Below the pieces are notes generated by a model. The model did no database searches, was not told the origin of the DNA, and was given only the letters and a program-made list of their open reading frames with translations. The position numbers and the translations under genes were made by a program. Of a DNA stretch of 47,124 bases, positions 1-47,124 are shown one piece after another. The first letter of the stretch is position 1. Each line of letters begins with the position of its first letter. The stretch covers positions 1 to 47,124 of IMG/VR virus record IMGVR_UViG_3300033388_003527. One strand, 5' to 3'. The stretch comes from a virus.

Positions 1-114
1 TATATGAGAGATTTTTACAGAAATAAAATAACTAATAATAAAATTTACGATACTACCACTAAAGGTTGGGTAGATAAAATAGATAACTTTGATAAAAATA
101 AATTTTTTGATCCT
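1..114. repeat. Terminal direct repeat, left copy (circular closure)
   Basis: These 114 bases are identical to 47011-47124. A repeat of this size at both ends of a contig, with an open reading frame running through it, indicates a circular or circularly permuted molecule. It is more likely an assembly overlap than a physical terminal repeat, but sequence alone cannot separate the two. Confidence 0.9.
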
Positions 115-141
115 GATAGGTTTGGATTAGGAAGGTATTAA
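1..141 (+). CDS. C-terminal end of helicase-loader-like replication protein (split by the circular join)
   Basis: This is the last 46 codons of the gene that starts at GTG 46588 near the right end. The two ends join in frame because 47011-47124 is the same sequence as 1-114, which gives one protein of about 187 residues ending in FGLGRY. It is followed two bases later by the start of the next gene. See the right-end entry for the functional argument. Confidence 0.8.
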   Translation, partial: YMRDFYRNKITNNKIYDTTTKGWVDKIDNFDKNKFFDPDRFGLGRY

Positions 142-143
142 TT

Positions 144-434
144 ATGAAACACGGAACAAAAGTTAAAATAACAAAAAAGCTTGTAAGGGAATCACAAAGA
201 AAACACACTGGTAAGTTTTGGCAAAGGTGGAAAATTTGGAAGCCGGTTGAATATTGTTCCGAAGGGATATTCCTTGGCTATAGAACAGTTCAAGACGGTA
301 CAACAGATTGGGAGGATGAAGTAGGAATGATATTTATGAAAAAATCTTGCTATAAAGTTGCTTTGGTATCTCCAAGCGCTAAAGAAAATCCTATTTATGT
401 TCCACTTGAAAATATGAGAGAGTGTTTATTATGA
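144..434 (+). CDS. Small basic hypothetical protein
   Basis: 96 residues, with a basic N-terminal third followed by an alternating hydrophobic pattern (GIFLGYRTVQDG, VGMIFMKKSCYKVALV) that suggests a small beta-barrel fold. I do not recognise a family. It begins two bases after the replication gene and its stop overlaps the next start (ATGA), so it is part of the same operon. Confidence 0.7.
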   Translation: MKHGTKVKITKKLVRESQRKHTGKFWQRWKIWKPVEYCSEGIFLGYRTVQDGTTDWEDEVGMIFMKKSCYKVALVSPSAKENPIYVPLENMRECLL

Positions 435-610
435 ATGTAAAAACATATGACTTTAAGAAAATTAACCAACTAATAAAAGATAGTGATCCATACTTGCAAA
501 AATATATCAAAAGTCTCAAAAAAATAATTGAGATGCAAGAAGGAACAATACAAAAGGCCATTTTAAAAATACGTAAACTATCGAGTGGTGAATGGGGAGA
601 GGATGAATAA
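431..610 (+). CDS. Small hypothetical protein, helical
   Basis: The start is taken at ATG 431, which overlaps the previous stop and follows a GAGAG ribosome site; an upstream ATG at 422 is less likely. The 59-residue product is mostly charged helix (LKKIIEMQEGTIQKAILKIRKL). Its stop overlaps the methyltransferase start by one base. Function unknown. Confidence 0.65.
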   Translation: MNVKTYDFKKINQLIKDSDPYLQKYIKSLKKIIEMQEGTIQKAILKIRKLSSGEWGEDE

Positions 611-1056
611 TGAAAAATAGAGGATACTTTGGAATAGGTATAGAAAATGGAAAGAATAAGTTTAACTATGGATCTCTTTATAGAACCGCAGGGATTTTAG
701 GGGCTAGTTTTTTATTCATTATTGGAAAAAGATTCCAGCCACAAATATCAGATACTTGTAGGTCACATAAACATATACCAACATTATCTTATTTAAATTT
801 TGATGATTTTTACAAAAACCTACCTTATAATTGTATGTTAATTGGAATTGAAATGATACCAGAGGCTACATACATAGAAAAATTTACACACCCTGAAAGG
901 GCTTGTTATTTGTTGGGTGCCGAAGACCACGGGTTGAGTAAGGTTGCAATATCTAAATGCCACAAATTTATAAAATTACAAGGTGAGGTCTCTTTAAATG
1001 TGAGTGTGGCGGGGTCTATTGTTATATATGACAGGATTTCAAAAATTGGACATTAA
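610..1056 (+). CDS. SpoU/TrmH-family RNA 2'-O-ribose methyltransferase
   Basis: 148 residues carrying the three signature motifs of the SPOUT class. Motif 1 is NYGSLYRTAGILGA (residues 19-32, with the conserved Asn and Arg). Motif 2 is LLGAEDHGLS (101-110, conserved Glu105). Motif 3 is SLNVSVAGSIVIYD (128-141, conserved Asn130). Motifs 2 and 3 form the knotted S-adenosylmethionine site in this family, which methylates ribose 2'-OH in tRNA or rRNA. The length matches a minimal single-domain TrmL-like enzyme with no added RNA-binding domain. It is read as part of the rightward operon and its start overlaps the previous stop. The exact RNA target cannot be inferred. SpoU genes are uncommon in phages of this size. 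Confidence 0.88.
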   Translation: MKNRGYFGIGIENGKNKFNYGSLYRTAGILGASFLFIIGKRFQPQISDTCRSHKHIPTLSYLNFDDFYKNLPYNCMLIGIEMIPEATYIEKFTHPERACYLLGAEDHGLSKVAISKCHKFIKLQGEVSLNVSVAGSIVIYDRISKIGH

Positions 1057-1216
1057 AACCTGGAGTGAAATAGTAGGCCCATTAAGAAAGTGGACTAAGG
1101 AACACGTATTAACAGAACACACCACAAAAATCCTTTTAAGGCATGTAGAAGAGTGTAAAAGAATAAAGCACGGATTGGGACAGGTTGCACCGTCGCATAC
1201 CCTCCCGGTGCTTTAA
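1028..1216 (+). CDS. Small hypothetical protein, possibly frameshifted
   Basis: Reading from ATG 1028 gives 62 residues (MTGFQKLDIKTWSEIVGPL...), overlapping the methyltransferase end. The last 14 residues look unlike protein, whereas the -1 frame from about 1159 to 1263 reads smoothly (TGCTVAYPPGALRDNIDVY) and stops where the next GTG begins. One extra G in the G-run at 1177-1179 would join the two. The Shine-Dalgarno is weak, and upstream start 1004 is also possible. Function unknown. Confidence 0.45.
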   Translation: MTGFQKLDIKTWSEIVGPLRKWTKEHVLTEHTTKILLRHVEECKRIKHGLGQVAPSHTLPVL

Positions 1217-1259
1217 GGGATAATATAGACGTATATATTAAACAATTAGAGGAAAGACT

Positions 1260-1415
1260 GTGAAACCAAGAAAATACATATGCATACACTGTAAAAAAAT
1301 AGTAGTACGTGAATCAAATAAGCAGTGGTCTAAAACATGCTGTGATAAAACAGGGCAAATAGTACATATAATTAGATTGGATATTTATGAAGCCAGAAAA
1401 ATATTACAAAAATAA
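1260..1415 (+). CDS. Small Cys-rich protein
   Basis: 51 residues from GTG 1260 after a GAGGAAAG ribosome site. It contains a CxxC pair (CIHC, residues 8-11) and a CC pair at 27-28, suggesting a single zinc-binding knuckle, with a short basic helix at the end. No family recognised. It overlaps the next small gene by 29 bases. Confidence 0.6.
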   Translation: MKPRKYICIHCKKIVVRESNKQWSKTCCDKTGQIVHIIRLDIYEARKILQK

Positions 1416-1557
1416 ATTACAGGAAGTATGCGAGGAAAACGAAAGGCTTCGTGAGGAAAATAAAAGGTTGTGTGAGGTGTTCAGAATCACACCACGTAAA
1501 GTTGATAGTGGAACACGGCCTTATTATACCTGTGGATATGAAACAGTTAATCAATAA
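1387..1557 (+). CDS. Small coiled-coil protein
   Basis: 56 residues with a strongly charged helix (LQEVCEENERLREENKRL) of leucine-zipper type in the first half. The start overlaps the previous gene in another frame, and no clear ribosome site precedes it. Its last codons lie in an 18-bp sequence repeated at 1672-1689. Confidence 0.5.
   Translation: MKPEKYYKNKLQEVCEENERLREENKRLCEVFRITPRKVDSGTRPYYTCGYETVNQ
1539..1556. repeat. 18-bp direct repeat, copy 1
   Basis: TGAAACAGTTAATCAATA occurs here and again at 1672-1689. The copies lie on both sides of the 43-residue reading frame at 1569-1700 and are read in different frames, so protein conservation does not explain them. Confidence 0.85.
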
Positions 1558-1568
1558 AGGGAGTAGTT

Positions 1569-1700
1569 GTGACTCCAAATCGGATTAAGTTTCGAAGGGT
1601 GAGAACAGGAGATAACTTCAGAATGGTGCTAAAACATAAGCTTAGCCCTGCCACAACTGCTCCCGATTATTTGAAACAGTTAATCAATAGGAGGATATAA
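1569..1700 (+). CDS. Small basic protein, or structured RNA occupying the same DNA
   Basis: GTG 1569 is preceded by AAAGGGAG at good spacing and opens 43 codons (VTPNRIKFRRVRTGDNF...) ending right before the GTG of the next gene. Against a purely coding role, GGGAGTAGTTGTG at 1559-1571 can pair over 13 bp (one G-U) with 1652-1664. That helix would bury both the ribosome site and the GTG. The segment is also bracketed by the 18-bp direct repeats. Function unknown. Confidence 0.5.
   Translation: MTPNRIKFRRVRTGDNFRMVLKHKLSPATTAPDYLKQLINRRI
1672..1689. repeat. 18-bp direct repeat, copy 2
   Basis: Second copy of TGAAACAGTTAATCAATA, 133 bp after the first. Here it runs into the GGAGG ribosome site of the DUF1367 gene. 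Confidence 0.85.
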
Positions 1701-2129
1701 GTGTCAGAACTATACGTAAAGAAATCATTCGGCAAAATGGAAGCTGCTGACGAAGCCTCTTATGAGATTATGAAGAAGTTCAAGCACGGTGAGGTATACA
1801 AAGTTAAAATATGGAAACCTCGTAATATAAAATTCCATAGAAAGTTCTTTGCGTTGTTAAATAGTTCCTACGATATTCAAAACAAATACAATACATTTGA
1901 AGCTTATAAATATGAAGTCTTGCTTCGAGCCGGACACTATGAAATCCACACAACATTAAAAGGTGTTCAGGTTCCAGTTATTAAATCGTTAAAATTTTCT
2001 GATGTTGATGATATACAATTTGAGGAAATATTTTCAAATACTATAGACGCAATATTAAACTACTTCATTCCAGAGATGCCAGAAGATGATTTAAGGGGTG
2101 AAGTTCAAAGAATTTTAGATTTCGTTTAA
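1701..2129 (+). CDS. DUF1367 family protein
   Basis: 142 residues from GTG 1701 after GGAGG. The stretch EVYKVKIWKPRNIKFHRKFF (about residues 31-50) matches the hallmark PRNxxFHKKxFALL core of DUF1367, a phage family found near recombination genes such as NinB/NinG and RusA in lambdoid and related phages. The biochemical role is not established. Here it sits about 3.7 kb of circular sequence downstream of the NinG-like gene, consistent with a recombination or replication accessory role. Confidence 0.75.
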   Translation: MSELYVKKSFGKMEAADEASYEIMKKFKHGEVYKVKIWKPRNIKFHRKFFALLNSSYDIQNKYNTFEAYKYEVLLRAGHYEIHTTLKGVQVPVIKSLKFSDVDDIQFEEIFSNTIDAILNYFIPEMPEDDLRGEVQRILDFV

Positions 2130-2143
2130 CCAAGGGGTAAGTT

Positions 2144-2497
2144 ATGAAATACCTAATCATTGCACTACTACTATTCACTAATTGTTTTCTTCAGCAAGAA
2201 ACTTGTTTAATCACCATTAGAGCTGACGGTTACACCTATCAGTTCGTAGCACCTGAGAAGGAAGTAAATAATACGATTTGTCAAGCTAATGTGGGAAATT
2301 TTTACGACGGTGGGCTGTATATACTACACAATGTTACAGGTGGTGTGTGGTACGAAAACGGAGTTAACGTTTCCCTATATAACGATAGTATAGAGGTGAG
2401 ATTCTCAATTGAAGCATCACCAGAAAAATACAATGATTTTATAAATAATATGCCAACTAAAATATATAATAAAACTATTATCGTGGAGGTGAAATGA
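2144..2497 (+). CDS. Secreted or membrane-anchored small protein
   Basis: 117 residues with a classical N-terminal signal (MKYLIIALLLFTNCFLQQ). The Cys at 14 could be a lipobox residue, but TNC is not a good lipobox. The mature part is beta-rich with several Asn-X-Ser/Thr and aromatic positions. Its stop overlaps the next gene. It may act in the host envelope, for example against superinfection, but nothing shows this directly. Confidence 0.65.
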   Translation: MKYLIIALLLFTNCFLQQETCLITIRADGYTYQFVAPEKEVNNTICQANVGNFYDGGLYILHNVTGGVWYENGVNVSLYNDSIEVRFSIEASPEKYNDFINNMPTKIYNKTIIVEVK

Positions 2498-2871
2498 TAT
2501 TAGGATACAAAGCGTTGATAGAAGAAATAAATAATAAGTTTAGTATAAAGGTTTGTTCTAAAACTATTAAACGTTATTGGAAAGCAGGGTTAATATATCC
2601 ACCAAAATTAACAGGAAGGGGGCTTGAATTTAGCAATTGTGTTCTTTATAATGTGTTTGAGGCTTGGACAAATACAAAAAAAGGGTATACTTATAAATTA
2701 CTAAGAGACGGGGCTGATTTCAGAGCTACAAAATGTAAAATAGAGAAATATGCCGGGGGAACACAGTTCTTTTTTGAAAATGAAAATGACCACATTGTTA
2801 TGTCTATATCAAAAAAAGATTTATTTGAAATGATAATGTTTGAAATGATAAAAACAGGGGAGCTAAAATGA
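2494..2871 (+). CDS. MerR-type helix-turn-helix protein
   Basis: 125 residues. The N-terminal 45 residues (CSKTIKRYWKAGLIYPP then GRGLEFSN) fit the MerR winged-helix pattern in which a helix-turn-helix leads into GLIxPP and GRxxxY/F. The C-terminal part lacks the long dimerisation helix and cysteines of metal sensors. It is likely a phage DNA-binding regulator; the target is unknown. It overlaps both neighbours by four bases. Confidence 0.65.
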   Translation: MILGYKALIEEINNKFSIKVCSKTIKRYWKAGLIYPPKLTGRGLEFSNCVLYNVFEAWTNTKKGYTYKLLRDGADFRATKCKIEKYAGGTQFFFENENDHIVMSISKKDLFEMIMFEMIKTGELK

Positions 2872-3203
2872 ACAAAAGTAAAAAATGTGTTCAGTGGTTC
2901 TTAAAGTACTGCCCGGAGATAAAATCTATTGATATTAACTATCATAACAGAGTTACAGTAGTTAAATTAATGGACGGTAGAACAGCAGGGGTAAAGCTTA
3001 GGGATGAAACGTTTGACTTTGAGAAGGGTGTTCTGTGGGCTTATATGAAAGCTCATAAGAAGAAAGGGGATTTTATCGTTAGTGGACTTCCAGATAAGGT
3101 TATGTACAATGCCTTTAAAATACACTATAGGGGTGTTTTGTTTAAAAATGAAAAAGAATTTATGGAAGCTTGGAAAAAATTATTTTATATTTCTAAATAC
3201 TAA
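2868..3203 (+). CDS. Hypothetical protein, last gene of rightward block
   Basis: 111 residues, basic, no recognised motif. It overlaps the previous stop (ATGA). Its 3' end overlaps the 3' end of the convergent terminase gene by 11 bases, so the two transcription blocks meet with no intergenic terminator. Confidence 0.7.
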   Translation: MNKSKKCVQWFLKYCPEIKSIDINYHNRVTVVKLMDGRTAGVKLRDETFDFEKGVLWAYMKAHKKKGDFIVSGLPDKVMYNAFKIHYRGVLFKNEKEFMEAWKKLFYISKY

Positions 3204-4821
3204 TGTCCCTCATACCCTTAAGAAGATAGTTGTCCCCTCCCTGAAATGGTGGTGCTATCTGAATATCAGAGCTAGGTAGTATCACCTTCTTCTTTGCAAG
3301 TGTAGTGTTAGGTGGTTCATATTCCTTAGCAATTACTAAGCTTTCAAATATCCGAGCTGTGTCGATTGGGTCTTTGTAGGTTTCAGATTCTATTTCAAGG
3401 AACTGCCCCTTATTATTCTTCAGTTTCTCATCGTCCAACCAGTAATGAAATTTAAAGGACCGTATCATATTTTTACAGTGGGGCATGATATACCAAGACG
3501 GTTCGTTGTAAAAACTTAAATCAGAATGTTCACCTACATAATCCATCTCTGTCATGATTTTATTTCTCATGACTTCAACTCTATCTCTATGGGGTACTTC
3601 TATTTTAATTCCATACCTGGAAAATTCATCAACGATTGCTGTCTTACCTGCAAACCCTGGGTCTATCCCTCTCTTGAGTATGTGGTATCCAAGGTGTGTG
3701 TTGTCATACTGCATTATCTTTGCACTAAGATCCTTCACAGTCATAGAGTATATTTCATTGTTTCTTTTTTTGTGATACCATTCCCTGAACCAATCAAAAC
3801 TCGGCCACTCGTTATAACATACTCTATAAAACCTACCTTCTGAGTCAGGAGGAAACACGGCCCACCAACTAATGAAGGGATAAAATTTTTCATGATAATC
3901 AATACAGCAATAGCAATTAGCAAGCAGAAACCGTTCGTCATCCTCGTCAAAGTGTCTTACATGTGCTATTTCGGTGAACTTTTTGTAGACCTTGCCTTCC
4001 TTAGATAAATTAATACCCAGCACTCTTGCGTCCCATTGTCCAGGGGACACGGTTTTTTTCCAAGCTTCTATCTCTGCATTAGTTTGTAGCCCTCGCTTGG
4101 TTCCTTTTGAATTTAATTTTCCATCAGTACAGGAATTGTCATTTGCTGTGGCAGAAATTTTTATTACACGAGTTCCCTTTTCTTTAAGCTCATCGATAGT
4201 GTCTAACATTGGACCTGCCCGAAGAGGTGTTTCTGTAAATATTAATATCCCACCGTGAGAATGTCTTGCGGTGAAAGCTTCTACAAGTTCGGGCCTTGCA
4301 GGTTCGTCTATCCAATGCCACGCTATCATCCGACCTTCGAATTCATCAGGGTCTTGGTTAAATGTCATTACATCAAATAACCAATCTGTATCTGTGGTGT
4401 ACTCTGAAAAATAACCCTTCCCTGCTTTAACACTGGTAAATCTACCACTCGGAAACCATTTTAAAATTTCCTCTCGAATAGGTCCGGTTGATTTTGTATT
4501 CTGTGGTGTTCCTACAATTCTACCTCTTTTAATAGGTTCACCGTCTGCATTTTTAAATGGCCAATCCCTAAACAACGGGTAGTCAAAATAAAGAGGATCG
4601 TTCTCAAACATAATATTTTTAATTATGTTTGCGCCTAAACAAGTCTTACCTGATTTATTATTAGTCTGGATATTTATTATAGTAGTACCGTGAATACTTT
4701 TACCTATCTCAATGATAGCAGGTTCAAGAGATCCTGTGGGAACAAACACTTTCATTGTCCGACCTTGTATGTATTCCGGAACTAAATCTTTTAAGCCTTG
4801 GTAAAAATCATTGATTCTCAC
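3193..4821 (-). CDS. terL: Terminase large subunit
   Basis: The packaging motor ATPase and nuclease, 542 residues. Seen: Walker A TNNKSGKT (residues 53-60), Walker B WIDEP (170-174), coupling motif FTETP (195-199), and a C-terminal RNase H-like nuclease with the first acidic residue in CCIDYH (305-310) and later candidate acids in RGIDPGF (384-390) and DPIDTAR (480s). Length and order fit podovirus terminases. The segment IMPHCKNMIRSFKFHYWLDD (445-464) recurs in diverged form at the end of the O-antigen ligase-like protein at 29487. It overlaps its upstream neighbour, the likely small subunit, by 14 bases and is the last gene of the leftward block. Confidence 0.92.
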   Translation of the reverse strand: MRINDFYQGLKDLVPEYIQGRTMKVFVPTGSLEPAIIEIGKSIHGTTIINIQTNNKSGKTCLGANIIKNIMFENDPLYFDYPLFRDWPFKNADGEPIKRGRIVGTPQNTKSTGPIREEILKWFPSGRFTSVKAGKGYFSEYTTDTDWLFDVMTFNQDPDEFEGRMIAWHWIDEPARPELVEAFTARHSHGGILIFTETPLRAGPMLDTIDELKEKGTRVIKISATANDNSCTDGKLNSKGTKRGLQTNAEIEAWKKTVSPGQWDARVLGINLSKEGKVYKKFTEIAHVRHFDEDDERFLLANCYCCIDYHEKFYPFISWWAVFPPDSEGRFYRVCYNEWPSFDWFREWYHKKRNNEIYSMTVKDLSAKIMQYDNTHLGYHILKRGIDPGFAGKTAIVDEFSRYGIKIEVPHRDRVEVMRNKIMTEMDYVGEHSDLSFYNEPSWYIMPHCKNMIRSFKFHYWLDDEKLKNNKGQFLEIESETYKDPIDTARIFESLVIAKEYEPPNTTLAKKKVILPSSDIQIAPPFQGGDNYLLKGMRDISI

Positions 4822-5368
4822 TTTGCAACCTTTCTACACAAGCTATCCATAATGCAAGGGCTGTTTTCTGTTCCTCCTCTTTTAGCATTGACATTATTTC
4901 ACCTACACATTTAGATATTGCTTCCATACTACCCTCAAGATCTATCACTTCAGCAACAGGTGCCCGGTTTGGAAAAAATTTATCTGAAAGTATTTTTAGG
5001 CAGGCTATACTGTTCTTTTCAGCAGAGGAGTCTAGTATATCTAATTTATGTGGACCGCATTCGGGGCATTCTATCGGGTGTAACTCTTCACACTCAGGGC
5101 ACACAACAGAGTCAAGAAACTGTAGGTTTGGGCGGGTAGCTATATCAAATACACCATTAACAATACTTAAATGTACGCTTGATACATTAGTTTGCTCACC
5201 GTCTACTTTTCTTTCTTTGCATATGTGGGCTATAATTTTATCAAGATCTTTTTTCTTTTTAGGTAGCCCCTGCTTGTAATGTGCCCACTCTCCAGGGTGC
5301 TCTTTGTCTACAGATGTTTTTCCAAACGTAACTATATTTGTCTCTCTGGACTCTTGTTTCTTTTTCAT
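4808..5368 (-). CDS. Putative terminase small subunit, zinc-ribbon protein
   Basis: 186 residues immediately upstream of, and overlapping, the large terminase, the usual place for the DNA-recognition subunit. It contains a four-Cys knuckle (CPEC at 90-93 and 101-104) that could bind zinc, and a helical C-terminal region ending in LALWIACVERLQSENQ. No sequence match to a known small-terminase family was evident by eye, so the assignment rests on position. Confidence 0.5.
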   Translation of the reverse strand: MKKKQESRETNIVTFGKTSVDKEHPGEWAHYKQGLPKKKKDLDKIIAHICKERKVDGEQTNVSSVHLSIVNGVFDIATRPNLQFLDSVVCPECEELHPIECPECGPHKLDILDSSAEKNSIACLKILSDKFFPNRAPVAEVIDLEGSMEAISKCVGEIMSMLKEEEQKTALALWIACVERLQSENQ

Positions 5369-5383
5369 TTTCCCTCTCTGGGG

Positions 5384-5695
5384 TTATTTGTTTTTTACAT
5401 GAGCATTATATTTATCATCAGCTGCCTTTAATTGTTTCGAGGATAAATTTTCAATCACCAAGAATTTCAAATAGATCACGTCATTCTGAAGCCTCTTTAA
5501 ATGCTTTCGCGTTTCCTCTATTTGTAGTATGTGAACTTGGTTCTCTTCTATTGCGTTTGTCTTGTGTATGCTGGTGACATAGTTATCGATATGGGGCTTT
5601 GCTACTCCCATTCCAATACTTAGCAAAGTTATTAATACACCTACAATTTTACCTATCTCAATTACATGCTCACTGATTTTCTTTTTCATTTTCAA
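5384..5695 (-). CDS. Single-span membrane protein with coiled coil (spanin- or XhlA-like)
   Basis: 103 residues with one membrane helix (IVGVLITLLSIGMGVA, about 18-33) followed by a long polar helix (HILQIEETRKHLKRLQNDVI). This layout is seen in inner-membrane spanins and XhlA-type lysis accessory proteins. It lies between the ejection proteins and the terminase, where podoviruses often keep lysis genes. Lysis role inferred only. Confidence 0.5.
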   Translation of the reverse strand: MKMKKKISEHVIEIGKIVGVLITLLSIGMGVAKPHIDNYVTSIHKTNAIEENQVHILQIEETRKHLKRLQNDVIYLKFLVIENLSSKQLKAADDKYNAHVKNK

Positions 5696-5876
5696 CCCTT
5701 GGTTTAGTTTTTTCTCTCATTGGTTTGAGTATCGTATCAAAAAACATATTAAATACAGGCTTAACAAATCCGTCAAATAGTAAGTCGTCCCATTTCCAGG
5801 GGGACATTCTTACAGCCTTTTCTGTGGCATAGAAACCTAACATGATCCATTGCCAATTGTGTATCAACCATTCCAT
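5670..5876 (-). CDS. Small membrane protein, holin candidate
   Basis: The start is placed at ATG 5876, with GGAGG eight bases upstream; a GTG at 5885 would sit inside that site. 68 residues begin with a hydrophobic segment (MEWLIHNWQWIMLGFYATEK) and end in a charged tail, matching the general shape of small phage holins or holin-like proteins. It overlaps the next gene by 26 bases. Confidence 0.5.
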   Translation of the reverse strand: MEWLIHNWQWIMLGFYATEKAVRMSPWKWDDLLFDGFVKPVFNMFFDTILKPMREKTKPRVENEKENQ

Positions 5877-5881
5877 TGTTC

Positions 5882-7339
5882 TCACCTCCCTCTAAGTTGT
5901 AGTCCTTCAAGTCCTGATAGTCCAGCTGCTAATCCTGATTTTCCTGCCAAAGTTCTACTAACAGCAGCGCCGCCCTTTAATAATCCCTTTGCTCCTTTTT
6001 CTAACCCTGACAGTGTTGGTAAAGTTACTTTTGATGCTAATGATGGGGAGCCTAATGCTATTTGTGGGCCAACTGAAAGTAATGATCGCCCCGTCGTTTG
6101 CCTGGGTAAAAATGTAGGCTTGCCACCTGGCCCTATTTCGCCTGCTAATTTTGCAAGTTTTGATTTCTCTAAAAAATCCTGACCAAACATTTCACTGAGA
6201 TCTCTTACCAATTCTTGTTTTGCTTCGCTGTTTTTTCCAAACAGATTGTCAACAAAACCTTCAACCTTTCTATTTTGAATATCAACGCTCTTCCCGATAA
6301 ACCCTTTTAGTTTATCTTCGAGATCCATTTTCTTGGCGAGCGTCTGCATTGCTTGAGCATATTCAGGGTTCCCGCTTTTGTTTCCAGCCCTAACAAGTAT
6401 TTCTTTCATTTGAAATCTTGCGTCTTTTAGTGCTGAAATATAATCGTTTGTTTTCTGTTTTTTAAATGCCTCTCCAATTTCTTTGTCGATTCTCTTTCTA
6501 AGTCCAACGAATTGTTTAGCAGACATTTTTTTAGGGAACTTACCTTTGATGTCTGTTATGAAATTTTCTATCTGTCCCTGTGCAAGCTTTGATCTCCCTA
6601 TAGCAAGGTCATCAATAGAGTCTTCCAAAATTCTTACTGTTTTTTTAATACCAATTTGAGGCATTTTTTCTAATGCCTCACCGATAATTTTATTTTCAGG
6701 GATAAATTTATCAAAATCATTTATAGCATCCATCAACTTCAGGCCGACTTTCCTTTGGGTTCCAGATGCTTTTATTAAAGCTTTAGACCCTTCTTTAGTT
6801 CCGGCCATTCTTAGAGCCTCTTCGGATACTCCAGATAATTCCTGTGCAAGAAAACCAGCCGCTTTATTGGGTAGCTCTACTAATTTTTTTACACCTTTCT
6901 TGGCTAAACTTGCAAGCCCTGTTAATGGTAAAGTGGGATCGCTTAGTATTGAACCTCCTATTTCAACAGTACCCCTGGCTACCTTAGACGGAAAGCCTTC
7001 TCCTGGTATGCCACCTTTAAGTTTTTCTATCTCTGGCCTAAAGAACGCAGATTCAGGATCACTGGCCTTGAATTTTTCACCTGTTTCAGGATCTTTTCTT
7101 AGTTTTCCTGCTAACCTTACCGGTGTTCCCAAAGCTTCTAACCCTTGTAGAAATGCACCACCAACACCTTTCTTTTCAGATGTTGTTGGAAAGATAGCCT
7201 TTTCTACTTTTTCAGGAAGGCCGAACAGTGTACTTTCTTTTTCCTCAACAGGAGATATAGCCCCCTGTTGCGCAAGGGACTGTTTTTTTTTGAGTTGTAA
7301 ATATCTCAATCGTTTTCTTTTTTCTTCATTTGTTGGCAT
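5882..7339 (-). CDS. Internal virion (ejection) protein candidate
   Basis: 485 residues with a basic start, a long charged helical centre and a Gly/Ala/Ser/Leu-rich C-terminus (for example SLASKVTLPTLSGLEKGAKG) that could insert into membranes. This composition and its place after other internal proteins in the order portal-capsid-tail-fibre-ejection-terminase suggest a DNA-ejection protein like those of P22 or T7. No enzymatic motif seen. The gene starts just downstream of its neighbour with two bases between them. Confidence 0.55.
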   Translation of the reverse strand: MPTNEEKRKRLRYLQLKKKQSLAQQGAISPVEEKESTLFGLPEKVEKAIFPTTSEKKGVGGAFLQGLEALGTPVRLAGKLRKDPETGEKFKASDPESAFFRPEIEKLKGGIPGEGFPSKVARGTVEIGGSILSDPTLPLTGLASLAKKGVKKLVELPNKAAGFLAQELSGVSEEALRMAGTKEGSKALIKASGTQRKVGLKLMDAINDFDKFIPENKIIGEALEKMPQIGIKKTVRILEDSIDDLAIGRSKLAQGQIENFITDIKGKFPKKMSAKQFVGLRKRIDKEIGEAFKKQKTNDYISALKDARFQMKEILVRAGNKSGNPEYAQAMQTLAKKMDLEDKLKGFIGKSVDIQNRKVEGFVDNLFGKNSEAKQELVRDLSEMFGQDFLEKSKLAKLAGEIGPGGKPTFLPRQTTGRSLLSVGPQIALGSPSLASKVTLPTLSGLEKGAKGLLKGGAAVSRTLAGKSGLAAGLSGLEGLQLRGR

Positions 7340-7341
7340 TA

Positions 7342-8601
7342 CTATCTACTACCTCCAAACTCTGCTTCAAGTGCATCAAGCTCAGACTGTTCTTCTTGTG
7401 TTAAGCCCCTTCCGGTTGGAGCTGGGGTTTCTTGGGTCAACAGAAAAGGAGCCAATACTCTATCAGGGTCAACACCTATCCCAGAATAACCACCAAAGAC
7501 TTGTTTGTATCTGTCAATAGTTTCATTGTATATTTTTTGTGATGAATCATGTAGTATTCCAGTAGCCCTTACAAGCTCTGTCCTGTCCCTATCCGTTAAA
7601 CCTACACCACCTTCAGCCCATTTTGGAGCCAACCCTTTTACGCGCTCTATTGCTGCCGCCGATGCTGCTGTTCTGGCAAATTCTGATTCCCGTACAACAC
7701 TTGGTGGATCTAATATTTTATTAAATGTATTTATTAAAATTTGGTCTAAGGCAATCTTTGTTTTGTTGACATCTTTTTTACTTAGGGTTCCGTTTTTTAA
7801 TCCTTCAAGCTTGGCTTCATAATCATCCCAAGTGGCCTTAACTCTGCTGAATTGCTGGTTTATTTTATCAAAAGATTGTACTTTTGTATCCTTTTTCACC
7901 TGATTCATTAACTTGACTTCAAAGTTTGCTGTTTTAAAGTTTGGGTTGTCAATATCCAAAAGCTTGTCAGCAGCATCTTTTATTTTTTGTTGTTCTGCAC
8001 TAAAGTCTTGCCCGGCCTCCCTTTCACTAGTTCTAAACTCTTGCCCGGCCTCCCTCTCGCTGGTTTTAAACTCTTGCCCCTCTTTTCTAACGCCCACCTT
8101 AATTTCTTCTTCCCTAAGGTTTTCTAATTGTTTCTGTAAAAATTCTCTTCTTTCTTCAATCTCCGGAATCTTAGAGGTAGAGAATACAGGGTCTTGTTCT
8201 ATTCTCCCAAGCTGTTCGGCTTGTGTAGGTACTCTTTCTGTTTGTGTTGCTGGTTCTGGCATAGTAAGTTTTCTTTCTACCATTCCGAACGCCTGTTGAA
8301 AAGCCTTTCTTATTACAGGGTTATTTATTATTTCAGGTTTTGTCAAATCTTCTTGAAACCTTTTGACGGTAGCCTCTTCCTTTAATCTCTTTTCTTCTTC
8401 GCGCTCACCCTTTGCAAGGGTTTGTTTCTTTATGGCTATTCCCAAACCGGCCTCTTCTTCCTGTAGCCCACTAAGCGCTGCCCCTGCTGCAAGCTTCTCT
8501 TTCTCTTCCTTCCTACGCTGTAGCTGGCTGGATAGACCAAAGCCAAATTCACTCAACTTACTAAGCCCTGCACCAAATGCTAATTTTCCTCTTGCTGACA
8601 T
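7342..8601 (-). CDS. Internal virion protein candidate with hendecad repeat
   Basis: 419 residues, almost entirely charged helix. It contains a tandem 11-residue repeat (GQEFKTSEREA, GQEFRTSEREA, then GQDF) encoded at 8002-8080, typical of right-handed coiled coils. It abuts the genes on either side, its start base overlapping the stop of the upstream gene. Probably injected with or packed beside the DNA; no catalytic motif. Confidence 0.55.
   Translation of the reverse strand: MSARGKLAFGAGLSKLSEFGFGLSSQLQRRKEEKEKLAAGAALSGLQEEEAGLGIAIKKQTLAKGEREEEKRLKEEATVKRFQEDLTKPEIINNPVIRKAFQQAFGMVERKLTMPEPATQTERVPTQAEQLGRIEQDPVFSTSKIPEIEERREFLQKQLENLREEEIKVGVRKEGQEFKTSEREAGQEFRTSEREAGQDFSAEQQKIKDAADKLLDIDNPNFKTANFEVKLMNQVKKDTKVQSFDKINQQFSRVKATWDDYEAKLEGLKNGTLSKKDVNKTKIALDQILINTFNKILDPPSVVRESEFARTAASAAAIERVKGLAPKWAEGGVGLTDRDRTELVRATGILHDSSQKIYNETIDRYKQVFGGYSGIGVDPDRVLAPFLLTQETPAPTGRGLTQEEQSELDALEAEFGGSR
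8002..8080 (-). repeat. Tandem 33-bp coding repeat
   Basis: Two full and one partial copies of a 33-bp unit, visible on the plus strand as CTTGCCCGGCCTCCCT repeating, encode the GQEF(K/R)TSEREA hendecads of the 419-residue protein. The DNA copies are nearly identical, so the duplication is recent. Confidence 0.75.
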
Positions 8602-8927
8602 TATAGCACCCCCTGCACAGAAAGTTTAGCTGGTTGAGCAAATGTTTGAGACGGCTGTGTCTGTGGCCTCTTAGGTGGAGGTGGAGGTGCTGCAAATTGG
8701 TTCTGTCTCAATTGCTGCATGTATCCACTGTTGAATAGTTTTCGCCTACCTTCCTCTTCAGCTTTTCTCCTGCGATCTGCGAACATATCCAACCCGGCAA
8801 AGCCAAACTTTCTACTCCTTTGTGCTGACTCTTCCTCTGCCAACTCACCAGCACCACTTGCCGATACACCAGCACCCACGATCCCTGCTATTGCTGCTGC
8901 TATTCCTGCTATTGCTGCTCCTGCCAT
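8601..8927 (-). CDS. Small internal virion protein with Ala/Gly membrane helix
   Basis: 108 residues. The first 28 (AGAAIAGIAAAIAGIVGAG) form an Ala/Gly/Ile helix able to cross a membrane, as at the start of short podovirus ejection proteins such as P22 gp7 and T7 gp14. A charged RRRKAEEEGRRK helix and a Pro/Gln tail with FAAPPPPP follow. The same FAAPPPP motif occurs near the N-terminus of the 958-residue rod, suggesting a shared partner. Confidence 0.6.
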   Translation of the reverse strand: MAGAAIAGIAAAIAGIVGAGVSASGAGELAEEESAQRSRKFGFAGLDMFADRRRKAEEEGRRKLFNSGYMQQLRQNQFAAPPPPPKRPQTQPSQTFAQPAKLSVQGVL

Positions 8928-8928
8928 A

Positions 8929-9462
8929 TTATACTCCTACATTATAAACTGCATCATTTATATCAACATCAAGCCCCAAGTAATTACGTATCTTTTCAAT
9001 GGTGTTTCTTGTTTTGTTTAACATATCTAAGTAACTTACTTTCAAGTACTTAACACTGTTTACCTCAAGATATGCATTAAGTATTGTGTCCCAGTTTTCC
9101 AACAGTGTTTGAGCGTTTCCTCTTGTCGGTTTGAGTCTTAAATCAGGATTAACTTTAAAATATTTCACCAGTGATTTAGCCCTATGATTTATGTACCTCT
9201 CACATACTATTACTTTGTCAAGCAATGCGGGTTTAGTTTTTGAAAGCTCAGTTGCAAAACATTTAATTGCTTTTCCTTTGTATCTATCATCAGGTATGCC
9301 GTTATCAAGTGAATGATCATCTAATTCCCAATACCCTTTCACGTTGCATTCGACTTTGTTTCTATAACTAAACTTTGTCCCCACTATAGGCACTCCCAAT
9401 AGTTTCAAAGTCTGCATCATAAGGCTTGAACCGCTTCTTGGTGTTCCTGTTACTACTATCAT
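8929..9462 (-). CDS. Sulfotransferase-family protein
   Basis: 177 residues opening with MIVVTGTPRSGSSLMMQTLK. TGTPRSGSS (residues 5-13) is the P-loop-like 5'-phosphosulfate-binding motif of PAPS-dependent sulfotransferases. VIVCERYINHRAKSLVKYF resembles the 3'-phosphate-binding segment (Arg then Ser). VKYLKVSYLDMLNKTRNTI followed by IRNYLGLD is the typical C-terminal half. Such enzymes move sulfate from PAPS to carbohydrate or protein. The gene lies between two internal-virion genes, with one base between it and the next start and a one-base overlap with the rod gene, so it is expressed late with virion parts. Substrate unknown. It is short but appears intact. Confidence 0.8.
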   Translation of the reverse strand: MIVVTGTPRSGSSLMMQTLKLLGVPIVGTKFSYRNKVECNVKGYWELDDHSLDNGIPDDRYKGKAIKCFATELSKTKPALLDKVIVCERYINHRAKSLVKYFKVNPDLRLKPTRGNAQTLLENWDTILNAYLEVNSVKYLKVSYLDMLNKTRNTIEKIRNYLGLDVDINDAVYNVGV

Positions 9463-12338
9463 TAAGCGCCCCCAAAGTCTAACCCAGCAGGAGTTCCACC
9501 AAAGCCAATTCCACCGGCCACACCAGCCCCTGGACTAAAGTCTGGCCTTCTACTCACAGCACCACCACCACCTAAATCAAGTCCGGTTGTCTGTACTGTT
9601 TGTGGCCCTCCGGTTGGATTAGGTGTTATTGATATGCTACCTGTGTTTTGATTGGTGCCCTGGTTTGGTTGGTTCCCAAGATCCTTGGCTAATAATTGAG
9701 CAAATACAAGTGGGCCTTCTTCATATACAGTATTGTTCATCCAAGAGTTAAAACCAGCTTGCCACTCATTTGTCAAGCCACTAAAAAAAGCTCCCGGTGT
9801 CTCAGGTGGTACAATGTTACCGTCTGCATCTTTAAACACTGCGCTCCCTGGATGTGTCTGTGAAAATTGCAATTGAAGATTGTTAAAGTCTTCGATAATA
9901 GCCATCTGTGTTGCCATTGGGTTAGCTTCCTTGATCTCAATTCCTTCAGGTACATTCTGTTTCAAGTAATCAATTGCTACTTGTGGGTCCAGCAATCCGG
10001 ATTCCACTTGTGACTGTATTTTGTTCCAATCCTGGAATTGTTTTTCAACATCAATACCCTGTTGTGCAAGATCTATTCTTGCCTTTTCAAGTTGTTGATT
10101 GTCATAGTGCATTCTATATTCATTGGAGAATTTTATATTTTCCATTGCCTTGGCTCTTTGGAAGTCCTGCTGTGCAAGGGCATTGTTTAAATTACTTTGG
10201 AATTGTAAATTTGCTTGCTCAAAGCCTTGGTTTACTTGCATAGTTTCAAGCTGTTGTGTGTGCTGAAATTGTAATATTTGCTGTTCTCTTCCCACATTAC
10301 CATCTAATACAGCCTGTTCCCTTTCAGAATCAAGAGTAAACATTTTTTCCTGGAAACCCATATCCTGAGTCTGTAATTGCAACTGTAGATTAGATTGCAT
10401 CTGTTGGATTTCTTTTTGAGCTGTTATATTATTTTCACTAAGAGCTACCTCATGCACACGATCAAGATACTGCTGTGCTTGGTTGTATCTCTGCTGTTCT
10501 ATTCTCTCACCAGTAACAAAACCCTGCGTTGCTGTTCTTTCGGCACTTAGCCACTGTCTCTGTGCTGACTCTTGTAACCTCTCAAAGTTCTGCTGTGCTG
10601 TTACTATTTCTTTCTGAGCTTGGATACCTCTCTCTTGGGTTGTTAGTTCTTGTGCACGGTCTAAGTTGGCCTGATTACCCTGGTGATTTTGCTGTGCTAT
10701 TTGCAGACTTCTTTGAGTGCTTTGATCTACTCTCTGCATTAAGAGTGCGAGGCTTTCTTTCTGGTTGTTCTGAGACTCTTCAAATCCCTGCTCTGCAAGC
10801 TGCATTCTTTCTTGTGCTTCAATACTTGTGTTCTGCATTGCTTCACTTTGCGCACGGTCTAACCCTGATTCAGCTTGCGTAAATCTATTCTGTGCAGTCT
10901 GTAGTGCAAGTCTGCTTGCTTCTGTATTCTGTTGAAGGTCCAACTCTTGCGCTCTATTTAATGATGATTCAGCTTGATTAAAATCGTTCTGAGCGTTCTG
11001 AACTCTTGTCCTGTGTACCTGATCTGAACTTTGTAATGCAAATTGTTGTGCCCTTTCAAGCTCTGATTCAGCAACTTGTACAGCCTGATCTGACTCTTGC
11101 ATTTGGATGCGTGTGTTAACGTCGGTGTTTTGCATTGCAACGTCTTTGGCACGGTCAAGCTCTGCCTCAGAGGTGACAAGATCGTTCTGTATCTGCTGAA
11201 GTTCTTTCCGGCTCTCTGTCTCAAGTTGAGCAATGGAGGTCTGTTGAAGTCTGTTAAGCTGTGCTTCTGCTTCTTCAAAATCCTGAACTGAAAGAAGTCT
11301 TCCGCTATCTATCTGTGCCTGAAGGTTTAGAAATTCCCTCTGAGCGTCTATATCCATTACATTAAGAGACTCTTTTAAAAGTCTATCAATAGCGGTCTGC
11401 TGTTCAGTAAATTCTCTTCCAAGGTCAGCTTGAGACTCTCGAAAGTCAAGCTCTGCCTCAAGATTTTGACGGGCCGATGCAAGGTCGTCATTCTGTAGTG
11501 CTTTTTCATGTTCCTGTCTTAGTGTCTGAGTAGTAAGTTCGAACTGTCTATCATCTGCTCTGATTTGCTGTTCTGCTGCTAATTGGGCGAATGACAAAGC
11601 GCCTTGCGCTGTTTGTAATTGTGCTTCTATATCCCCTGCAAAGATACCCCTCTCACGGTCAACCTGTTCACCAGCCACACCAAATGCGGTGACAAAATCC
11701 TGTCTCTTTGCTTCCAATTCCTGTGCGTCTAACTGTGCTTCAAGTGTTGCCCGGTCAGCTCCGGACTCTGTGAATTTTCGTATTAATTCATCGGCCCTTC
11801 TCTGAGTACCGGAAAAGGCACCCGATTCTCTACGAAATTCTTCTATACCCTGAGTCTGTTCTCTGTCCAGTGTAGCCAATGCAGCACTTTTAATCTTTTC
11901 CGGATCTCTCCCAAAAGATGGATCTTGTAGAAAAGTATTAACCAATTCAGTTAATCTCTGGCTTGTCTGGGAATCAAATCCTCTCCCTGCCTGCTGCTGT
12001 GCCTGTTGTAATACCTGCTGAGTTAATTGGTCTGGTTGCACAGGTGGTGGCGGTGCTGCAAATTGTTGAGGCTGCTGGGGTGGTTGCCCTACCACTGTTT
12101 GGGCTGGTGCTGGTGCTGCAAACTGCCCTATCGGTTGTGGTTGCAACGGCTGTTGTGGAACTGTAGCAACTGGTAGTAATTGTATATTTTCATTCTCCAA
12201 CGGACTAGGAAAATTGGTTGTGGTTGCCCTGTTTTGGAAGTCCTGCCTTTGCTGAAACTCTGCTTTTTGTGCTGTCTTTTGCTGCTCTTGCTGCTGTTGT
12301 CTCAGCTGTTTTTGTTCATCTGTTAATGCAGTTGCCAT
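9462..12338 (-). CDS. Giant Gln-rich repeat rod, likely internal virion or ejection protein
   Basis: 958 residues. Residues 1-120 are Gln/Pro-rich (QQPQQFAAPPPPVQPDQ). From about 170 to 740 it is a continuous Gln/Glu/Ala helix. At least ten consecutive units of exactly 33 residues run from 362 to 691 (three hendecads each). Units begin with a D/E/N-RA-Q core, for example DRAKDVAMQNT, ERAQQFALQSS, NRAQELDLQQN. The C-terminus is Gly/Pro/Asn-rich and disordered. The gene is embedded between structural and ejection genes. I infer a long right-handed coiled-coil rod carried in the capsid or forming part of a DNA-delivery conduit. A tape-measure role is less likely without tail-tube genes. Confidence 0.6.
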   Translation of the reverse strand: MATALTDEQKQLRQQQQEQQKTAQKAEFQQRQDFQNRATTTNFPSPLENENIQLLPVATVPQQPLQPQPIGQFAAPAPAQTVVGQPPQQPQQFAAPPPPVQPDQLTQQVLQQAQQQAGRGFDSQTSQRLTELVNTFLQDPSFGRDPEKIKSAALATLDREQTQGIEEFRRESGAFSGTQRRADELIRKFTESGADRATLEAQLDAQELEAKRQDFVTAFGVAGEQVDRERGIFAGDIEAQLQTAQGALSFAQLAAEQQIRADDRQFELTTQTLRQEHEKALQNDDLASARQNLEAELDFRESQADLGREFTEQQTAIDRLLKESLNVMDIDAQREFLNLQAQIDSGRLLSVQDFEEAEAQLNRLQQTSIAQLETESRKELQQIQNDLVTSEAELDRAKDVAMQNTDVNTRIQMQESDQAVQVAESELERAQQFALQSSDQVHRTRVQNAQNDFNQAESSLNRAQELDLQQNTEASRLALQTAQNRFTQAESGLDRAQSEAMQNTSIEAQERMQLAEQGFEESQNNQKESLALLMQRVDQSTQRSLQIAQQNHQGNQANLDRAQELTTQERGIQAQKEIVTAQQNFERLQESAQRQWLSAERTATQGFVTGERIEQQRYNQAQQYLDRVHEVALSENNITAQKEIQQMQSNLQLQLQTQDMGFQEKMFTLDSEREQAVLDGNVGREQQILQFQHTQQLETMQVNQGFEQANLQFQSNLNNALAQQDFQRAKAMENIKFSNEYRMHYDNQQLEKARIDLAQQGIDVEKQFQDWNKIQSQVESGLLDPQVAIDYLKQNVPEGIEIKEANPMATQMAIIEDFNNLQLQFSQTHPGSAVFKDADGNIVPPETPGAFFSGLTNEWQAGFNSWMNNTVYEEGPLVFAQLLAKDLGNQPNQGTNQNTGSISITPNPTGGPQTVQTTGLDLGGGGAVSRRPDFSPGAGVAGGIGFGGTPAGLDFGGA
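10266..11255 (-). repeat. Ten tandem 99-bp coding repeats
   Basis: This block encodes residues 362-691 of the 958-residue rod as ten units of 33 codons with no length variation. DNA identity between units is low while the pattern of small, Gln and charged residues is kept, so the array is old and held by selection on protein shape. Confidence 0.8.
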
Positions 12339-12866
12339 TTAATTCCTCGGTTCTGCGAAAGATATTTTTGCCATTATATCATTGCTATCTACTAGGCTTA
12401 TTATTCTTAAAACTGTAATTACATCATTTTTATATTCCCACACATCAGATTGATATATTTCCTTGAAAACTAATTTATCAATTAAGTCTCCATAGTCTGC
12501 TATGTTTGGATTTGATGACATAGTACATTTTGCATTATAGCTACAGTTTCTATTTCTATTAGTCATTGTTTTTGTGTCACCACTATCTGATATTGTACAG
12601 TTTTCAAACACAAGCACTCTTTGGTTGTCCCCTTTAATTTTAAATCGAGAGTATGTTTTTTTGTGGGGAATTATCATTATCTCCAGAGTGTCACCTGTAT
12701 CAAGTCCTAATTTATTAAATGACGCTGTATAATAAGAACCACCCTCTATATTAAACACTTCTCTTATGCTAACCCTGTCAGGTGATGGTTTTCTAAAGTC
12801 AGCGTTTATGTATAAAGCAATGAACAATATTACAATTATAATGATTGATAGGATTTTGATTCTCAT
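12339..12866 (-). CDS. Membrane-anchored virion-operon protein, paralogue of the next gene
   Basis: 175 residues. Residues 1-22 (MRIKILSIIIIVILFIALYI) are a signal anchor. The ectodomain has TGDTLEIMIIPHKKTYSRFK and TMTNRNRNCS, which align in order with the upstream 208-residue protein (IADTMSLVITTP, HNNNRNSS). The family resembles beta-sandwich phage proteins found in tail regions. The membrane anchor is unexpected for a virion part. Confidence 0.55.
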   Translation of the reverse strand: MRIKILSIIIIVILFIALYINADFRKPSPDRVSIREVFNIEGGSYYTASFNKLGLDTGDTLEIMIIPHKKTYSRFKIKGDNQRVLVFENCTISDSGDTKTMTNRNRNCSYNAKCTMSSNPNIADYGDLIDKLVFKEIYQSDVWEYKNDVITVLRIISLVDSNDIMAKISFAEPRN

Positions 12867-12875
12867 AATTCTTCC

Positions 12876-13502
12876 TTAGTTTTTATTTGTGTGTTCATAC
12901 CAACTAAATCTTAAAGTGGCGTTATTGTCATCAGCTCCCGATATAAGATAAAACTGATATTTTGTATTCTGATCTAATATCCATTCTTGACCACCACGGC
13001 TGGAACCACCACCTGATTTAGTAGATATCCCCTGCCCTGTTGATATTCCAAAGCTAATGCAATCTATCATTGTGCCAGATGGAGTGTTGGTACTCGCTGT
13101 GTGTATTGTTGTGGTTGCTACAGTGGAGCTGTTTCTGTTGTTGTTATGTACCGCCCTTGCTGGTTCTGCTGCACTATCTGCACTTGTACCCTCATACAAT
13201 CCACCAAAGGTTGTTAATGCCCCTGTAACCTCCCAAACAAAATGAGTCCACTTAGTTGTATTTGGCGTAGTAATCACAAGGGACATTGTATCTGCAATGT
13301 CAAAGTCTACGTTTGTAGTACAAAAAGAAAAGTGACTTCCACTGTGTACTTCATGATGTTCGTAGTCTATAACCATTGCGGAATTAGTAGAACTGTCTTT
13401 TATTTTGTTATAGATTTCAGTTACGCCGTTAACTATTGGAGGTCTAAAAGCCAACAGCCCTATAGATACTATTAATATTAAAACTATAAAGTACTTTTTC
13501 AT
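12876..13502 (-). CDS. Signal-anchored phage structural-type protein
   Basis: The start is set at ATG 13502, with GGAGGA seven bases upstream; the ATG at 13520 lacks one. 208 residues: a membrane signal (MKKYFIVLILIVSIGLLAF), then a beta-rich domain with HHEVHSGSHFSF, SLVITTPNTTKWTHFVWEV, LYEGTS and NNNRNSST, ending in KYQFYLISGADDN and FSWYEHT. The ectodomain resembles a widespread phage family found beside tail and fibre genes, normally without a signal peptide. It likely forms a virion or host-surface component. Confidence 0.6.
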   Translation of the reverse strand: MKKYFIVLILIVSIGLLAFRPPIVNGVTEIYNKIKDSSTNSAMVIDYEHHEVHSGSHFSFCTTNVDFDIADTMSLVITTPNTTKWTHFVWEVTGALTTFGGLYEGTSADSAAEPARAVHNNNRNSSTVATTTIHTASTNTPSGTMIDCISFGISTGQGISTKSGGGSSRGGQEWILDQNTKYQFYLISGADDNNATLRFSWYEHTNKN

Positions 13503-13510
13503 CTTTCCTC

Positions 13511-13708
13511 CTACAACCAAGATCCGGTTGACTCTGCTATGATATGATAATTAGTTCCATCTGATACAAATGTTACAAATTGATATTGATATTTCAATTG
13601 AAACCTCGTTTCTGGTAAATCCGGTGCTATTGGTGCTGGCCCTTTAGGTTGCCAAGCAGCATACGGTCTTCCTACAACCCCAAATATGCTTAGTCTTGTT
13701 GTTGCCAT
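13511..13708 (-). CDS. Small structural-region protein
   Basis: 65 residues, beta-rich, no signal peptide (MATTRLSIFGVVGRPYAAW...FVSDGTNYHIIAESTGSWL). It overlaps the start region of the next gene. It lies among fibre genes and is probably a minor tail or fibre component. No family recognised. Confidence 0.55.
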   Translation of the reverse strand: MATTRLSIFGVVGRPYAAWQPKGPAPIAPDLPETRFQLKYQYQFVTFVSDGTNYHIIAESTGSWL

Positions 13709-13711
13709 AAT

Positions 13712-15265
13712 TTATACAATCAATAAAGTGTCACCAGCAGAAGGGGCTGTCGTAATTGCTGTAAATGTTAGAACCCCATTTGCCACTGTAAAGGCTGTTA
13801 TGTCGGTTGCCTGATATCTCAATCCTGCTGTTGTTGTATTGTGCCTGAAAACTATGATTTTACCCTTTAACTGGTCTGCGTCGGTTAAACTAAGATCTGT
13901 TGAGCATGTTGTCGTTGTTAGATCGGTTGCACCAACAGTACCCAAGATAGATGTATCTGCACTTGCTGCCAGTTTAGGCGCTGCTGTAACCGATGAATTA
14001 ATTTCTAATACATTAACATGAAACCCTGTAGGGTCTGCTTGAGATTGTGACTCCCACTCATCTACCACCTCTTCGGCTGTGGGTAATACTCCAGCTGCGT
14101 CAGGGACTACAGTATTAGGGGCGTAATCAGATAGCCCAGTATCAACTTCAGCATTAACCTGTGCAGCAGATAAATCATTTAGGCCGGTTAATTGATCACC
14201 CTTTGCTATACAACCCGGTGCCATTTTGCTATCTGTTATGGCATCTGAAGCTATCTTAGCAGCAGTAATAGCATTTGAGTCTATTTTGGCAGCGGTTAAA
14301 AATGCATCTGCAAATTGTTCTGAGTCGAGAGCGTCATTTGCAATTTTAGCGTTGGTTATCGCATCACCAGCAATTTTAGCGGCTGTTATTGCGTTGGCTG
14401 CTATCTTATCAACAGTTAAGAAACCATCAGCAAACTGTTCAACTGCCAAAGCGTCATTGGCTATTTTTGCATTAGTAATACAGTCACCGGCAAGTTTGGC
14501 TGCTGTTATAGCTGCGTCTTTTATATTCTCAACTGCAATTGCATCATTTGCTATCTTCGCGTTAGTAATTGCGTCAGCGCCTATCTGTGCAGCGTCTATA
14601 GTCCCGCTTGTGTTGTCTAAATCCAAACCAGCTTCACCAGTAACGTTTACATCCAATGCATTTGCTGGAGTTGTTGATCTCACTAACTTCGCGTTACCAT
14701 AGTCAGCATGAGCAAGTATTGTATTATTATTCGCACTCTGGTTTACGCTTTCTCCGGTTAATACTGGAGTAGCCACATCAAGCAATTTTATTAAAGCAGC
14801 CGCTAAACGCCCACCGGCTGTTTCTGTAAGAATTGTACCCATAACATGTGTTAAACTAACATCGAGATTGTCACCACCATCAATAAGGGCATTGTTTAAC
14901 GCTTCCGCCCTAAACCCAATTACCGGACCTGTCCACGGAAGAATACCAGTAGCAAAACCAGTAAACCAGCCAAAACCCTCAGTGTCATTGTTGATAGATC
15001 CACCGCCTGAATCAGGTACTTCAATAGTGTACATTGCATTACCTTGATTTACAAAATCATAGTCACCACCTGTGTCGGTCGGCGTAACTGCTGTTTGAGT
15101 AAATGCACCAGCGGTTGTAACAAAATTCCATACCAAATCAAGACCAGCCTGATCATATGTAACAGATTCCTCGCGAGATTTAAAATTAGTATCATCTATC
15201 AAAGCTACCTTATTGATAGGAACTTCACTTAACGCAACATCTACATCCATCCACATGTCAGGCAT
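13712..15265 (-). CDS. Tail fibre / receptor-binding protein candidate
   Basis: 517 residues. Residues about 220-350 consist of irregular 10-11 residue repeats with the pattern AIT(N/A)AKIA(N/G/S)DA, a sequence type common in trimeric phage fibres and baseplate proteins. A Gly-rich N-terminal domain and a beta-rich C-terminal domain (TAPSAGDTLLIV) flank the repeats. Its position after the tail nozzle genes fits an adhesion role. Confidence 0.65.
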   Translation of the reverse strand: MPDMWMDVDVALSEVPINKVALIDDTNFKSREESVTYDQAGLDLVWNFVTTAGAFTQTAVTPTDTGGDYDFVNQGNAMYTIEVPDSGGGSINNDTEGFGWFTGFATGILPWTGPVIGFRAEALNNALIDGGDNLDVSLTHVMGTILTETAGGRLAAALIKLLDVATPVLTGESVNQSANNNTILAHADYGNAKLVRSTTPANALDVNVTGEAGLDLDNTSGTIDAAQIGADAITNAKIANDAIAVENIKDAAITAAKLAGDCITNAKIANDALAVEQFADGFLTVDKIAANAITAAKIAGDAITNAKIANDALDSEQFADAFLTAAKIDSNAITAAKIASDAITDSKMAPGCIAKGDQLTGLNDLSAAQVNAEVDTGLSDYAPNTVVPDAAGVLPTAEEVVDEWESQSQADPTGFHVNVLEINSSVTAAPKLAASADTSILGTVGATDLTTTTCSTDLSLTDADQLKGKIIVFRHNTTTAGLRYQATDITAFTVANGVLTFTAITTAPSAGDTLLIV

Positions 15266-15276
15266 TAGTTACCTCT

Positions 15277-16032
15277 TTAATTTTGATTTGCATAATAATA
15301 CCAAGGGTTTCCTGAGACTACAACCGGAACATAGTCAAAAAACGGAATTTTAGGAGTAGGCCACATTTGAAATGGATCAATTGTAATATCGTAAATTTCC
15401 CGATCTGATAATTTATGATCATATATGTAAGTGTAATCACCATCACCATACCAATAAAACCCACCAAGAGAGTGACCAAAAGACCCAAATGCTATATTAG
15501 CGTTTAATGAGCTTAAACCGCTATATGCATAAGTATCAACTAAGTCACCCTGAAAATAAGCGTATCCATCTGTCCCGTCCCACGATATGGCAATTGTTGC
15601 CCATTCTCCTAATGTAAAGCTTTTTCCTGTTGTTTGTTGGTCGGTTGATCCTAGTCGGGTAAAAAAGGTTAATGAATCAGAAAATAAATAAATTCGATTA
15701 CCAGAATCATTGTGACCAAACCAAAAATCGTTTGAGCCTGACACATTAACCCTTACTCTTGCAATTATTGTTCCACTACTCACATTCATTTGCGTTGGGG
15801 TTTTTACAACAACAGCTTCATCCGAACCATTAAAGGTTAATACTCCCCCAACTTGGCCGGGTATCCAATTGCTATCACCCATATTATTAAAATTAGTTGC
15901 CGGATCATTAATAATAGCATTGCTTGGAACCCCGGAACCCTCATTAAATAACCATGCACCCACCAGCCCTTTCGACAAAGGGGTTCCTGCTTCTAATGGC
16001 GTTCCCAATAATGGTTTCATGCTATTTTTCAA
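15277..16032 (-). CDS. LamG / concanavalin A-like lectin domain protein
   Basis: 251 residues. After a short linker the pattern GLVGAWLFNEGSG...DPATNFNN...VGGVLTFNGSDEAVVV...TIIARVRV...WATIAISWDGT...YAYFQGDLVDT...IAFGSF...YTYIYDHKLSDREI is typical of LamG-like lectin folds. This suggests carbohydrate binding at the host surface as part of a fibre. The start is TTG 16032 or ATG 16020; AGGG before TTG favours the former. Confidence 0.7.
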   Translation of the reverse strand: MKNSMKPLLGTPLEAGTPLSKGLVGAWLFNEGSGVPSNAIINDPATNFNNMGDSNWIPGQVGGVLTFNGSDEAVVVKTPTQMNVSSGTIIARVRVNVSGSNDFWFGHNDSGNRIYLFSDSLTFFTRLGSTDQQTTGKSFTLGEWATIAISWDGTDGYAYFQGDLVDTYAYSGLSSLNANIAFGSFGHSLGGFYWYGDGDYTYIYDHKLSDREIYDITIDPFQMWPTPKIPFFDYVPVVVSGNPWYYYANQN

Positions 16033-16044
16033 AATATCCCTATT

Positions 16045-16413
16045 CTATTGAATACTTGTTAATTCTTGTGCTAACACTTCAACTGTAACTGCTTCGTCAG
16101 TGTTCCCGGATAGGGTGGTTTTTAAAAACATTACTTTGTCTAATATTGGTATGTTCCAACTTGTCACAACATTGTTTCCTAATTTTGCATCTACATCAGT
16201 AAGCTTTGCAAAAGTATCCCCACTTTCAGATGGTGCTGTTTCCATTAATAAATTACAAGGTAGTGTTGGACCTGTTGCGCCATTAGTTACAATAACAGTT
16301 ACCATAGCACCATCAAGCGCCCCTGTTAAATCGTAGGTATCTGTTTTTGATGCCCCAGCAGCATTTGACACTGATGCGATTAACTCTCTACGGGTTTTTG
16401 TAGGTGTAGCCAT
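16045..16413 (-). CDS. Small beta-rich structural-region protein
   Basis: 122 residues, ATG preceded by GAGG. Thr/Val-rich with alternating hydrophobics (AMVTVIVTNGATGPTLPCNL) and no membrane segment. It resembles small fibre- or decoration-type domains and is likely part of the adhesion apparatus. No exact family. Confidence 0.55.
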   Translation of the reverse strand: MATPTKTRRELIASVSNAAGASKTDTYDLTGALDGAMVTVIVTNGATGPTLPCNLLMETAPSESGDTFAKLTDVDAKLGNNVVTSWNIPILDKVMFLKTTLSGNTDEAVTVEVLAQELTSIQ

Positions 16414-16414
16414 T

Positions 16415-16651
16415 TTATACCTCGTTTAATCTGGTGGTAAGAATATTACTTAAATTAGCATCTATGTTTTTTCTTGCTAAAAATTCATCACGTTCAATAA
16501 TAGCCAAATCTCTTAATGTTCGAGCCGATGCTTGTGAAACTTTCATTCGTTTTTTATAAACAAATTCGGTTTCTTCACCTTCATTCCATATAGCAGTTGC
16601 AAGCCCTACATCTGGACTATTTTTATCTGCTTTTACGTATCCTGTCCACAT
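16415..16651 (-). CDS. Small hypothetical virion-operon protein
   Basis: 78 residues (MWTGYVKADKNSPDVGLATAI...), with a charged helix in the second half (DLAIIERDEFLARKNI). It lies between fibre-region genes with two bases to the next start. The role may be a minor tail component or fibre chaperone. Not recognised. Confidence 0.5.
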   Translation of the reverse strand: MWTGYVKADKNSPDVGLATAIWNEGEETEFVYKKRMKVSQASARTLRDLAIIERDEFLARKNIDANLSNILTTRLNEV

Positions 16652-16665
16652 TAAACACCCCCTAA

Positions 16666-16893
16666 TTATTTAAACCCGTCTATATCCTGATTATTAAACA
16701 TATTAAATGTTACCTTTTCTGTTGAACTATCAATCTTTTTGTACGTAAATTCTACCCCTTGAGTTACAGACGCATCAGGGATATCAGTTTCAAAACCACC
16801 TTTTGAGGCATCGATTAAGCATGTCACATTATCACCTGGACTATACTGCCCTTTAACATGCGGTTGTAATGCTGACAAATTAACTGTGCTCAT
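16666..16893 (-). CDS. Small hypothetical virion-operon protein
   Basis: 75 residues beginning MSTVNLSALQPHVKGQYSPG, beta-rich, no signal. Its start overlaps the stop of the upstream fibre-like gene by four bases, so the two are translationally coupled. Function unknown; a fibre-associated role is inferred from position. Confidence 0.5.
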   Translation of the reverse strand: MSTVNLSALQPHVKGQYSPGDNVTCLIDASKGGFETDIPDASVTQGVEFTYKKIDSSTEKVTFNMFNNQDIDGFK

Positions 16894-17942
16894 AACCCCA
16901 CATCCTGCATATATGTCATTATAACGATTGGAAATCCTATGGTCCCTGTATTGACATCACCCAGATTAATATCCTGTAAAGTCCACACCCCACCTACTGC
17001 AACTATATGCATCACTCCCATTTCATACGTCCCACCATTTTCTAATCTTATTGGGTAGTGCAACTGTGTTTCCGGGCCTATATCGTCAGGTATACCTTTT
17101 AATGTTGTGCTTCCTCCTCCGGAGCCTGTGGCTTGTATTTCTGGTATGGTAACACTCATTATATTTCCTACTTGTGTGACTGCCATTGTAACTACTGAGT
17201 CTGCTCCTGTAACATTTGTTAGAGTACAAGCAAAAGTAGTGTCAAAATAAAAAGACAGTGCAGCAGAACCAGGATTAAAACTTTGTGCCCCTGTGAATAA
17301 AGCGGAATCCATTGTGGTACTAACAAATGTAACCGCACTAGTTGAGAGTACGTTTTGATCCATATCATATACTTCATTGTCGCCCTGTCCTGTGTTTACA
17401 GTTGCAGCATCACAAGTACCAGAGGCGGAAATAGTTGTAAAAGTTCCCGGCCTTGCAGAGCTTGCACCTATAGTAGCCCCGTCAATAGTACCATTATCTA
17501 TGTTGACATTTGTTAAATTCTGACCATTCATATTCTGTGCTGCTGCCCAAGTAAGCCCTCCCGAAATATTCACCGCTGAAATATCTCCACCGTTTATGTC
17601 AAAGCCGCTACCTTCTATTTCTGTAGCGCCAGCAGTTAACTTGCCAACTAATGCAGTGGCGTGTATTGTGTCTGCTTTTAGGTCAGATATCTTTGCCGTG
17701 TCTATTATTGCAGTGTCTAAATTAATTTTTGTAATAGTAGAATCCGGAAAAGACAACCATCTTGCAAATAATACCAGAGAGTCAATCACCCTGTCTGCTA
17801 CAACAATACTTGAATCAAAGTTTTCATTAATGAGACTGGCAACCGCCCTTGTCCCTCCCGAAAAGGTATTTGGTATTGTCCCCTTTTCAATAGAATAAGT
17901 AATTGAAAATAACAATAAAATACTAAGAAAAATTCGTAACAT
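16890..17942 (-). CDS. Fibre-like protein with N-terminal signal peptide
   Basis: Start at ATG 17942 with AGAAGG nine bases upstream. 350 residues: a signal peptide (MLRIFLSILLLFSITYS), an IPNTFSGGTRAVASLINENF segment common at the head of fibre or needle domains, then the shaft-like motif NVNIDNGTIDGATIGASSA and PGTFTTISASG, frequent in phage tail fibres, and a C-terminal beta domain (TGTIGFPIVIMTYMQDVGL). A signal peptide on a fibre protein is abnormal, since export would take it out of the assembly compartment. Confidence 0.6.
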   Translation of the reverse strand: MLRIFLSILLLFSITYSIEKGTIPNTFSGGTRAVASLINENFDSSIVVADRVIDSLVLFARWLSFPDSTITKINLDTAIIDTAKISDLKADTIHATALVGKLTAGATEIEGSGFDINGGDISAVNISGGLTWAAAQNMNGQNLTNVNIDNGTIDGATIGASSARPGTFTTISASGTCDAATVNTGQGDNEVYDMDQNVLSTSAVTFVSTTMDSALFTGAQSFNPGSAALSFYFDTTFACTLTNVTGADSVVTMAVTQVGNIMSVTIPEIQATGSGGGSTTLKGIPDDIGPETQLHYPIRLENGGTYEMGVMHIVAVGGVWTLQDINLGDVNTGTIGFPIVIMTYMQDVGL

Positions 17943-19800
17943 ATGGATCACCTTCTAGTTGTAAGTTTAGTAAATTTAAATTTGGATCGTTGGCAGTCTG
18001 TTCCCATTTTAGGTACAGTATATACCCCTCAAGGTCGGTTGCAAACTTTAGTTTGTCATGTATAAATGTGTTGAAAGCCCAATTGTCCACGTCCCACGTA
18101 AAGCCCAATGTGTCGTCTTCATCTTCTGCCCACAACGAATCACTTCCAACGCCAACAGTTACCATATTTGACTTGTTAGATATTTCTCGAATAAATCCGG
18201 TTATGGTGGAAGTAGCAGCCTGTTTAATAATTACCCTTACTGCTGACCATTTCATATAAGCAGCAAGATCAACAAGTATAGCACGAAACGTAACAAAGGC
18301 ATATATCTTATCAGTAGCACCTCCAACTTCACCATCATTTTTATATATTCCATTGTCGTATGTGTTGTTAGTGTTATATTTGTAAATCTTTGGAACCGTA
18401 GCATGATCTTGAAGCATGTACATGTTTTGGGCAAGGTCCACAGCCATAAAATTTGCACCGTTTGAATGTCTCTCCCAAGGTGCTATTACTTCTTTGTCTG
18501 GCAATAGTTGTAACTTGTTTAAATTCAACACCAAGCGAGCGTTATTTGATTTAGTACTTAAACTACTATCATTATAACATAGGTGGTATTCTGTTCTTAT
18601 AGATGTTCTTCGTATTGCTGCACACGGACTGTAAGAAGTGGTAGTGTTATATATTTTTTCCATTTCTTTTCGTTGGTCTGCTGATATGTCGTAGTCAAGG
18701 AACTTTTCACCGTCAAATATTTTCATACCATCAAATGTAAGTCCGAATATATTTCCTGAATATTCTCTGACTGTATTTATGTCAAAGAAGTAATTATCAG
18801 TAAGTTCTTTAAATCGTGCGTCTACATCTGCTTCAGGTAAGACTAAAATTCCACCCGTTGTGTTTAAATAAAGATTCCCTCTTAAATGAAAAATCCCTTT
18901 AATCTGATAAGGAAAAACATAGGTGCCTACAAACCTCTCCATATCATACACATTTGTAGTAGATCTTATAGAATAACGCAGATTGTTAGACTCTGCACCG
19001 AATATACGTGCATCATGAGCGTATATATATTCAAAGGTGGTTGGAATAGTATTGCCTTGGGCATTGGACTCATATGTACGAGCTGTGTTCTTGTTACCAT
19101 TTGAAGTTATGTCGAAAGCTGTAGTCGTATTATCTCCGGTTTCATGCCAGAAATATGTAAGCCCTTGAGTGGTCAATTGCATCCATACTACTTTATTAGA
19201 TACTTGCCCATCTGCTGAATTGGCAAAATTTGTTATTGCAACAGTCTTATTGGTGCTATCAATTACTACAGAGCCAATACTTTCACCTACTGAGTAAAGA
19301 TTGTTTCCTCTACCGTATGACACCCATACATTATATGTTCCTACTGGTATAGTTCCCCCAGCCTTTGCAGTAGCCACAACTCCAGAAGGTGGGCTTATGC
19401 CAATCTGATACCCGGTAGTACCTTCAATTTTCACCATTGCAGAACCGTTGGTAATCCAACATTTATCTAAGTAGTTAGCGAAGTAAGCTTTACCATCTCC
19501 CCCCGTGTCGAATAGCTCAGTCTTGGTGCTTAAATTTACAGGGGTGCTATATATCTTTTGGTCTGAGCATAATAGGCGGTGTTCGGTCCCATCCAACTCT
19601 CTATAGATATGCATTCCTCTACCAGAATTAGCCAAAGCCACATCACCCGCAAGGGTACCGGGCCTTCTCTGTGGGCCATTCCTTCTAAGAACAGCGTTTA
19701 GAGAATCCTGAACTTGATTCTTGCGTATTTTAAGCATGTCTTCAGTGGTATTTGAACCACCGGAAACATCCTCAAAGTCTATTTTAATTGGCTTTGCCAT
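17923..19800 (-). CDS. Tail nozzle / stabilisation-like protein
   Basis: 625 residues, beta-rich throughout. The opening MAKPIKIDFEDVSGG, then VLRRNGPQRRPGT and later GGILVLPEADVDARF and GNIFGLTFDGMKIFDGEKF resemble podovirus tail-closure proteins (T7 gp12 or P22 gp10 class, beta-propeller). It follows the adaptor gene, as in those phages, and overlaps the signal-peptide fibre gene by 20 bases. Confidence 0.6.
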   Translation of the reverse strand: MAKPIKIDFEDVSGGSNTTEDMLKIRKNQVQDSLNAVLRRNGPQRRPGTLAGDVALANSGRGMHIYRELDGTEHRLLCSDQKIYSTPVNLSTKTELFDTGGDGKAYFANYLDKCWITNGSAMVKIEGTTGYQIGISPPSGVVATAKAGGTIPVGTYNVWVSYGRGNNLYSVGESIGSVVIDSTNKTVAITNFANSADGQVSNKVVWMQLTTQGLTYFWHETGDNTTTAFDITSNGNKNTARTYESNAQGNTIPTTFEYIYAHDARIFGAESNNLRYSIRSTTNVYDMERFVGTYVFPYQIKGIFHLRGNLYLNTTGGILVLPEADVDARFKELTDNYFFDINTVREYSGNIFGLTFDGMKIFDGEKFLDYDISADQRKEMEKIYNTTTSYSPCAAIRRTSIRTEYHLCYNDSSLSTKSNNARLVLNLNKLQLLPDKEVIAPWERHSNGANFMAVDLAQNMYMLQDHATVPKIYKYNTNNTYDNGIYKNDGEVGGATDKIYAFVTFRAILVDLAAYMKWSAVRVIIKQAATSTITGFIREISNKSNMVTVGVGSDSLWAEDEDDTLGFTWDVDNWAFNTFIHDKLKFATDLEGYILYLKWEQTANDPNLNLLNLQLEGDPYVTNFS

Positions 19801-20532
19801 TTATCTACTTAAAGCTCCCATATCTCTGCTGTTCACTTGCCCGTGTCTGTTCATTCTTCCACCATCACTACCTGTTAGATTAATTGAATCGAGCTGGAGT
19901 AATCTGCCTGACTCGAGAACAATATCACGTCTTAGCTCATCACCATCAAATTGTACCGCCTGTTCATAGTCCTTCATTAGTCTTTGCCATTGGGTTTGTG
20001 ACCTTTGAAACTCTGAGGATTGAACAGAACCGTCTTCTCCCAATACTGCTAATTGTGCGGTCCTTAAAAGTAATTCACCTGGGAAATAACTAGGCTCTAC
20101 TCCAGAATCTTCAAAGTCTGGAAGTATTTTCTGATATCTCATTATCACAGGTGTAACCGGATCAAAGAAAAACTTAATCACATATGATTTTCCAGCAGCA
20201 GCAACACCGCCTTTGAAGTCAGATACAATTTTAAAGCCCCTCCCTTTTCTTCCATAGCGATAATAATAGTAATCAAGCTTACCATCGTTATCTTGGTCAG
20301 TTCCTATCACTATATTTCGTAGCCAATTTGACGGTAAGGTCTGTTGTCTGTCGACTAACGATAGTTCAAGGTCAACCCACAAATATTCCCACGGGCGATA
20401 AAGTTGTAAAACATCTTGAGCGCGATTTAAATAATCTTTACGGGCATTAACTACAGTTTTGCCAGTATTGTTATTTTTATACCACACCTCAAAACGATTG
20501 GCTACATCAGAAAATACTTCAGCGTTTAACAT
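19801..20532 (-). CDS. Head-tail adaptor / tail tubular A-like protein
   Basis: 243 residues. The N-terminal helical segment (ARKDYLNRAQDVLQLYRPWEYLW) followed by a beta domain matches the layout of the adaptor that docks under the portal in T7-like and P22-like phages (gp11, gp4). Gene order adaptor then nozzle supports this. It shares one base with the upstream gene's stop. Confidence 0.6.
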   Translation of the reverse strand: MLNAEVFSDVANRFEVWYKNNNTGKTVVNARKDYLNRAQDVLQLYRPWEYLWVDLELSLVDRQQTLPSNWLRNIVIGTDQDNDGKLDYYYYRYGRKGRGFKIVSDFKGGVAAAGKSYVIKFFFDPVTPVIMRYQKILPDFEDSGVEPSYFPGELLLRTAQLAVLGEDGSVQSSEFQRSQTQWQRLMKDYEQAVQFDGDELRRDIVLESGRLLQLDSINLTGSDGGRMNRHGQVNSRDMGALSR

Positions 20533-21053
20533 TACTTACCTTTCTTGCCTTTTAGCACCTCTATTTCCTTCATGAGTTTTTCGCGTTCAGCTTCATGAGC
20601 TTTTTCAATATTCTTAACCTTGGCACTGTGTTTTTTGGTAAGCTCACGTCTTCGAAGGATTTCTTTGTGCTGGTCAGGATTGGTTTCCTCTACGTGCATA
20701 TCTTTGGTCTGAATTTCACCAGTTGCAAGCACAGCTTTGAGCTTTTTCTTTATGTATTCTTTTGTATCTTCAAATACGATATATTGACACCACGCATGAG
20801 ATCCTTTTTTTGTTTCTACCAATTGAAAGTCTATTTCTTCCTCAACATATATTGGTTTGTTATTTGAGGAGTACATCGGCGCGCCTGTTGTCGGGTGTAT
20901 AACCTGTTCAGGTACGAAAACCTTAACCGTTTTACCGTCAACCACTTTCTCTTTCTCTATTTCTTTGGTCACTGTAAAAGTAGCCATATTTGTATAAGAA
21001 AAGTAGATTACCTCTACCTTTCGTTCTGTTTCTTCTGCTGGTATAAATTTCAT
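20532..21053 (-). CDS. Hypothetical coiled-coil protein of the head module
   Basis: 173 residues if started at the second ATG (21053), five bases after AGGAG; the ATG at 21056 is also possible. A beta-rich N-terminal half (VIYFSYTNMATFTV, then VFVPEQVIHPTTGAPM) is followed by a Lys/Glu coiled coil (LTKKHSAKVKNIEKAHEAER). It lies between capsid and adaptor genes and may be a head-completion or assembly factor. Confidence 0.5.
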   Translation of the reverse strand: MKFIPAEETERKVEVIYFSYTNMATFTVTKEIEKEKVVDGKTVKVFVPEQVIHPTTGAPMYSSNNKPIYVEEEIDFQLVETKKGSHAWCQYIVFEDTKEYIKKKLKAVLATGEIQTKDMHVEETNPDQHKEILRRRELTKKHSAKVKNIEKAHEAEREKLMKEIEVLKGKKGK

Positions 21054-21074
21054 CATTTCTCCTATTAGAGTAAA

Positions 21075-21092
21075 GCGGGGATTTCACCCCGC
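21075..21092 (-). terminator. Intrinsic terminator-like hairpin
   Basis: On the minus strand GCGGGG-TGAAAT-CCCCGC forms a six-pair G+C stem with a six-base loop followed by TTTA. It sits between the signal-peptide protein and the coiled-coil protein, after the capsid genes, a usual place to reduce transcription. The U-tract is short, so read-through is likely. Confidence 0.6.
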
Positions 21093-21098
21093 CTCTGT

Positions 21099-21623
21099 TT
21101 ATTTAGTTGTTTGAATAACTCGCTGCCTACGCTTGTGAAGATGTACAATTCCTAACACCATTTCATCAAGAGCAGTTACGCTTTTTACATAGACATTATA
21201 TTTGTTTGCTATCAAAGTAGCACCCAATGGCAACAGTACCTTATTCCCCCCAACTGCAATAGTATCAACAATGTTGGTAGTTACAAGAGAATCGTTGTTA
21301 TCAATCTCATCAACTATAAGTTGAGCGACTCCAGCAGATGCGCTATCTCCAGACAGTTTCCCAAAGCTTAGAATATACTGCCACCCCTCATGCCCTTGAG
21401 GAGCCAACCCACTTAAAATAAGTACGGAGTCTGCACCATCTAAAGTATCAAGTCCGGAACCAGCCACACCATCAGAGTATTTTATTACACTTGGGTAGGT
21501 GGTGCTATCCATAAAGTCAGTTTCCCATCCAGAAGGACTTTTCAACTGATCTGTAGGAGCGTTTCCGGAAGCGAACGCCAGAGAAGCAAACAATAAAACA
21601 AAAATTAGCTTTTTCATATTCAC
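21099..21623 (-). CDS. Signal-peptide protein following the capsid gene (decoration-like position)
   Basis: 174 residues with a textbook signal peptide (MKKLIFVLLFASLAFASG, cleavage after AFA) and a beta-rich mature domain (DGADSVLILSGLAP, QLIVDEIDNNDSLVTTNIVD). It begins three bases after the major capsid gene ends, where decoration proteins usually lie, yet the signal implies export to the periplasm. Function unresolved. Confidence 0.6.
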   Translation of the reverse strand: MNMKKLIFVLLFASLAFASGNAPTDQLKSPSGWETDFMDSTTYPSVIKYSDGVAGSGLDTLDGADSVLILSGLAPQGHEGWQYILSFGKLSGDSASAGVAQLIVDEIDNNDSLVTTNIVDTIAVGGNKVLLPLGATLIANKYNVYVKSVTALDEMVLGIVHLHKRRQRVIQTTK

Positions 21624-21626
21624 CCC

Positions 21627-22874
21627 CTATACCAATTCCGTTAATTTCATAGTACTGTACCCACCGGCAAGCTCTAAAAGCCCGGACTCACTGAAGAATT
21701 CATCCTTCTGCGTATCCGAGGAGTTGCTTTCAGTGTTAAGCACAATGCTCATATCTCTGTTTTTTGCTCCTGCTTTTCCATTTTTACCCAAAGGTGGGTT
21801 TCCATTCTTATACCGATATTCGATATCTTCAGGAAGAATAAGCAGTGCTTTACCTACATTGTTCCCATAGTTAAAAGCATCATGTGCTACGATTGCAATC
21901 TCCGGCCCGGAAGTTACAAGAACCTCAGCACGAACACCCCATTTTTCGTACACATTACCTTTTGACTCTCTCCACGTCCAAGCGTTGTTTTGCTGCATTG
22001 CTATGATGCGAGCAAACGCAAGGTTAGACATAAAGCAAAGGTACTGTTTGGTACGATCCATTGAGTTGTGCATCTTGTTAGGAACATTCTCTACCCATTT
22101 CTCAAAGGTCTGAGACCCATTAAAAGAATAAGAGCTTTGTGCTACATCCCAAAGACCCTGAGTCGTTGGAATACTCACCCCTAAATCTGTCAAAGAAGTA
22201 GTATTGCCACTTGAAGCCCGTTTTGAAAACAAGAACGCTCTTTCAATTGCCCTTGCACTGTGAGTCATTTCATAATTCTTATACCGATCAAACAAATTCC
22301 CACCGGCCTCTTGCCGCGAGTCTTTCGCTGACAGCGTAGTTGCAATAGGGTGTCTTTCGATATGAAGAATATTATAAATATTATCATCAGTATTTGAAAT
22401 GTAGCCAGGATCATCACTACCATATTCATAGTCATTCCCTAAGTACATTAACGTATCCCCAACACTCGCGGAGAAAGTTGATCCAATACTGATAAAGCTT
22501 ACCGTTGTTCCAGAAATCTTATCGATAACGCCAACAGTGTTATTAGCGGTGTTCTGAAACATCATTCTCGTAGTAAGTTGTGTAGCGGCATTTGCAAGAG
22601 TAAGATCTAATGTACTCACTGCTGTCGGTGACTGTGTAATCACTTTAGGCGTATGAGTAAAAGCCTCTACCCTGGAATGGTCGCTCACTTTCTTTTTTAT
22701 AAGACCTGCCTGAGTTGATACCTTTCCTTTGTCGACCTTAGTTTTAGCGATCAACTTCATAAGGAATGCATCAGCTGGCATGTGGTCCCTGATTTCGTCT
22801 GCAATTGTACGCCCTAACAACTGATTTGCTGCCGGGTTTCCATCTACAAATGCAGTATCTTTTGTATATCCCAT
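21627..22874 (-). CDS. Major capsid protein
   Basis: 415 residues immediately downstream of the acidic scaffold gene. ARAIERAFLFSKRASSG, MHNSMDRTKQYLCFMSNLAF, WTWRESKGNVYEKWGVRAEVLVTS and DMSIVLNTESNS fit the HK97-fold family related to the SU10 capsid (DUF5309-like). It assembles the icosahedral shell on the scaffold. No signal peptide, unlike several neighbours. Confidence 0.82.
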   Translation of the reverse strand: MGYTKDTAFVDGNPAANQLLGRTIADEIRDHMPADAFLMKLIAKTKVDKGKVSTQAGLIKKKVSDHSRVEAFTHTPKVITQSPTAVSTLDLTLANAATQLTTRMMFQNTANNTVGVIDKISGTTVSFISIGSTFSASVGDTLMYLGNDYEYGSDDPGYISNTDDNIYNILHIERHPIATTLSAKDSRQEAGGNLFDRYKNYEMTHSARAIERAFLFSKRASSGNTTSLTDLGVSIPTTQGLWDVAQSSYSFNGSQTFEKWVENVPNKMHNSMDRTKQYLCFMSNLAFARIIAMQQNNAWTWRESKGNVYEKWGVRAEVLVTSGPEIAIVAHDAFNYGNNVGKALLILPEDIEYRYKNGNPPLGKNGKAGAKNRDMSIVLNTESNSSDTQKDEFFSESGLLELAGGYSTMKLTELV

Positions 22875-22894
22875 AGTTACCTCTTTATGAAAAG

Positions 22895-23923
22895 TTAGTA
22901 TTTATTATGCATCCAACTGTCCATAGTGAAACGTGGTGTAGCGGAAGAGGGTTTTGCTTTTGGTTGACTTCTACCTGTTTGTCTGGTATTACTTGTTTTT
23001 GTTTTGGCACGCGCTTTGTGAAGGGTGTCGACTCCTTTAGTATCACGAATTTGTTTTACAATGGTTTTTTTATTACTCATGTAATACATTGCCCTTGCAA
23101 ACTTTTCAGTGATTCTCAACCCTTCCGGATCTGAGAAAAACAATGTTGACCAATCAGTCCAAGCTTTTTTATACTCTTCAGTACTTGCATATGACTTGTC
23201 TCTGTTTTCCCTTTTAAAAAGATAGTGAGATAAGTCACCGCCAAATTTTGGATCAAACAAAGCTTGTCCGAGTTCTTTATTGCTACGCCAGCCGTTATTT
23301 TTTACAGCATTAAACATATTTTCTTGATACTTGGCATCTGCGTTAACAACCGATCTGTCATAAGCAACATCTTTTTTGTCAGACAGCACTTCTTCTCTCA
23401 ATTGTTCCATATCGAACTTGGCTCTTTCAGCCTGTACAACACTTGCAAATTTTCCCTGTAGTGTTCGTTTGGGGCTGCCCCATTCAATTCCGTGATCTTC
23501 CATCGTCTCACCAACAAGATCAATCACGTCCTTTAAAGTATTCTCCCACGCATCCACGCGGTTTAGTACTGGCTTGTCTGGTTCAGCTGTCGGTGCCAAT
23601 GTCTGAGGCTGTGCCTTAACTGGCAATTCAGTTGTTTCTTTAATCCCTTTCGTATAAAAGTCTACAGCAGCTCCGATATTCTCAAAGCTGTCTGCCCCAA
23701 AAAATTCCTCTTCTACTACTTTGGTATCTTGCTCTTCTGGCTTTGTTACCGTTTCAGTAGTTTCTTCAGTTGGTTTTGTTTCTGTTACTTCTTCGTTTGT
23801 TTCTTCTACAACTTCTGATTCCTGGGTTTCAGGTTTATCGGTGTCTAAATAAACATTGTCCTGTGAAACAGGATCAAATATATAGTCGACTCCTTCTACT
23901 GGTTCTTTTACTTCTTCTGGCAT
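22895..23923 (-). CDS. Scaffolding protein
   Basis: Start at ATG 23923 after AAAGGAG; an upstream in-frame ATG at 23965 would lie inside the terminator-like hairpin. 342 residues, very acidic and Thr/Glu-rich at the N-terminus, with a helical centre and a basic C-terminus (HKARAKTKTSNTRQ). The acidic-to-basic polarity and the place right before the capsid gene are typical of scaffolds. Confidence 0.75.
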   Translation of the reverse strand: MPEEVKEPVEGVDYIFDPVSQDNVYLDTDKPETQESEVVEETNEEVTETKPTEETTETVTKPEEQDTKVVEEEFFGADSFENIGAAVDFYTKGIKETTELPVKAQPQTLAPTAEPDKPVLNRVDAWENTLKDVIDLVGETMEDHGIEWGSPKRTLQGKFASVVQAERAKFDMEQLREEVLSDKKDVAYDRSVVNADAKYQENMFNAVKNNGWRSNKELGQALFDPKFGGDLSHYLFKRENRDKSYASTEEYKKAWTDWSTLFFSDPEGLRITEKFARAMYYMSNKKTIVKQIRDTKGVDTLHKARAKTKTSNTRQTGRSQPKAKPSSATPRFTMDSWMHNKY

Positions 23924-23948
23924 TTTTTCTCCTTTTAGAGTAATAAAA

Positions 23949-24012
23949 AAAGGGCGTAATAGCACAACAACGGTTAATTATACCGTGTATGGTGCGCACC
24001 ATTACACCCTTT
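23949..24012 (-). terminator. Structured hairpin cluster upstream of the scaffold gene
   Basis: A 12-pair stem (23949-23960 with 24001-24012, one G-U) encloses a stem ACGGT/ACCGT (23970-23986) and the perfect 14-bp palindrome ATGGTGCGCACCAT (23989-24002). On the minus strand a six-T run follows the stem. It sits 26 bp before the scaffold start. It may be a terminator, an RNase III processing site, or an operator. Confidence 0.6.
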
Positions 24013-24094
24013 ATGATTTCAGTTGGTATTTAAAAAATGCTAACTTATAATCCCTACGCTTACCAACAAGCCATAGAGAATAAACCTAACATTA

Positions 24095-24625
24095 TCATTT
24101 TACAGTTTCAGTTGTTTTTAATTCTTTTAAGTCCTCTTCTTTCAGCTTCTCCCCTATTTCTTGAAAGGCTTTTTTCGCATTTTCAAGTGATTCTTTATGG
24201 AGTGTTTTATCTTCTTCTACCTTTTTTTCCTTTTTTGCATCCCATTTTTTACTCTTTTCTTTGTAAAAGTCTACAGTTGTTCCAAGTGTGGTTTTTAGAG
24301 CGTCGAATGTTAAATATTTATCGTTAAACATATTTTTTTTCATATCTTCTGCAAGCTCTTTGTTTTCTGGGAGCGTAACTGGACCCGGACCTTTAATCTT
24401 AGAAATAATACCATCCCTGGCTATTACCCACAACAATATCTTTCCAAACCTTAAATTTTGTAAAAAAGCCCCCGGACTATCTGTCCATATTCTTTGATCT
24501 CTGATTGATTTTAGCCCCCTATTTAAAACATTGCTTTTTAGGACTGATAGCATGTCTTCAAACTCTTTATTAACATCTTCAGGGAGAGGTTTATCCTTCA
24601 TCCCCTCGTGATATTTGTATTTCAT
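24095..24625 (-). CDS. Hypothetical helical protein between portal and scaffold
   Basis: Start at ATG 24625 (MKYKYHEGMKDKPLPED) with GAGAGG upstream. 176 residues, charged and helical, with a Lys/Glu-rich coiled C-terminal half (KESLENAKKAFQEIGEKLKE). It overlaps the upstream gene by 35 bases. A head-assembly accessory role is inferred from position. Confidence 0.55.
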   Translation of the reverse strand: MKYKYHEGMKDKPLPEDVNKEFEDMLSVLKSNVLNRGLKSIRDQRIWTDSPGAFLQNLRFGKILLWVIARDGIISKIKGPGPVTLPENKELAEDMKKNMFNDKYLTFDALKTTLGTTVDFYKEKSKKWDAKKEKKVEEDKTLHKESLENAKKAFQEIGEKLKEEDLKELKTTETVK

Positions 24626-25010
24626 CTTGCCTCTCATACATTAATAGTTGATCAATAACTTTTTGCACTCCGCTTGCCTGTCCTCTGAGAAAATGTACTT
24701 CCTCAGTTGATAAAGCTTTTGACTTTGAATAATCTATACCTATGTCAAATTTGGTTTTCCACAGCATAAAGCGGTAGTATTTATTTTTAGCTACTATTGA
24801 TAATTCTTGAATAACTGTAGGATCGTTTAGGTTGTACTGTCCCACTGTTAATAATTCATACTTTGGTTTTTCCTCTTTAAGCTTGGTGGCTGCGTCAAGA
24901 AGTTTAACATTGACAGAATCATGTTGTTCCCGTTCAAGCTTAAGTAACTTCTCATACTTTTCATTAAGCTCAGTAAGTTCTTTGTTTCTCTTCCAAGGAT
25001 TAAGTTGCAA
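24591..25010 (-). CDS. Hypothetical coiled-coil protein with TTG start
   Basis: The open frame extends further upstream, but that part overlaps the portal's Gln-rich tail. TTG 25010 is preceded by GGGAG at six bases and gives 139 residues (LQLNPWKRNKELTELN...), helical, with later DIGIDYSKSKALSTEEVHFL. The 11-base overlap with the portal stop suggests translational coupling. Function unknown. Confidence 0.55.
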   Translation of the reverse strand: MQLNPWKRNKELTELNEKYEKLLKLEREQHDSVNVKLLDAATKLKEEKPKYELLTVGQYNLNDPTVIQELSIVAKNKYYRFMLWKTKFDIGIDYSKSKALSTEEVHFLRGQASGVQKVIDQLLMYERQDEIQISRGDEG

Positions 25011-26754
25011 TTGGTACTCCCTGTGGTTGAGGTTGTGGCGCTGGTAATTGTTGTTGCTGCTGTTGCTGTGGTTGCGCCTCTGGATAAACAACATCATTAT
25101 CACCTATATCTAATTTGCCCATCAAATTTTCTACTATTGCTTCCATATTTATTCTTTGGAATGCAGGGTCTTGAGTTCCTCTAAGATTCATTAGCATTGT
25201 AATAACATTGTTTAATCTCTTAGCTTCAGCTGTCTTGCTGCTGGTGTACGCTGTCCTGACTATAAACTCTAATGCTCCAAATATTTCATCTTTTCCCACT
25301 AACAACTCGTTCCCATCAGCTGCACTAATCGCAAACTCATCCGGGAATACTTGTCTCATCATATTTATGTTTAATCGAAACATATAAATAAGACCGTAAT
25401 TGAATTGATTGAGATATGAGCCTTCTTTTATATCTCCCTGGTCTTCAAGAGAATGTACAGCAGCAGCAGTGACATTCTCCATTGGGTTTGATTTACTTTG
25501 TCTTGTGTTAACATTTGGATTAGAAGCGGTACTTTGAACAGAGGAATTAATTTCTCTGAAGGCATCCTGCGTTCCCTGAACTGACCTATCTTCAAACTGA
25601 TTAAAAGCAAGCATATTGTTTATGTGCGTTCCTTCTTTTACATCCACACCTATCAATCCACCATTAACCCTGCGATTATTCCAATCAGCTGAATCTAATG
25701 TCCCTTTACCGTAGAATATATACTGGTCTAAAGCCCTCATAGCTACGTCAAGTTTAAGCCCCATCAAAGCGTTGTAAATATTCTCATGTGGAAGTATCAG
25801 CTCACCGTCAGTGCCGCCCCACCATACATCAGTCCTACGTATATAACGGAAGACTGTATAGGGCATCATGTTTCTATCCCAAATGTCTTTTTGTATTCGG
25901 ATAATCTTACCATCTACTATCTCAAGGTAATACGGGCTTTGGTTGTCTTCATTCCCTTCAATGTTGAGGGTGGAATACATGATAGTTTTATCTATCTGCC
26001 ATTCCCCACCATCCTCAGTTGCATCTGTTTTATAGTCTGTGTCCTTAACGCTCTCTTGTACCTTAAGAATCTTTTCACGGATTTTATTGACATTCTTTTT
26101 TACATAGAGACTTTTATCACTTTCAACCTGAGAAATAAATTCACTCATGTAGATTCGTTCAACATGACCGTGATAAAGTGAGTCTTCAAAATTGGGACAA
26201 CCGGGATCTTGAAATTTATTCCTTGGGTCAATAGCGAGATTTTTAATTACTGTATCTTCTTCACCCTTCACTTCTTTTCTGGTGAAACCATCACCCTCGT
26301 TAACAGTGACCATATAAGAACTCATAAGGAAGTCAGGGACGGAATAAGCTACTCCGGTTCCCCACTCTGCACAATTCTGTTTTATGATATCAAAATCTTT
26401 TTGTAGGAAACGAGTTCTCCGAAGGTTGTCATTCATTGCCTCTTCAATAGTTTTAGCGTTGTCTCTATCGGTGGAAGAAGTCTTTTTTACTGTAGCGAGA
26501 TTTTCACCGGGATAATTCCCATCGAAAATAAACTTTCTCATCATGCTGCGGGCTTTTTGTATTGGAAATCCTATCTTGGATTTATTGTTATCCTGCCCAT
26601 ATTCCATATTGTTCGAGTCGGTTAACCTGTCAATTCTTTTCTCAAGCCTCTTATATACGTCATTGCCGTAATAATTAGACTTTTGAGTAAGAGCTTTTTC
26701 GGTTATCTTCTTCTCAAACTTAGAAAATTTTTCTTCGAGGTTAATTTCCCCCAT
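25000..26754 (-). CDS. Portal protein
   Basis: 584 residues in the expected place upstream of scaffold and capsid. NCAEWGTGVAYSVPDF, EEDTVIKNLAIDPRNKFQDP, MPYTVFRYIRRTDVWWGG, ILPHENIYNALMGLKLDVAM and a helical C-terminal crown domain match podovirus-type portals. The tail is low-complexity (PQQQQQQQLPAPQPQPQG). It forms the dodecameric DNA channel and the docking site for terminase. The start ATG 26754 shares one base with the upstream stop. Confidence 0.85.
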   Translation of the reverse strand: MGEINLEEKFSKFEKKITEKALTQKSNYYGNDVYKRLEKRIDRLTDSNNMEYGQDNNKSKIGFPIQKARSMMRKFIFDGNYPGENLATVKKTSSTDRDNAKTIEEAMNDNLRRTRFLQKDFDIIKQNCAEWGTGVAYSVPDFLMSSYMVTVNEGDGFTRKEVKGEEDTVIKNLAIDPRNKFQDPGCPNFEDSLYHGHVERIYMSEFISQVESDKSLYVKKNVNKIREKILKVQESVKDTDYKTDATEDGGEWQIDKTIMYSTLNIEGNEDNQSPYYLEIVDGKIIRIQKDIWDRNMMPYTVFRYIRRTDVWWGGTDGELILPHENIYNALMGLKLDVAMRALDQYIFYGKGTLDSADWNNRRVNGGLIGVDVKEGTHINNMLAFNQFEDRSVQGTQDAFREINSSVQSTASNPNVNTRQSKSNPMENVTAAAVHSLEDQGDIKEGSYLNQFNYGLIYMFRLNINMMRQVFPDEFAISAADGNELLVGKDEIFGALEFIVRTAYTSSKTAEAKRLNNVITMLMNLRGTQDPAFQRINMEAIVENLMGKLDIGDNDVVYPEAQPQQQQQQQLPAPQPQPQGVPIAT

Positions 26755-27356
26755 TATCGATTCCTTGTATTCTGGTATATAGTTCCCTGGTGTTCAATGA
26801 TTATTTCAGGTGCGTATCCTGAAGCTTGCCCCACAGATATACCTAATCCCTCCACCCAATACCTCATAAGGTAAGTTTGGAAAGGTGTGAACCTAACTTG
26901 CATTATTGCATAATCGGGTACGTCTGAAGTGTCTATTGCTCTACTTGTTGCCTCGTCCATAGAAACCACATCCAAATAAGAATGTCTTGCTCTATGTGGG
27001 CCTACACCAAATGAATCAATTGCAAAAGTATCTAACACGTAAAGAATCTCTTCCCAGGAAGTATCCCTGGTGAGTCGACTTTTCACAGTAGTAGAATCAT
27101 CGGTATACGTTCCAAGCTGATAACCAAATACAAAATTAACACTGTCGCCAGAGAAACCAGCCTGTGCAGTATCCTTAACCTTCACTACTACCCAAAATGT
27201 TTCCCACTTACCAACATTTTCAATAATGGAATCAGAATAAATCACTACTCCTGAGTCTAACGTATCAGCACGAAATACAAGCGTGTCCCTCATTCCCTCC
27301 CAGTTTGTAGCGAATAGGTTAAGCGCTAAAATAACTATCCAAAAAAAATGTTTCAT
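26754..27356 (-). CDS. Signal-peptide protein upstream of the portal
   Basis: 200 residues starting MKHFFWIVILALNLFATNWEG, a clear signal peptide, followed by a beta-rich domain (DSGVVIYSDSIIENVGKWETF, SGDSVNFVFGYQLGTY). Like the proteins at 21099 and 16890 it is an exported protein in the virion operon. Its start overlaps the previous stop by four bases. Function unknown. Confidence 0.65.
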   Translation of the reverse strand: MKHFFWIVILALNLFATNWEGMRDTLVFRADTLDSGVVIYSDSIIENVGKWETFWVVVKVKDTAQAGFSGDSVNFVFGYQLGTYTDDSTTVKSRLTRDTSWEEILYVLDTFAIDSFGVGPHRARHSYLDVVSMDEATSRAIDTSDVPDYAIMQVRFTPFQTYLMRYWVEGLGISVGQASGYAPEIIIEHQGTIYQNTRNR

Positions 27357-27535
27357 TCCTCCTCCTTAAATGGTTCCCAAGGCCTTAGTTTGCTTGAGAC
27401 GCATATAATTTTACCACTTTTTATTTTTGGCAATTCTTCTATAGATTTACCACCCTTATAACCTACTAATTCAAGATACGCATTCACCACAGCTGCTATT
27501 TCTGGCCCACCCGCCATTAATGCTATTGCACACAT
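27353..27535 (-). CDS. Small hypothetical protein
   Basis: 60 residues, ATG with GGAGGAGGA upstream. A short hydrophobic helix (GPEIAAVVNAYLELVG) and a charged C-terminus. No family recognised. It is coupled to the signal-peptide gene by a four-base overlap. Confidence 0.55.
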   Translation of the reverse strand: MCAIALMAGGPEIAAVVNAYLELVGYKGGKSIEELPKIKSGKIICVSSKLRPWEPFKEEE

Positions 27536-27672
27536 TCCTCCTCCTTACAATATTCTGACAATCCGTTTATTGTTGCCATATTTCTAAGCATATTTTCAAA
27601 ATTATTGATTATATATTCATGTGCTCTTTTTGTTAATTCTTCAATTATTTTGTTTCTCTCAGACTTTTCCAT
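27523..27672 (-). CDS. Small helical protein (49 residues)
   Basis: MEKSERNKIIEELTKRAHEY followed by INNFENMLRNMAT and a CKEEEC end. Its start lies in the 13-bp repeat CCATAACTTAACC shared with the next gene, and its end overlaps the downstream gene by 13 bases. Amphipathic and mostly helical. No family recognised. Confidence 0.5.
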   Translation of the reverse strand: MEKSERNKIIEELTKRAHEYIINNFENMLRNMATINGLSEYCKEEECVQ

Positions 27673-27681
27673 AACTTAACC
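27669..27681. repeat. 13-bp direct repeat, copy 1
   Basis: CCATAACTTAACC here and at 27876-27888. In minus-strand sense it is a translation start region (GGTTAAGTTATGG), and the pair brackets the 67-residue gene at 27676-27879. Confidence 0.7.
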
Positions 27682-27879
27682 AACCTTAATTTCATTTACT
27701 TTATGTCCAGCTAATTCACATACTCTTTGGCGTGCTCTCTCAGTTAAAAAATGGCAAACGATTGGGCCTGTAGATCTAGAGTGCAACTTTTCAAGAAGGT
27801 TATCGTTATTAATTCCTTTTGGTCCATTGTTTGCGGCGTACCAATACAGGCCACGCTTTGTTGTTATCTCTTTTCCCAT
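27676..27879 (-). CDS. Small hypothetical protein bracketed by 13-bp repeats
   Basis: 67 residues (MGKEITTKRGLYWYAANNGP...TERARQRVCELAGHKVNEIKV), basic, with no recognised motif. Both its start and its end lie within copies of the CCATAACTTAACC repeat. Confidence 0.5.
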   Translation of the reverse strand: MGKEITTKRGLYWYAANNGPKGINNDNLLEKLHSRSTGPIVCHFLTERARQRVCELAGHKVNEIKVG

Positions 27880-27888
27880 AACTTAACC
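27876..27888. repeat. 13-bp direct repeat, copy 2
   Basis: Second copy of CCATAACTTAACC, 207 bp from the first. The shared tract extends a few bases further (CTTTTCC) with a single inserted C. Confidence 0.7.
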
Positions 27889-27912
27889 GCTTAAATAAAA
27901 GGTTAAAAAAAA

Positions 27913-28116
27913 CTATTTAATTACACTATCCTTATGAACTGTTTCAGTAAGAGTGATTGTATCCAAGATAGCATTTTTATAAAACATAATATCCTCAATT
28001 ATTGCATCTACTTGGTTGGGATAGTCACACGTCTTAAGTTTAGAGAGTATTTTTATTCTATTCTCCAGGCTTATCTTTTCCCATTGTGTTTTTGTGTATT
28101 TTTTAGGTGTTATCAT
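27913..28116 (-). CDS. Small hypothetical protein
   Basis: 67 residues, helical (SLENRIKILSKLKTCDYPNQ, then VDAIIEDIMFYKNAILDTIT). Coupled to the upstream gene by a four-base overlap. Not recognised. Confidence 0.5.
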   Translation of the reverse strand: MITPKKYTKTQWEKISLENRIKILSKLKTCDYPNQVDAIIEDIMFYKNAILDTITLTETVHKDSVIK

Positions 28117-28439
28117 AATAATGTTCCAAGATATATTAAGTTGTCAGTATCTTTTAGCATTGGGTACTTCCTTTTACCAAGCACTTCAATTTTAGCAGTA
28201 AAATATCTTTCTGCTAAAACACTAACCTCTTTAATTCTATAAGTGGCGTTATTTCTAATATTTTGCCAAACCGAATTTTTTGAGTCCCCAATAATTTTTT
28301 GTGAAAAATGGAACGTCCCTTCACGGGTTGATAATTTTTTAAAAACACCCACCGGGTTTCTTGGGGCATACATAAATGCCTCTATCTTAGATTTGTTTTT
28401 AATCAGTTTGTTAAATATAGAATTTTTAGGTATTATCAT
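28113..28439 (-). CDS. Hypothetical basic protein
   Basis: Start taken at ATG 28439, which overlaps the end of the membrane-protein gene; a longer form from 28481 is open. 108 residues, basic and beta-rich (YAPRNPVGVFKKLSTREGTF, RYFTAKIEVLGKRKY). No motif recognised. Confidence 0.5.
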   Translation of the reverse strand: MIIPKNSIFNKLIKNKSKIEAFMYAPRNPVGVFKKLSTREGTFHFSQKIIGDSKNSVWQNIRNNATYRIKEVSVLAERYFTAKIEVLGKRKYPMLKDTDNLIYLGTLL

Positions 28440-28743
28440 TCGTCCCAAACATTCGTTGTTTTGCTGCTTTAACTCTGTCACTGTTTAATAGTTTTATCTC
28501 TTGTTCTATGTGGCCCATCCAACCTTTAAAGTATATTTCAAATTTTTCATCACCTGTTTTACCCTTGTAACGAAGTTCATCAAATATATCCCGCGCTTGC
28601 CCTCTATGTCTTTCAAGCGTCTCTTTGGGCATGTCTTCTATTTTAGTCCACATTCTTCCATATCTCCAGCTCCAATAAATTTCATAAGGTACCCATATAA
28701 AGAATATAATCAATTCCTGTAAAATTAGTAGCATTTTTTTCAT
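28426..28743 (-). CDS. Small membrane protein with cytoplasmic domain
   Basis: 105 residues. One membrane segment (MKKMLLILQELIIFFIWVPY) followed by a Trp/Arg-rich junction and a charged helical domain (RHRGQARDIFDELRYKGKTG). It is one of several small membrane proteins in this part and is coupled to its upstream neighbour. Function unknown. Confidence 0.55.
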   Translation of the reverse strand: MKKMLLILQELIIFFIWVPYEIYWSWRYGRMWTKIEDMPKETLERHRGQARDIFDELRYKGKTGDEKFEIYFKGWMGHIEQEIKLLNSDRVKAAKQRMFGTNDNT

Positions 28744-29015
28744 TTTCGTGCTACTTTGTTTGCTATTTTATAAGTCCATCGCATATTAAGTACAATAATA
28801 TCATGCAGTCCCATTATTAACCCAATAACAACCACTAATACACAGGCAGTAAATAATAACCCAACAATTCCACGTATAAAAAAGTTTTCAAAGATTTCCA
28901 TTCCGTATATCAAATGGTGGACTTTCGAAGTAATAACAGAGCTCAACCATATTAATAAAATTACCCCAGCTATTTCAGATAATTTCAATCCTATAAATAT
29001 TAGTATTTTTTTCAT
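28740..29015 (-). CDS. Two-span membrane protein
   Basis: 91 residues with two long hydrophobic helices (about 5-28 and 46-72), a short loop and a basic C-terminus (YKIANKVARK). The shape is compatible with a holin or an exclusion protein; the context gives no lysis partner. It overlaps both neighbours by four bases. Confidence 0.55.
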   Translation of the reverse strand: MKKILIFIGLKLSEIAGVILLIWLSSVITSKVHHLIYGMEIFENFFIRGIVGLLFTACVLVVVIGLIMGLHDIIVLNMRWTYKIANKVARK

Positions 29016-29314
29016 ATACCCTCAATTAGTTTAATAAACCTTCTCGTACTTCCAAAATCAGGACAAAGCCTTTCTGTTATTATAAGATCTCTGTAGGCTT
29101 TTTTATAGTCTTTATTTACAAGATGCACTTGCCCTCTAACATAATAAGCTTTAAAATATCTTGGTTCCCTTTTAATTGTCTGATCTAACAATTTGATAGC
29201 TACATTATTATCTTTGGCGTTTATAGCAGAGAAAGCACCTAAGAAAGTCATATTAGCCATATAGTGATTTAAAGACCAAAATGTTATTATTATAAATAGA
29301 GTTATTCTAAACAA
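29012..29314 (-). CDS. Membrane-anchored TPR-like protein
   Basis: 100 residues. A signal anchor (MFRITLFIIITFWSLNHYM) is followed by two tetratricopeptide-like helical pairs: KDNNVAIKLLDQTIKREP and then YFKAYYVRGQVHLVNKDYKK, with the A-x3-G/A spacing of TPRs. Such domains bind other proteins. It would face the periplasm. It sits one gene away from the O-antigen ligase-like protein. Confidence 0.6.
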   Translation of the reverse strand: MFRITLFIIITFWSLNHYMANMTFLGAFSAINAKDNNVAIKLLDQTIKREPRYFKAYYVRGQVHLVNKDYKKAYRDLIITERLCPDFGSTRRFIKLIEGI

Positions 29315-29484
29315 TTTATACGCCTCCTGTTATCACTCAAAACATAAATATTCCAACATTTTGTGCAAGTTGCCGAAATAATACAATATTCAAAGTTTTG
29401 ATCTATAGACCTCGCTACCGATATTGTGAATTCTATATTCCCACAATCACATTTTAAGTTTCCTATCTCATTTAATTCAGACAT
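29302..29484 (-). CDS. Small zinc-ribbon-like protein
   Basis: Start at ATG 29484 (MSELNEIGNLKCDCGNIEF) with GGTGGA upstream. 60 residues containing CDC near position 12 and CTKC about 28 residues later, a likely zinc ribbon with a beta core. Its upstream region overlaps the ligase-like gene's end. Confidence 0.55.
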   Translation of the reverse strand: MSELNEIGNLKCDCGNIEFTISVARSIDQNFEYCIISATCTKCWNIYVLSDNRRRINCLE

Positions 29485-29486
29485 TC

Positions 29487-30551
29487 TTATTCGTCCACCC
29501 ACTTATGTTTTTTCCAAGAGTTAATTATTTCTTGGCAATGTGGCATAATAAAAAGACTCCTGTTAGAATATCCCTTATTTAAAAATCCAATTAAGGCCCA
29601 ATAGATAATTTGATTAGGTGGAGTATTTGTAGCACACTCCGAAACTATACCATAGAATAAATAAATGAACATTGCCAGCTTAAGATTTAAACTCCTTTTT
29701 CGTGCGATAGATAGTCCAGCGATTAATAAAAAAAGAATTAAAGCAACTGAGGAGCAACTTTGAAGAAATAAATAATGACTGTGCGGGCCTGCATTGTTCG
29801 GAACTGAGTTTACATGCATATCCCCGATACCTACACCTACTATAGGATTTTCTTTTACCATCTCCCACATTTTCGGCCACGTTGTTTCTATTCTCCCTCT
29901 GGACCCTGCATTGATTTCATTTCTCACTTGTGGGATACCTGCAAGGATGGCTAAACATGTCACAACTATTATCAATAGTTTCAATTGTACTTTAACGATA
30001 AGAAATATTATAATTGCAAGACACAAAGCCAGCATTGCACCACGGGCATGAGTTAAAACCAAAGCCCATAGAATAACCGGATATCCTATTAAATATATTC
30101 CCGGCTCCTGCTTTTTCAATCCTAATGCTAATACCATAGCAAGAAATAAACCGCCTACATTTTTATGCATAAATATAGGGTTGAAGTATCCGTATCCATT
30201 CGTGTAATAATGAATTGTATACCAAACCGAAGTCACTATCCCAGCGTAATAGATCCACCGAAAGATTTTCTCATCGAAATCAACATAAACATAAATCACA
30301 TAAAATGTAAGCAATCCAAGGTATTGGAAAAATAAGGGACGGTAATTGATAGACGAACCTGTTGTAGAAAAATATGATAAAGTTATTACCGTCCCAAACA
30401 AAGTAACTAATGTTATAATAGTAGATTTAGGAATTCCTTTGTACTTTTGGAAGCACATATATCCAGCTAACAAAATAGGAGCTACTACCTCTCTATCGTG
30501 TTGAGGGTTAAATACACTTGCTATGCAAATTATAAAAAGTATTATGTCCAT
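29487..30551 (-). CDS. O-antigen ligase / Wzy-like polymerase membrane protein
   Basis: 354 residues with about nine or ten membrane spans. It has the Wzy_C-type signature: LTHARGAMLALCLAI (166-180), then a large loop with SRGRIETTWPKMWEMV (217-232) and ENPIVGVGIGD (234-244), then GPHSHYLFLQ (255-264). In this family the loop Arg and His residues bind the undecaprenyl-linked glycan and transfer or polymerise O-antigen units. In phages such enzymes alter host surface polysaccharide. The last 20 residues (IMPHCQEIINSWKKHKWVDE) are not typical of the family but resemble residues 445-465 of this phage's large terminase. It overlaps the zinc-ribbon gene region downstream. Confidence 0.75.
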   Translation of the reverse strand: MDIILFIICIASVFNPQHDREVVAPILLAGYMCFQKYKGIPKSTIITLVTLFGTVITLSYFSTTGSSINYRPLFFQYLGLLTFYVIYVYVDFDEKIFRWIYYAGIVTSVWYTIHYYTNGYGYFNPIFMHKNVGGLFLAMVLALGLKKQEPGIYLIGYPVILWALVLTHARGAMLALCLAIIIFLIVKVQLKLLIIVVTCLAILAGIPQVRNEINAGSRGRIETTWPKMWEMVKENPIVGVGIGDMHVNSVPNNAGPHSHYLFLQSCSSVALILFLLIAGLSIARKRSLNLKLAMFIYLFYGIVSECATNTPPNQIIYWALIGFLNKGYSNRSLFIMPHCQEIINSWKKHKWVDE

Positions 30552-30566
30552 ATATCGTATTCTATT

Positions 30567-30911
30567 TTATTCATTAAACAAGCTCCTCACACAAGGGTTT
30601 GCATCTACAAGCGCAGTATATCTATTGCTAAACTGCCTACTTTGCCTCTCTTCTTCCCTTCTCATGCCTCTTTGAAATTCCAAATCACATTTGTGCATTT
30701 CATAGCTTGCAAGTCTTGCAGAAGCAGCCAACGCGGATGATATCACACCGGCGACCATCACACTACTTAAGCTTTGCCCTCGTTTAAGATTTACAGGTAT
30801 AAGCCCACCTGAAGACTTTGCATCTTCTATTACTGGCCTTTCCTCAGGAAACCAAAAATACCAATAGTGCCAGAAATAAGCTCTAATTATTTGAAACAAT
30901 CTATACTGCAT
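30567..30911 (-). CDS. Hypothetical protein with hydrophobic aromatic N-terminus
   Basis: Start at ATG 30911, overlapping the previous stop; a longer form from 30947 is open. 114 residues: an aromatic N-terminus (MQYRLFQIIRAYFWHYWYFW), a helix (SVMVAGVISSALAASARLAS) that may be membrane-active, and an Arg/Glu-rich helix. Possibly a small virion-type or membrane protein. Not recognised. Confidence 0.5.
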   Translation of the reverse strand: MQYRLFQIIRAYFWHYWYFWFPEERPVIEDAKSSGGLIPVNLKRGQSLSSVMVAGVISSALAASARLASYEMHKCDLEFQRGMRREEERQSRQFSNRYTALVDANPCVRSLFNE

Positions 30912-31086
30912 AAACCACACTTTGAAATTTCTGACCATCAGATTCAAACTCTACACAGGCGTGTTCTCTTCGAAGGTCTACTATGGAAATACTACCGTCA
31001 ATATTTTTAATACCGATATGTTTGTTTATACATTCAATAGTCACGTCACTTAACTCTTTTGCTGTTATTTTTGCCAGTACTTTCAT
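30901..31086 (-). CDS. Small beta-rich hypothetical protein
   Basis: 61 residues (MKVLAKITAKELSDVTIECI...VDLRREHACVEFESDGQKFQ), predicted small beta fold. It overlaps both adjacent genes. No family recognised. Confidence 0.5.
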   Translation of the reverse strand: MKVLAKITAKELSDVTIECINKHIGIKNIDGSISIVDLRREHACVEFESDGQKFQSVVYAV

Positions 31087-31246
31087 TTTTACCTTTCTTT
31101 TTAAATATCTTAGGCCAATTATTATAAAAATTACTCCAATTAGTCTGGTGTTTAGTAGTACTTACTTTATGTCCGGTTGCTTTCACAACGAATTCATCCC
31201 CACCCTCTGCGTATTTTCTGCGTTCTGGTTTACCTAATATTGGCAT
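31046..31246 (-). CDS. Small basic hypothetical protein
   Basis: Start at ATG 31246, with AAGGAG seven bases upstream and overlapping the previous stop (TAATG). 66 residues ending in a Lys/Asn-rich tail (KKKGKNESTGKNNSKRVK). Not recognised. Confidence 0.5.
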   Translation of the reverse strand: MPILGKPERRKYAEGGDEFVVKATGHKVSTTKHQTNWSNFYNNWPKIFKKKGKNESTGKNNSKRVK

Positions 31247-31572
31247 TACTTCTCCTTGAAATGTTTGCACCAAAAGTCTGGCTCTGTGTATAATGCGTCG
31301 TTGCAGTCCCCGCCCTCAACACAAAATTCAGCGTGGTCTTCTTGGTCTACTTTGCAAGGTCTGTGTTTTCCATTCCACAAAACAACGTCTTTACCCCACC
31401 ATTCACACTTAGAACATTTCTTATCAGAATCTACGCCGACAAAACAATCCCCAGTCATTGCATCACAACATTCACATTGTTTGTAATTAAACTTCCCTGT
31501 ACAGTACTTGCAAAAAGAGGTATGTTCTAAGCTCATATCTCTTAAGTGCTTATCTTTATCTTCGTATTTCAT
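31246..31572 (-). CDS. Cys-rich zinc-binding-type protein
   Basis: 108 residues with 13 Cys in CxxC and CxCC arrangements (CKYC, QCECCDAMTGDC, CSKCEWWG) and His near the C-terminus. It probably binds two or more zinc ions. The start overlaps the upstream stop. One of more than ten small Cys-rich proteins in this genome. Confidence 0.6.
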   Translation of the reverse strand: MKYEDKDKHLRDMSLEHTSFCKYCTGKFNYKQCECCDAMTGDCFVGVDSDKKCSKCEWWGKDVVLWNGKHRPCKVDQEDHAEFCVEGGDCNDALYTEPDFWCKHFKEK

Positions 31573-31730
31573 TCAAACTCCAATTTATGTTTTTTACATA
31601 TTAACCCAAGATCTTCAGCTGCGGGGATTTCTTCAGCCGGCCCCAAATTTGACCATACATCTTCCAGGTAAGTTGTGTATATTCCACACTCTGGAAATTT
31701 CTTACAATTTGTACAGCTTTGGTTTTCCAT
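31569..31730 (-). CDS. Small Cys-rich protein (53 residues)
   Basis: MENQSCTNCKKFPECGIYTT, with CxxC plus a third Cys at 15 and a fourth at 45 near the end. The ATG is preceded by GAGAGGAAAA and overlaps the previous stop. The same order of Cys residues occurs in several phage zinc-knuckle proteins. Role unknown. Confidence 0.55.
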   Translation of the reverse strand: MENQSCTNCKKFPECGIYTTYLEDVWSNLGPAEEIPAAEDLGLICKKHKLEFE

Positions 31731-31855
31731 TATTTTCCTCTCTTTTTTTGTACATGCTTCCAGAAATATTTATCACCGTGTTTTGATTTTGTTTCAAATC
31801 CTTTAAAACCTCTAAACATCGGATCTCTTGTAAATTTTCTATCTGTTCTTTTCAT
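31730..31855 (-). CDS. Small basic protein (41 residues)
   Basis: MKRTDRKFTRDPMFRGFKGF then SKHGDKYFWKHVQKKRGK. Highly basic, so probably nucleic-acid binding or ribosome-associated. It overlaps its neighbours (TAATG and ATG regions), consistent with coupled translation. Confidence 0.45.
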   Translation of the reverse strand: MKRTDRKFTRDPMFRGFKGFETKSKHGDKYFWKHVQKKRGK

Positions 31856-32142
31856 ATCATTCCTCCCGTTACATATTTTTTGTACGCTGCTTTAGGATCT
31901 CTGTAATGTAATTCAAGACCCTCATTTACCTTCTCCCAACTCTCTGCTACGAATGTTTTGCAGCCCACTATTACAATAAATCCATTTTCGGCTGGTTGTA
32001 TTGTTACTATTTTAATCTGGCCATCAATAACGGGTGACGCTTGGCCTACACCTCCTGAATAACCTGTCCGAAGTGTTGGCCGATTTCCACGCTCCGGATC
32101 ACACTGTTCTTGTGGTTGCCCACATGCTGTTTCACCATTCAT
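31852..32142 (-). CDS. Hypothetical protein
   Basis: 96 residues: a polar N-terminus with two Cys (ETACGQPQEQCDPERGN), then a beta-rich core (GQIKIVTIQPAENGFIVIVG) and a helical end. Not recognised. It overlaps the next small gene by four bases. Confidence 0.5.
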   Translation of the reverse strand: MNGETACGQPQEQCDPERGNRPTLRTGYSGGVGQASPVIDGQIKIVTIQPAENGFIVIVGCKTFVAESWEKVNEGLELHYRDPKAAYKKYVTGGMI

Positions 32143-32190
32143 AACTTTACTCCTTCCCTTTCTAAAAATATGTTTTCTCGCTAATTTGTA

Positions 32191-32622
32191 TCATTTAGGC
32201 CGTTTTTTGGACTTTTCTATTAGATTTTCGAGTGATATGACAGCTTTTTTAATAGCGTCCGCAACATTGTTAAGCTCATTACAACTCCACATATTATTCC
32301 ACAAACAACTGTAATTGTTGAAGTTACACATAATACCACCCATTAACGCTTTTAAGTTATCAACCTCATTTTTTAGTGTTTCTTCGCAAATTGAGCCATT
32401 TAAACCACTTTTTGACTCTTGTTTGTCAAGATTAATGGTGTTTTTAACATCATGTTTGTGAATGTGGATACTTATCCAGTTTGAAATTATATGGTACTCA
32501 CTCTCTAAATTGCTTAATCTATCTTCTATATCCTCATAGCGAACTATAGAATGACTCTCCAACACCTTCAATCTATCCTCTATACGATCCAAACGATCCG
32601 TTACATCATTTGTTGTAGTCAC
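32191..32622 (-). CDS. Coiled-coil hypothetical protein, GTG start
   Basis: GTG 32622 overlaps the previous stop as GTGA, supporting this start over an upstream TTG. 143 residues: an N-terminal heptad helix (DRLDRIEDRLKVLE, then YEDIEDRLSNLE) and a helical C-terminal part. Possible oligomeric adaptor. Not recognised. Confidence 0.5.
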   Translation of the reverse strand: MTTTNDVTDRLDRIEDRLKVLESHSIVRYEDIEDRLSNLESEYHIISNWISIHIHKHDVKNTINLDKQESKSGLNGSICEETLKNEVDNLKALMGGIMCNFNNYSCLWNNMWSCNELNNVADAIKKAVISLENLIEKSKKRPK

Positions 32623-32735
32623 GACCCGCCCCCACAAAGCAAAATCATTAATATTGCCAATAATAAAACTACCTCAAATGCCAATATAATAAATAGCGCC
32701 CCTGCTGATATATATAAACCTATTTTATTTAACAT
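32619..32735 (-). CDS. Tiny membrane protein (38 residues)
   Basis: MLNKIGLYISAGALFIILAF followed by a second stretch of Leu/Ile up to CGGGS: one long membrane helix or two short ones. It precedes, and is coupled to, the coiled-coil gene. Confidence 0.45.
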   Translation of the reverse strand: MLNKIGLYISAGALFIILAFEVVLLLAILMILLCGGGS

Positions 32736-32769
32736 ATTATTCTTTTCTGTCAAGCTAACTCCTTATATT

Positions 32770-32783
32770 ATATAGAACTTAGG
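32770..32783. repeat. 14-bp direct repeat, copy 1
   Basis: ATATAGAACTTAGG here and at 33136-33149. The two copies sit immediately outside the 105-residue gene, one touching its stop codon and the other upstream of its ribosome site. Confidence 0.7.
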
Positions 32784-33101
32784 TTATTTCCCACACAATA
32801 CACACACCTCTGTTTTTTCATCACAAGTACCATCACTATTCAAAGGTATGCTAAGATTCCATTTTGGAAGTGGTTTAAGCCCCAACCATAGTTCAGTCAA
32901 TTCTTTAAGTGTATAATTTTCAGCGATTAATTCAAAATCTCTACCACATATTTTTATACCATCTTCTTTTACATCATACATACACGTAACTTGATCTAAA
33001 TCAATTACCGCTAATGAAGCATCCCAATCGATCGCACTCTCAGGCAAATCCTTTGCTACTTCTTTTTCTGCTATCTTTATTTTAATTTCAATTATTCGCA
33101 T
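32784..33101 (-). CDS. Hypothetical protein bracketed by 14-bp repeats
   Basis: Start at ATG 33101 with AAAGGA upstream; the longer reading frame to 33185 has no ribosome site. 105 residues, beta-rich in the first half (MRIIEIKIKIAEKEVAKDLP) and ending in CxxxxxxxCVLCGK, which could bind a metal. Function unknown. Confidence 0.5.
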   Translation of the reverse strand: MRIIEIKIKIAEKEVAKDLPESAIDWDASLAVIDLDQVTCMYDVKEDGIKICGRDFELIAENYTLKELTELWLGLKPLPKWNLSIPLNSDGTCDEKTEVCVLCGK

Positions 33102-33135
33102 TTTGTTTCCTTTTGTAAACGTAAGCTGTTGTAAA

Positions 33136-33149
33136 ATATAGAACTTAGG
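33136..33149. repeat. 14-bp direct repeat, copy 2
   Basis: Second copy of ATATAGAACTTAGG, 366 bp from the first, at the 5' side of the same gene. Confidence 0.7.
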
Positions 33150-33234
33150 GGGGTACAGGGGTAGCCACAACTCCAGAAACCCCAAACCAAAATTCGGGTA
33201 TACCCCGGCCTCCTAATACTCAAAATATCATTGA

Positions 33235-33354
33235 TCATATGTACATGTGTATTAGCTTGTGAACAAACACACTTGTTACAATACCAACGAGTAGTGACAC
33301 AACCACAATCCCTATTATCTTAGCTATATCTAACACACTAAGCTTATCATCCAT
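33235..33354 (-). CDS. Tiny membrane protein (39 residues)
   Basis: MDDKLSVLDIAKIIGIVVVS then LLVGIVTSVFVHKLIHMYI: one membrane helix with a short acidic cytoplasmic lead. GAGGT precedes the ATG. Confidence 0.5.
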   Translation of the reverse strand: MDDKLSVLDIAKIIGIVVVSLLVGIVTSVFVHKLIHMYI

Positions 33355-33391
33355 TGTTTACCTCTATTTAACCGCTAAAGTTTACATAATA

Positions 33392-33520
33392 TTAGTTAAG
33401 CGACATTCTTAAACGCTTAACTGTTGCATTATATAACCATTTCACTGATTGTGCCACGAGTATGCAGAATAGTAGCACGATTATACGTGTTACATTATAT
33501 ATAACGAGTGGAGTGTGCAT
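33392..33520 (-). CDS. Tiny membrane protein (42 residues)
   Basis: Start at ATG 33520 with GGGAGC six bases upstream; the frame is open further to 33577. One helix (IIVLLFCILVAQSVKWL) and a basic tail. Confidence 0.45.
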   Translation of the reverse strand: MHTPLVIYNVTRIIVLLFCILVAQSVKWLYNATVKRLRMSLN

Positions 33521-33595
33521 CAAATAGCTCCCAGGGGTGCCAAAACGGTAAAATGAGCGATATGTTTTGCTGTGCATAACGTTATTGCGAAACCC

Positions 33596-33838
33596 CTATA
33601 TTAGCGTTTGCTTGCCATTTAACCTATCTGTGTTTAGTATAGTATGCTTGTGTCTAAACAGTTTGAATAGAATCACAACTAAGCATACAATGACTAATCC
33701 ATTAAACACCATATCATACTTAACATAATTCTTTGGCACCTGCTTAAGCTCACTAATGGTCCTTGGGCTTAGCATTATAGTAATGCTACCACATTGATAT
33801 TTGTCCCATTGAGTTAGTAGCACAGTGTCTTTATTCAT
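33596..33838 (-). CDS. Small membrane protein
   Basis: Start at ATG 33838 (MNKDTVLLTQWDKY), with GGAG upstream and overlapping the previous stop. 80 residues with a C-terminal membrane helix (LVIVCLVVILFKLF) followed by His/Lys. The N-terminal 50 residues would lie outside the membrane. Not recognised. Confidence 0.5.
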   Translation of the reverse strand: MNKDTVLLTQWDKYQCGSITIMLSPRTISELKQVPKNYVKYDMVFNGLVIVCLVVILFKLFRHKHTILNTDRLNGKQTLI

Positions 33839-34049
33839 TGCCCACTCCACACGGTTCTAAATGAAACCAAACTAAAGACATATCAAGCATATGTGGCTCA
33901 CTATATGATATTGATTGATTGCAGCGTACACAAATAGCGTGCCTGTTGTCTTCTGTCATGCCTGTTAGAATTATAACCATCCCATTTATAAAAACAACAC
34001 ATAGTACAATACATATTATTATTAAAGCTATTATTTGTTTCTTGTTCAT
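33831..34049 (-). CDS. Membrane-anchored Cys-containing protein
   Basis: 72 residues: an N-terminal anchor (QIIALIIICIVLCVVFI), then CVRC, two His and a late Cys (HLEPCGVGNE) that could bind zinc. It overlaps the next gene by eight bases. Confidence 0.5.
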   Translation of the reverse strand: MNKKQIIALIIICIVLCVVFINGMVIILTGMTEDNRHAICVRCNQSISYSEPHMLDMSLVWFHLEPCGVGNE

Positions 34050-34050
34050 A

Positions 34051-34308
34051 TTAATCTATCCTACTTGTATCTGCTTGTGTTGCAGGTATATTTTCAATAC
34101 CGTGTTTTGTCATAACATTATTTACCCACATTAAGCCTTCAATAGCTTTAACAGCCTCGTTAAAGTTTAAATCCCCTTCTCTGTAAGCATTGAGTACTCC
34201 TCCGGGAGCATAAGTATATCCTGCTTTCAACTCTTGTGGTTTGAAGTCTAATCCTTTTCTTATGCTGTTAGCTGCTTTTACTATGTGATTCCAACCTTCT
34301 TTATTCAT
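34051..34308 (-). CDS. Small helical hypothetical protein
   Basis: 85 residues (MNKEGWNHIVKAANSIRKGL...FNEAVKAIEGLMWVNNVM), helical, no motif recognised. Coupled to the DUF551 gene by an eight-base overlap. Confidence 0.5.
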   Translation of the reverse strand: MNKEGWNHIVKAANSIRKGLDFKPQELKAGYTYAPGGVLNAYREGDLNFNEAVKAIEGLMWVNNVMTKHGIENIPATQADTSRID

Positions 34309-34615
34309 TATCTATTCTCTTTTTAATCTCATCAAATGTGACCTTTTTAGAATAAAGTTTATTGTCACCTGTATCTTCATTGGTATTTGCTGGTTCAGGT
34401 AATGGAATCCAATAATCAATACCTACAGCTTCTACCGTATTACTACCGAACTCACACCATTGGTAGCCTATGTCTGTACGCATGAGATAACCATACATAA
34501 CAGTTTCATTGTCTGAGAAGAGAACAGGATTATCAAGCCTTGGAAGCCTGTCTTTTACTGATATCCATTTACGTGATACCCAATTGTATTCTTCACAGTG
34601 TATGCATTTATTCAT
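34301..34615 (-). CDS. DUF551-domain protein
   Basis: 104 residues. WISVKDRLPRLDNPVLFSDN (about 17-36), then GYQWCEFGS and IDYWIPLPEPA, follow the DUF551 pattern (WISVxDRLP...VLV...W...WxPLPEPP), a small phage and prophage domain with no known activity. An extra CIHC at the N-terminus could bind metal. Confidence 0.75.
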   Translation of the reverse strand: MNKCIHCEEYNWVSRKWISVKDRLPRLDNPVLFSDNETVMYGYLMRTDIGYQWCEFGSNTVEAVGIDYWIPLPEPANTNEDTGDNKLYSKKVTFDEIKKRIDNE

Positions 34616-34869
34616 TGCTGGAAGACTTCCCCTGTTTTAATCTCATTATCAATTGTAGAAAGCATAATATCAACATCTTCATTGACACTATCATATCCGT
34701 AGTAAGAGTTATAGGTTATTGATATGTTATTTATAGCGCCGTTTAGTTCCCAATATGACGCATCAAATGTATTCCCATATTCTGCATCTCTGTTCCTTAT
34801 AAACTCTAACAAGTGTATTATTATATTATTCTTTTTACAAAAGTGTTCTATTTTCTTTCTATTAGTCAT
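34612..34869 (-). CDS. Small hypothetical protein
   Basis: Start at ATG 34869, six bases after GAGG. 85 residues (MTNRKKIEHFCKKNNIIIHL...YWELNGAINNISITYNSYY). Not recognised. Its start lies within the end of the upstream Cys-rich gene. Confidence 0.5.
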   Translation of the reverse strand: MTNRKKIEHFCKKNNIIIHLLEFIRNRDAEYGNTFDASYWELNGAINNISITYNSYYGYDSVNEDVDIMLSTIDNEIKTGEVFQQ

Positions 34870-35017
34870 CATTGTCCTCAATAACTACTATCGGCAACAT
34901 ACTACTTGATATATAATTACAGTTTGCAGTATCACCACATATTTCGCAACGTCCGTGTGATGTTGCTAATGTTTGAGGCCAATTGTTGTTTATGCGGCAT
35001 TTCTTACAATAATACAT
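34862..35017 (-). CDS. Small zinc-ribbon protein (51 residues)
   Basis: MYYCKKCRINNNWPQTLATS then HGRCEICGDTANC: two CxxC pairs about 17 residues apart, the classic short zinc ribbon. It overlaps both neighbours. Probably a nucleic-acid or protein-binding adaptor. Confidence 0.6.
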   Translation of the reverse strand: MYYCKKCRINNNWPQTLATSHGRCEICGDTANCNYISSSMLPIVVIEDNDD

Positions 35018-35153
35018 TTAATCCTTCTTCTAACCATTTAATATATTCTTCATGATCGTAGCTTTCATTTTGATTCATTAATTTCTTTATGCGCTCTTCT
35101 TGTTCCTTAAGGTCTTCATGTTGTTTGTCTTCTGCCTTGGTCCATTCATCCAT
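35004..35153 (-). CDS. Small acidic coiled-coil protein (49 residues)
   Basis: MDEWTKAEDKQHEDLKEQEE then RIKKLMNQNESYDHEEYIKW: a charged helix followed by an amphipathic end. It overlaps the zinc-ribbon gene by 14 bases. Not recognised. Confidence 0.5.
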   Translation of the reverse strand: MDEWTKAEDKQHEDLKEQEERIKKLMNQNESYDHEEYIKWLEEGLNVLL

Positions 35154-35594
35154 TTAAATATAATCCACTGTAGGAAATGCGAGTGATGGTGTTGGAACTA
35201 ACTGAAACGGCTTTGGTGGTTCAGGTGGTTTAATATTTAAATCAGTATATTTTAATGTACTCTCCCACTTAAATGGTTTAATGTCTGTTGTGTAGAATTT
35301 ATAGTTTTCTATGGTTTTGCTAAGTGATTTACTCTTTCTGTTTTCCAAAGCGAGTATTAATAATTTAAGTGCTGTTGGATGTCCTATCATTGTGTTCTGC
35401 TGTTTCATCCATATCAACTCGTGTCTTGGTTGATATCTATAGTTGCGTGGGTTCTTTAACCATTTTCTTTTAATCCTCTTTCTCTTGCTTCTACACATCT
35501 TTATTAATACTCTATCTACCATTGCATTAGATTCTACCAGGTGGATTCCATCTATCCATAAGCTTCTAATGCCGTATTTTGAGTAATCAATCAT
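35154..35594 (-). CDS. Basic hypothetical protein
   Basis: 146 residues with a very basic stretch (CRSKRKRIKRKWLKNPRNYR, about 34-53) and a Pro-rich C-terminus (NIKPPEPPKPFQLVPTPS). Probably nucleic-acid binding. No family recognised. Coupled by a four-base overlap to the next gene upstream. Confidence 0.5.
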   Translation of the reverse strand: MIDYSKYGIRSLWIDGIHLVESNAMVDRVLIKMCRSKRKRIKRKWLKNPRNYRYQPRHELIWMKQQNTMIGHPTALKLLILALENRKSKSLSKTIENYKFYTTDIKPFKWESTLKYTDLNIKPPEPPKPFQLVPTPSLAFPTVDYI

Positions 35595-35995
35595 TTAATA
35601 CTCGTTAAGCGTATTTCAGCGTCACACTCTTGATAGTTTTCGATTATTGTACCCTCAAGCCATTGTTTTGTAGTTGTTAAAGATATAATTCTATCACGTC
35701 CTTTAAGAAATGAGCTTTCTTCAAAACTACCTATATTTCCTGTAAAATAAGTTCCAAAACTTATACTTTCCACACGCACACTCTTGTGATGCTTACCATC
35801 AATTATAACGTTTACCTTACTCATTCTTTCTATTTCCCTTCTTTTTGGGCTATACATTCCTTGTGCTGCTTCCCAATCCTCGATATCAACAATAACATGA
35901 CGAGGATTTACATTTTTATAGCTTGCCGGGTGTTGGTGTTTATGTAGAAACCCTGTATAATCAATACCTAAATTTGGAAAACCGTGCCTACTCAT
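35591..35995 (-). CDS. Hypothetical early protein
   Basis: 134 residues (MSRHGFPNLGIDYTGFLHKH...VIVDIEDWEAAQGMYSPKRR), mixed charged, with several His near the N-terminus. One base shared with the previous stop. Not recognised. Confidence 0.5.
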   Translation of the reverse strand: MSRHGFPNLGIDYTGFLHKHQHPASYKNVNPRHVIVDIEDWEAAQGMYSPKRREIERMSKVNVIIDGKHHKSVRVESISFGTYFTGNIGSFEESSFLKGRDRIISLTTTKQWLEGTIIENYQECDAEIRLTSIK

Positions 35996-36177
35996 TATTT
36001 TATCCTGTACACTGAATCCATAGGTGCAAAGCTCACTGTTATTATCTCAGTACCGAATCTATCTATCTGTACTGCGTTAGTACCGTTTTGTCTTATTGTC
36101 CTATAATATATTGATCCTTGATATTTAAACTTAGCGTTGATCGGTATGTTAGCAAATGCATACGGCATTGTGGCCAT
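35995..36177 (-). CDS. Small beta-rich hypothetical protein
   Basis: 60 residues (MATMPYAFANIPINAKFKYQ...VSFAPMDSVYRIK). The IPxxxxFxYxGxxYxR pattern is common in short phage proteins of unknown role. Second gene of the leftward block. Confidence 0.55.
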   Translation of the reverse strand: MATMPYAFANIPINAKFKYQGSIYYRTIRQNGTNAVQIDRFGTEIITVSFAPMDSVYRIK

Positions 36178-36185
36178 TGGAACTC

Positions 36186-36368
36186 CTATAATATGTACCC
36201 GAACTTATCATAAATGCTATTTTTAAGCACTATCTTGTCATTGGGTGTCATGCATGTCCATTTCTGTTTTAGCTGTCTGTAAGTGCTGCGCTTGGTCCCT
36301 GGAGTGTGTTTCTGCTTGGTTAGGAATTCATGTAATCTTCGAAGCTTCTTTGCTATTGTACCTCTCAT
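36186..36368 (-). CDS. Small basic protein, first leftward gene
   Basis: 60 residues, strongly basic and helical (AKKLRRLHEFLTKQKHTPGT, YRQLKQKWTCMTPNDKIVLK). As the first gene next to the divergent control region it may be a DNA-binding regulator, though no HTH pattern is clear. Confidence 0.5.
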   Translation of the reverse strand: MRGTIAKKLRRLHEFLTKQKHTPGTKRSTYRQLKQKWTCMTPNDKIVLKNSIYDKFGYIL

Positions 36369-36393
36369 TGCACCACCAAATTAAGAGTTTCAA

Positions 36394-36435
36394 AATGAGG
36401 AACAGTGCATAATCTACTTAAACACTGTCCTCATT
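36394..36435. promoter_or_regulatory. Imperfect hairpin / operator
   Basis: AATGAGGAACAGTG (36394-36407) faces CACTGTCCTCATT (36423-36435), a 13-pair inverted repeat with one bulged A and a 15-base spacer. It lies between the first leftward gene and its likely promoter, so it could be a leader hairpin of that transcript or a repressor site. Confidence 0.65.
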
Positions 36436-36559
36436 ACCACCACATTATTTATTAAGCTCTCTATACTATAATATACAACATTTCTCGGAAACAAACCTAT
36501 TTATTTTCATTTCCTGCAATTTAATTCATATCAACAGCTTAAATACAATTCAAATCAAA

Positions 36560-36581
36560 TAGTTGTAAAATAGTTGTAAAA
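36560..36581. repeat. Tandem 11-bp repeat
   Basis: TAGTTGTAAAA occurs twice head to tail, followed by an AT-rich tract (AAGTTAACTTATTTTC). Two tandem copies in the divergent region could be regulator-binding half-sites or short iterons. Confidence 0.7.
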
Positions 36582-36693
36582 AAGTTAACTTATTTTCATA
36601 TAATTTTACTCTTGGTTCCGTTGGTACCATTGGCTTTCCTGTCGGGTGCCTCTATCTTGTGTTGTCATGTAAGCTGTCAGGTTTGATGCATTT

Positions 36694-36722
36694 TTGATGT
36701 TTTGTGGGTATATTAGTAACAT
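36694..36722 (+). promoter_or_regulatory. Candidate promoter of the rightward block
   Basis: TTGATG and TAACAT are separated by 17 bp, and the first rightward ATG is 29 bp downstream. TATATTAGTA inside this stretch recurs before the gene at 39864. Consensus match is moderate. Confidence 0.4.
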
Positions 36723-36750
36723 AGGCAAACAACAAAACAAAGGAGAAACA

Positions 36751-36906
36751 ATGAAAAACTTACTACAACAAATCACAGCCAGAATACTCAACAAATTAAA
36801 TGCGCCGATGTTTTCAAAACGTCACAGACATGAAGAGACTCTTACATACAGAATATTAGATACAACTAGAGTAAACCAAATCAGATGGGCATTAAATAAC
36901 AAGTAG
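36751..36906 (+). CDS. First rightward small protein
   Basis: ATG 36751 after AGGAGAAAC. 51 residues (MKNLLQQITARILNKLNAPM...HRHEETLTYRILDTTRVNQI), basic and helical. No family recognised. It is the first gene of the early rightward transcript. Confidence 0.6.
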   Translation: MKNLLQQITARILNKLNAPMFSKRHRHEETLTYRILDTTRVNQIRWALNNK

Positions 36907-36937
36907 TATAAACAAACACAAACAAAGGAGTAATACA

Positions 36938-37081
36938 ATGAGAACAGAATTTATAGAAACAGAATCAAGATACCAGGCAAAGAAAGCTTGTCCTTGGGCT
37001 GCAATAGTTACAAAAGTTGTTGGTGGATACAAATGTTTTGAGTCTTACACAGATTACGAAACTTGGAAAAATCAAAACTAA
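36938..37081 (+). CDS. Small conserved phage-type protein (47 residues)
   Basis: MRTEFIETESRYQAKKACPW then AAIVTKVVGGYKCFESYTDY; ATG eight bases after AAAGGAG. I have seen short proteins with this ExxSRxxAxxxCPWA pattern in many phages, all of unknown function. It is a stand-alone early gene. Confidence 0.6.
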   Translation: MRTEFIETESRYQAKKACPWAAIVTKVVGGYKCFESYTDYETWKNQN

Positions 37082-37110
37082 CTACTCCCCTTTGGGGCAA
37101 TGGAGGAAGC

Positions 37111-37332
37111 GTGACTAAATACATTGTAAAAGATAGCGGGATGTTTATAAGCGTGCATATACGAGACCGCAAAGCACCTATCCTTTTAGATTCCTTAAAA
37201 AAGATAGGTGGTGTTAGTGCTGCTTACACACACGGAGATTATCAATTAGTTGTATATTATGCAGAATGTTTTGATAAGGAAGAAATAATCCAAGAGATTA
37301 GAAAAGAAGCATACAAATATTTTTCACGATAA
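37111..37332 (+). CDS. Small hypothetical protein, GTG start
   Basis: GTG 37111 follows GGAGG at the right distance; the open frame to 37063 lacks one. 73 residues (VTKYIVKDSGMFISVHIRDR...DYQLVVYYAECFDKEEIIQE), alpha/beta, small. Not recognised. Confidence 0.55.
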   Translation: MTKYIVKDSGMFISVHIRDRKAPILLDSLKKIGGVSAAYTHGDYQLVVYYAECFDKEEIIQEIRKEAYKYFSR

Positions 37333-37397
37333 AACTCAATCCCTCGCCTCCTACCTTTGTTTGTCTGTTAGGGGGTGGGGGTATTAAAGGAGATATT

Positions 37398-37673
37398 ATG
37401 TCATGTGTGGGATGTGAATATGTTGGTGAAGGAGTCAACCACCCAAGATGCAAAAGATGCGTGGATGATTTGGGTGAATACAGAGGGTGGACAGCCGCCC
37501 AGCAAAAAAAAGGGGTGGTTAAACCTTCCACACCAGACAGCAAACACGCGGATGTAATTGCTTTTGTAAATGACGTTGCTGAACATGATTTATCAGAGGC
37601 AGAATGTTCAATCGGGTGTTTGGAGGAAATCGTAATGAGGGCGCGGGGCATAGCGCAACAACACCATTTGTAG
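37398..37673 (+). CDS. Small zinc-knuckle protein
   Basis: 91 residues, ATG after AAAGGAG. CVGC at 3-6 and CKRC at 18-21 form a short zinc ribbon, with a charged and helical remainder (AECSIGCLEEIVMRARGIAQ). No enzyme motif. Confidence 0.6.
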   Translation: MSCVGCEYVGEGVNHPRCKRCVDDLGEYRGWTAAQQKKGVVKPSTPDSKHADVIAFVNDVAEHDLSEAECSIGCLEEIVMRARGIAQQHHL

Positions 37674-37709
37674 AACGTTGTTAACTATATAAGATAGAGA
37701 GGTAATAGT

Positions 37710-37889
37710 ATGGAATCAGCGATATATACACTACAGAGTCGAGCCGAAGCCCTACAAATTAAATTAAATCGACACAACAATGGGGTAGAAGCACTCTCTG
37801 TTTATAGCTTTGGCATAATAACTAAACAGTTGTCTGACCATAAAAAGGCTATCGCTAAATTAAAACCTGGAGAGAAAGAGGTAATATGA
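37710..37889 (+). CDS. Small helical protein (59 residues)
   Basis: ATG 37710 after GAGAGG. MESAIYTLQSRAEALQIKLN then an amphipathic helix and a basic end. Its stop overlaps the next start (ATGA). Confidence 0.55.
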   Translation: MESAIYTLQSRAEALQIKLNRHNNGVEALSVYSFGIITKQLSDHKKAIAKLKPGEKEVI

Positions 37890-38164
37890 GAAATGAAAGG
37901 TGTTTAAAATTTACTGTCTGTATGCATGTTGGGAAGCGAGATTGTAATACATGCACGGACAAACTATTAATTACCAAACTAAAAAAGATGCGCAAAGAAA
38001 CACCGGAGGAGTGGGTATTTTTAAAAGTTTTGAAACATGTTTCTGATGATTGTGTCGATGAATATCAAACCCATCGGAGAAAATATGACAAACATAAAAC
38101 ATCCCGGCATTTAATAGTTAAAGAACTTTTAGAGCTTGGTTATAAACACAGGAGGAAAAAATGA
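37886..38164 (+). CDS. Small Cys-containing basic protein
   Basis: 92 residues. Cys at 6, 12, 20, 23 (CLKFTVC...CNTC) followed by a Lys/His/Arg-rich helical domain (HRRKYDKHKTSRHLIVKELL). Possible zinc-dependent nucleic-acid binder. Coupled on both sides by four-base overlaps. Confidence 0.5.
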   Translation: MRNERCLKFTVCMHVGKRDCNTCTDKLLITKLKKMRKETPEEWVFLKVLKHVSDDCVDEYQTHRRKYDKHKTSRHLIVKELLELGYKHRRKK

Positions 38165-38352
38165 AACTCTCAACTATATCTAAATTAATTGAAATGGCTA
38201 TTGAGAAACACGGTCAAATATTTCCAGTAGGTATCCGGAAGTCATTAAATGATTGTATCGTTGTAAGCTGTGGTTATGTCATGCTGTGGTATGATTTCGA
38301 GATAAAAAGTGGGTATTCAACTGGTGTTGTACATTTGGAGGTGTCGAAATGA
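38161..38352 (+). CDS. Small hypothetical protein
   Basis: 63 residues (MKLSTISKLIEMAIEKHGQI...GYVMLWYDFEIKSGYSTGVV), alpha/beta. Four-base overlaps with both neighbours. Not recognised. Confidence 0.55.
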   Translation: MKLSTISKLIEMAIEKHGQIFPVGIRKSLNDCIVVSCGYVMLWYDFEIKSGYSTGVVHLEVSK

Positions 38353-38585
38353 AATTTGAAGAAGCTAAAAATGAATTAAAGAAACTGGCTAATGGTGATT
38401 ATTACAGCATAAGCTATGAATTTAGTGGACACAAAGACGGCAATAATGATGTTGTGTGTTGTGTGTATATTAATGATTATGGTAGTTGTAAACGCTCCAA
38501 TTGGAAAGATGTACTATCTGTTATGAAAGCTCAAATTGAAGGCCGTACTGTTTCTTCTGAAGAAATGCCTGAGGTAGAGGTATGA
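38349..38585 (+). CDS. Small hypothetical protein
   Basis: 78 residues (MKFEEAKNELKKLANGDYYS...SNWKDVLSVMKAQIEGRTVS). The layout of a helix, a central beta hairpin (VVCCVYINDYG) and a second helix resembles common small phage proteins. No known function. Confidence 0.55.
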   Translation: MKFEEAKNELKKLANGDYYSISYEFSGHKDGNNDVVCCVYINDYGSCKRSNWKDVLSVMKAQIEGRTVSSEEMPEVEV

Positions 38586-38827
38586 AGATGCGTTATAAAG
38601 TAGCTGAAACTACAAATATATGGAGCCGATACGGGGTTAAATGGTGGATCTATGACAGTGTTAAAGAAGTAAATGTCGGCTCTGGGGTTTCTCGGCGTAA
38701 TGCTTATATGATTACTAAAGCGTTGAATGCTGTTGAACGTCAAAAGGTGCCGTGTCCGGTGTGTGAAGGTACGGGAGGAACGCAAGAATACTGTTTTTTG
38801 TGTGCAGGAAGTGGTAAAAAATATTAA
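38582..38827 (+). CDS. Small protein with DnaJ-type zinc repeat
   Basis: 81 residues. The C-terminus has CPVCEGTGGTQEYCFLCAGSGK (58-79), two CxxCxGxG repeats as in the DnaJ zinc finger, here as one minimal pair. The N-terminal half (WSRYGVKWWIYDSVKEVNVG) is beta-rich. It may bind protein or RNA. Last gene of a tightly coupled run. Confidence 0.65.
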   Translation: MKMRYKVAETTNIWSRYGVKWWIYDSVKEVNVGSGVSRRNAYMITKALNAVERQKVPCPVCEGTGGTQEYCFLCAGSGKKY

Positions 38828-38939
38828 TCTTGGATTATGGCTGTATTTTGTAATTAACGAGTAATACACAAGCACAATCCAATATACCGGACCTGTGCTG
38901 TTAGGGTGCAAGGGTGAACTTTTTGAAAGAGGAGGTAGA

Positions 38940-39119
38940 ATGCATATAAAATTTAGATATTGGGGACACAAGAAGGGTAGTGCAAGTATTGGCTCTATTC
39001 ATTTTATTACACTTAGTGAAGATGAGCTGTGCGAGTTGGCAAAATCAGAAGTTGGTGAACACTCTATGGACGATTTTGAATACAAAGATTTTACTGTTGA
39101 ACAAGTTGTATGTGATTGA
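38940..39119 (+). CDS. Small acidic hypothetical protein
   Basis: ATG 38940 after GAGGAGG. 59 residues (MHIKFRYWGHKKGSASIGSI...DFEYKDFTVEQVVCD). The preceding 112 bp and the following 220 bp hold no convincing gene. Not recognised. Confidence 0.5.
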   Translation: MHIKFRYWGHKKGSASIGSIHFITLSEDELCELAKSEVGEHSMDDFEYKDFTVEQVVCD

Positions 39120-39339
39120 TTCCGATAATGTTGGATATGGAGGAGGGCAGTCGTCAAAGGCGCAGGAATTAAAAGAAAGAGAAGAATAACCCGCACCTTT
39201 AACGCTATGTCGGCATAAGTTGTCGGTATAGTGGAACCGAAGAGCTTCCAAAACTTGGTTCCGGGTTTAATGACCTGTCAGAAACGGATTTTTCTTTACC
39301 AAACGAGGGTTGTCGATTTTTTAAAGAGAGGGATTTCTC

Positions 39340-39543
39340 ATGTGTTTACCAAAAAAATATAAATGTTCCAAGTGTGGTAGGGATATGAGGTCTTTTGATA
39401 AGTATAGTTGTCACTGTTGTCCAGACCACCCAAACGGTAAAAGTTACAAATACTTTAAAATAGCAAAGCATTATCCGGAATCAGACTGGGACGGTGATAT
39501 TTACGGACTACACCATTTACAATATTTAATTGATCATCAATAA
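39340..39543 (+). CDS. Small zinc-ribbon protein
   Basis: 67 residues, ATG after GAGAGGG. CSKCGRDM (9-16) and CHCCPDH (24-30) give a four-Cys ribbon, followed by an aromatic C-terminus. Followed by an operator-like palindrome and the RHH gene. Confidence 0.6.
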   Translation: MCLPKKYKCSKCGRDMRSFDKYSCHCCPDHPNGKSYKYFKIAKHYPESDWDGDIYGLHHLQYLIDHQ

Positions 39544-39575
39544 TTTCAAAGAACTAAAGAACTGTATAGTATTAA

Positions 39576-39604
39576 TATAATATAAAACTAAAGCAATTGC
39601 TTTA
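39576..39604 (+). promoter_or_regulatory. Promoter with palindromic operator for the RHH gene
   Basis: TATAAT (39576-39581) is a perfect -10 box, although no clear -35 is seen. Eight bases later comes the perfect 16-bp palindrome TAAAGCAATTGCTTTA (39589-39604), overlapping the expected transcript start and 15 bp before the RHH gene's ATG. This is the usual layout of an autoregulated ribbon-helix-helix repressor. Confidence 0.6.
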
Positions 39605-39619
39605 AAAAGTGAGTTAATT

Positions 39620-39784
39620 ATGATAAAAATAAAGAAAAAGACTGTTACTAATAGGTTCCCGTTGTATGTTGTTGATAGATTAGAAAGAATAAGCAAAACA
39701 ACCGGAATAAGTAAAACCCGCATAGTTGAACACGGCACAACCAGAGAAATCAAGCGCCTCGAAAAGATATTTAAAAATAATTAA
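39620..39784 (+). CDS. Ribbon-helix-helix DNA-binding protein (Arc/CopG-like)
   Basis: 54 residues. KTVTNRFPLYVVDRLERISK then TTGISKTRIVEHGTTREIKR follows the RHH pattern: a beta strand with alternating residues (TNRFPLYV), helix A (VDRLERISKTTG) and helix B (SKTRIVEHGTTREI). It likely dimerises and binds the palindrome just upstream. A good candidate for an early-block regulator. Confidence 0.75.
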   Translation: MIKIKKKTVTNRFPLYVVDRLERISKTTGISKTRIVEHGTTREIKRLEKIFKNN

Positions 39785-39863
39785 AATAACTATAGACAAA
39801 CGTCTTACCATTGACTATATTAGTAGTATAAAGCTAATTAATCACTAAACAAAGGCGGGTAGG

Positions 39864-40025
39864 ATGAAAACATTTAAGATTTGTCCAAATGGCACTATAA
39901 AATTTTACTTAAATAACGAACTACTATATACACTACCTCGCAATATTAATGACAGAGAATACTATTTATCAATAGGGTATAAAGAAATAGTATGGTGTGG
40001 CAGAGGTTTGACTTATGACTATTAG
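39864..40025 (+). CDS. Small hypothetical protein (53 residues)
   Basis: ATG after GGGTAGG. MKTFKICPNGTIKFYLNNEL then a beta-rich end (YYLSIGYKEIVWCGRG). Overlaps the next gene by 11 bases. A promoter-like region (TTGACT, TATATTAGTA) precedes it. Confidence 0.5.
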   Translation: MKTFKICPNGTIKFYLNNELLYTLPRNINDREYYLSIGYKEIVWCGRGLTYDY

Positions 40026-40236
40026 TTGGAAAGTTACATGCCCATATGTTGGAGCTGCTATTAATTTTGTTACAGCAAAAACAGCAGAAGAGGCGATTGA
40101 AATTGGTTATGAGTTAGCGTCAAATGGCATCGGAGGAGAAAGGGCTCAACTTATCTATAAAAAACCACACAACTATCTTTTAAAAATACAGTGCGAAAAA
40201 GTAATCCCGGCACACAAACAAAGGGAAACAAAATGA
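40015..40236 (+). CDS. Small alpha/beta hypothetical protein
   Basis: 73 residues (MTISWKVTCPYVGAAINFVT...EEAIEIGYELASNGIGGERA). The strand-helix pattern with AKTAEEAIEIGYE resembles small DUF proteins in which AxTxxEAxxxA leads a helix. Coupled to the next gene (ATGA). Confidence 0.55.
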   Translation: MTISWKVTCPYVGAAINFVTAKTAEEAIEIGYELASNGIGGERAQLIYKKPHNYLLKIQCEKVIPAHKQRETK

Positions 40237-40403
40237 ACAAATCTATAAAAGTAACAAGCGAGTACAGAGTTAACGAGAGAGGCGCGGTTTTTGATGAATG
40301 TGGAAAGTTTTACTGTATGTGGTTTGTGCTAACGGACGAAGAAAAAGAAATTGTAAAACAAAAAGAATTTTCCGAAAGACAAATAAACAAACAGGGGAAG
40401 TAA
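40233..40403 (+). CDS. Small hypothetical protein
   Basis: Start at ATG 40233, with AAAGGGAAAC upstream and overlapping the previous stop. 56 residues (MNKSIKVTSEYRVNERGAVF...), with a charged C-terminus. Not recognised. Confidence 0.5.
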   Translation: MNKSIKVTSEYRVNERGAVFDECGKFYCMWFVLTDEEKEIVKQKEFSERQINKQGK

Positions 40404-40422
40404 TTTCCAAAGGAAACTTAGC

Positions 40423-40584
40423 ATGAAACACATAATCAAACCAAACGAGAGAGGGCACCGCAAGCCTCTCTCCAACGAAAAAACAGTAAGCTATACTATA
40501 AGACTCCCTGAATCCCTTAAAGCTAAATGTATACTATTAGGGGCTATGTGGGTTAGAATGGTACTTAAGAAAGAAGGTAAATAA
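40423..40584 (+). CDS. Short RHH-like protein
   Basis: 53 residues. TVSYTIRLPESLKAKCILLG fits the RHH strand-helix opening (T-x-R-L-P-x-x-L-x-x-K). Its last eight codons (MVLKKEGK) lie in a 31-bp sequence repeated at 41028 and 41662, each time just before another gene. Confidence 0.5.
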   Translation: MKHIIKPNERGHRKPLSNEKTVSYTIRLPESLKAKCILLGAMWVRMVLKKEGK

Positions 40585-40588
40585 GATG
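40558..40588 (+). repeat. 31-bp direct repeat, copy A
   Basis: Starts ATGGTACTTAAGAAAGAAGG and ends AAGATG. It encodes the end of the RHH-like gene and supplies the ribosome site and ATG of the next gene. Exact copies lie at 41028-41058 and 41662-41692, and a 16-bp part lies at 41264. Confidence 0.9.
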
Positions 40589-40834
40589 AAAGGTTTTAGA
40601 AAGCAGTATTTGGAATGCAAGGATTCTGGAAACTTACAAACTATAGATAATATCAAAGGTGAATTTCCCCCACAAATTAATGTGTGTATGCATTATGGCG
40701 CTGTGTGTCAATCTAAGCTATGCAGAGAAGAAAGATTGCACATGAGCAACTTACTTAATCTCATTAGCAACAAGCTTAAGAAAGATAACAAACTATCTCC
40801 TATACTACCACAGCCGAGGGAATATCCTGAATGA
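40586..40834 (+). CDS. Hypothetical cassette protein with KLSPILPQ tail
   Basis: 82 residues with several Cys (VCMHYGAVCQSKLC) and a C-terminal tail KLSPILPQPREYPE. That tail is nearly the same in the otherwise unrelated protein at 41690. It starts in 31-bp repeat copy A and overlaps the next start by four bases. Confidence 0.55.
   Translation: MKGFRKQYLECKDSGNLQTIDNIKGEFPPQINVCMHYGAVCQSKLCREERLHMSNLLNLISNKLKKDNKLSPILPQPREYPE
40790..40813 (+). repeat. 24-bp coding repeat, copy 1
   Basis: AAACTATCTCCTATACTACC plus CACAG is identical to 41855-41878. It encodes the shared KLSPILPQ tail. Downstream the similarity continues weakly into the start of the following gene. Confidence 0.85.
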
Positions 40835-41022
40835 AAAATTGTACTTGTTATCAAGCTGTAAAAGAAACCACTAAAGTAAATAATTTCACAGCTGCCTGCG
40901 ATCAATGCAATGGTTGTGAATCTTCACCGTTGTATGAATATGAAAAATGTGGTGGTTGTGATATAAGAAAAAAGTGTGACGTGTTTCTTAATCCACAACA
41001 ATATTTATATGATGATAGTTAG
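40831..41022 (+). CDS. Small Cys-rich protein
   Basis: 63 residues with nine Cys (CTCY, CDQCNGC, CGGCDIRKKC), likely zinc or iron-sulfur binding. It starts in ATGA with the previous gene, like its counterpart at 41896. No family recognised. Confidence 0.55.
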   Translation: MKNCTCYQAVKETTKVNNFTAACDQCNGCESSPLYEYEKCGGCDIRKKCDVFLNPQQYLYDDS

Positions 41023-41027
41023 GGTTA

Positions 41028-41058
41028 ATGGTACTTAAGAAAGAAGGTAAATAAGATG
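41028..41058 (+). repeat. 31-bp direct repeat, copy B
   Basis: Exact copy of 40558-40588. Here the MVLKKEGK codons have no upstream gene, so the copy is a relic that still supplies the ribosome site for the next gene. Confidence 0.9.
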
Positions 41059-41265
41059 TCAGATAGAATGACAATTACAATTGCGATTAGAAAAGGAACT
41101 GTCTCAGATTTGGATAAATACTGTAGTAAGAATTTCCCGTGGAAGAGAAGTACTTTTATTGACAAGGCAATTGAAGAGAAGTTAAGCCGGGAACTATGTA
41201 TAACTGATCCGGAAATGCGAAGGTTTGCTACCGGTGGTATTAAGTCAGAGCATAAACCGTTTTGA
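41056..41265 (+). CDS. RHH-like small protein
   Basis: 69 residues. MTITIAIRKGTVSDLDKYCS then FPWKRSTFIDKAIEEKLSRE: a strand followed by two helices consistent with a ribbon-helix-helix fold. The third RHH-type protein within 1.5 kb. Confidence 0.5.
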   Translation: MSDRMTITIAIRKGTVSDLDKYCSKNFPWKRSTFIDKAIEEKLSRELCITDPEMRRFATGGIKSEHKPF

Positions 41266-41278
41266 AAGAAGGTAAATA

Positions 41279-41662
41279 ATGAGTGAAGAATATTTTTACA
41301 TAATAGACGGTGAAAAACACTGGGACAAAGAGCTATTGTTGGCATATCTATTAAAAGAAGAACTTGTATTTTGTAACAGCCGAAAATATGTCGAATTAAA
41401 TGGGGATATAAAACCCTCTACTACTGTTATTTTTGCGCTTTGTAATGATGTTTTTGCTTGGGCGTGTGCTGATTGTGAACCAATACTTCCAAGTGAATAT
41501 CCAGAGCTTTATGAATTGAATGAAGAGAATAATAAGTGGGGGCCTACAAAATGGGCATGCAAAAAAAGAAACCTGCAACCACAATCACCTATCGTAAGAG
41601 ATATGAAAAAAGATGGCTATTGGGACAAAGAAATGGATAGTTTGAAAAAGAATAGTAATTAA
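41279..41662 (+). CDS. Hypothetical protein
   Basis: 127 residues (MSEEYFYIIDGEKHWDKELL...WACADCEPILPSEYPELYEL). Alpha/beta with paired Cys (CADC) and a charged tail. GAAAGAAGG before its ATG is a part copy of the 31-bp repeat. No family recognised; the domain style is common in phage early regions. Confidence 0.55.
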   Translation: MSEEYFYIIDGEKHWDKELLLAYLLKEELVFCNSRKYVELNGDIKPSTTVIFALCNDVFAWACADCEPILPSEYPELYELNEENNKWGPTKWACKKRNLQPQSPIVRDMKKDGYWDKEMDSLKKNSN

Positions 41663-41692
41663 TGGTACTTAAGAAAGAAGGTAAATAAGATG
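41662..41692 (+). repeat. 31-bp direct repeat, copy C
   Basis: Third exact copy. It overlaps the stop of the previous gene and provides the ribosome site and ATG for the gene at 41690. Confidence 0.9.
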
Positions 41693-41899
41693 AAAGACTT
41701 AAAAGTAATTCGCGAATATAACGACAAGGGTTTATTTGAAATTGAATGTAATAAACTCATTGAAGAAGGGTATCTATTATATACGGCAAGCTGTGCGTGT
41801 AACGGCCAAAGCAGTGACGAGTGTTATCAGGCTATATTTATATCACCAAGCGTTAAACTATCTCCTATACTACCACAGGAGAGGACATATCCAGAATGA
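41690..41899 (+). CDS. Hypothetical cassette protein with KLSPILPQ tail
   Basis: 69 residues. The core (MKDLKVIREYNDKGLFEIEC then IEEGYLLYTASCAC) looks like the small DUF1737-type fold in which a variable loop follows IEEGW/Y. The tail KLSPILPQERTYPE matches that of the 40586 protein. It overlaps the next start by four bases. Confidence 0.55.
   Translation: MKDLKVIREYNDKGLFEIECNKLIEEGYLLYTASCACNGQSSDECYQAIFISPSVKLSPILPQERTYPE
41855..41878 (+). repeat. 24-bp coding repeat, copy 2
   Basis: Identical to 40790-40813. The flanking DNA of the two host genes is otherwise unrelated, which indicates body replacement between shared ends. Confidence 0.85.
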
Positions 41900-42132
41900 T
41901 TAAAGCGGTAGCTATAAAAATAGGTGATAAAATATATAGAGGTGCTGGTGGGGACCGCCACAACCATTTGTATTCTTATTTTGGCGAAGATACTTTTGCA
42001 GGACCACACAAACAAGGGTTTGTTGATGATAAAGGTAAGTTTTATGATAGAATAGAAGCTGCTGCACATGCATTTGAATGTAAGCAGACTAAAAAACAAT
42101 TTGAAGCTTTACTATCTGAGGACTTATGGTAA
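41896..42132 (+). CDS. Small conserved phage-type protein
   Basis: 78 residues (MIKAVAIKIGDKIYRGAGGD...GFVDDKGKFYDRIEAAAHAF). The GPHKQGFVDDKGKFYDRIEA core is common to short phage proteins of unknown role. Its ATGA start is shared with the 41690 gene. Confidence 0.6.
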   Translation: MIKAVAIKIGDKIYRGAGGDRHNHLYSYFGEDTFAGPHKQGFVDDKGKFYDRIEAAAHAFECKQTKKQFEALLSEDLW

Positions 42133-42145
42133 CAGGAGGTAAGCA

Positions 42146-42319
42146 GTGAAAGAAGATAAAATAATAACAGTGTGCAATAAATGTCTTAGGGCATGTTGTT
42201 GGCAAGGGTATTTTATGTGTGACGAAGCCAAATACGCTGGCACAGTTGAGAAAACAGTATCAAAACTAAAGAAGCTTGATCTTGAACACTCTGATTATTG
42301 GAAAGAAGGTAAGCAGTGA
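42146..42319 (+). CDS. Small Cys-rich protein, GTG start
   Basis: 57 residues. CNKCLRACCWQGYFMC (10-25) is a metal-binding-like cluster, followed by TVEKTVSKLKKLDLEHSDYW, a pattern I know from many small phage proteins. GTG after AGGAGGTAAGCA; the same AGGTAAGCAGTGA sequence precedes the next gene. Confidence 0.6.
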   Translation: MKEDKIITVCNKCLRACCWQGYFMCDEAKYAGTVEKTVSKLKKLDLEHSDYWKEGKQ

Positions 42320-42546
42320 GAGAATATATAAACAATATTGAAATCAGTGAGTATGCCGGGCATTGGGGGAAATCATTAGTATATGTTGATAATAAATTAG
42401 CATCGGACGGAGTTAATCTTAGGCCGAAAAAGGGGTATAAATACTGGATACGTTTTATTAAGTCACATCCTAATTTTAACTCTAATTGTTTAGTGAGTGA
42501 TCATTTTAGAGATGGTAAATCGTTTGAAGAAAAATATAAGCAATGA
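42316..42546 (+). CDS. Small hypothetical protein, GTG start
   Basis: 76 residues (VREYINNIEISEYAGHWGKS...SNCLVSDHFRDGKSFEEKYK), beta-rich. It starts in GTGA with the previous stop. Not recognised. Confidence 0.55.
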   Translation: MREYINNIEISEYAGHWGKSLVYVDNKLASDGVNLRPKKGYKYWIRFIKSHPNFNSNCLVSDHFRDGKSFEEKYKQ

Positions 42547-42683
42547 AAAAGGAGTCATTCGAACCGGCAGAAGGCGTAAGCTATCTTGGGTCAATCTCTC
42601 AAAGAATGGAAGAGTATCCGGAAGACGCTGAGGAACTTTTGGAAAATTGGAAAGAACAACAAGCTGAATTACAAATAAATTAA
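42543..42683 (+). CDS. Small acidic protein (46 residues)
   Basis: MKKESFEPAEGVSYLGSISQ then EEYPEDAEELLENWKEQQAE. Acidic helix. ATGA overlap with the previous gene. Small acidic early proteins can be inhibitors, but nothing here proves that. Confidence 0.5.
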   Translation: MKKESFEPAEGVSYLGSISQRMEEYPEDAEELLENWKEQQAELQIN

Positions 42684-42696
42684 CGAAAGGAACAAA

Positions 42697-43230
42697 ATGG
42701 ATAATTGGATACAAACTTATAGCGGGAAAAAGATATACCCTCTAAACCCTAATCCTCATGATATTTGTATAGAGGACATAGGACACGCTCTATCAAACAT
42801 TTGTAGATTTACCGGGCATTGTACAGAGTTTTATTCCGTGGCGCAGCACTCTGTTTATGTTTCCTCTATGGTTAGTGAGGAGAATGCTTTATGGGGCTTA
42901 CTTCATGATGCTTCCGAAGCCTATATCTGTGACATTGCACGGCCTGTCAAAACGTCTCCCTCTTTTGAGTTTTATCGAGAAGCAGAAAAGAGACTAATGG
43001 GTGCTATTGCGTGTCGTTTTGGCTTAAGCGGAAAACAGCCTGAAGAAGTTACAGCAATGGATAATGTATTACTTGTCACTGAAGCGCGAGATCTGGGGCT
43101 GCTTACTAAAGATTGGGAACTATACGACGTTGAAAAGCTTAAAATGACTATTCGGCCACAACCTCCAGAAAATGCAAAACAATCTTTTTTTGATTGGCTT
43201 GAAGTTATTAACAGAAGAGGTGTCGTGTGA
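42697..43230 (+). CDS. HD-domain phosphohydrolase (YfbR-like nucleotidase)
   Basis: 177 residues. FTGHCTEFYSVAQHSVYVSS (about 38-57), LLHDASEAYICDIARPVK (68-85) and a later TEARDLG carry the HD-family residues (H51, H70, D71, D79). Close phage relatives are annotated as dNMP 5'-nucleotidase-type hydrolases that tune nucleotide pools. Located at the head of the recombination-replication module. Confidence 0.8.
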   Translation: MDNWIQTYSGKKIYPLNPNPHDICIEDIGHALSNICRFTGHCTEFYSVAQHSVYVSSMVSEENALWGLLHDASEAYICDIARPVKTSPSFEFYREAEKRLMGAIACRFGLSGKQPEEVTAMDNVLLVTEARDLGLLTKDWELYDVEKLKMTIRPQPPENAKQSFFDWLEVINRRGVV

Positions 43231-43400
43231 AAATAACTATAGATATACCTGATATAGACAAAAGAAATTTATCTGATGCAAGATGGGCTTTAGAAATGCT
43301 GGCAACTACTCAAGGCGGGGAGCTATGCCTAACTAAAGAATCTATCACCAAATGGAAAAATATTATAACTCAAATAGAGGAGAAAATAAATGGATCTTAA
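43227..43400 (+). CDS. Small helical protein (57 residues), GTG start
   Basis: VKITIDIPDIDKRNLSDARW then AKxxIT-type helices and IITQIEEKINGS. It overlaps the previous stop by four bases and the ATPase start by 11 bases. Possibly a partner of the ATPase. Not recognised. Confidence 0.5.
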   Translation: MKITIDIPDIDKRNLSDARWALEMLATTQGGELCLTKESITKWKNIITQIEEKINGS

Positions 43401-44472
43401 AAATTTTGCAACACCGATAGCAGCAGATAACCAATTCGTTAAAGTTTCAATCGGAGGATTTGCTGGAAGTGGAAAAACTAAAACGGCTTCAGATTTTATA
43501 ATAGGATGTTATAAAGATATGAAATTAACCAAGCCGGTTTTGTTTGTAGACAATGAAAAAGGCCGGAGGTTTTTAGTCCCGCTATTTAAAAAACACGGTA
43601 TTGAAACACTAGTAAAAGATACTGTTCATTTGGCCGATGTTTTACATGCAATGGAATTTCTCAGAAAAGGAGAAATTGACTTTCTTTTTGTTGATTCTCT
43701 GACAAAGGTTTGGTATCAATTTTGTAAGGATTATAAAAAGAAAAACCACCGTAGATTCATGACGTTACAAGATTGGGGTAAAGTAATACCTGAATGGCAG
43801 CATAGGTTTTCCGATAAATATGTTGAGATCGAAGGTAATTTCATATTTACCGGGCGCGGTGGGTATACTTATGACCTGGAGGAGTCTGAAGACAGCGGGA
43901 AAAAACAGTTCGTTAAGTCTGGTGTCAAAATGAAGCTTGCAGGGGAAACGCCATTTGAGCCTGACCTTAATATTTGGATGCAGGTTGAGCAAGAAATGGT
44001 TGATGGGAAAGTGAAACAATGGAGAATCGCACAAATATTTAAGGATCGGTCAGGGCTTATTGATGGTGCAACTTTTAAAAATCCAAAGTATGATGATTTT
44101 AAACCTGTGGTTGATTACCTCATGACCGTAGAAAAGGGAGCTGTGGCACGAGAAACAGACACCACTAATTTAATACCAGAAGAATACTCCGGAGAAAAAG
44201 AACAGTGTACGATCTTAGTTGAAAATATATATGGTGCGATCGAAGCCAAATACCCTGGCACCACCAAAGAAAACAAGGAAAAGAAGTCAAAAATAAAGCA
44301 ATGTGTTTTCGACACCTATTCAGACACAGAAATTAAATCAAAAACACTTGCACAGCTTCAAACTGGATTTAGTAGAATATCTGATATTGTTAATTCAGAT
44401 ACCGGATATGACGAAATGATTCAGGATTATGAGAAAGATTTGTCTGAAAACACTCTTCCTTTTGATAAATAA
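43390..44472 (+). CDS. RecA-fold ATPase, Sak4-like recombination protein
   Basis: 360 residues. Walker A GFAGSGKT (23-30), Walker B FLFVDSL (98-104), and the conserved order of a RecA core ending near LIDGATFKNP. Phage Sak4-type proteins are single-strand-annealing recombination ATPases that often lie next to NinG/RusA-type nucleases, as here. The C-terminus is acidic and ends TLPFDK, similar to the DDxPF tip of single-stranded DNA binding proteins. An alternative is a generic AAA_24 phage ATPase of replication. Confidence 0.72.
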   Translation: MDLKNFATPIAADNQFVKVSIGGFAGSGKTKTASDFIIGCYKDMKLTKPVLFVDNEKGRRFLVPLFKKHGIETLVKDTVHLADVLHAMEFLRKGEIDFLFVDSLTKVWYQFCKDYKKKNHRRFMTLQDWGKVIPEWQHRFSDKYVEIEGNFIFTGRGGYTYDLEESEDSGKKQFVKSGVKMKLAGETPFEPDLNIWMQVEQEMVDGKVKQWRIAQIFKDRSGLIDGATFKNPKYDDFKPVVDYLMTVEKGAVARETDTTNLIPEEYSGEKEQCTILVENIYGAIEAKYPGTTKENKEKKSKIKQCVFDTYSDTEIKSKTLAQLQTGFSRISDIVNSDTGYDEMIQDYEKDLSENTLPFDK

Positions 44473-44490
44473 TTACTAAGGAATAAATAA

Positions 44491-44919
44491 ATGCCTACAT
44501 TCTGGAAAAAGAAGAAAAGTAAAATAAAAATATCCACAGCCGATGCGTGGTGCTCTAAATTTATTCGAATAAGAGATGCGGACGACAATGGATATTGTAG
44601 TTGTTTTACTTGTAACGCTGTAATTTTCTGGAAATATATACAAGCCGGTCATTTTGTTTCCAGGGGTAGGGCAATGACAAGATTCGATGGAAAAAACATA
44701 CATGCTCAGTGTCCTACATGCAATATGAGTGGTGGTGAGCAAGGAAAGTATGCTGTCAAATTAGATGAAGTATACGGCCCTGGAACTGCTAAAATGTTGA
44801 TAGAATTAGGCGGTATTCGTGGGACAAAAACACACGGCAAATTAGCATTAAAAGAAATATCAAAAGAATTTAGATTAAAGGTAAAAAAATTAGCTAAAGA
44901 GAAAGGTGTTGAGTTATGA
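44491..44919 (+). CDS. ninG: NinG-like recombination endonuclease
   Basis: 142 residues. CSCFTC (36-41), AGHFVSRGRAMTRFDG (52-67), HAQCPTCN (71-78) and a GKYAVKLDEVYGPG segment match lambda NinG (Rap), a zinc-containing Holliday-junction and branched-DNA endonuclease that aids recombination. The length is typical. It lies right after the Sak4-like ATPase and is coupled to the zinc-ribbon gene by four bases. Confidence 0.82.
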   Translation: MPTFWKKKKSKIKISTADAWCSKFIRIRDADDNGYCSCFTCNAVIFWKYIQAGHFVSRGRAMTRFDGKNIHAQCPTCNMSGGEQGKYAVKLDEVYGPGTAKMLIELGGIRGTKTHGKLALKEISKEFRLKVKKLAKEKGVEL

Positions 44920-45212
44920 AAGATTTGTATGAAATGAAGCTAAGAGCTTTTTGCAAAGGTTTGGAGATGGAAAGTATAGATAAATTAATGACTGGGACAG
45001 TTGCAGACTTTCACAAAGTTGGTCAAGTAATGTCAGCCCGCATAAAGGACAGGTGCCGCAAGCCCCAGGAACCCAAGGAAGGTGATTCTACCACCAATAA
45101 AGAAAAAGAACAGCGTTGTCCTGAATGTGGCTCCTTAGCAATTTGGAAATGGGTAAACGGTAAATTTTATGAGTGTAAAGGATGTAAGTGGGAATGGAAT
45201 AATCCAAAATAA
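44916..45212 (+). CDS. Zinc-ribbon protein
   Basis: 98 residues. The C-terminal CPECGSLAIW then FYECKGCKWEW is a classic zinc ribbon (CxxC-x16-CxxC). The N-terminal helix carries the conserved-looking AFCKGLEMESIDKLMTG. Likely DNA- or protein-binding accessory to the recombination genes. Confidence 0.6.
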   Translation: MKDLYEMKLRAFCKGLEMESIDKLMTGTVADFHKVGQVMSARIKDRCRKPQEPKEGDSTTNKEKEQRCPECGSLAIWKWVNGKFYECKGCKWEWNNPK

Positions 45213-45254
45213 ACATAGCTTTTTTAGTTACATGTAGTATATTATAGGTATGAA

Positions 45255-45336
45255 ACATGCAGATTCATTCAAAATTCGAAAATAATATAATCCGGTTAGG
45301 GCCAATTCCGCGCCCGTTTGATAGGTTCCTGCATGT
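45255..45336 (+). ncRNA. Candidate leader RNA hairpin
   Basis: ACATGCAG (45255-45262) pairs with CTGCATGT (45329-45336) around a 66-base loop with a weaker internal GGGC/GCCC stem. It follows a TATTAT box at about 45238 and precedes the gene at 45373. No known RNA family recognised. It could also be chance. Confidence 0.35.
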
Positions 45337-45372
45337 ACCTGTCATGAAAGCCGGAGTACAAATAAAAATTTT

Positions 45373-45552
45373 ATGGCAGTTGTTAACGTCCACAATTCAG
45401 TAGATAATGATTATTTCGCAGACGATCTACCTGCGGCTATTGAAGTTGCAAGAGACAGGGTGTCGAATGGAAAAGAATATGTTGAAATTTGGCAGAAAGT
45501 AAAAGTTGTTAAAGCAAAAGCGGCCCCTGTTGTAGTTGAAGATGTTGATTAA
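45373..45552 (+). CDS. Small hypothetical protein (59 residues)
   Basis: MAVVNVHNSVDNDYFADDLP then ATRDRVSNG-type residues and a Val/Ala-rich tail (VVKAKAAPVVVEDVD). The ribosome site is weak. Located between two structured-RNA candidates. Not recognised. Confidence 0.5.
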   Translation: MAVVNVHNSVDNDYFADDLPAAIEVARDRVSNGKEYVEIWQKVKVVKAKAAPVVVEDVD

Positions 45553-45590
45553 ATTTAACACCTAATAAAGGAATATAAGTGGGAAAGAGA

Positions 45591-45619
45591 TTGACTTTTA
45601 ATATTCCATATGTTATTTT
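45591..45619 (+). promoter_or_regulatory. Strong sigma70-type promoter
   Basis: TTGACT (45591-45596), 17 bp, TATTTT (45614-45619). The predicted transcript start is near 45626, right at the first base of a strongly paired RNA element. It is one of the best promoter matches in the window. Confidence 0.65.
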
Positions 45620-45625
45620 TATATA

Positions 45626-45739
45626 CATGATCAGGCAAATTCCAAGAAAATTATTGTTGTATTAACGTTTAAAATAAACGTCCAGTAAGCACTCGCTGAA
45701 CCGTTGGTATTTCTTGCCTGATCTGCCGACGGGCTGGAC
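45626..45739 (+). ncRNA. Strongly structured RNA candidate (or leader of the next gene)
   Basis: GATCAGGCAA (45629-45638) pairs perfectly with TTGCCTGATC (45714-45723). After a seven-base bulge the stem continues GAAA/TTTC. Inside lies the hairpin ACGTTT-AAAAT-AAACGT (45665-45681). GTCCAG (45680-45685) can pair with CTGGAC (45734-45739), overlapping that hairpin by two bases, which would form a pseudoknot. The element starts where the promoter's transcript would begin and ends 20 bp before the ATG of a short gene. No known RNA family recognised. Confidence 0.55.
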
Positions 45740-45758
45740 TTATTTATGGAGGTTTTAT

Positions 45759-45947
45759 ATGCCTAAATATATAATTTCGTGGAATGCCGGATACGGTAAA
45801 GATTATGATACTGTTGAAGCTGAAACAGAAGAGAAAGCATGTGAAGAAGCTTATGAGCGGTGGAAAGAGGATGTTGAATCACAAGCGGAATACGGCGTAG
45901 AATGTGAATGGTCTAAAGAAAAAGCTGAAGAATTTGAGGTTGAATAA
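45759..45947 (+). CDS. Small acidic protein
   Basis: ATG 45759 after GGAGG. 62 residues (MPKYIISWNAGYGKDYDTVE...KAEEFEVE), a beta strand followed by an acidic helix, in the style of small phage proteins that start MxxYxxxW and end acidic. Lies behind the structured RNA, so its translation may be controlled by it. Confidence 0.55.
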   Translation: MPKYIISWNAGYGKDYDTVEAETEEKACEEAYERWKEDVESQAEYGVECEWSKEKAEEFEVE

Positions 45948-45950
45948 TTA

Positions 45951-46595
45951 ATGAAATGGTTTAAGCACCTCGTAGGGTCTACAAGTGACCCTGATTTAAT
46001 GGAATCTGAAACTTTGTTTAAGTCTGATGGGACATATGTGTTCTGGAGAGTTTTGGAAATATTATCAAGAGAAGATGTGTTTCAAGAACCACTTGTAATA
46101 AATTTTGCAACATTTCACTTGTGGTTTCCAGCTATTTCTAAGAAAAAACTGATCAAAGTTTTAGATTTTTTTAACAAAAAAAAGAGAATTTTATATCATT
46201 TTGAAGATGAAAATATTTCAATATTCTGTGATAAACTATTAGTTATATCAAGCGATTACGCTGCAAAACTCCAGAAAAAACCAAAAAAAGTTTGTAAAAT
46301 ATCCACCTTAGAAGTAAGAAGTAAGAATAAGAAAGAGAAGAAGAATAAAGATAAAGATATATATAGAAAGTTCGATCATTTAAAAATAACCAACACAGAA
46401 TTTGCAAAATTAAATGAGACTTATACGAAACAACAAATTGATGATGTTATATCAAGAATTCAAAACCACCGGAGAAACACCAACTATAAGAGCTTGTATT
46501 TAACAGCTAATAACTGGCTAAAAGACGATATCAAAAAACAGCAACCTAAAAGACACGGTGTAATAAAAAAAGATGGGAGTATGTGGGGTGACTGA
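45951..46595 (+). CDS. DnaD-like / replisome organiser protein
   Basis: 214 residues. The N-terminal MKWFKHLVGSTSDPDLMESE is the opening seen in phage replication initiators of the Lin1244/DnaD-like type (winged helix). The C-terminal segment (YTKQQIDDVISRIQNHRRNT, then YKSLYLTANNWLKDD) matches the DnaD-like domain that ends replisome proteins. The middle is a basic linker (RSKNKKEKKNKDKDIYRKF). It probably binds the origin and brings in host helicase with the next gene product. Confidence 0.7.
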   Translation: MKWFKHLVGSTSDPDLMESETLFKSDGTYVFWRVLEILSREDVFQEPLVINFATFHLWFPAISKKKLIKVLDFFNKKKRILYHFEDENISIFCDKLLVISSDYAAKLQKKPKKVCKISTLEVRSKNKKEKKNKDKDIYRKFDHLKITNTEFAKLNETYTKQQIDDVISRIQNHRRNTNYKSLYLTANNWLKDDIKKQQPKRHGVIKKDGSMWGD

Positions 46596-47124
46596 AAAAG
46601 AATTTCATATGCAATGTGGAATCATATGTGACTATCTAAATATGTCACTAAATGAAACTTGGTTGAATGAACATTACTATCCAAGCTTGAAACACTTATC
46701 CTTTCAGCAATTTTCAAAGGTTGTTAACTGGCTAAAGCACCATATCGATAACAACTTTCCCAAGTTTCCAGCACTGAAAGACTTTTACAGTGCTATTGCA
46801 GAAACTAAAAGCCGTAAAGTGGATATAAAGCCCATTAAATCAAATAAGGTTAGTCCATATAACAAAATGGTTTTTGAGCGTTTAAAGCGTGGTTGGAAGA
46901 TAATGGACCAAATACGTAACTTTGTTCTCAGGGAGTATGCTACAAGGACAGCACAAAAATTTTGGCACGAAGACGGTAGAGTCACAATGAAATGGACTGT
47001 TGATCAAGATTATATGAGAGATTTTTACAGAAATAAAATAACTAATAATAAAATTTACGATACTACCACTAAAGGTTGGGTAGATAAAATAGATAACTTT
47101 GATAAAAATAAATTTTTTGATCCT
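46588..47124 (+). CDS. Helicase-loader-like replication protein, N-terminal part (continues at position 1)
   Basis: GTG 46588 overlaps the initiator's stop by eight bases. The frame runs off the right end and continues in frame at 1-141, giving about 187 residues. FPKFPALKDFYSAIAETKSR resembles the FPxLxxFxxAI motif of phage helicase-loader or helicase-modulator proteins that follow DnaD-like initiators. No P-loop is seen, so it is not an ATPase of the DnaC type. The assignment rests on that motif and on gene order. Confidence 0.6.
   Translation, partial: MTEKEFHMQCGIICDYLNMSLNETWLNEHYYPSLKHLSFQQFSKVVNWLKHHIDNNFPKFPALKDFYSAIAETKSRKVDIKPIKSNKVSPYNKMVFERLKRGWKIMDQIRNFVLREYATRTAQKFWHEDGRVTMKWTVDQDYMRDFYRNKITNNKIYDTTTKGWVDKIDNFDKNKFFDP
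47011..47124. repeat. Terminal direct repeat, right copy
   Basis: Identical to 1-114; see the left copy. It lets the map close into a 47010-bp circle. Confidence 0.9.

Follow-up and report, generated by a model that had tools for sequence, protein, structure and literature searches.

A TerL-like tail on a Wzy_C-type membrane protein of an IMG/VR virus, probably a remnant of an old recombination

In the window, that is the complete 47,124-base IMG/VR virus record analyzed here, we found a Wzy_C-type (O-antigen ligase/polymerase-like) membrane protein whose last 27 residues resemble a segment of the large terminase subunit (TerL) encoded in the same record. Our preferred explanation, to which we assign a probability of roughly two in three, is that this tail is the scar of an old illegitimate recombination, by which a remnant of a related TerL became appended to the membrane-protein gene.

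The tail and the terminase segment it resembles

The tail comprises residues 328-354 of the membrane protein (YSNRSLFIMPHCQEIINSWKKHKWVDE, encoded at 29490..29570 on the minus strand) and was recovered by BLASTP against TerL as well as by a hidden Markov model (HMM) of the TerLs of two related loci, L005 and L006. It aligned without gaps to residues 438-464 of the window TerL (3430..3510, minus strand), with 13 of 27 residues identical and 20 of 27 similar (BLASTP E 4e-6 for the pair). The first-pass annotation had described a gapless match of the final 20 residues with 11-12 identities, and this was confirmed with 11 of 20 for IMPHCQEIINSWKKHKWVDE (29490-29549) against TerL I445-D464; the terminase segment had been placed one codon too far, at 3427, and lies at 3430-3489. 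The match runs 7 residues upstream of this 20-residue stretch, and at its other end it stops exactly at the stop codon of the membrane-protein gene. By inspection, no TerL-like sequence was seen in the frame just past this stop codon, nor was a donor TerL fragment seen beside the gene. Weak TerL-like stretches in the surroundings, e.g. WFMQYRLFQIIRAYFWHYW at 30861-30917 (E about 0.26), were judged to be chance matches.

The window TerL itself (542 aa, 3193..4821, minus strand) showed 27% identity to the annotated TerL of Manatee Spring podovirus MW202524 (E 2e-21). Its AlphaFold2 model had a pLDDT of 82, with the phage D6E large terminase as the best Foldseek match among solved structures (E 1.4e-16) and a further match to the nuclease domain of P22. 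In this model the segment homologous to the tail consists of a strand (443-445), a helix (450-458) and a second strand (460-463), and the last helix of TerL follows at 483-495. The ORF directly upstream (4808..5368, minus strand) shares 39% and 32% identity with the ORFs immediately upstream of TerL in L005 and L006, respectively, and is a probable small terminase subunit (TerS) gene, named from its position.

The membrane protein and its neighborhood

The gene carrying the tail (29487..30551, 354 aa) lies on the minus strand, as do most long ORFs of the window, structural genes included. Residues 160-260 of its product matched Pfam Wzy_C (PF04932) with an E value of 4.7e-9 and 36.6 bits, above the Pfam gathering cut-off of 31.7. 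The protein is polytopic, with at least six strongly hydrophobic 19-residue segments; a single-sequence structure model (pLDDT 45) was too poor for use. Wzy_C domains are found in O-antigen ligases and many Wzy polymerases (PMC12502699), and phage D3 uses a polymerase of its own for seroconversion (PMC12373910). On the strength of these parallels, the body of the protein likely serves in the modification of host surface polysaccharide, as a putative polymerase or ligase type, for example in receptor change or in the exclusion of other phages.

Right after the stop codon begins a small cysteine-rich ORF (MSELNEI..., 29302..29484, minus strand) without a match in Pfam or PHROGs. The second gene downstream (29012..29314, minus strand) encodes a small protein that has a hydrophobic segment at its N-terminus and also a TPR-like region, where the match to TPR_16 (E 9e-6) stayed below the gathering score. 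As TPR repeats are frequent on bacterial Wzy_C proteins, this small protein may be a candidate split-off partner of the membrane protein. Another gene (26754-27356, minus strand) has a relative in L006 (4617-5051, 37% identical). In L006 this relative sits about 3 kb upstream of TerL; the distances of the window copy are about 22 kb to TerL and 2 kb to the membrane-protein gene, so that the gene order has been rearranged.

Specificity of the match and the case for coincidence

For a comparison with the wider family, TerL relatives were collected from viral contigs. Across these relatives the segment follows the approximate pattern P-x-[LY]-[YF]-x(4)-C-x-N-x-I-x(2)-F, and among them IMPHC and HxW were confined to the TerLs of the window, L005 and L006. 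The tail has both motifs. Exact scans of IMG/VR with MPHC-x9-HxW and IM-x-HC-x11-WxD returned these three TerLs, the probable TerL part of a fourth locus and unrelated frames, and scans of the phages, viral_contigs and genome_contigs collections revealed no second tail-bearing protein. Since the motifs are confined to it and the scans returned no second tail, the tail is placed by its sequence with this narrow TerL subfamily. Of the residues conserved across the family (Pro441, Cys449, Asn451 and Ile453), the tail keeps Cys and Ile and has lost Pro and Asn, as expected after departure from TerL.

Two further observations concern TerLs in these loci. The fourth locus, L071, holds at position 384 (plus strand) the sequence IMEHCTNILGAYSAAVWDD in a 186-residue frame that resembles the C-terminal portion of one more TerL. 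L005 encodes, besides its intact TerL, a second, ATPase-only copy of 250 aa (5261-6013, plus strand; 48% identical to residues 26-269 of the window TerL), located upstream of the TerS-like ORF and the intact gene and near the latter. This copy keeps the Walker A-like GCKGGKTT and has an altered Walker B-like stretch, YLIDDIL for HWIDEP. TerL fragments can therefore occur as separate ORFs in this lineage, in line with the recombination reading.

The most serious competitor of the recombination reading is a chance likeness, in which a basic and aromatic C-terminus of a membrane protein would resemble TerL by accident. A statistical test of the match, proposed in the first-pass annotation, placed it above chance. 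The tail had an ungapped score of 83, whereas 20,000 shuffles of it averaged 11.9 and peaked at 52. When the 87 longest non-overlapping ORFs were all compared with one another, tail and TerL formed the top pair with 36.6 bits, a score reached in 1 of 400 shuffled proteomes. This corresponds to a per-window chance of about 0.25%, position not yet considered, a chance that matters if a large number of windows was screened and that to this extent speaks for coincidence and against a scar. A second, more severe null model, which compared real with reversed proteins, expects about 0.1 hits of such strength per window; it kept repetitive proteins and long alignments and was given less weight, yet it is still a reason for caution, as many windows were presumably read.

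Comparisons with other TerLs gave results on both sides. The tail scored 72 and 67 against the TerLs of L005 and L006, respectively, and when chance look-alikes of the window TerL segment were simulated, only 1.5% matched the segments of L005 and L006 as well as the tail did (p 0.015). With an HMM built from the L005 and L006 TerLs alone, without the window TerL, the tail ranked first of all non-TerL frames in 8 loci (E 0.0012). With a profile that covers the entire and more diverse TerL family, the tail had a non-significant E value of 1.2, and the concentration of tail matches on TerL-conserved columns was only suggestive (hypergeometric p 0.087). A coincidence is made less likely by the flush position at the C-terminus and by the agreement with the sister TerLs, both of which are largely independent of the score, and the subfamily-specific motif is otherwise almost absent from IMG/VR. 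We consider a chance likeness improbable on balance, though worth bearing in mind.

Age, origin and known parallels

At the DNA level, the tail and the window TerL segment share 56% nucleotide identity and are saturated at synonymous sites. The 36 nucleotide differences fall on 17 third, 11 first and 8 second codon positions, so that the earlier description of codons differing mostly at third positions was roughly right. At 8 of the 11 identical residues for which synonymous codons exist, a different codon is used. A recent DNA copy of the window's own TerL is ruled out by this nucleotide identity and these codon differences, and the proposal of an old similarity at the protein level was upheld. 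The first-pass annotation had tied the tail to the terminase of this same phage; a terminase origin is the best-supported reading, whereas the attribution to this phage's own gene was too specific. The segment has three positions at which L005 and L006 have one residue in common and the window TerL another. At one of them (position 7) the tail carries the F of these sisters, at another (position 21) a residue of similar, basic kind (K for R), and at the third V, where the sisters have E and the window L. This agreement at two of three informative positions, together with the synonymous saturation, makes a related TerL, or an ancestral one, the probable donor.

The tail might also be a selected mimic of TerL, which would compete for or recruit a TerL partner (portal or TerS) at the membrane, or act as a decoy for an Avs-type terminase-sensing defence. 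That the frame is intact and 13 of 27 residues were kept although synonymous sites are saturated could reflect selection on the tail, and Foldseek also paired the window TerL with the PhiV-1 terminase bound by Avs3, a reminder that such defences recognise TerLs. The kept residues could equally stem from TerL divergence before the capture, however, as TerL pairs are also saturated at synonymous sites. Moreover, the segment is a small piece from inside a domain, its conserved Pro and Asn have been lost, and no partner was identified. We regard such mimicry as unlikely, and as somewhat more doubtful still that a surface-polysaccharide enzyme has kept a TerL-derived peptide at its cytoplasmic end because the peptide is of use, be it as a membrane tether for a packaging partner or to mislead a terminase-sensing host defence. 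A duplicated DNA site with the peptide as a by-product, for instance a packaging recognition site, is rejected as highly improbable: packaging sites can lie inside terminase genes and the stretch is within the TerL coding region, but the codon pattern and low nucleotide identity put the likeness at the protein and not the DNA level.

Recombination of the membrane-protein gene with a terminase fragment is thus the best-supported of the earlier proposals, whereas the suggestion that the tail binds a terminase partner gained no support from anything tested. In the history that we infer, the membrane-protein gene would have been fused, at its 3' end and beyond the last membrane span, with a TerL remnant from this small subfamily by an old illegitimate recombination; the remnant would be the strand-helix-strand piece of the nuclease domain that precedes the last helix. 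The frame would have stayed open, with a stop codon 27 codons further, and the remnant would now form a short C-terminal extension, probably cytoplasmic and presumably devoid of terminase activity; the segment alone cannot be a nuclease. Against this scenario stands the shortness of the match. Also, no relative of the membrane protein, tailed or tailless, was found in the viral_contigs, phages, plasmids and genome_contigs collections by single-protein scans, which reach close relatives only. Neither Wzy_C nor the protein itself was present in the 22 records bearing TerL relatives, many of them short fragments; in all these searches the only hits were to TerL via the tail. No paper on a terminase fragment fused to another gene was found in a search of the literature.

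As it stands, the tail is a modest curiosity of a little-known phage group. If the homology is true, a remnant of a packaging gene can persist in-frame on an unrelated membrane protein despite synonymous saturation, and one may ask whether such a remnant is of use or simply tolerated. If the tail were functional, it would connect DNA packaging with surface modification in an unexpected way.

Compared with known Wzy_C ligases and polymerases and with the seroconversion polymerase of phage D3, the protein shares the Wzy_C match, the hydrophobic segments and the encoding by a phage, and it differs in its TerL-like tail and in having no close relative in the collections searched. With the RNase H-type nuclease domain of TerL it has in common a 27-residue tail with the subfamily FIMPHC and HxW; unlike TerL, it lacks the ATPase domain and the other nuclease residues, as only the tail matches, and within the tail the Pro and Asn of the family. 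Phage mosaicism by illegitimate recombination leaves gene remnants at junctions. Like such junctions, the arrangement described here combines a piece of a phage gene with a gene unrelated to it, in an open frame and without any need for the piece to function; it differs in the age of the remnant and in its in-frame position at the end of a gene for a membrane protein, with the TerL gene about 25 kb away.
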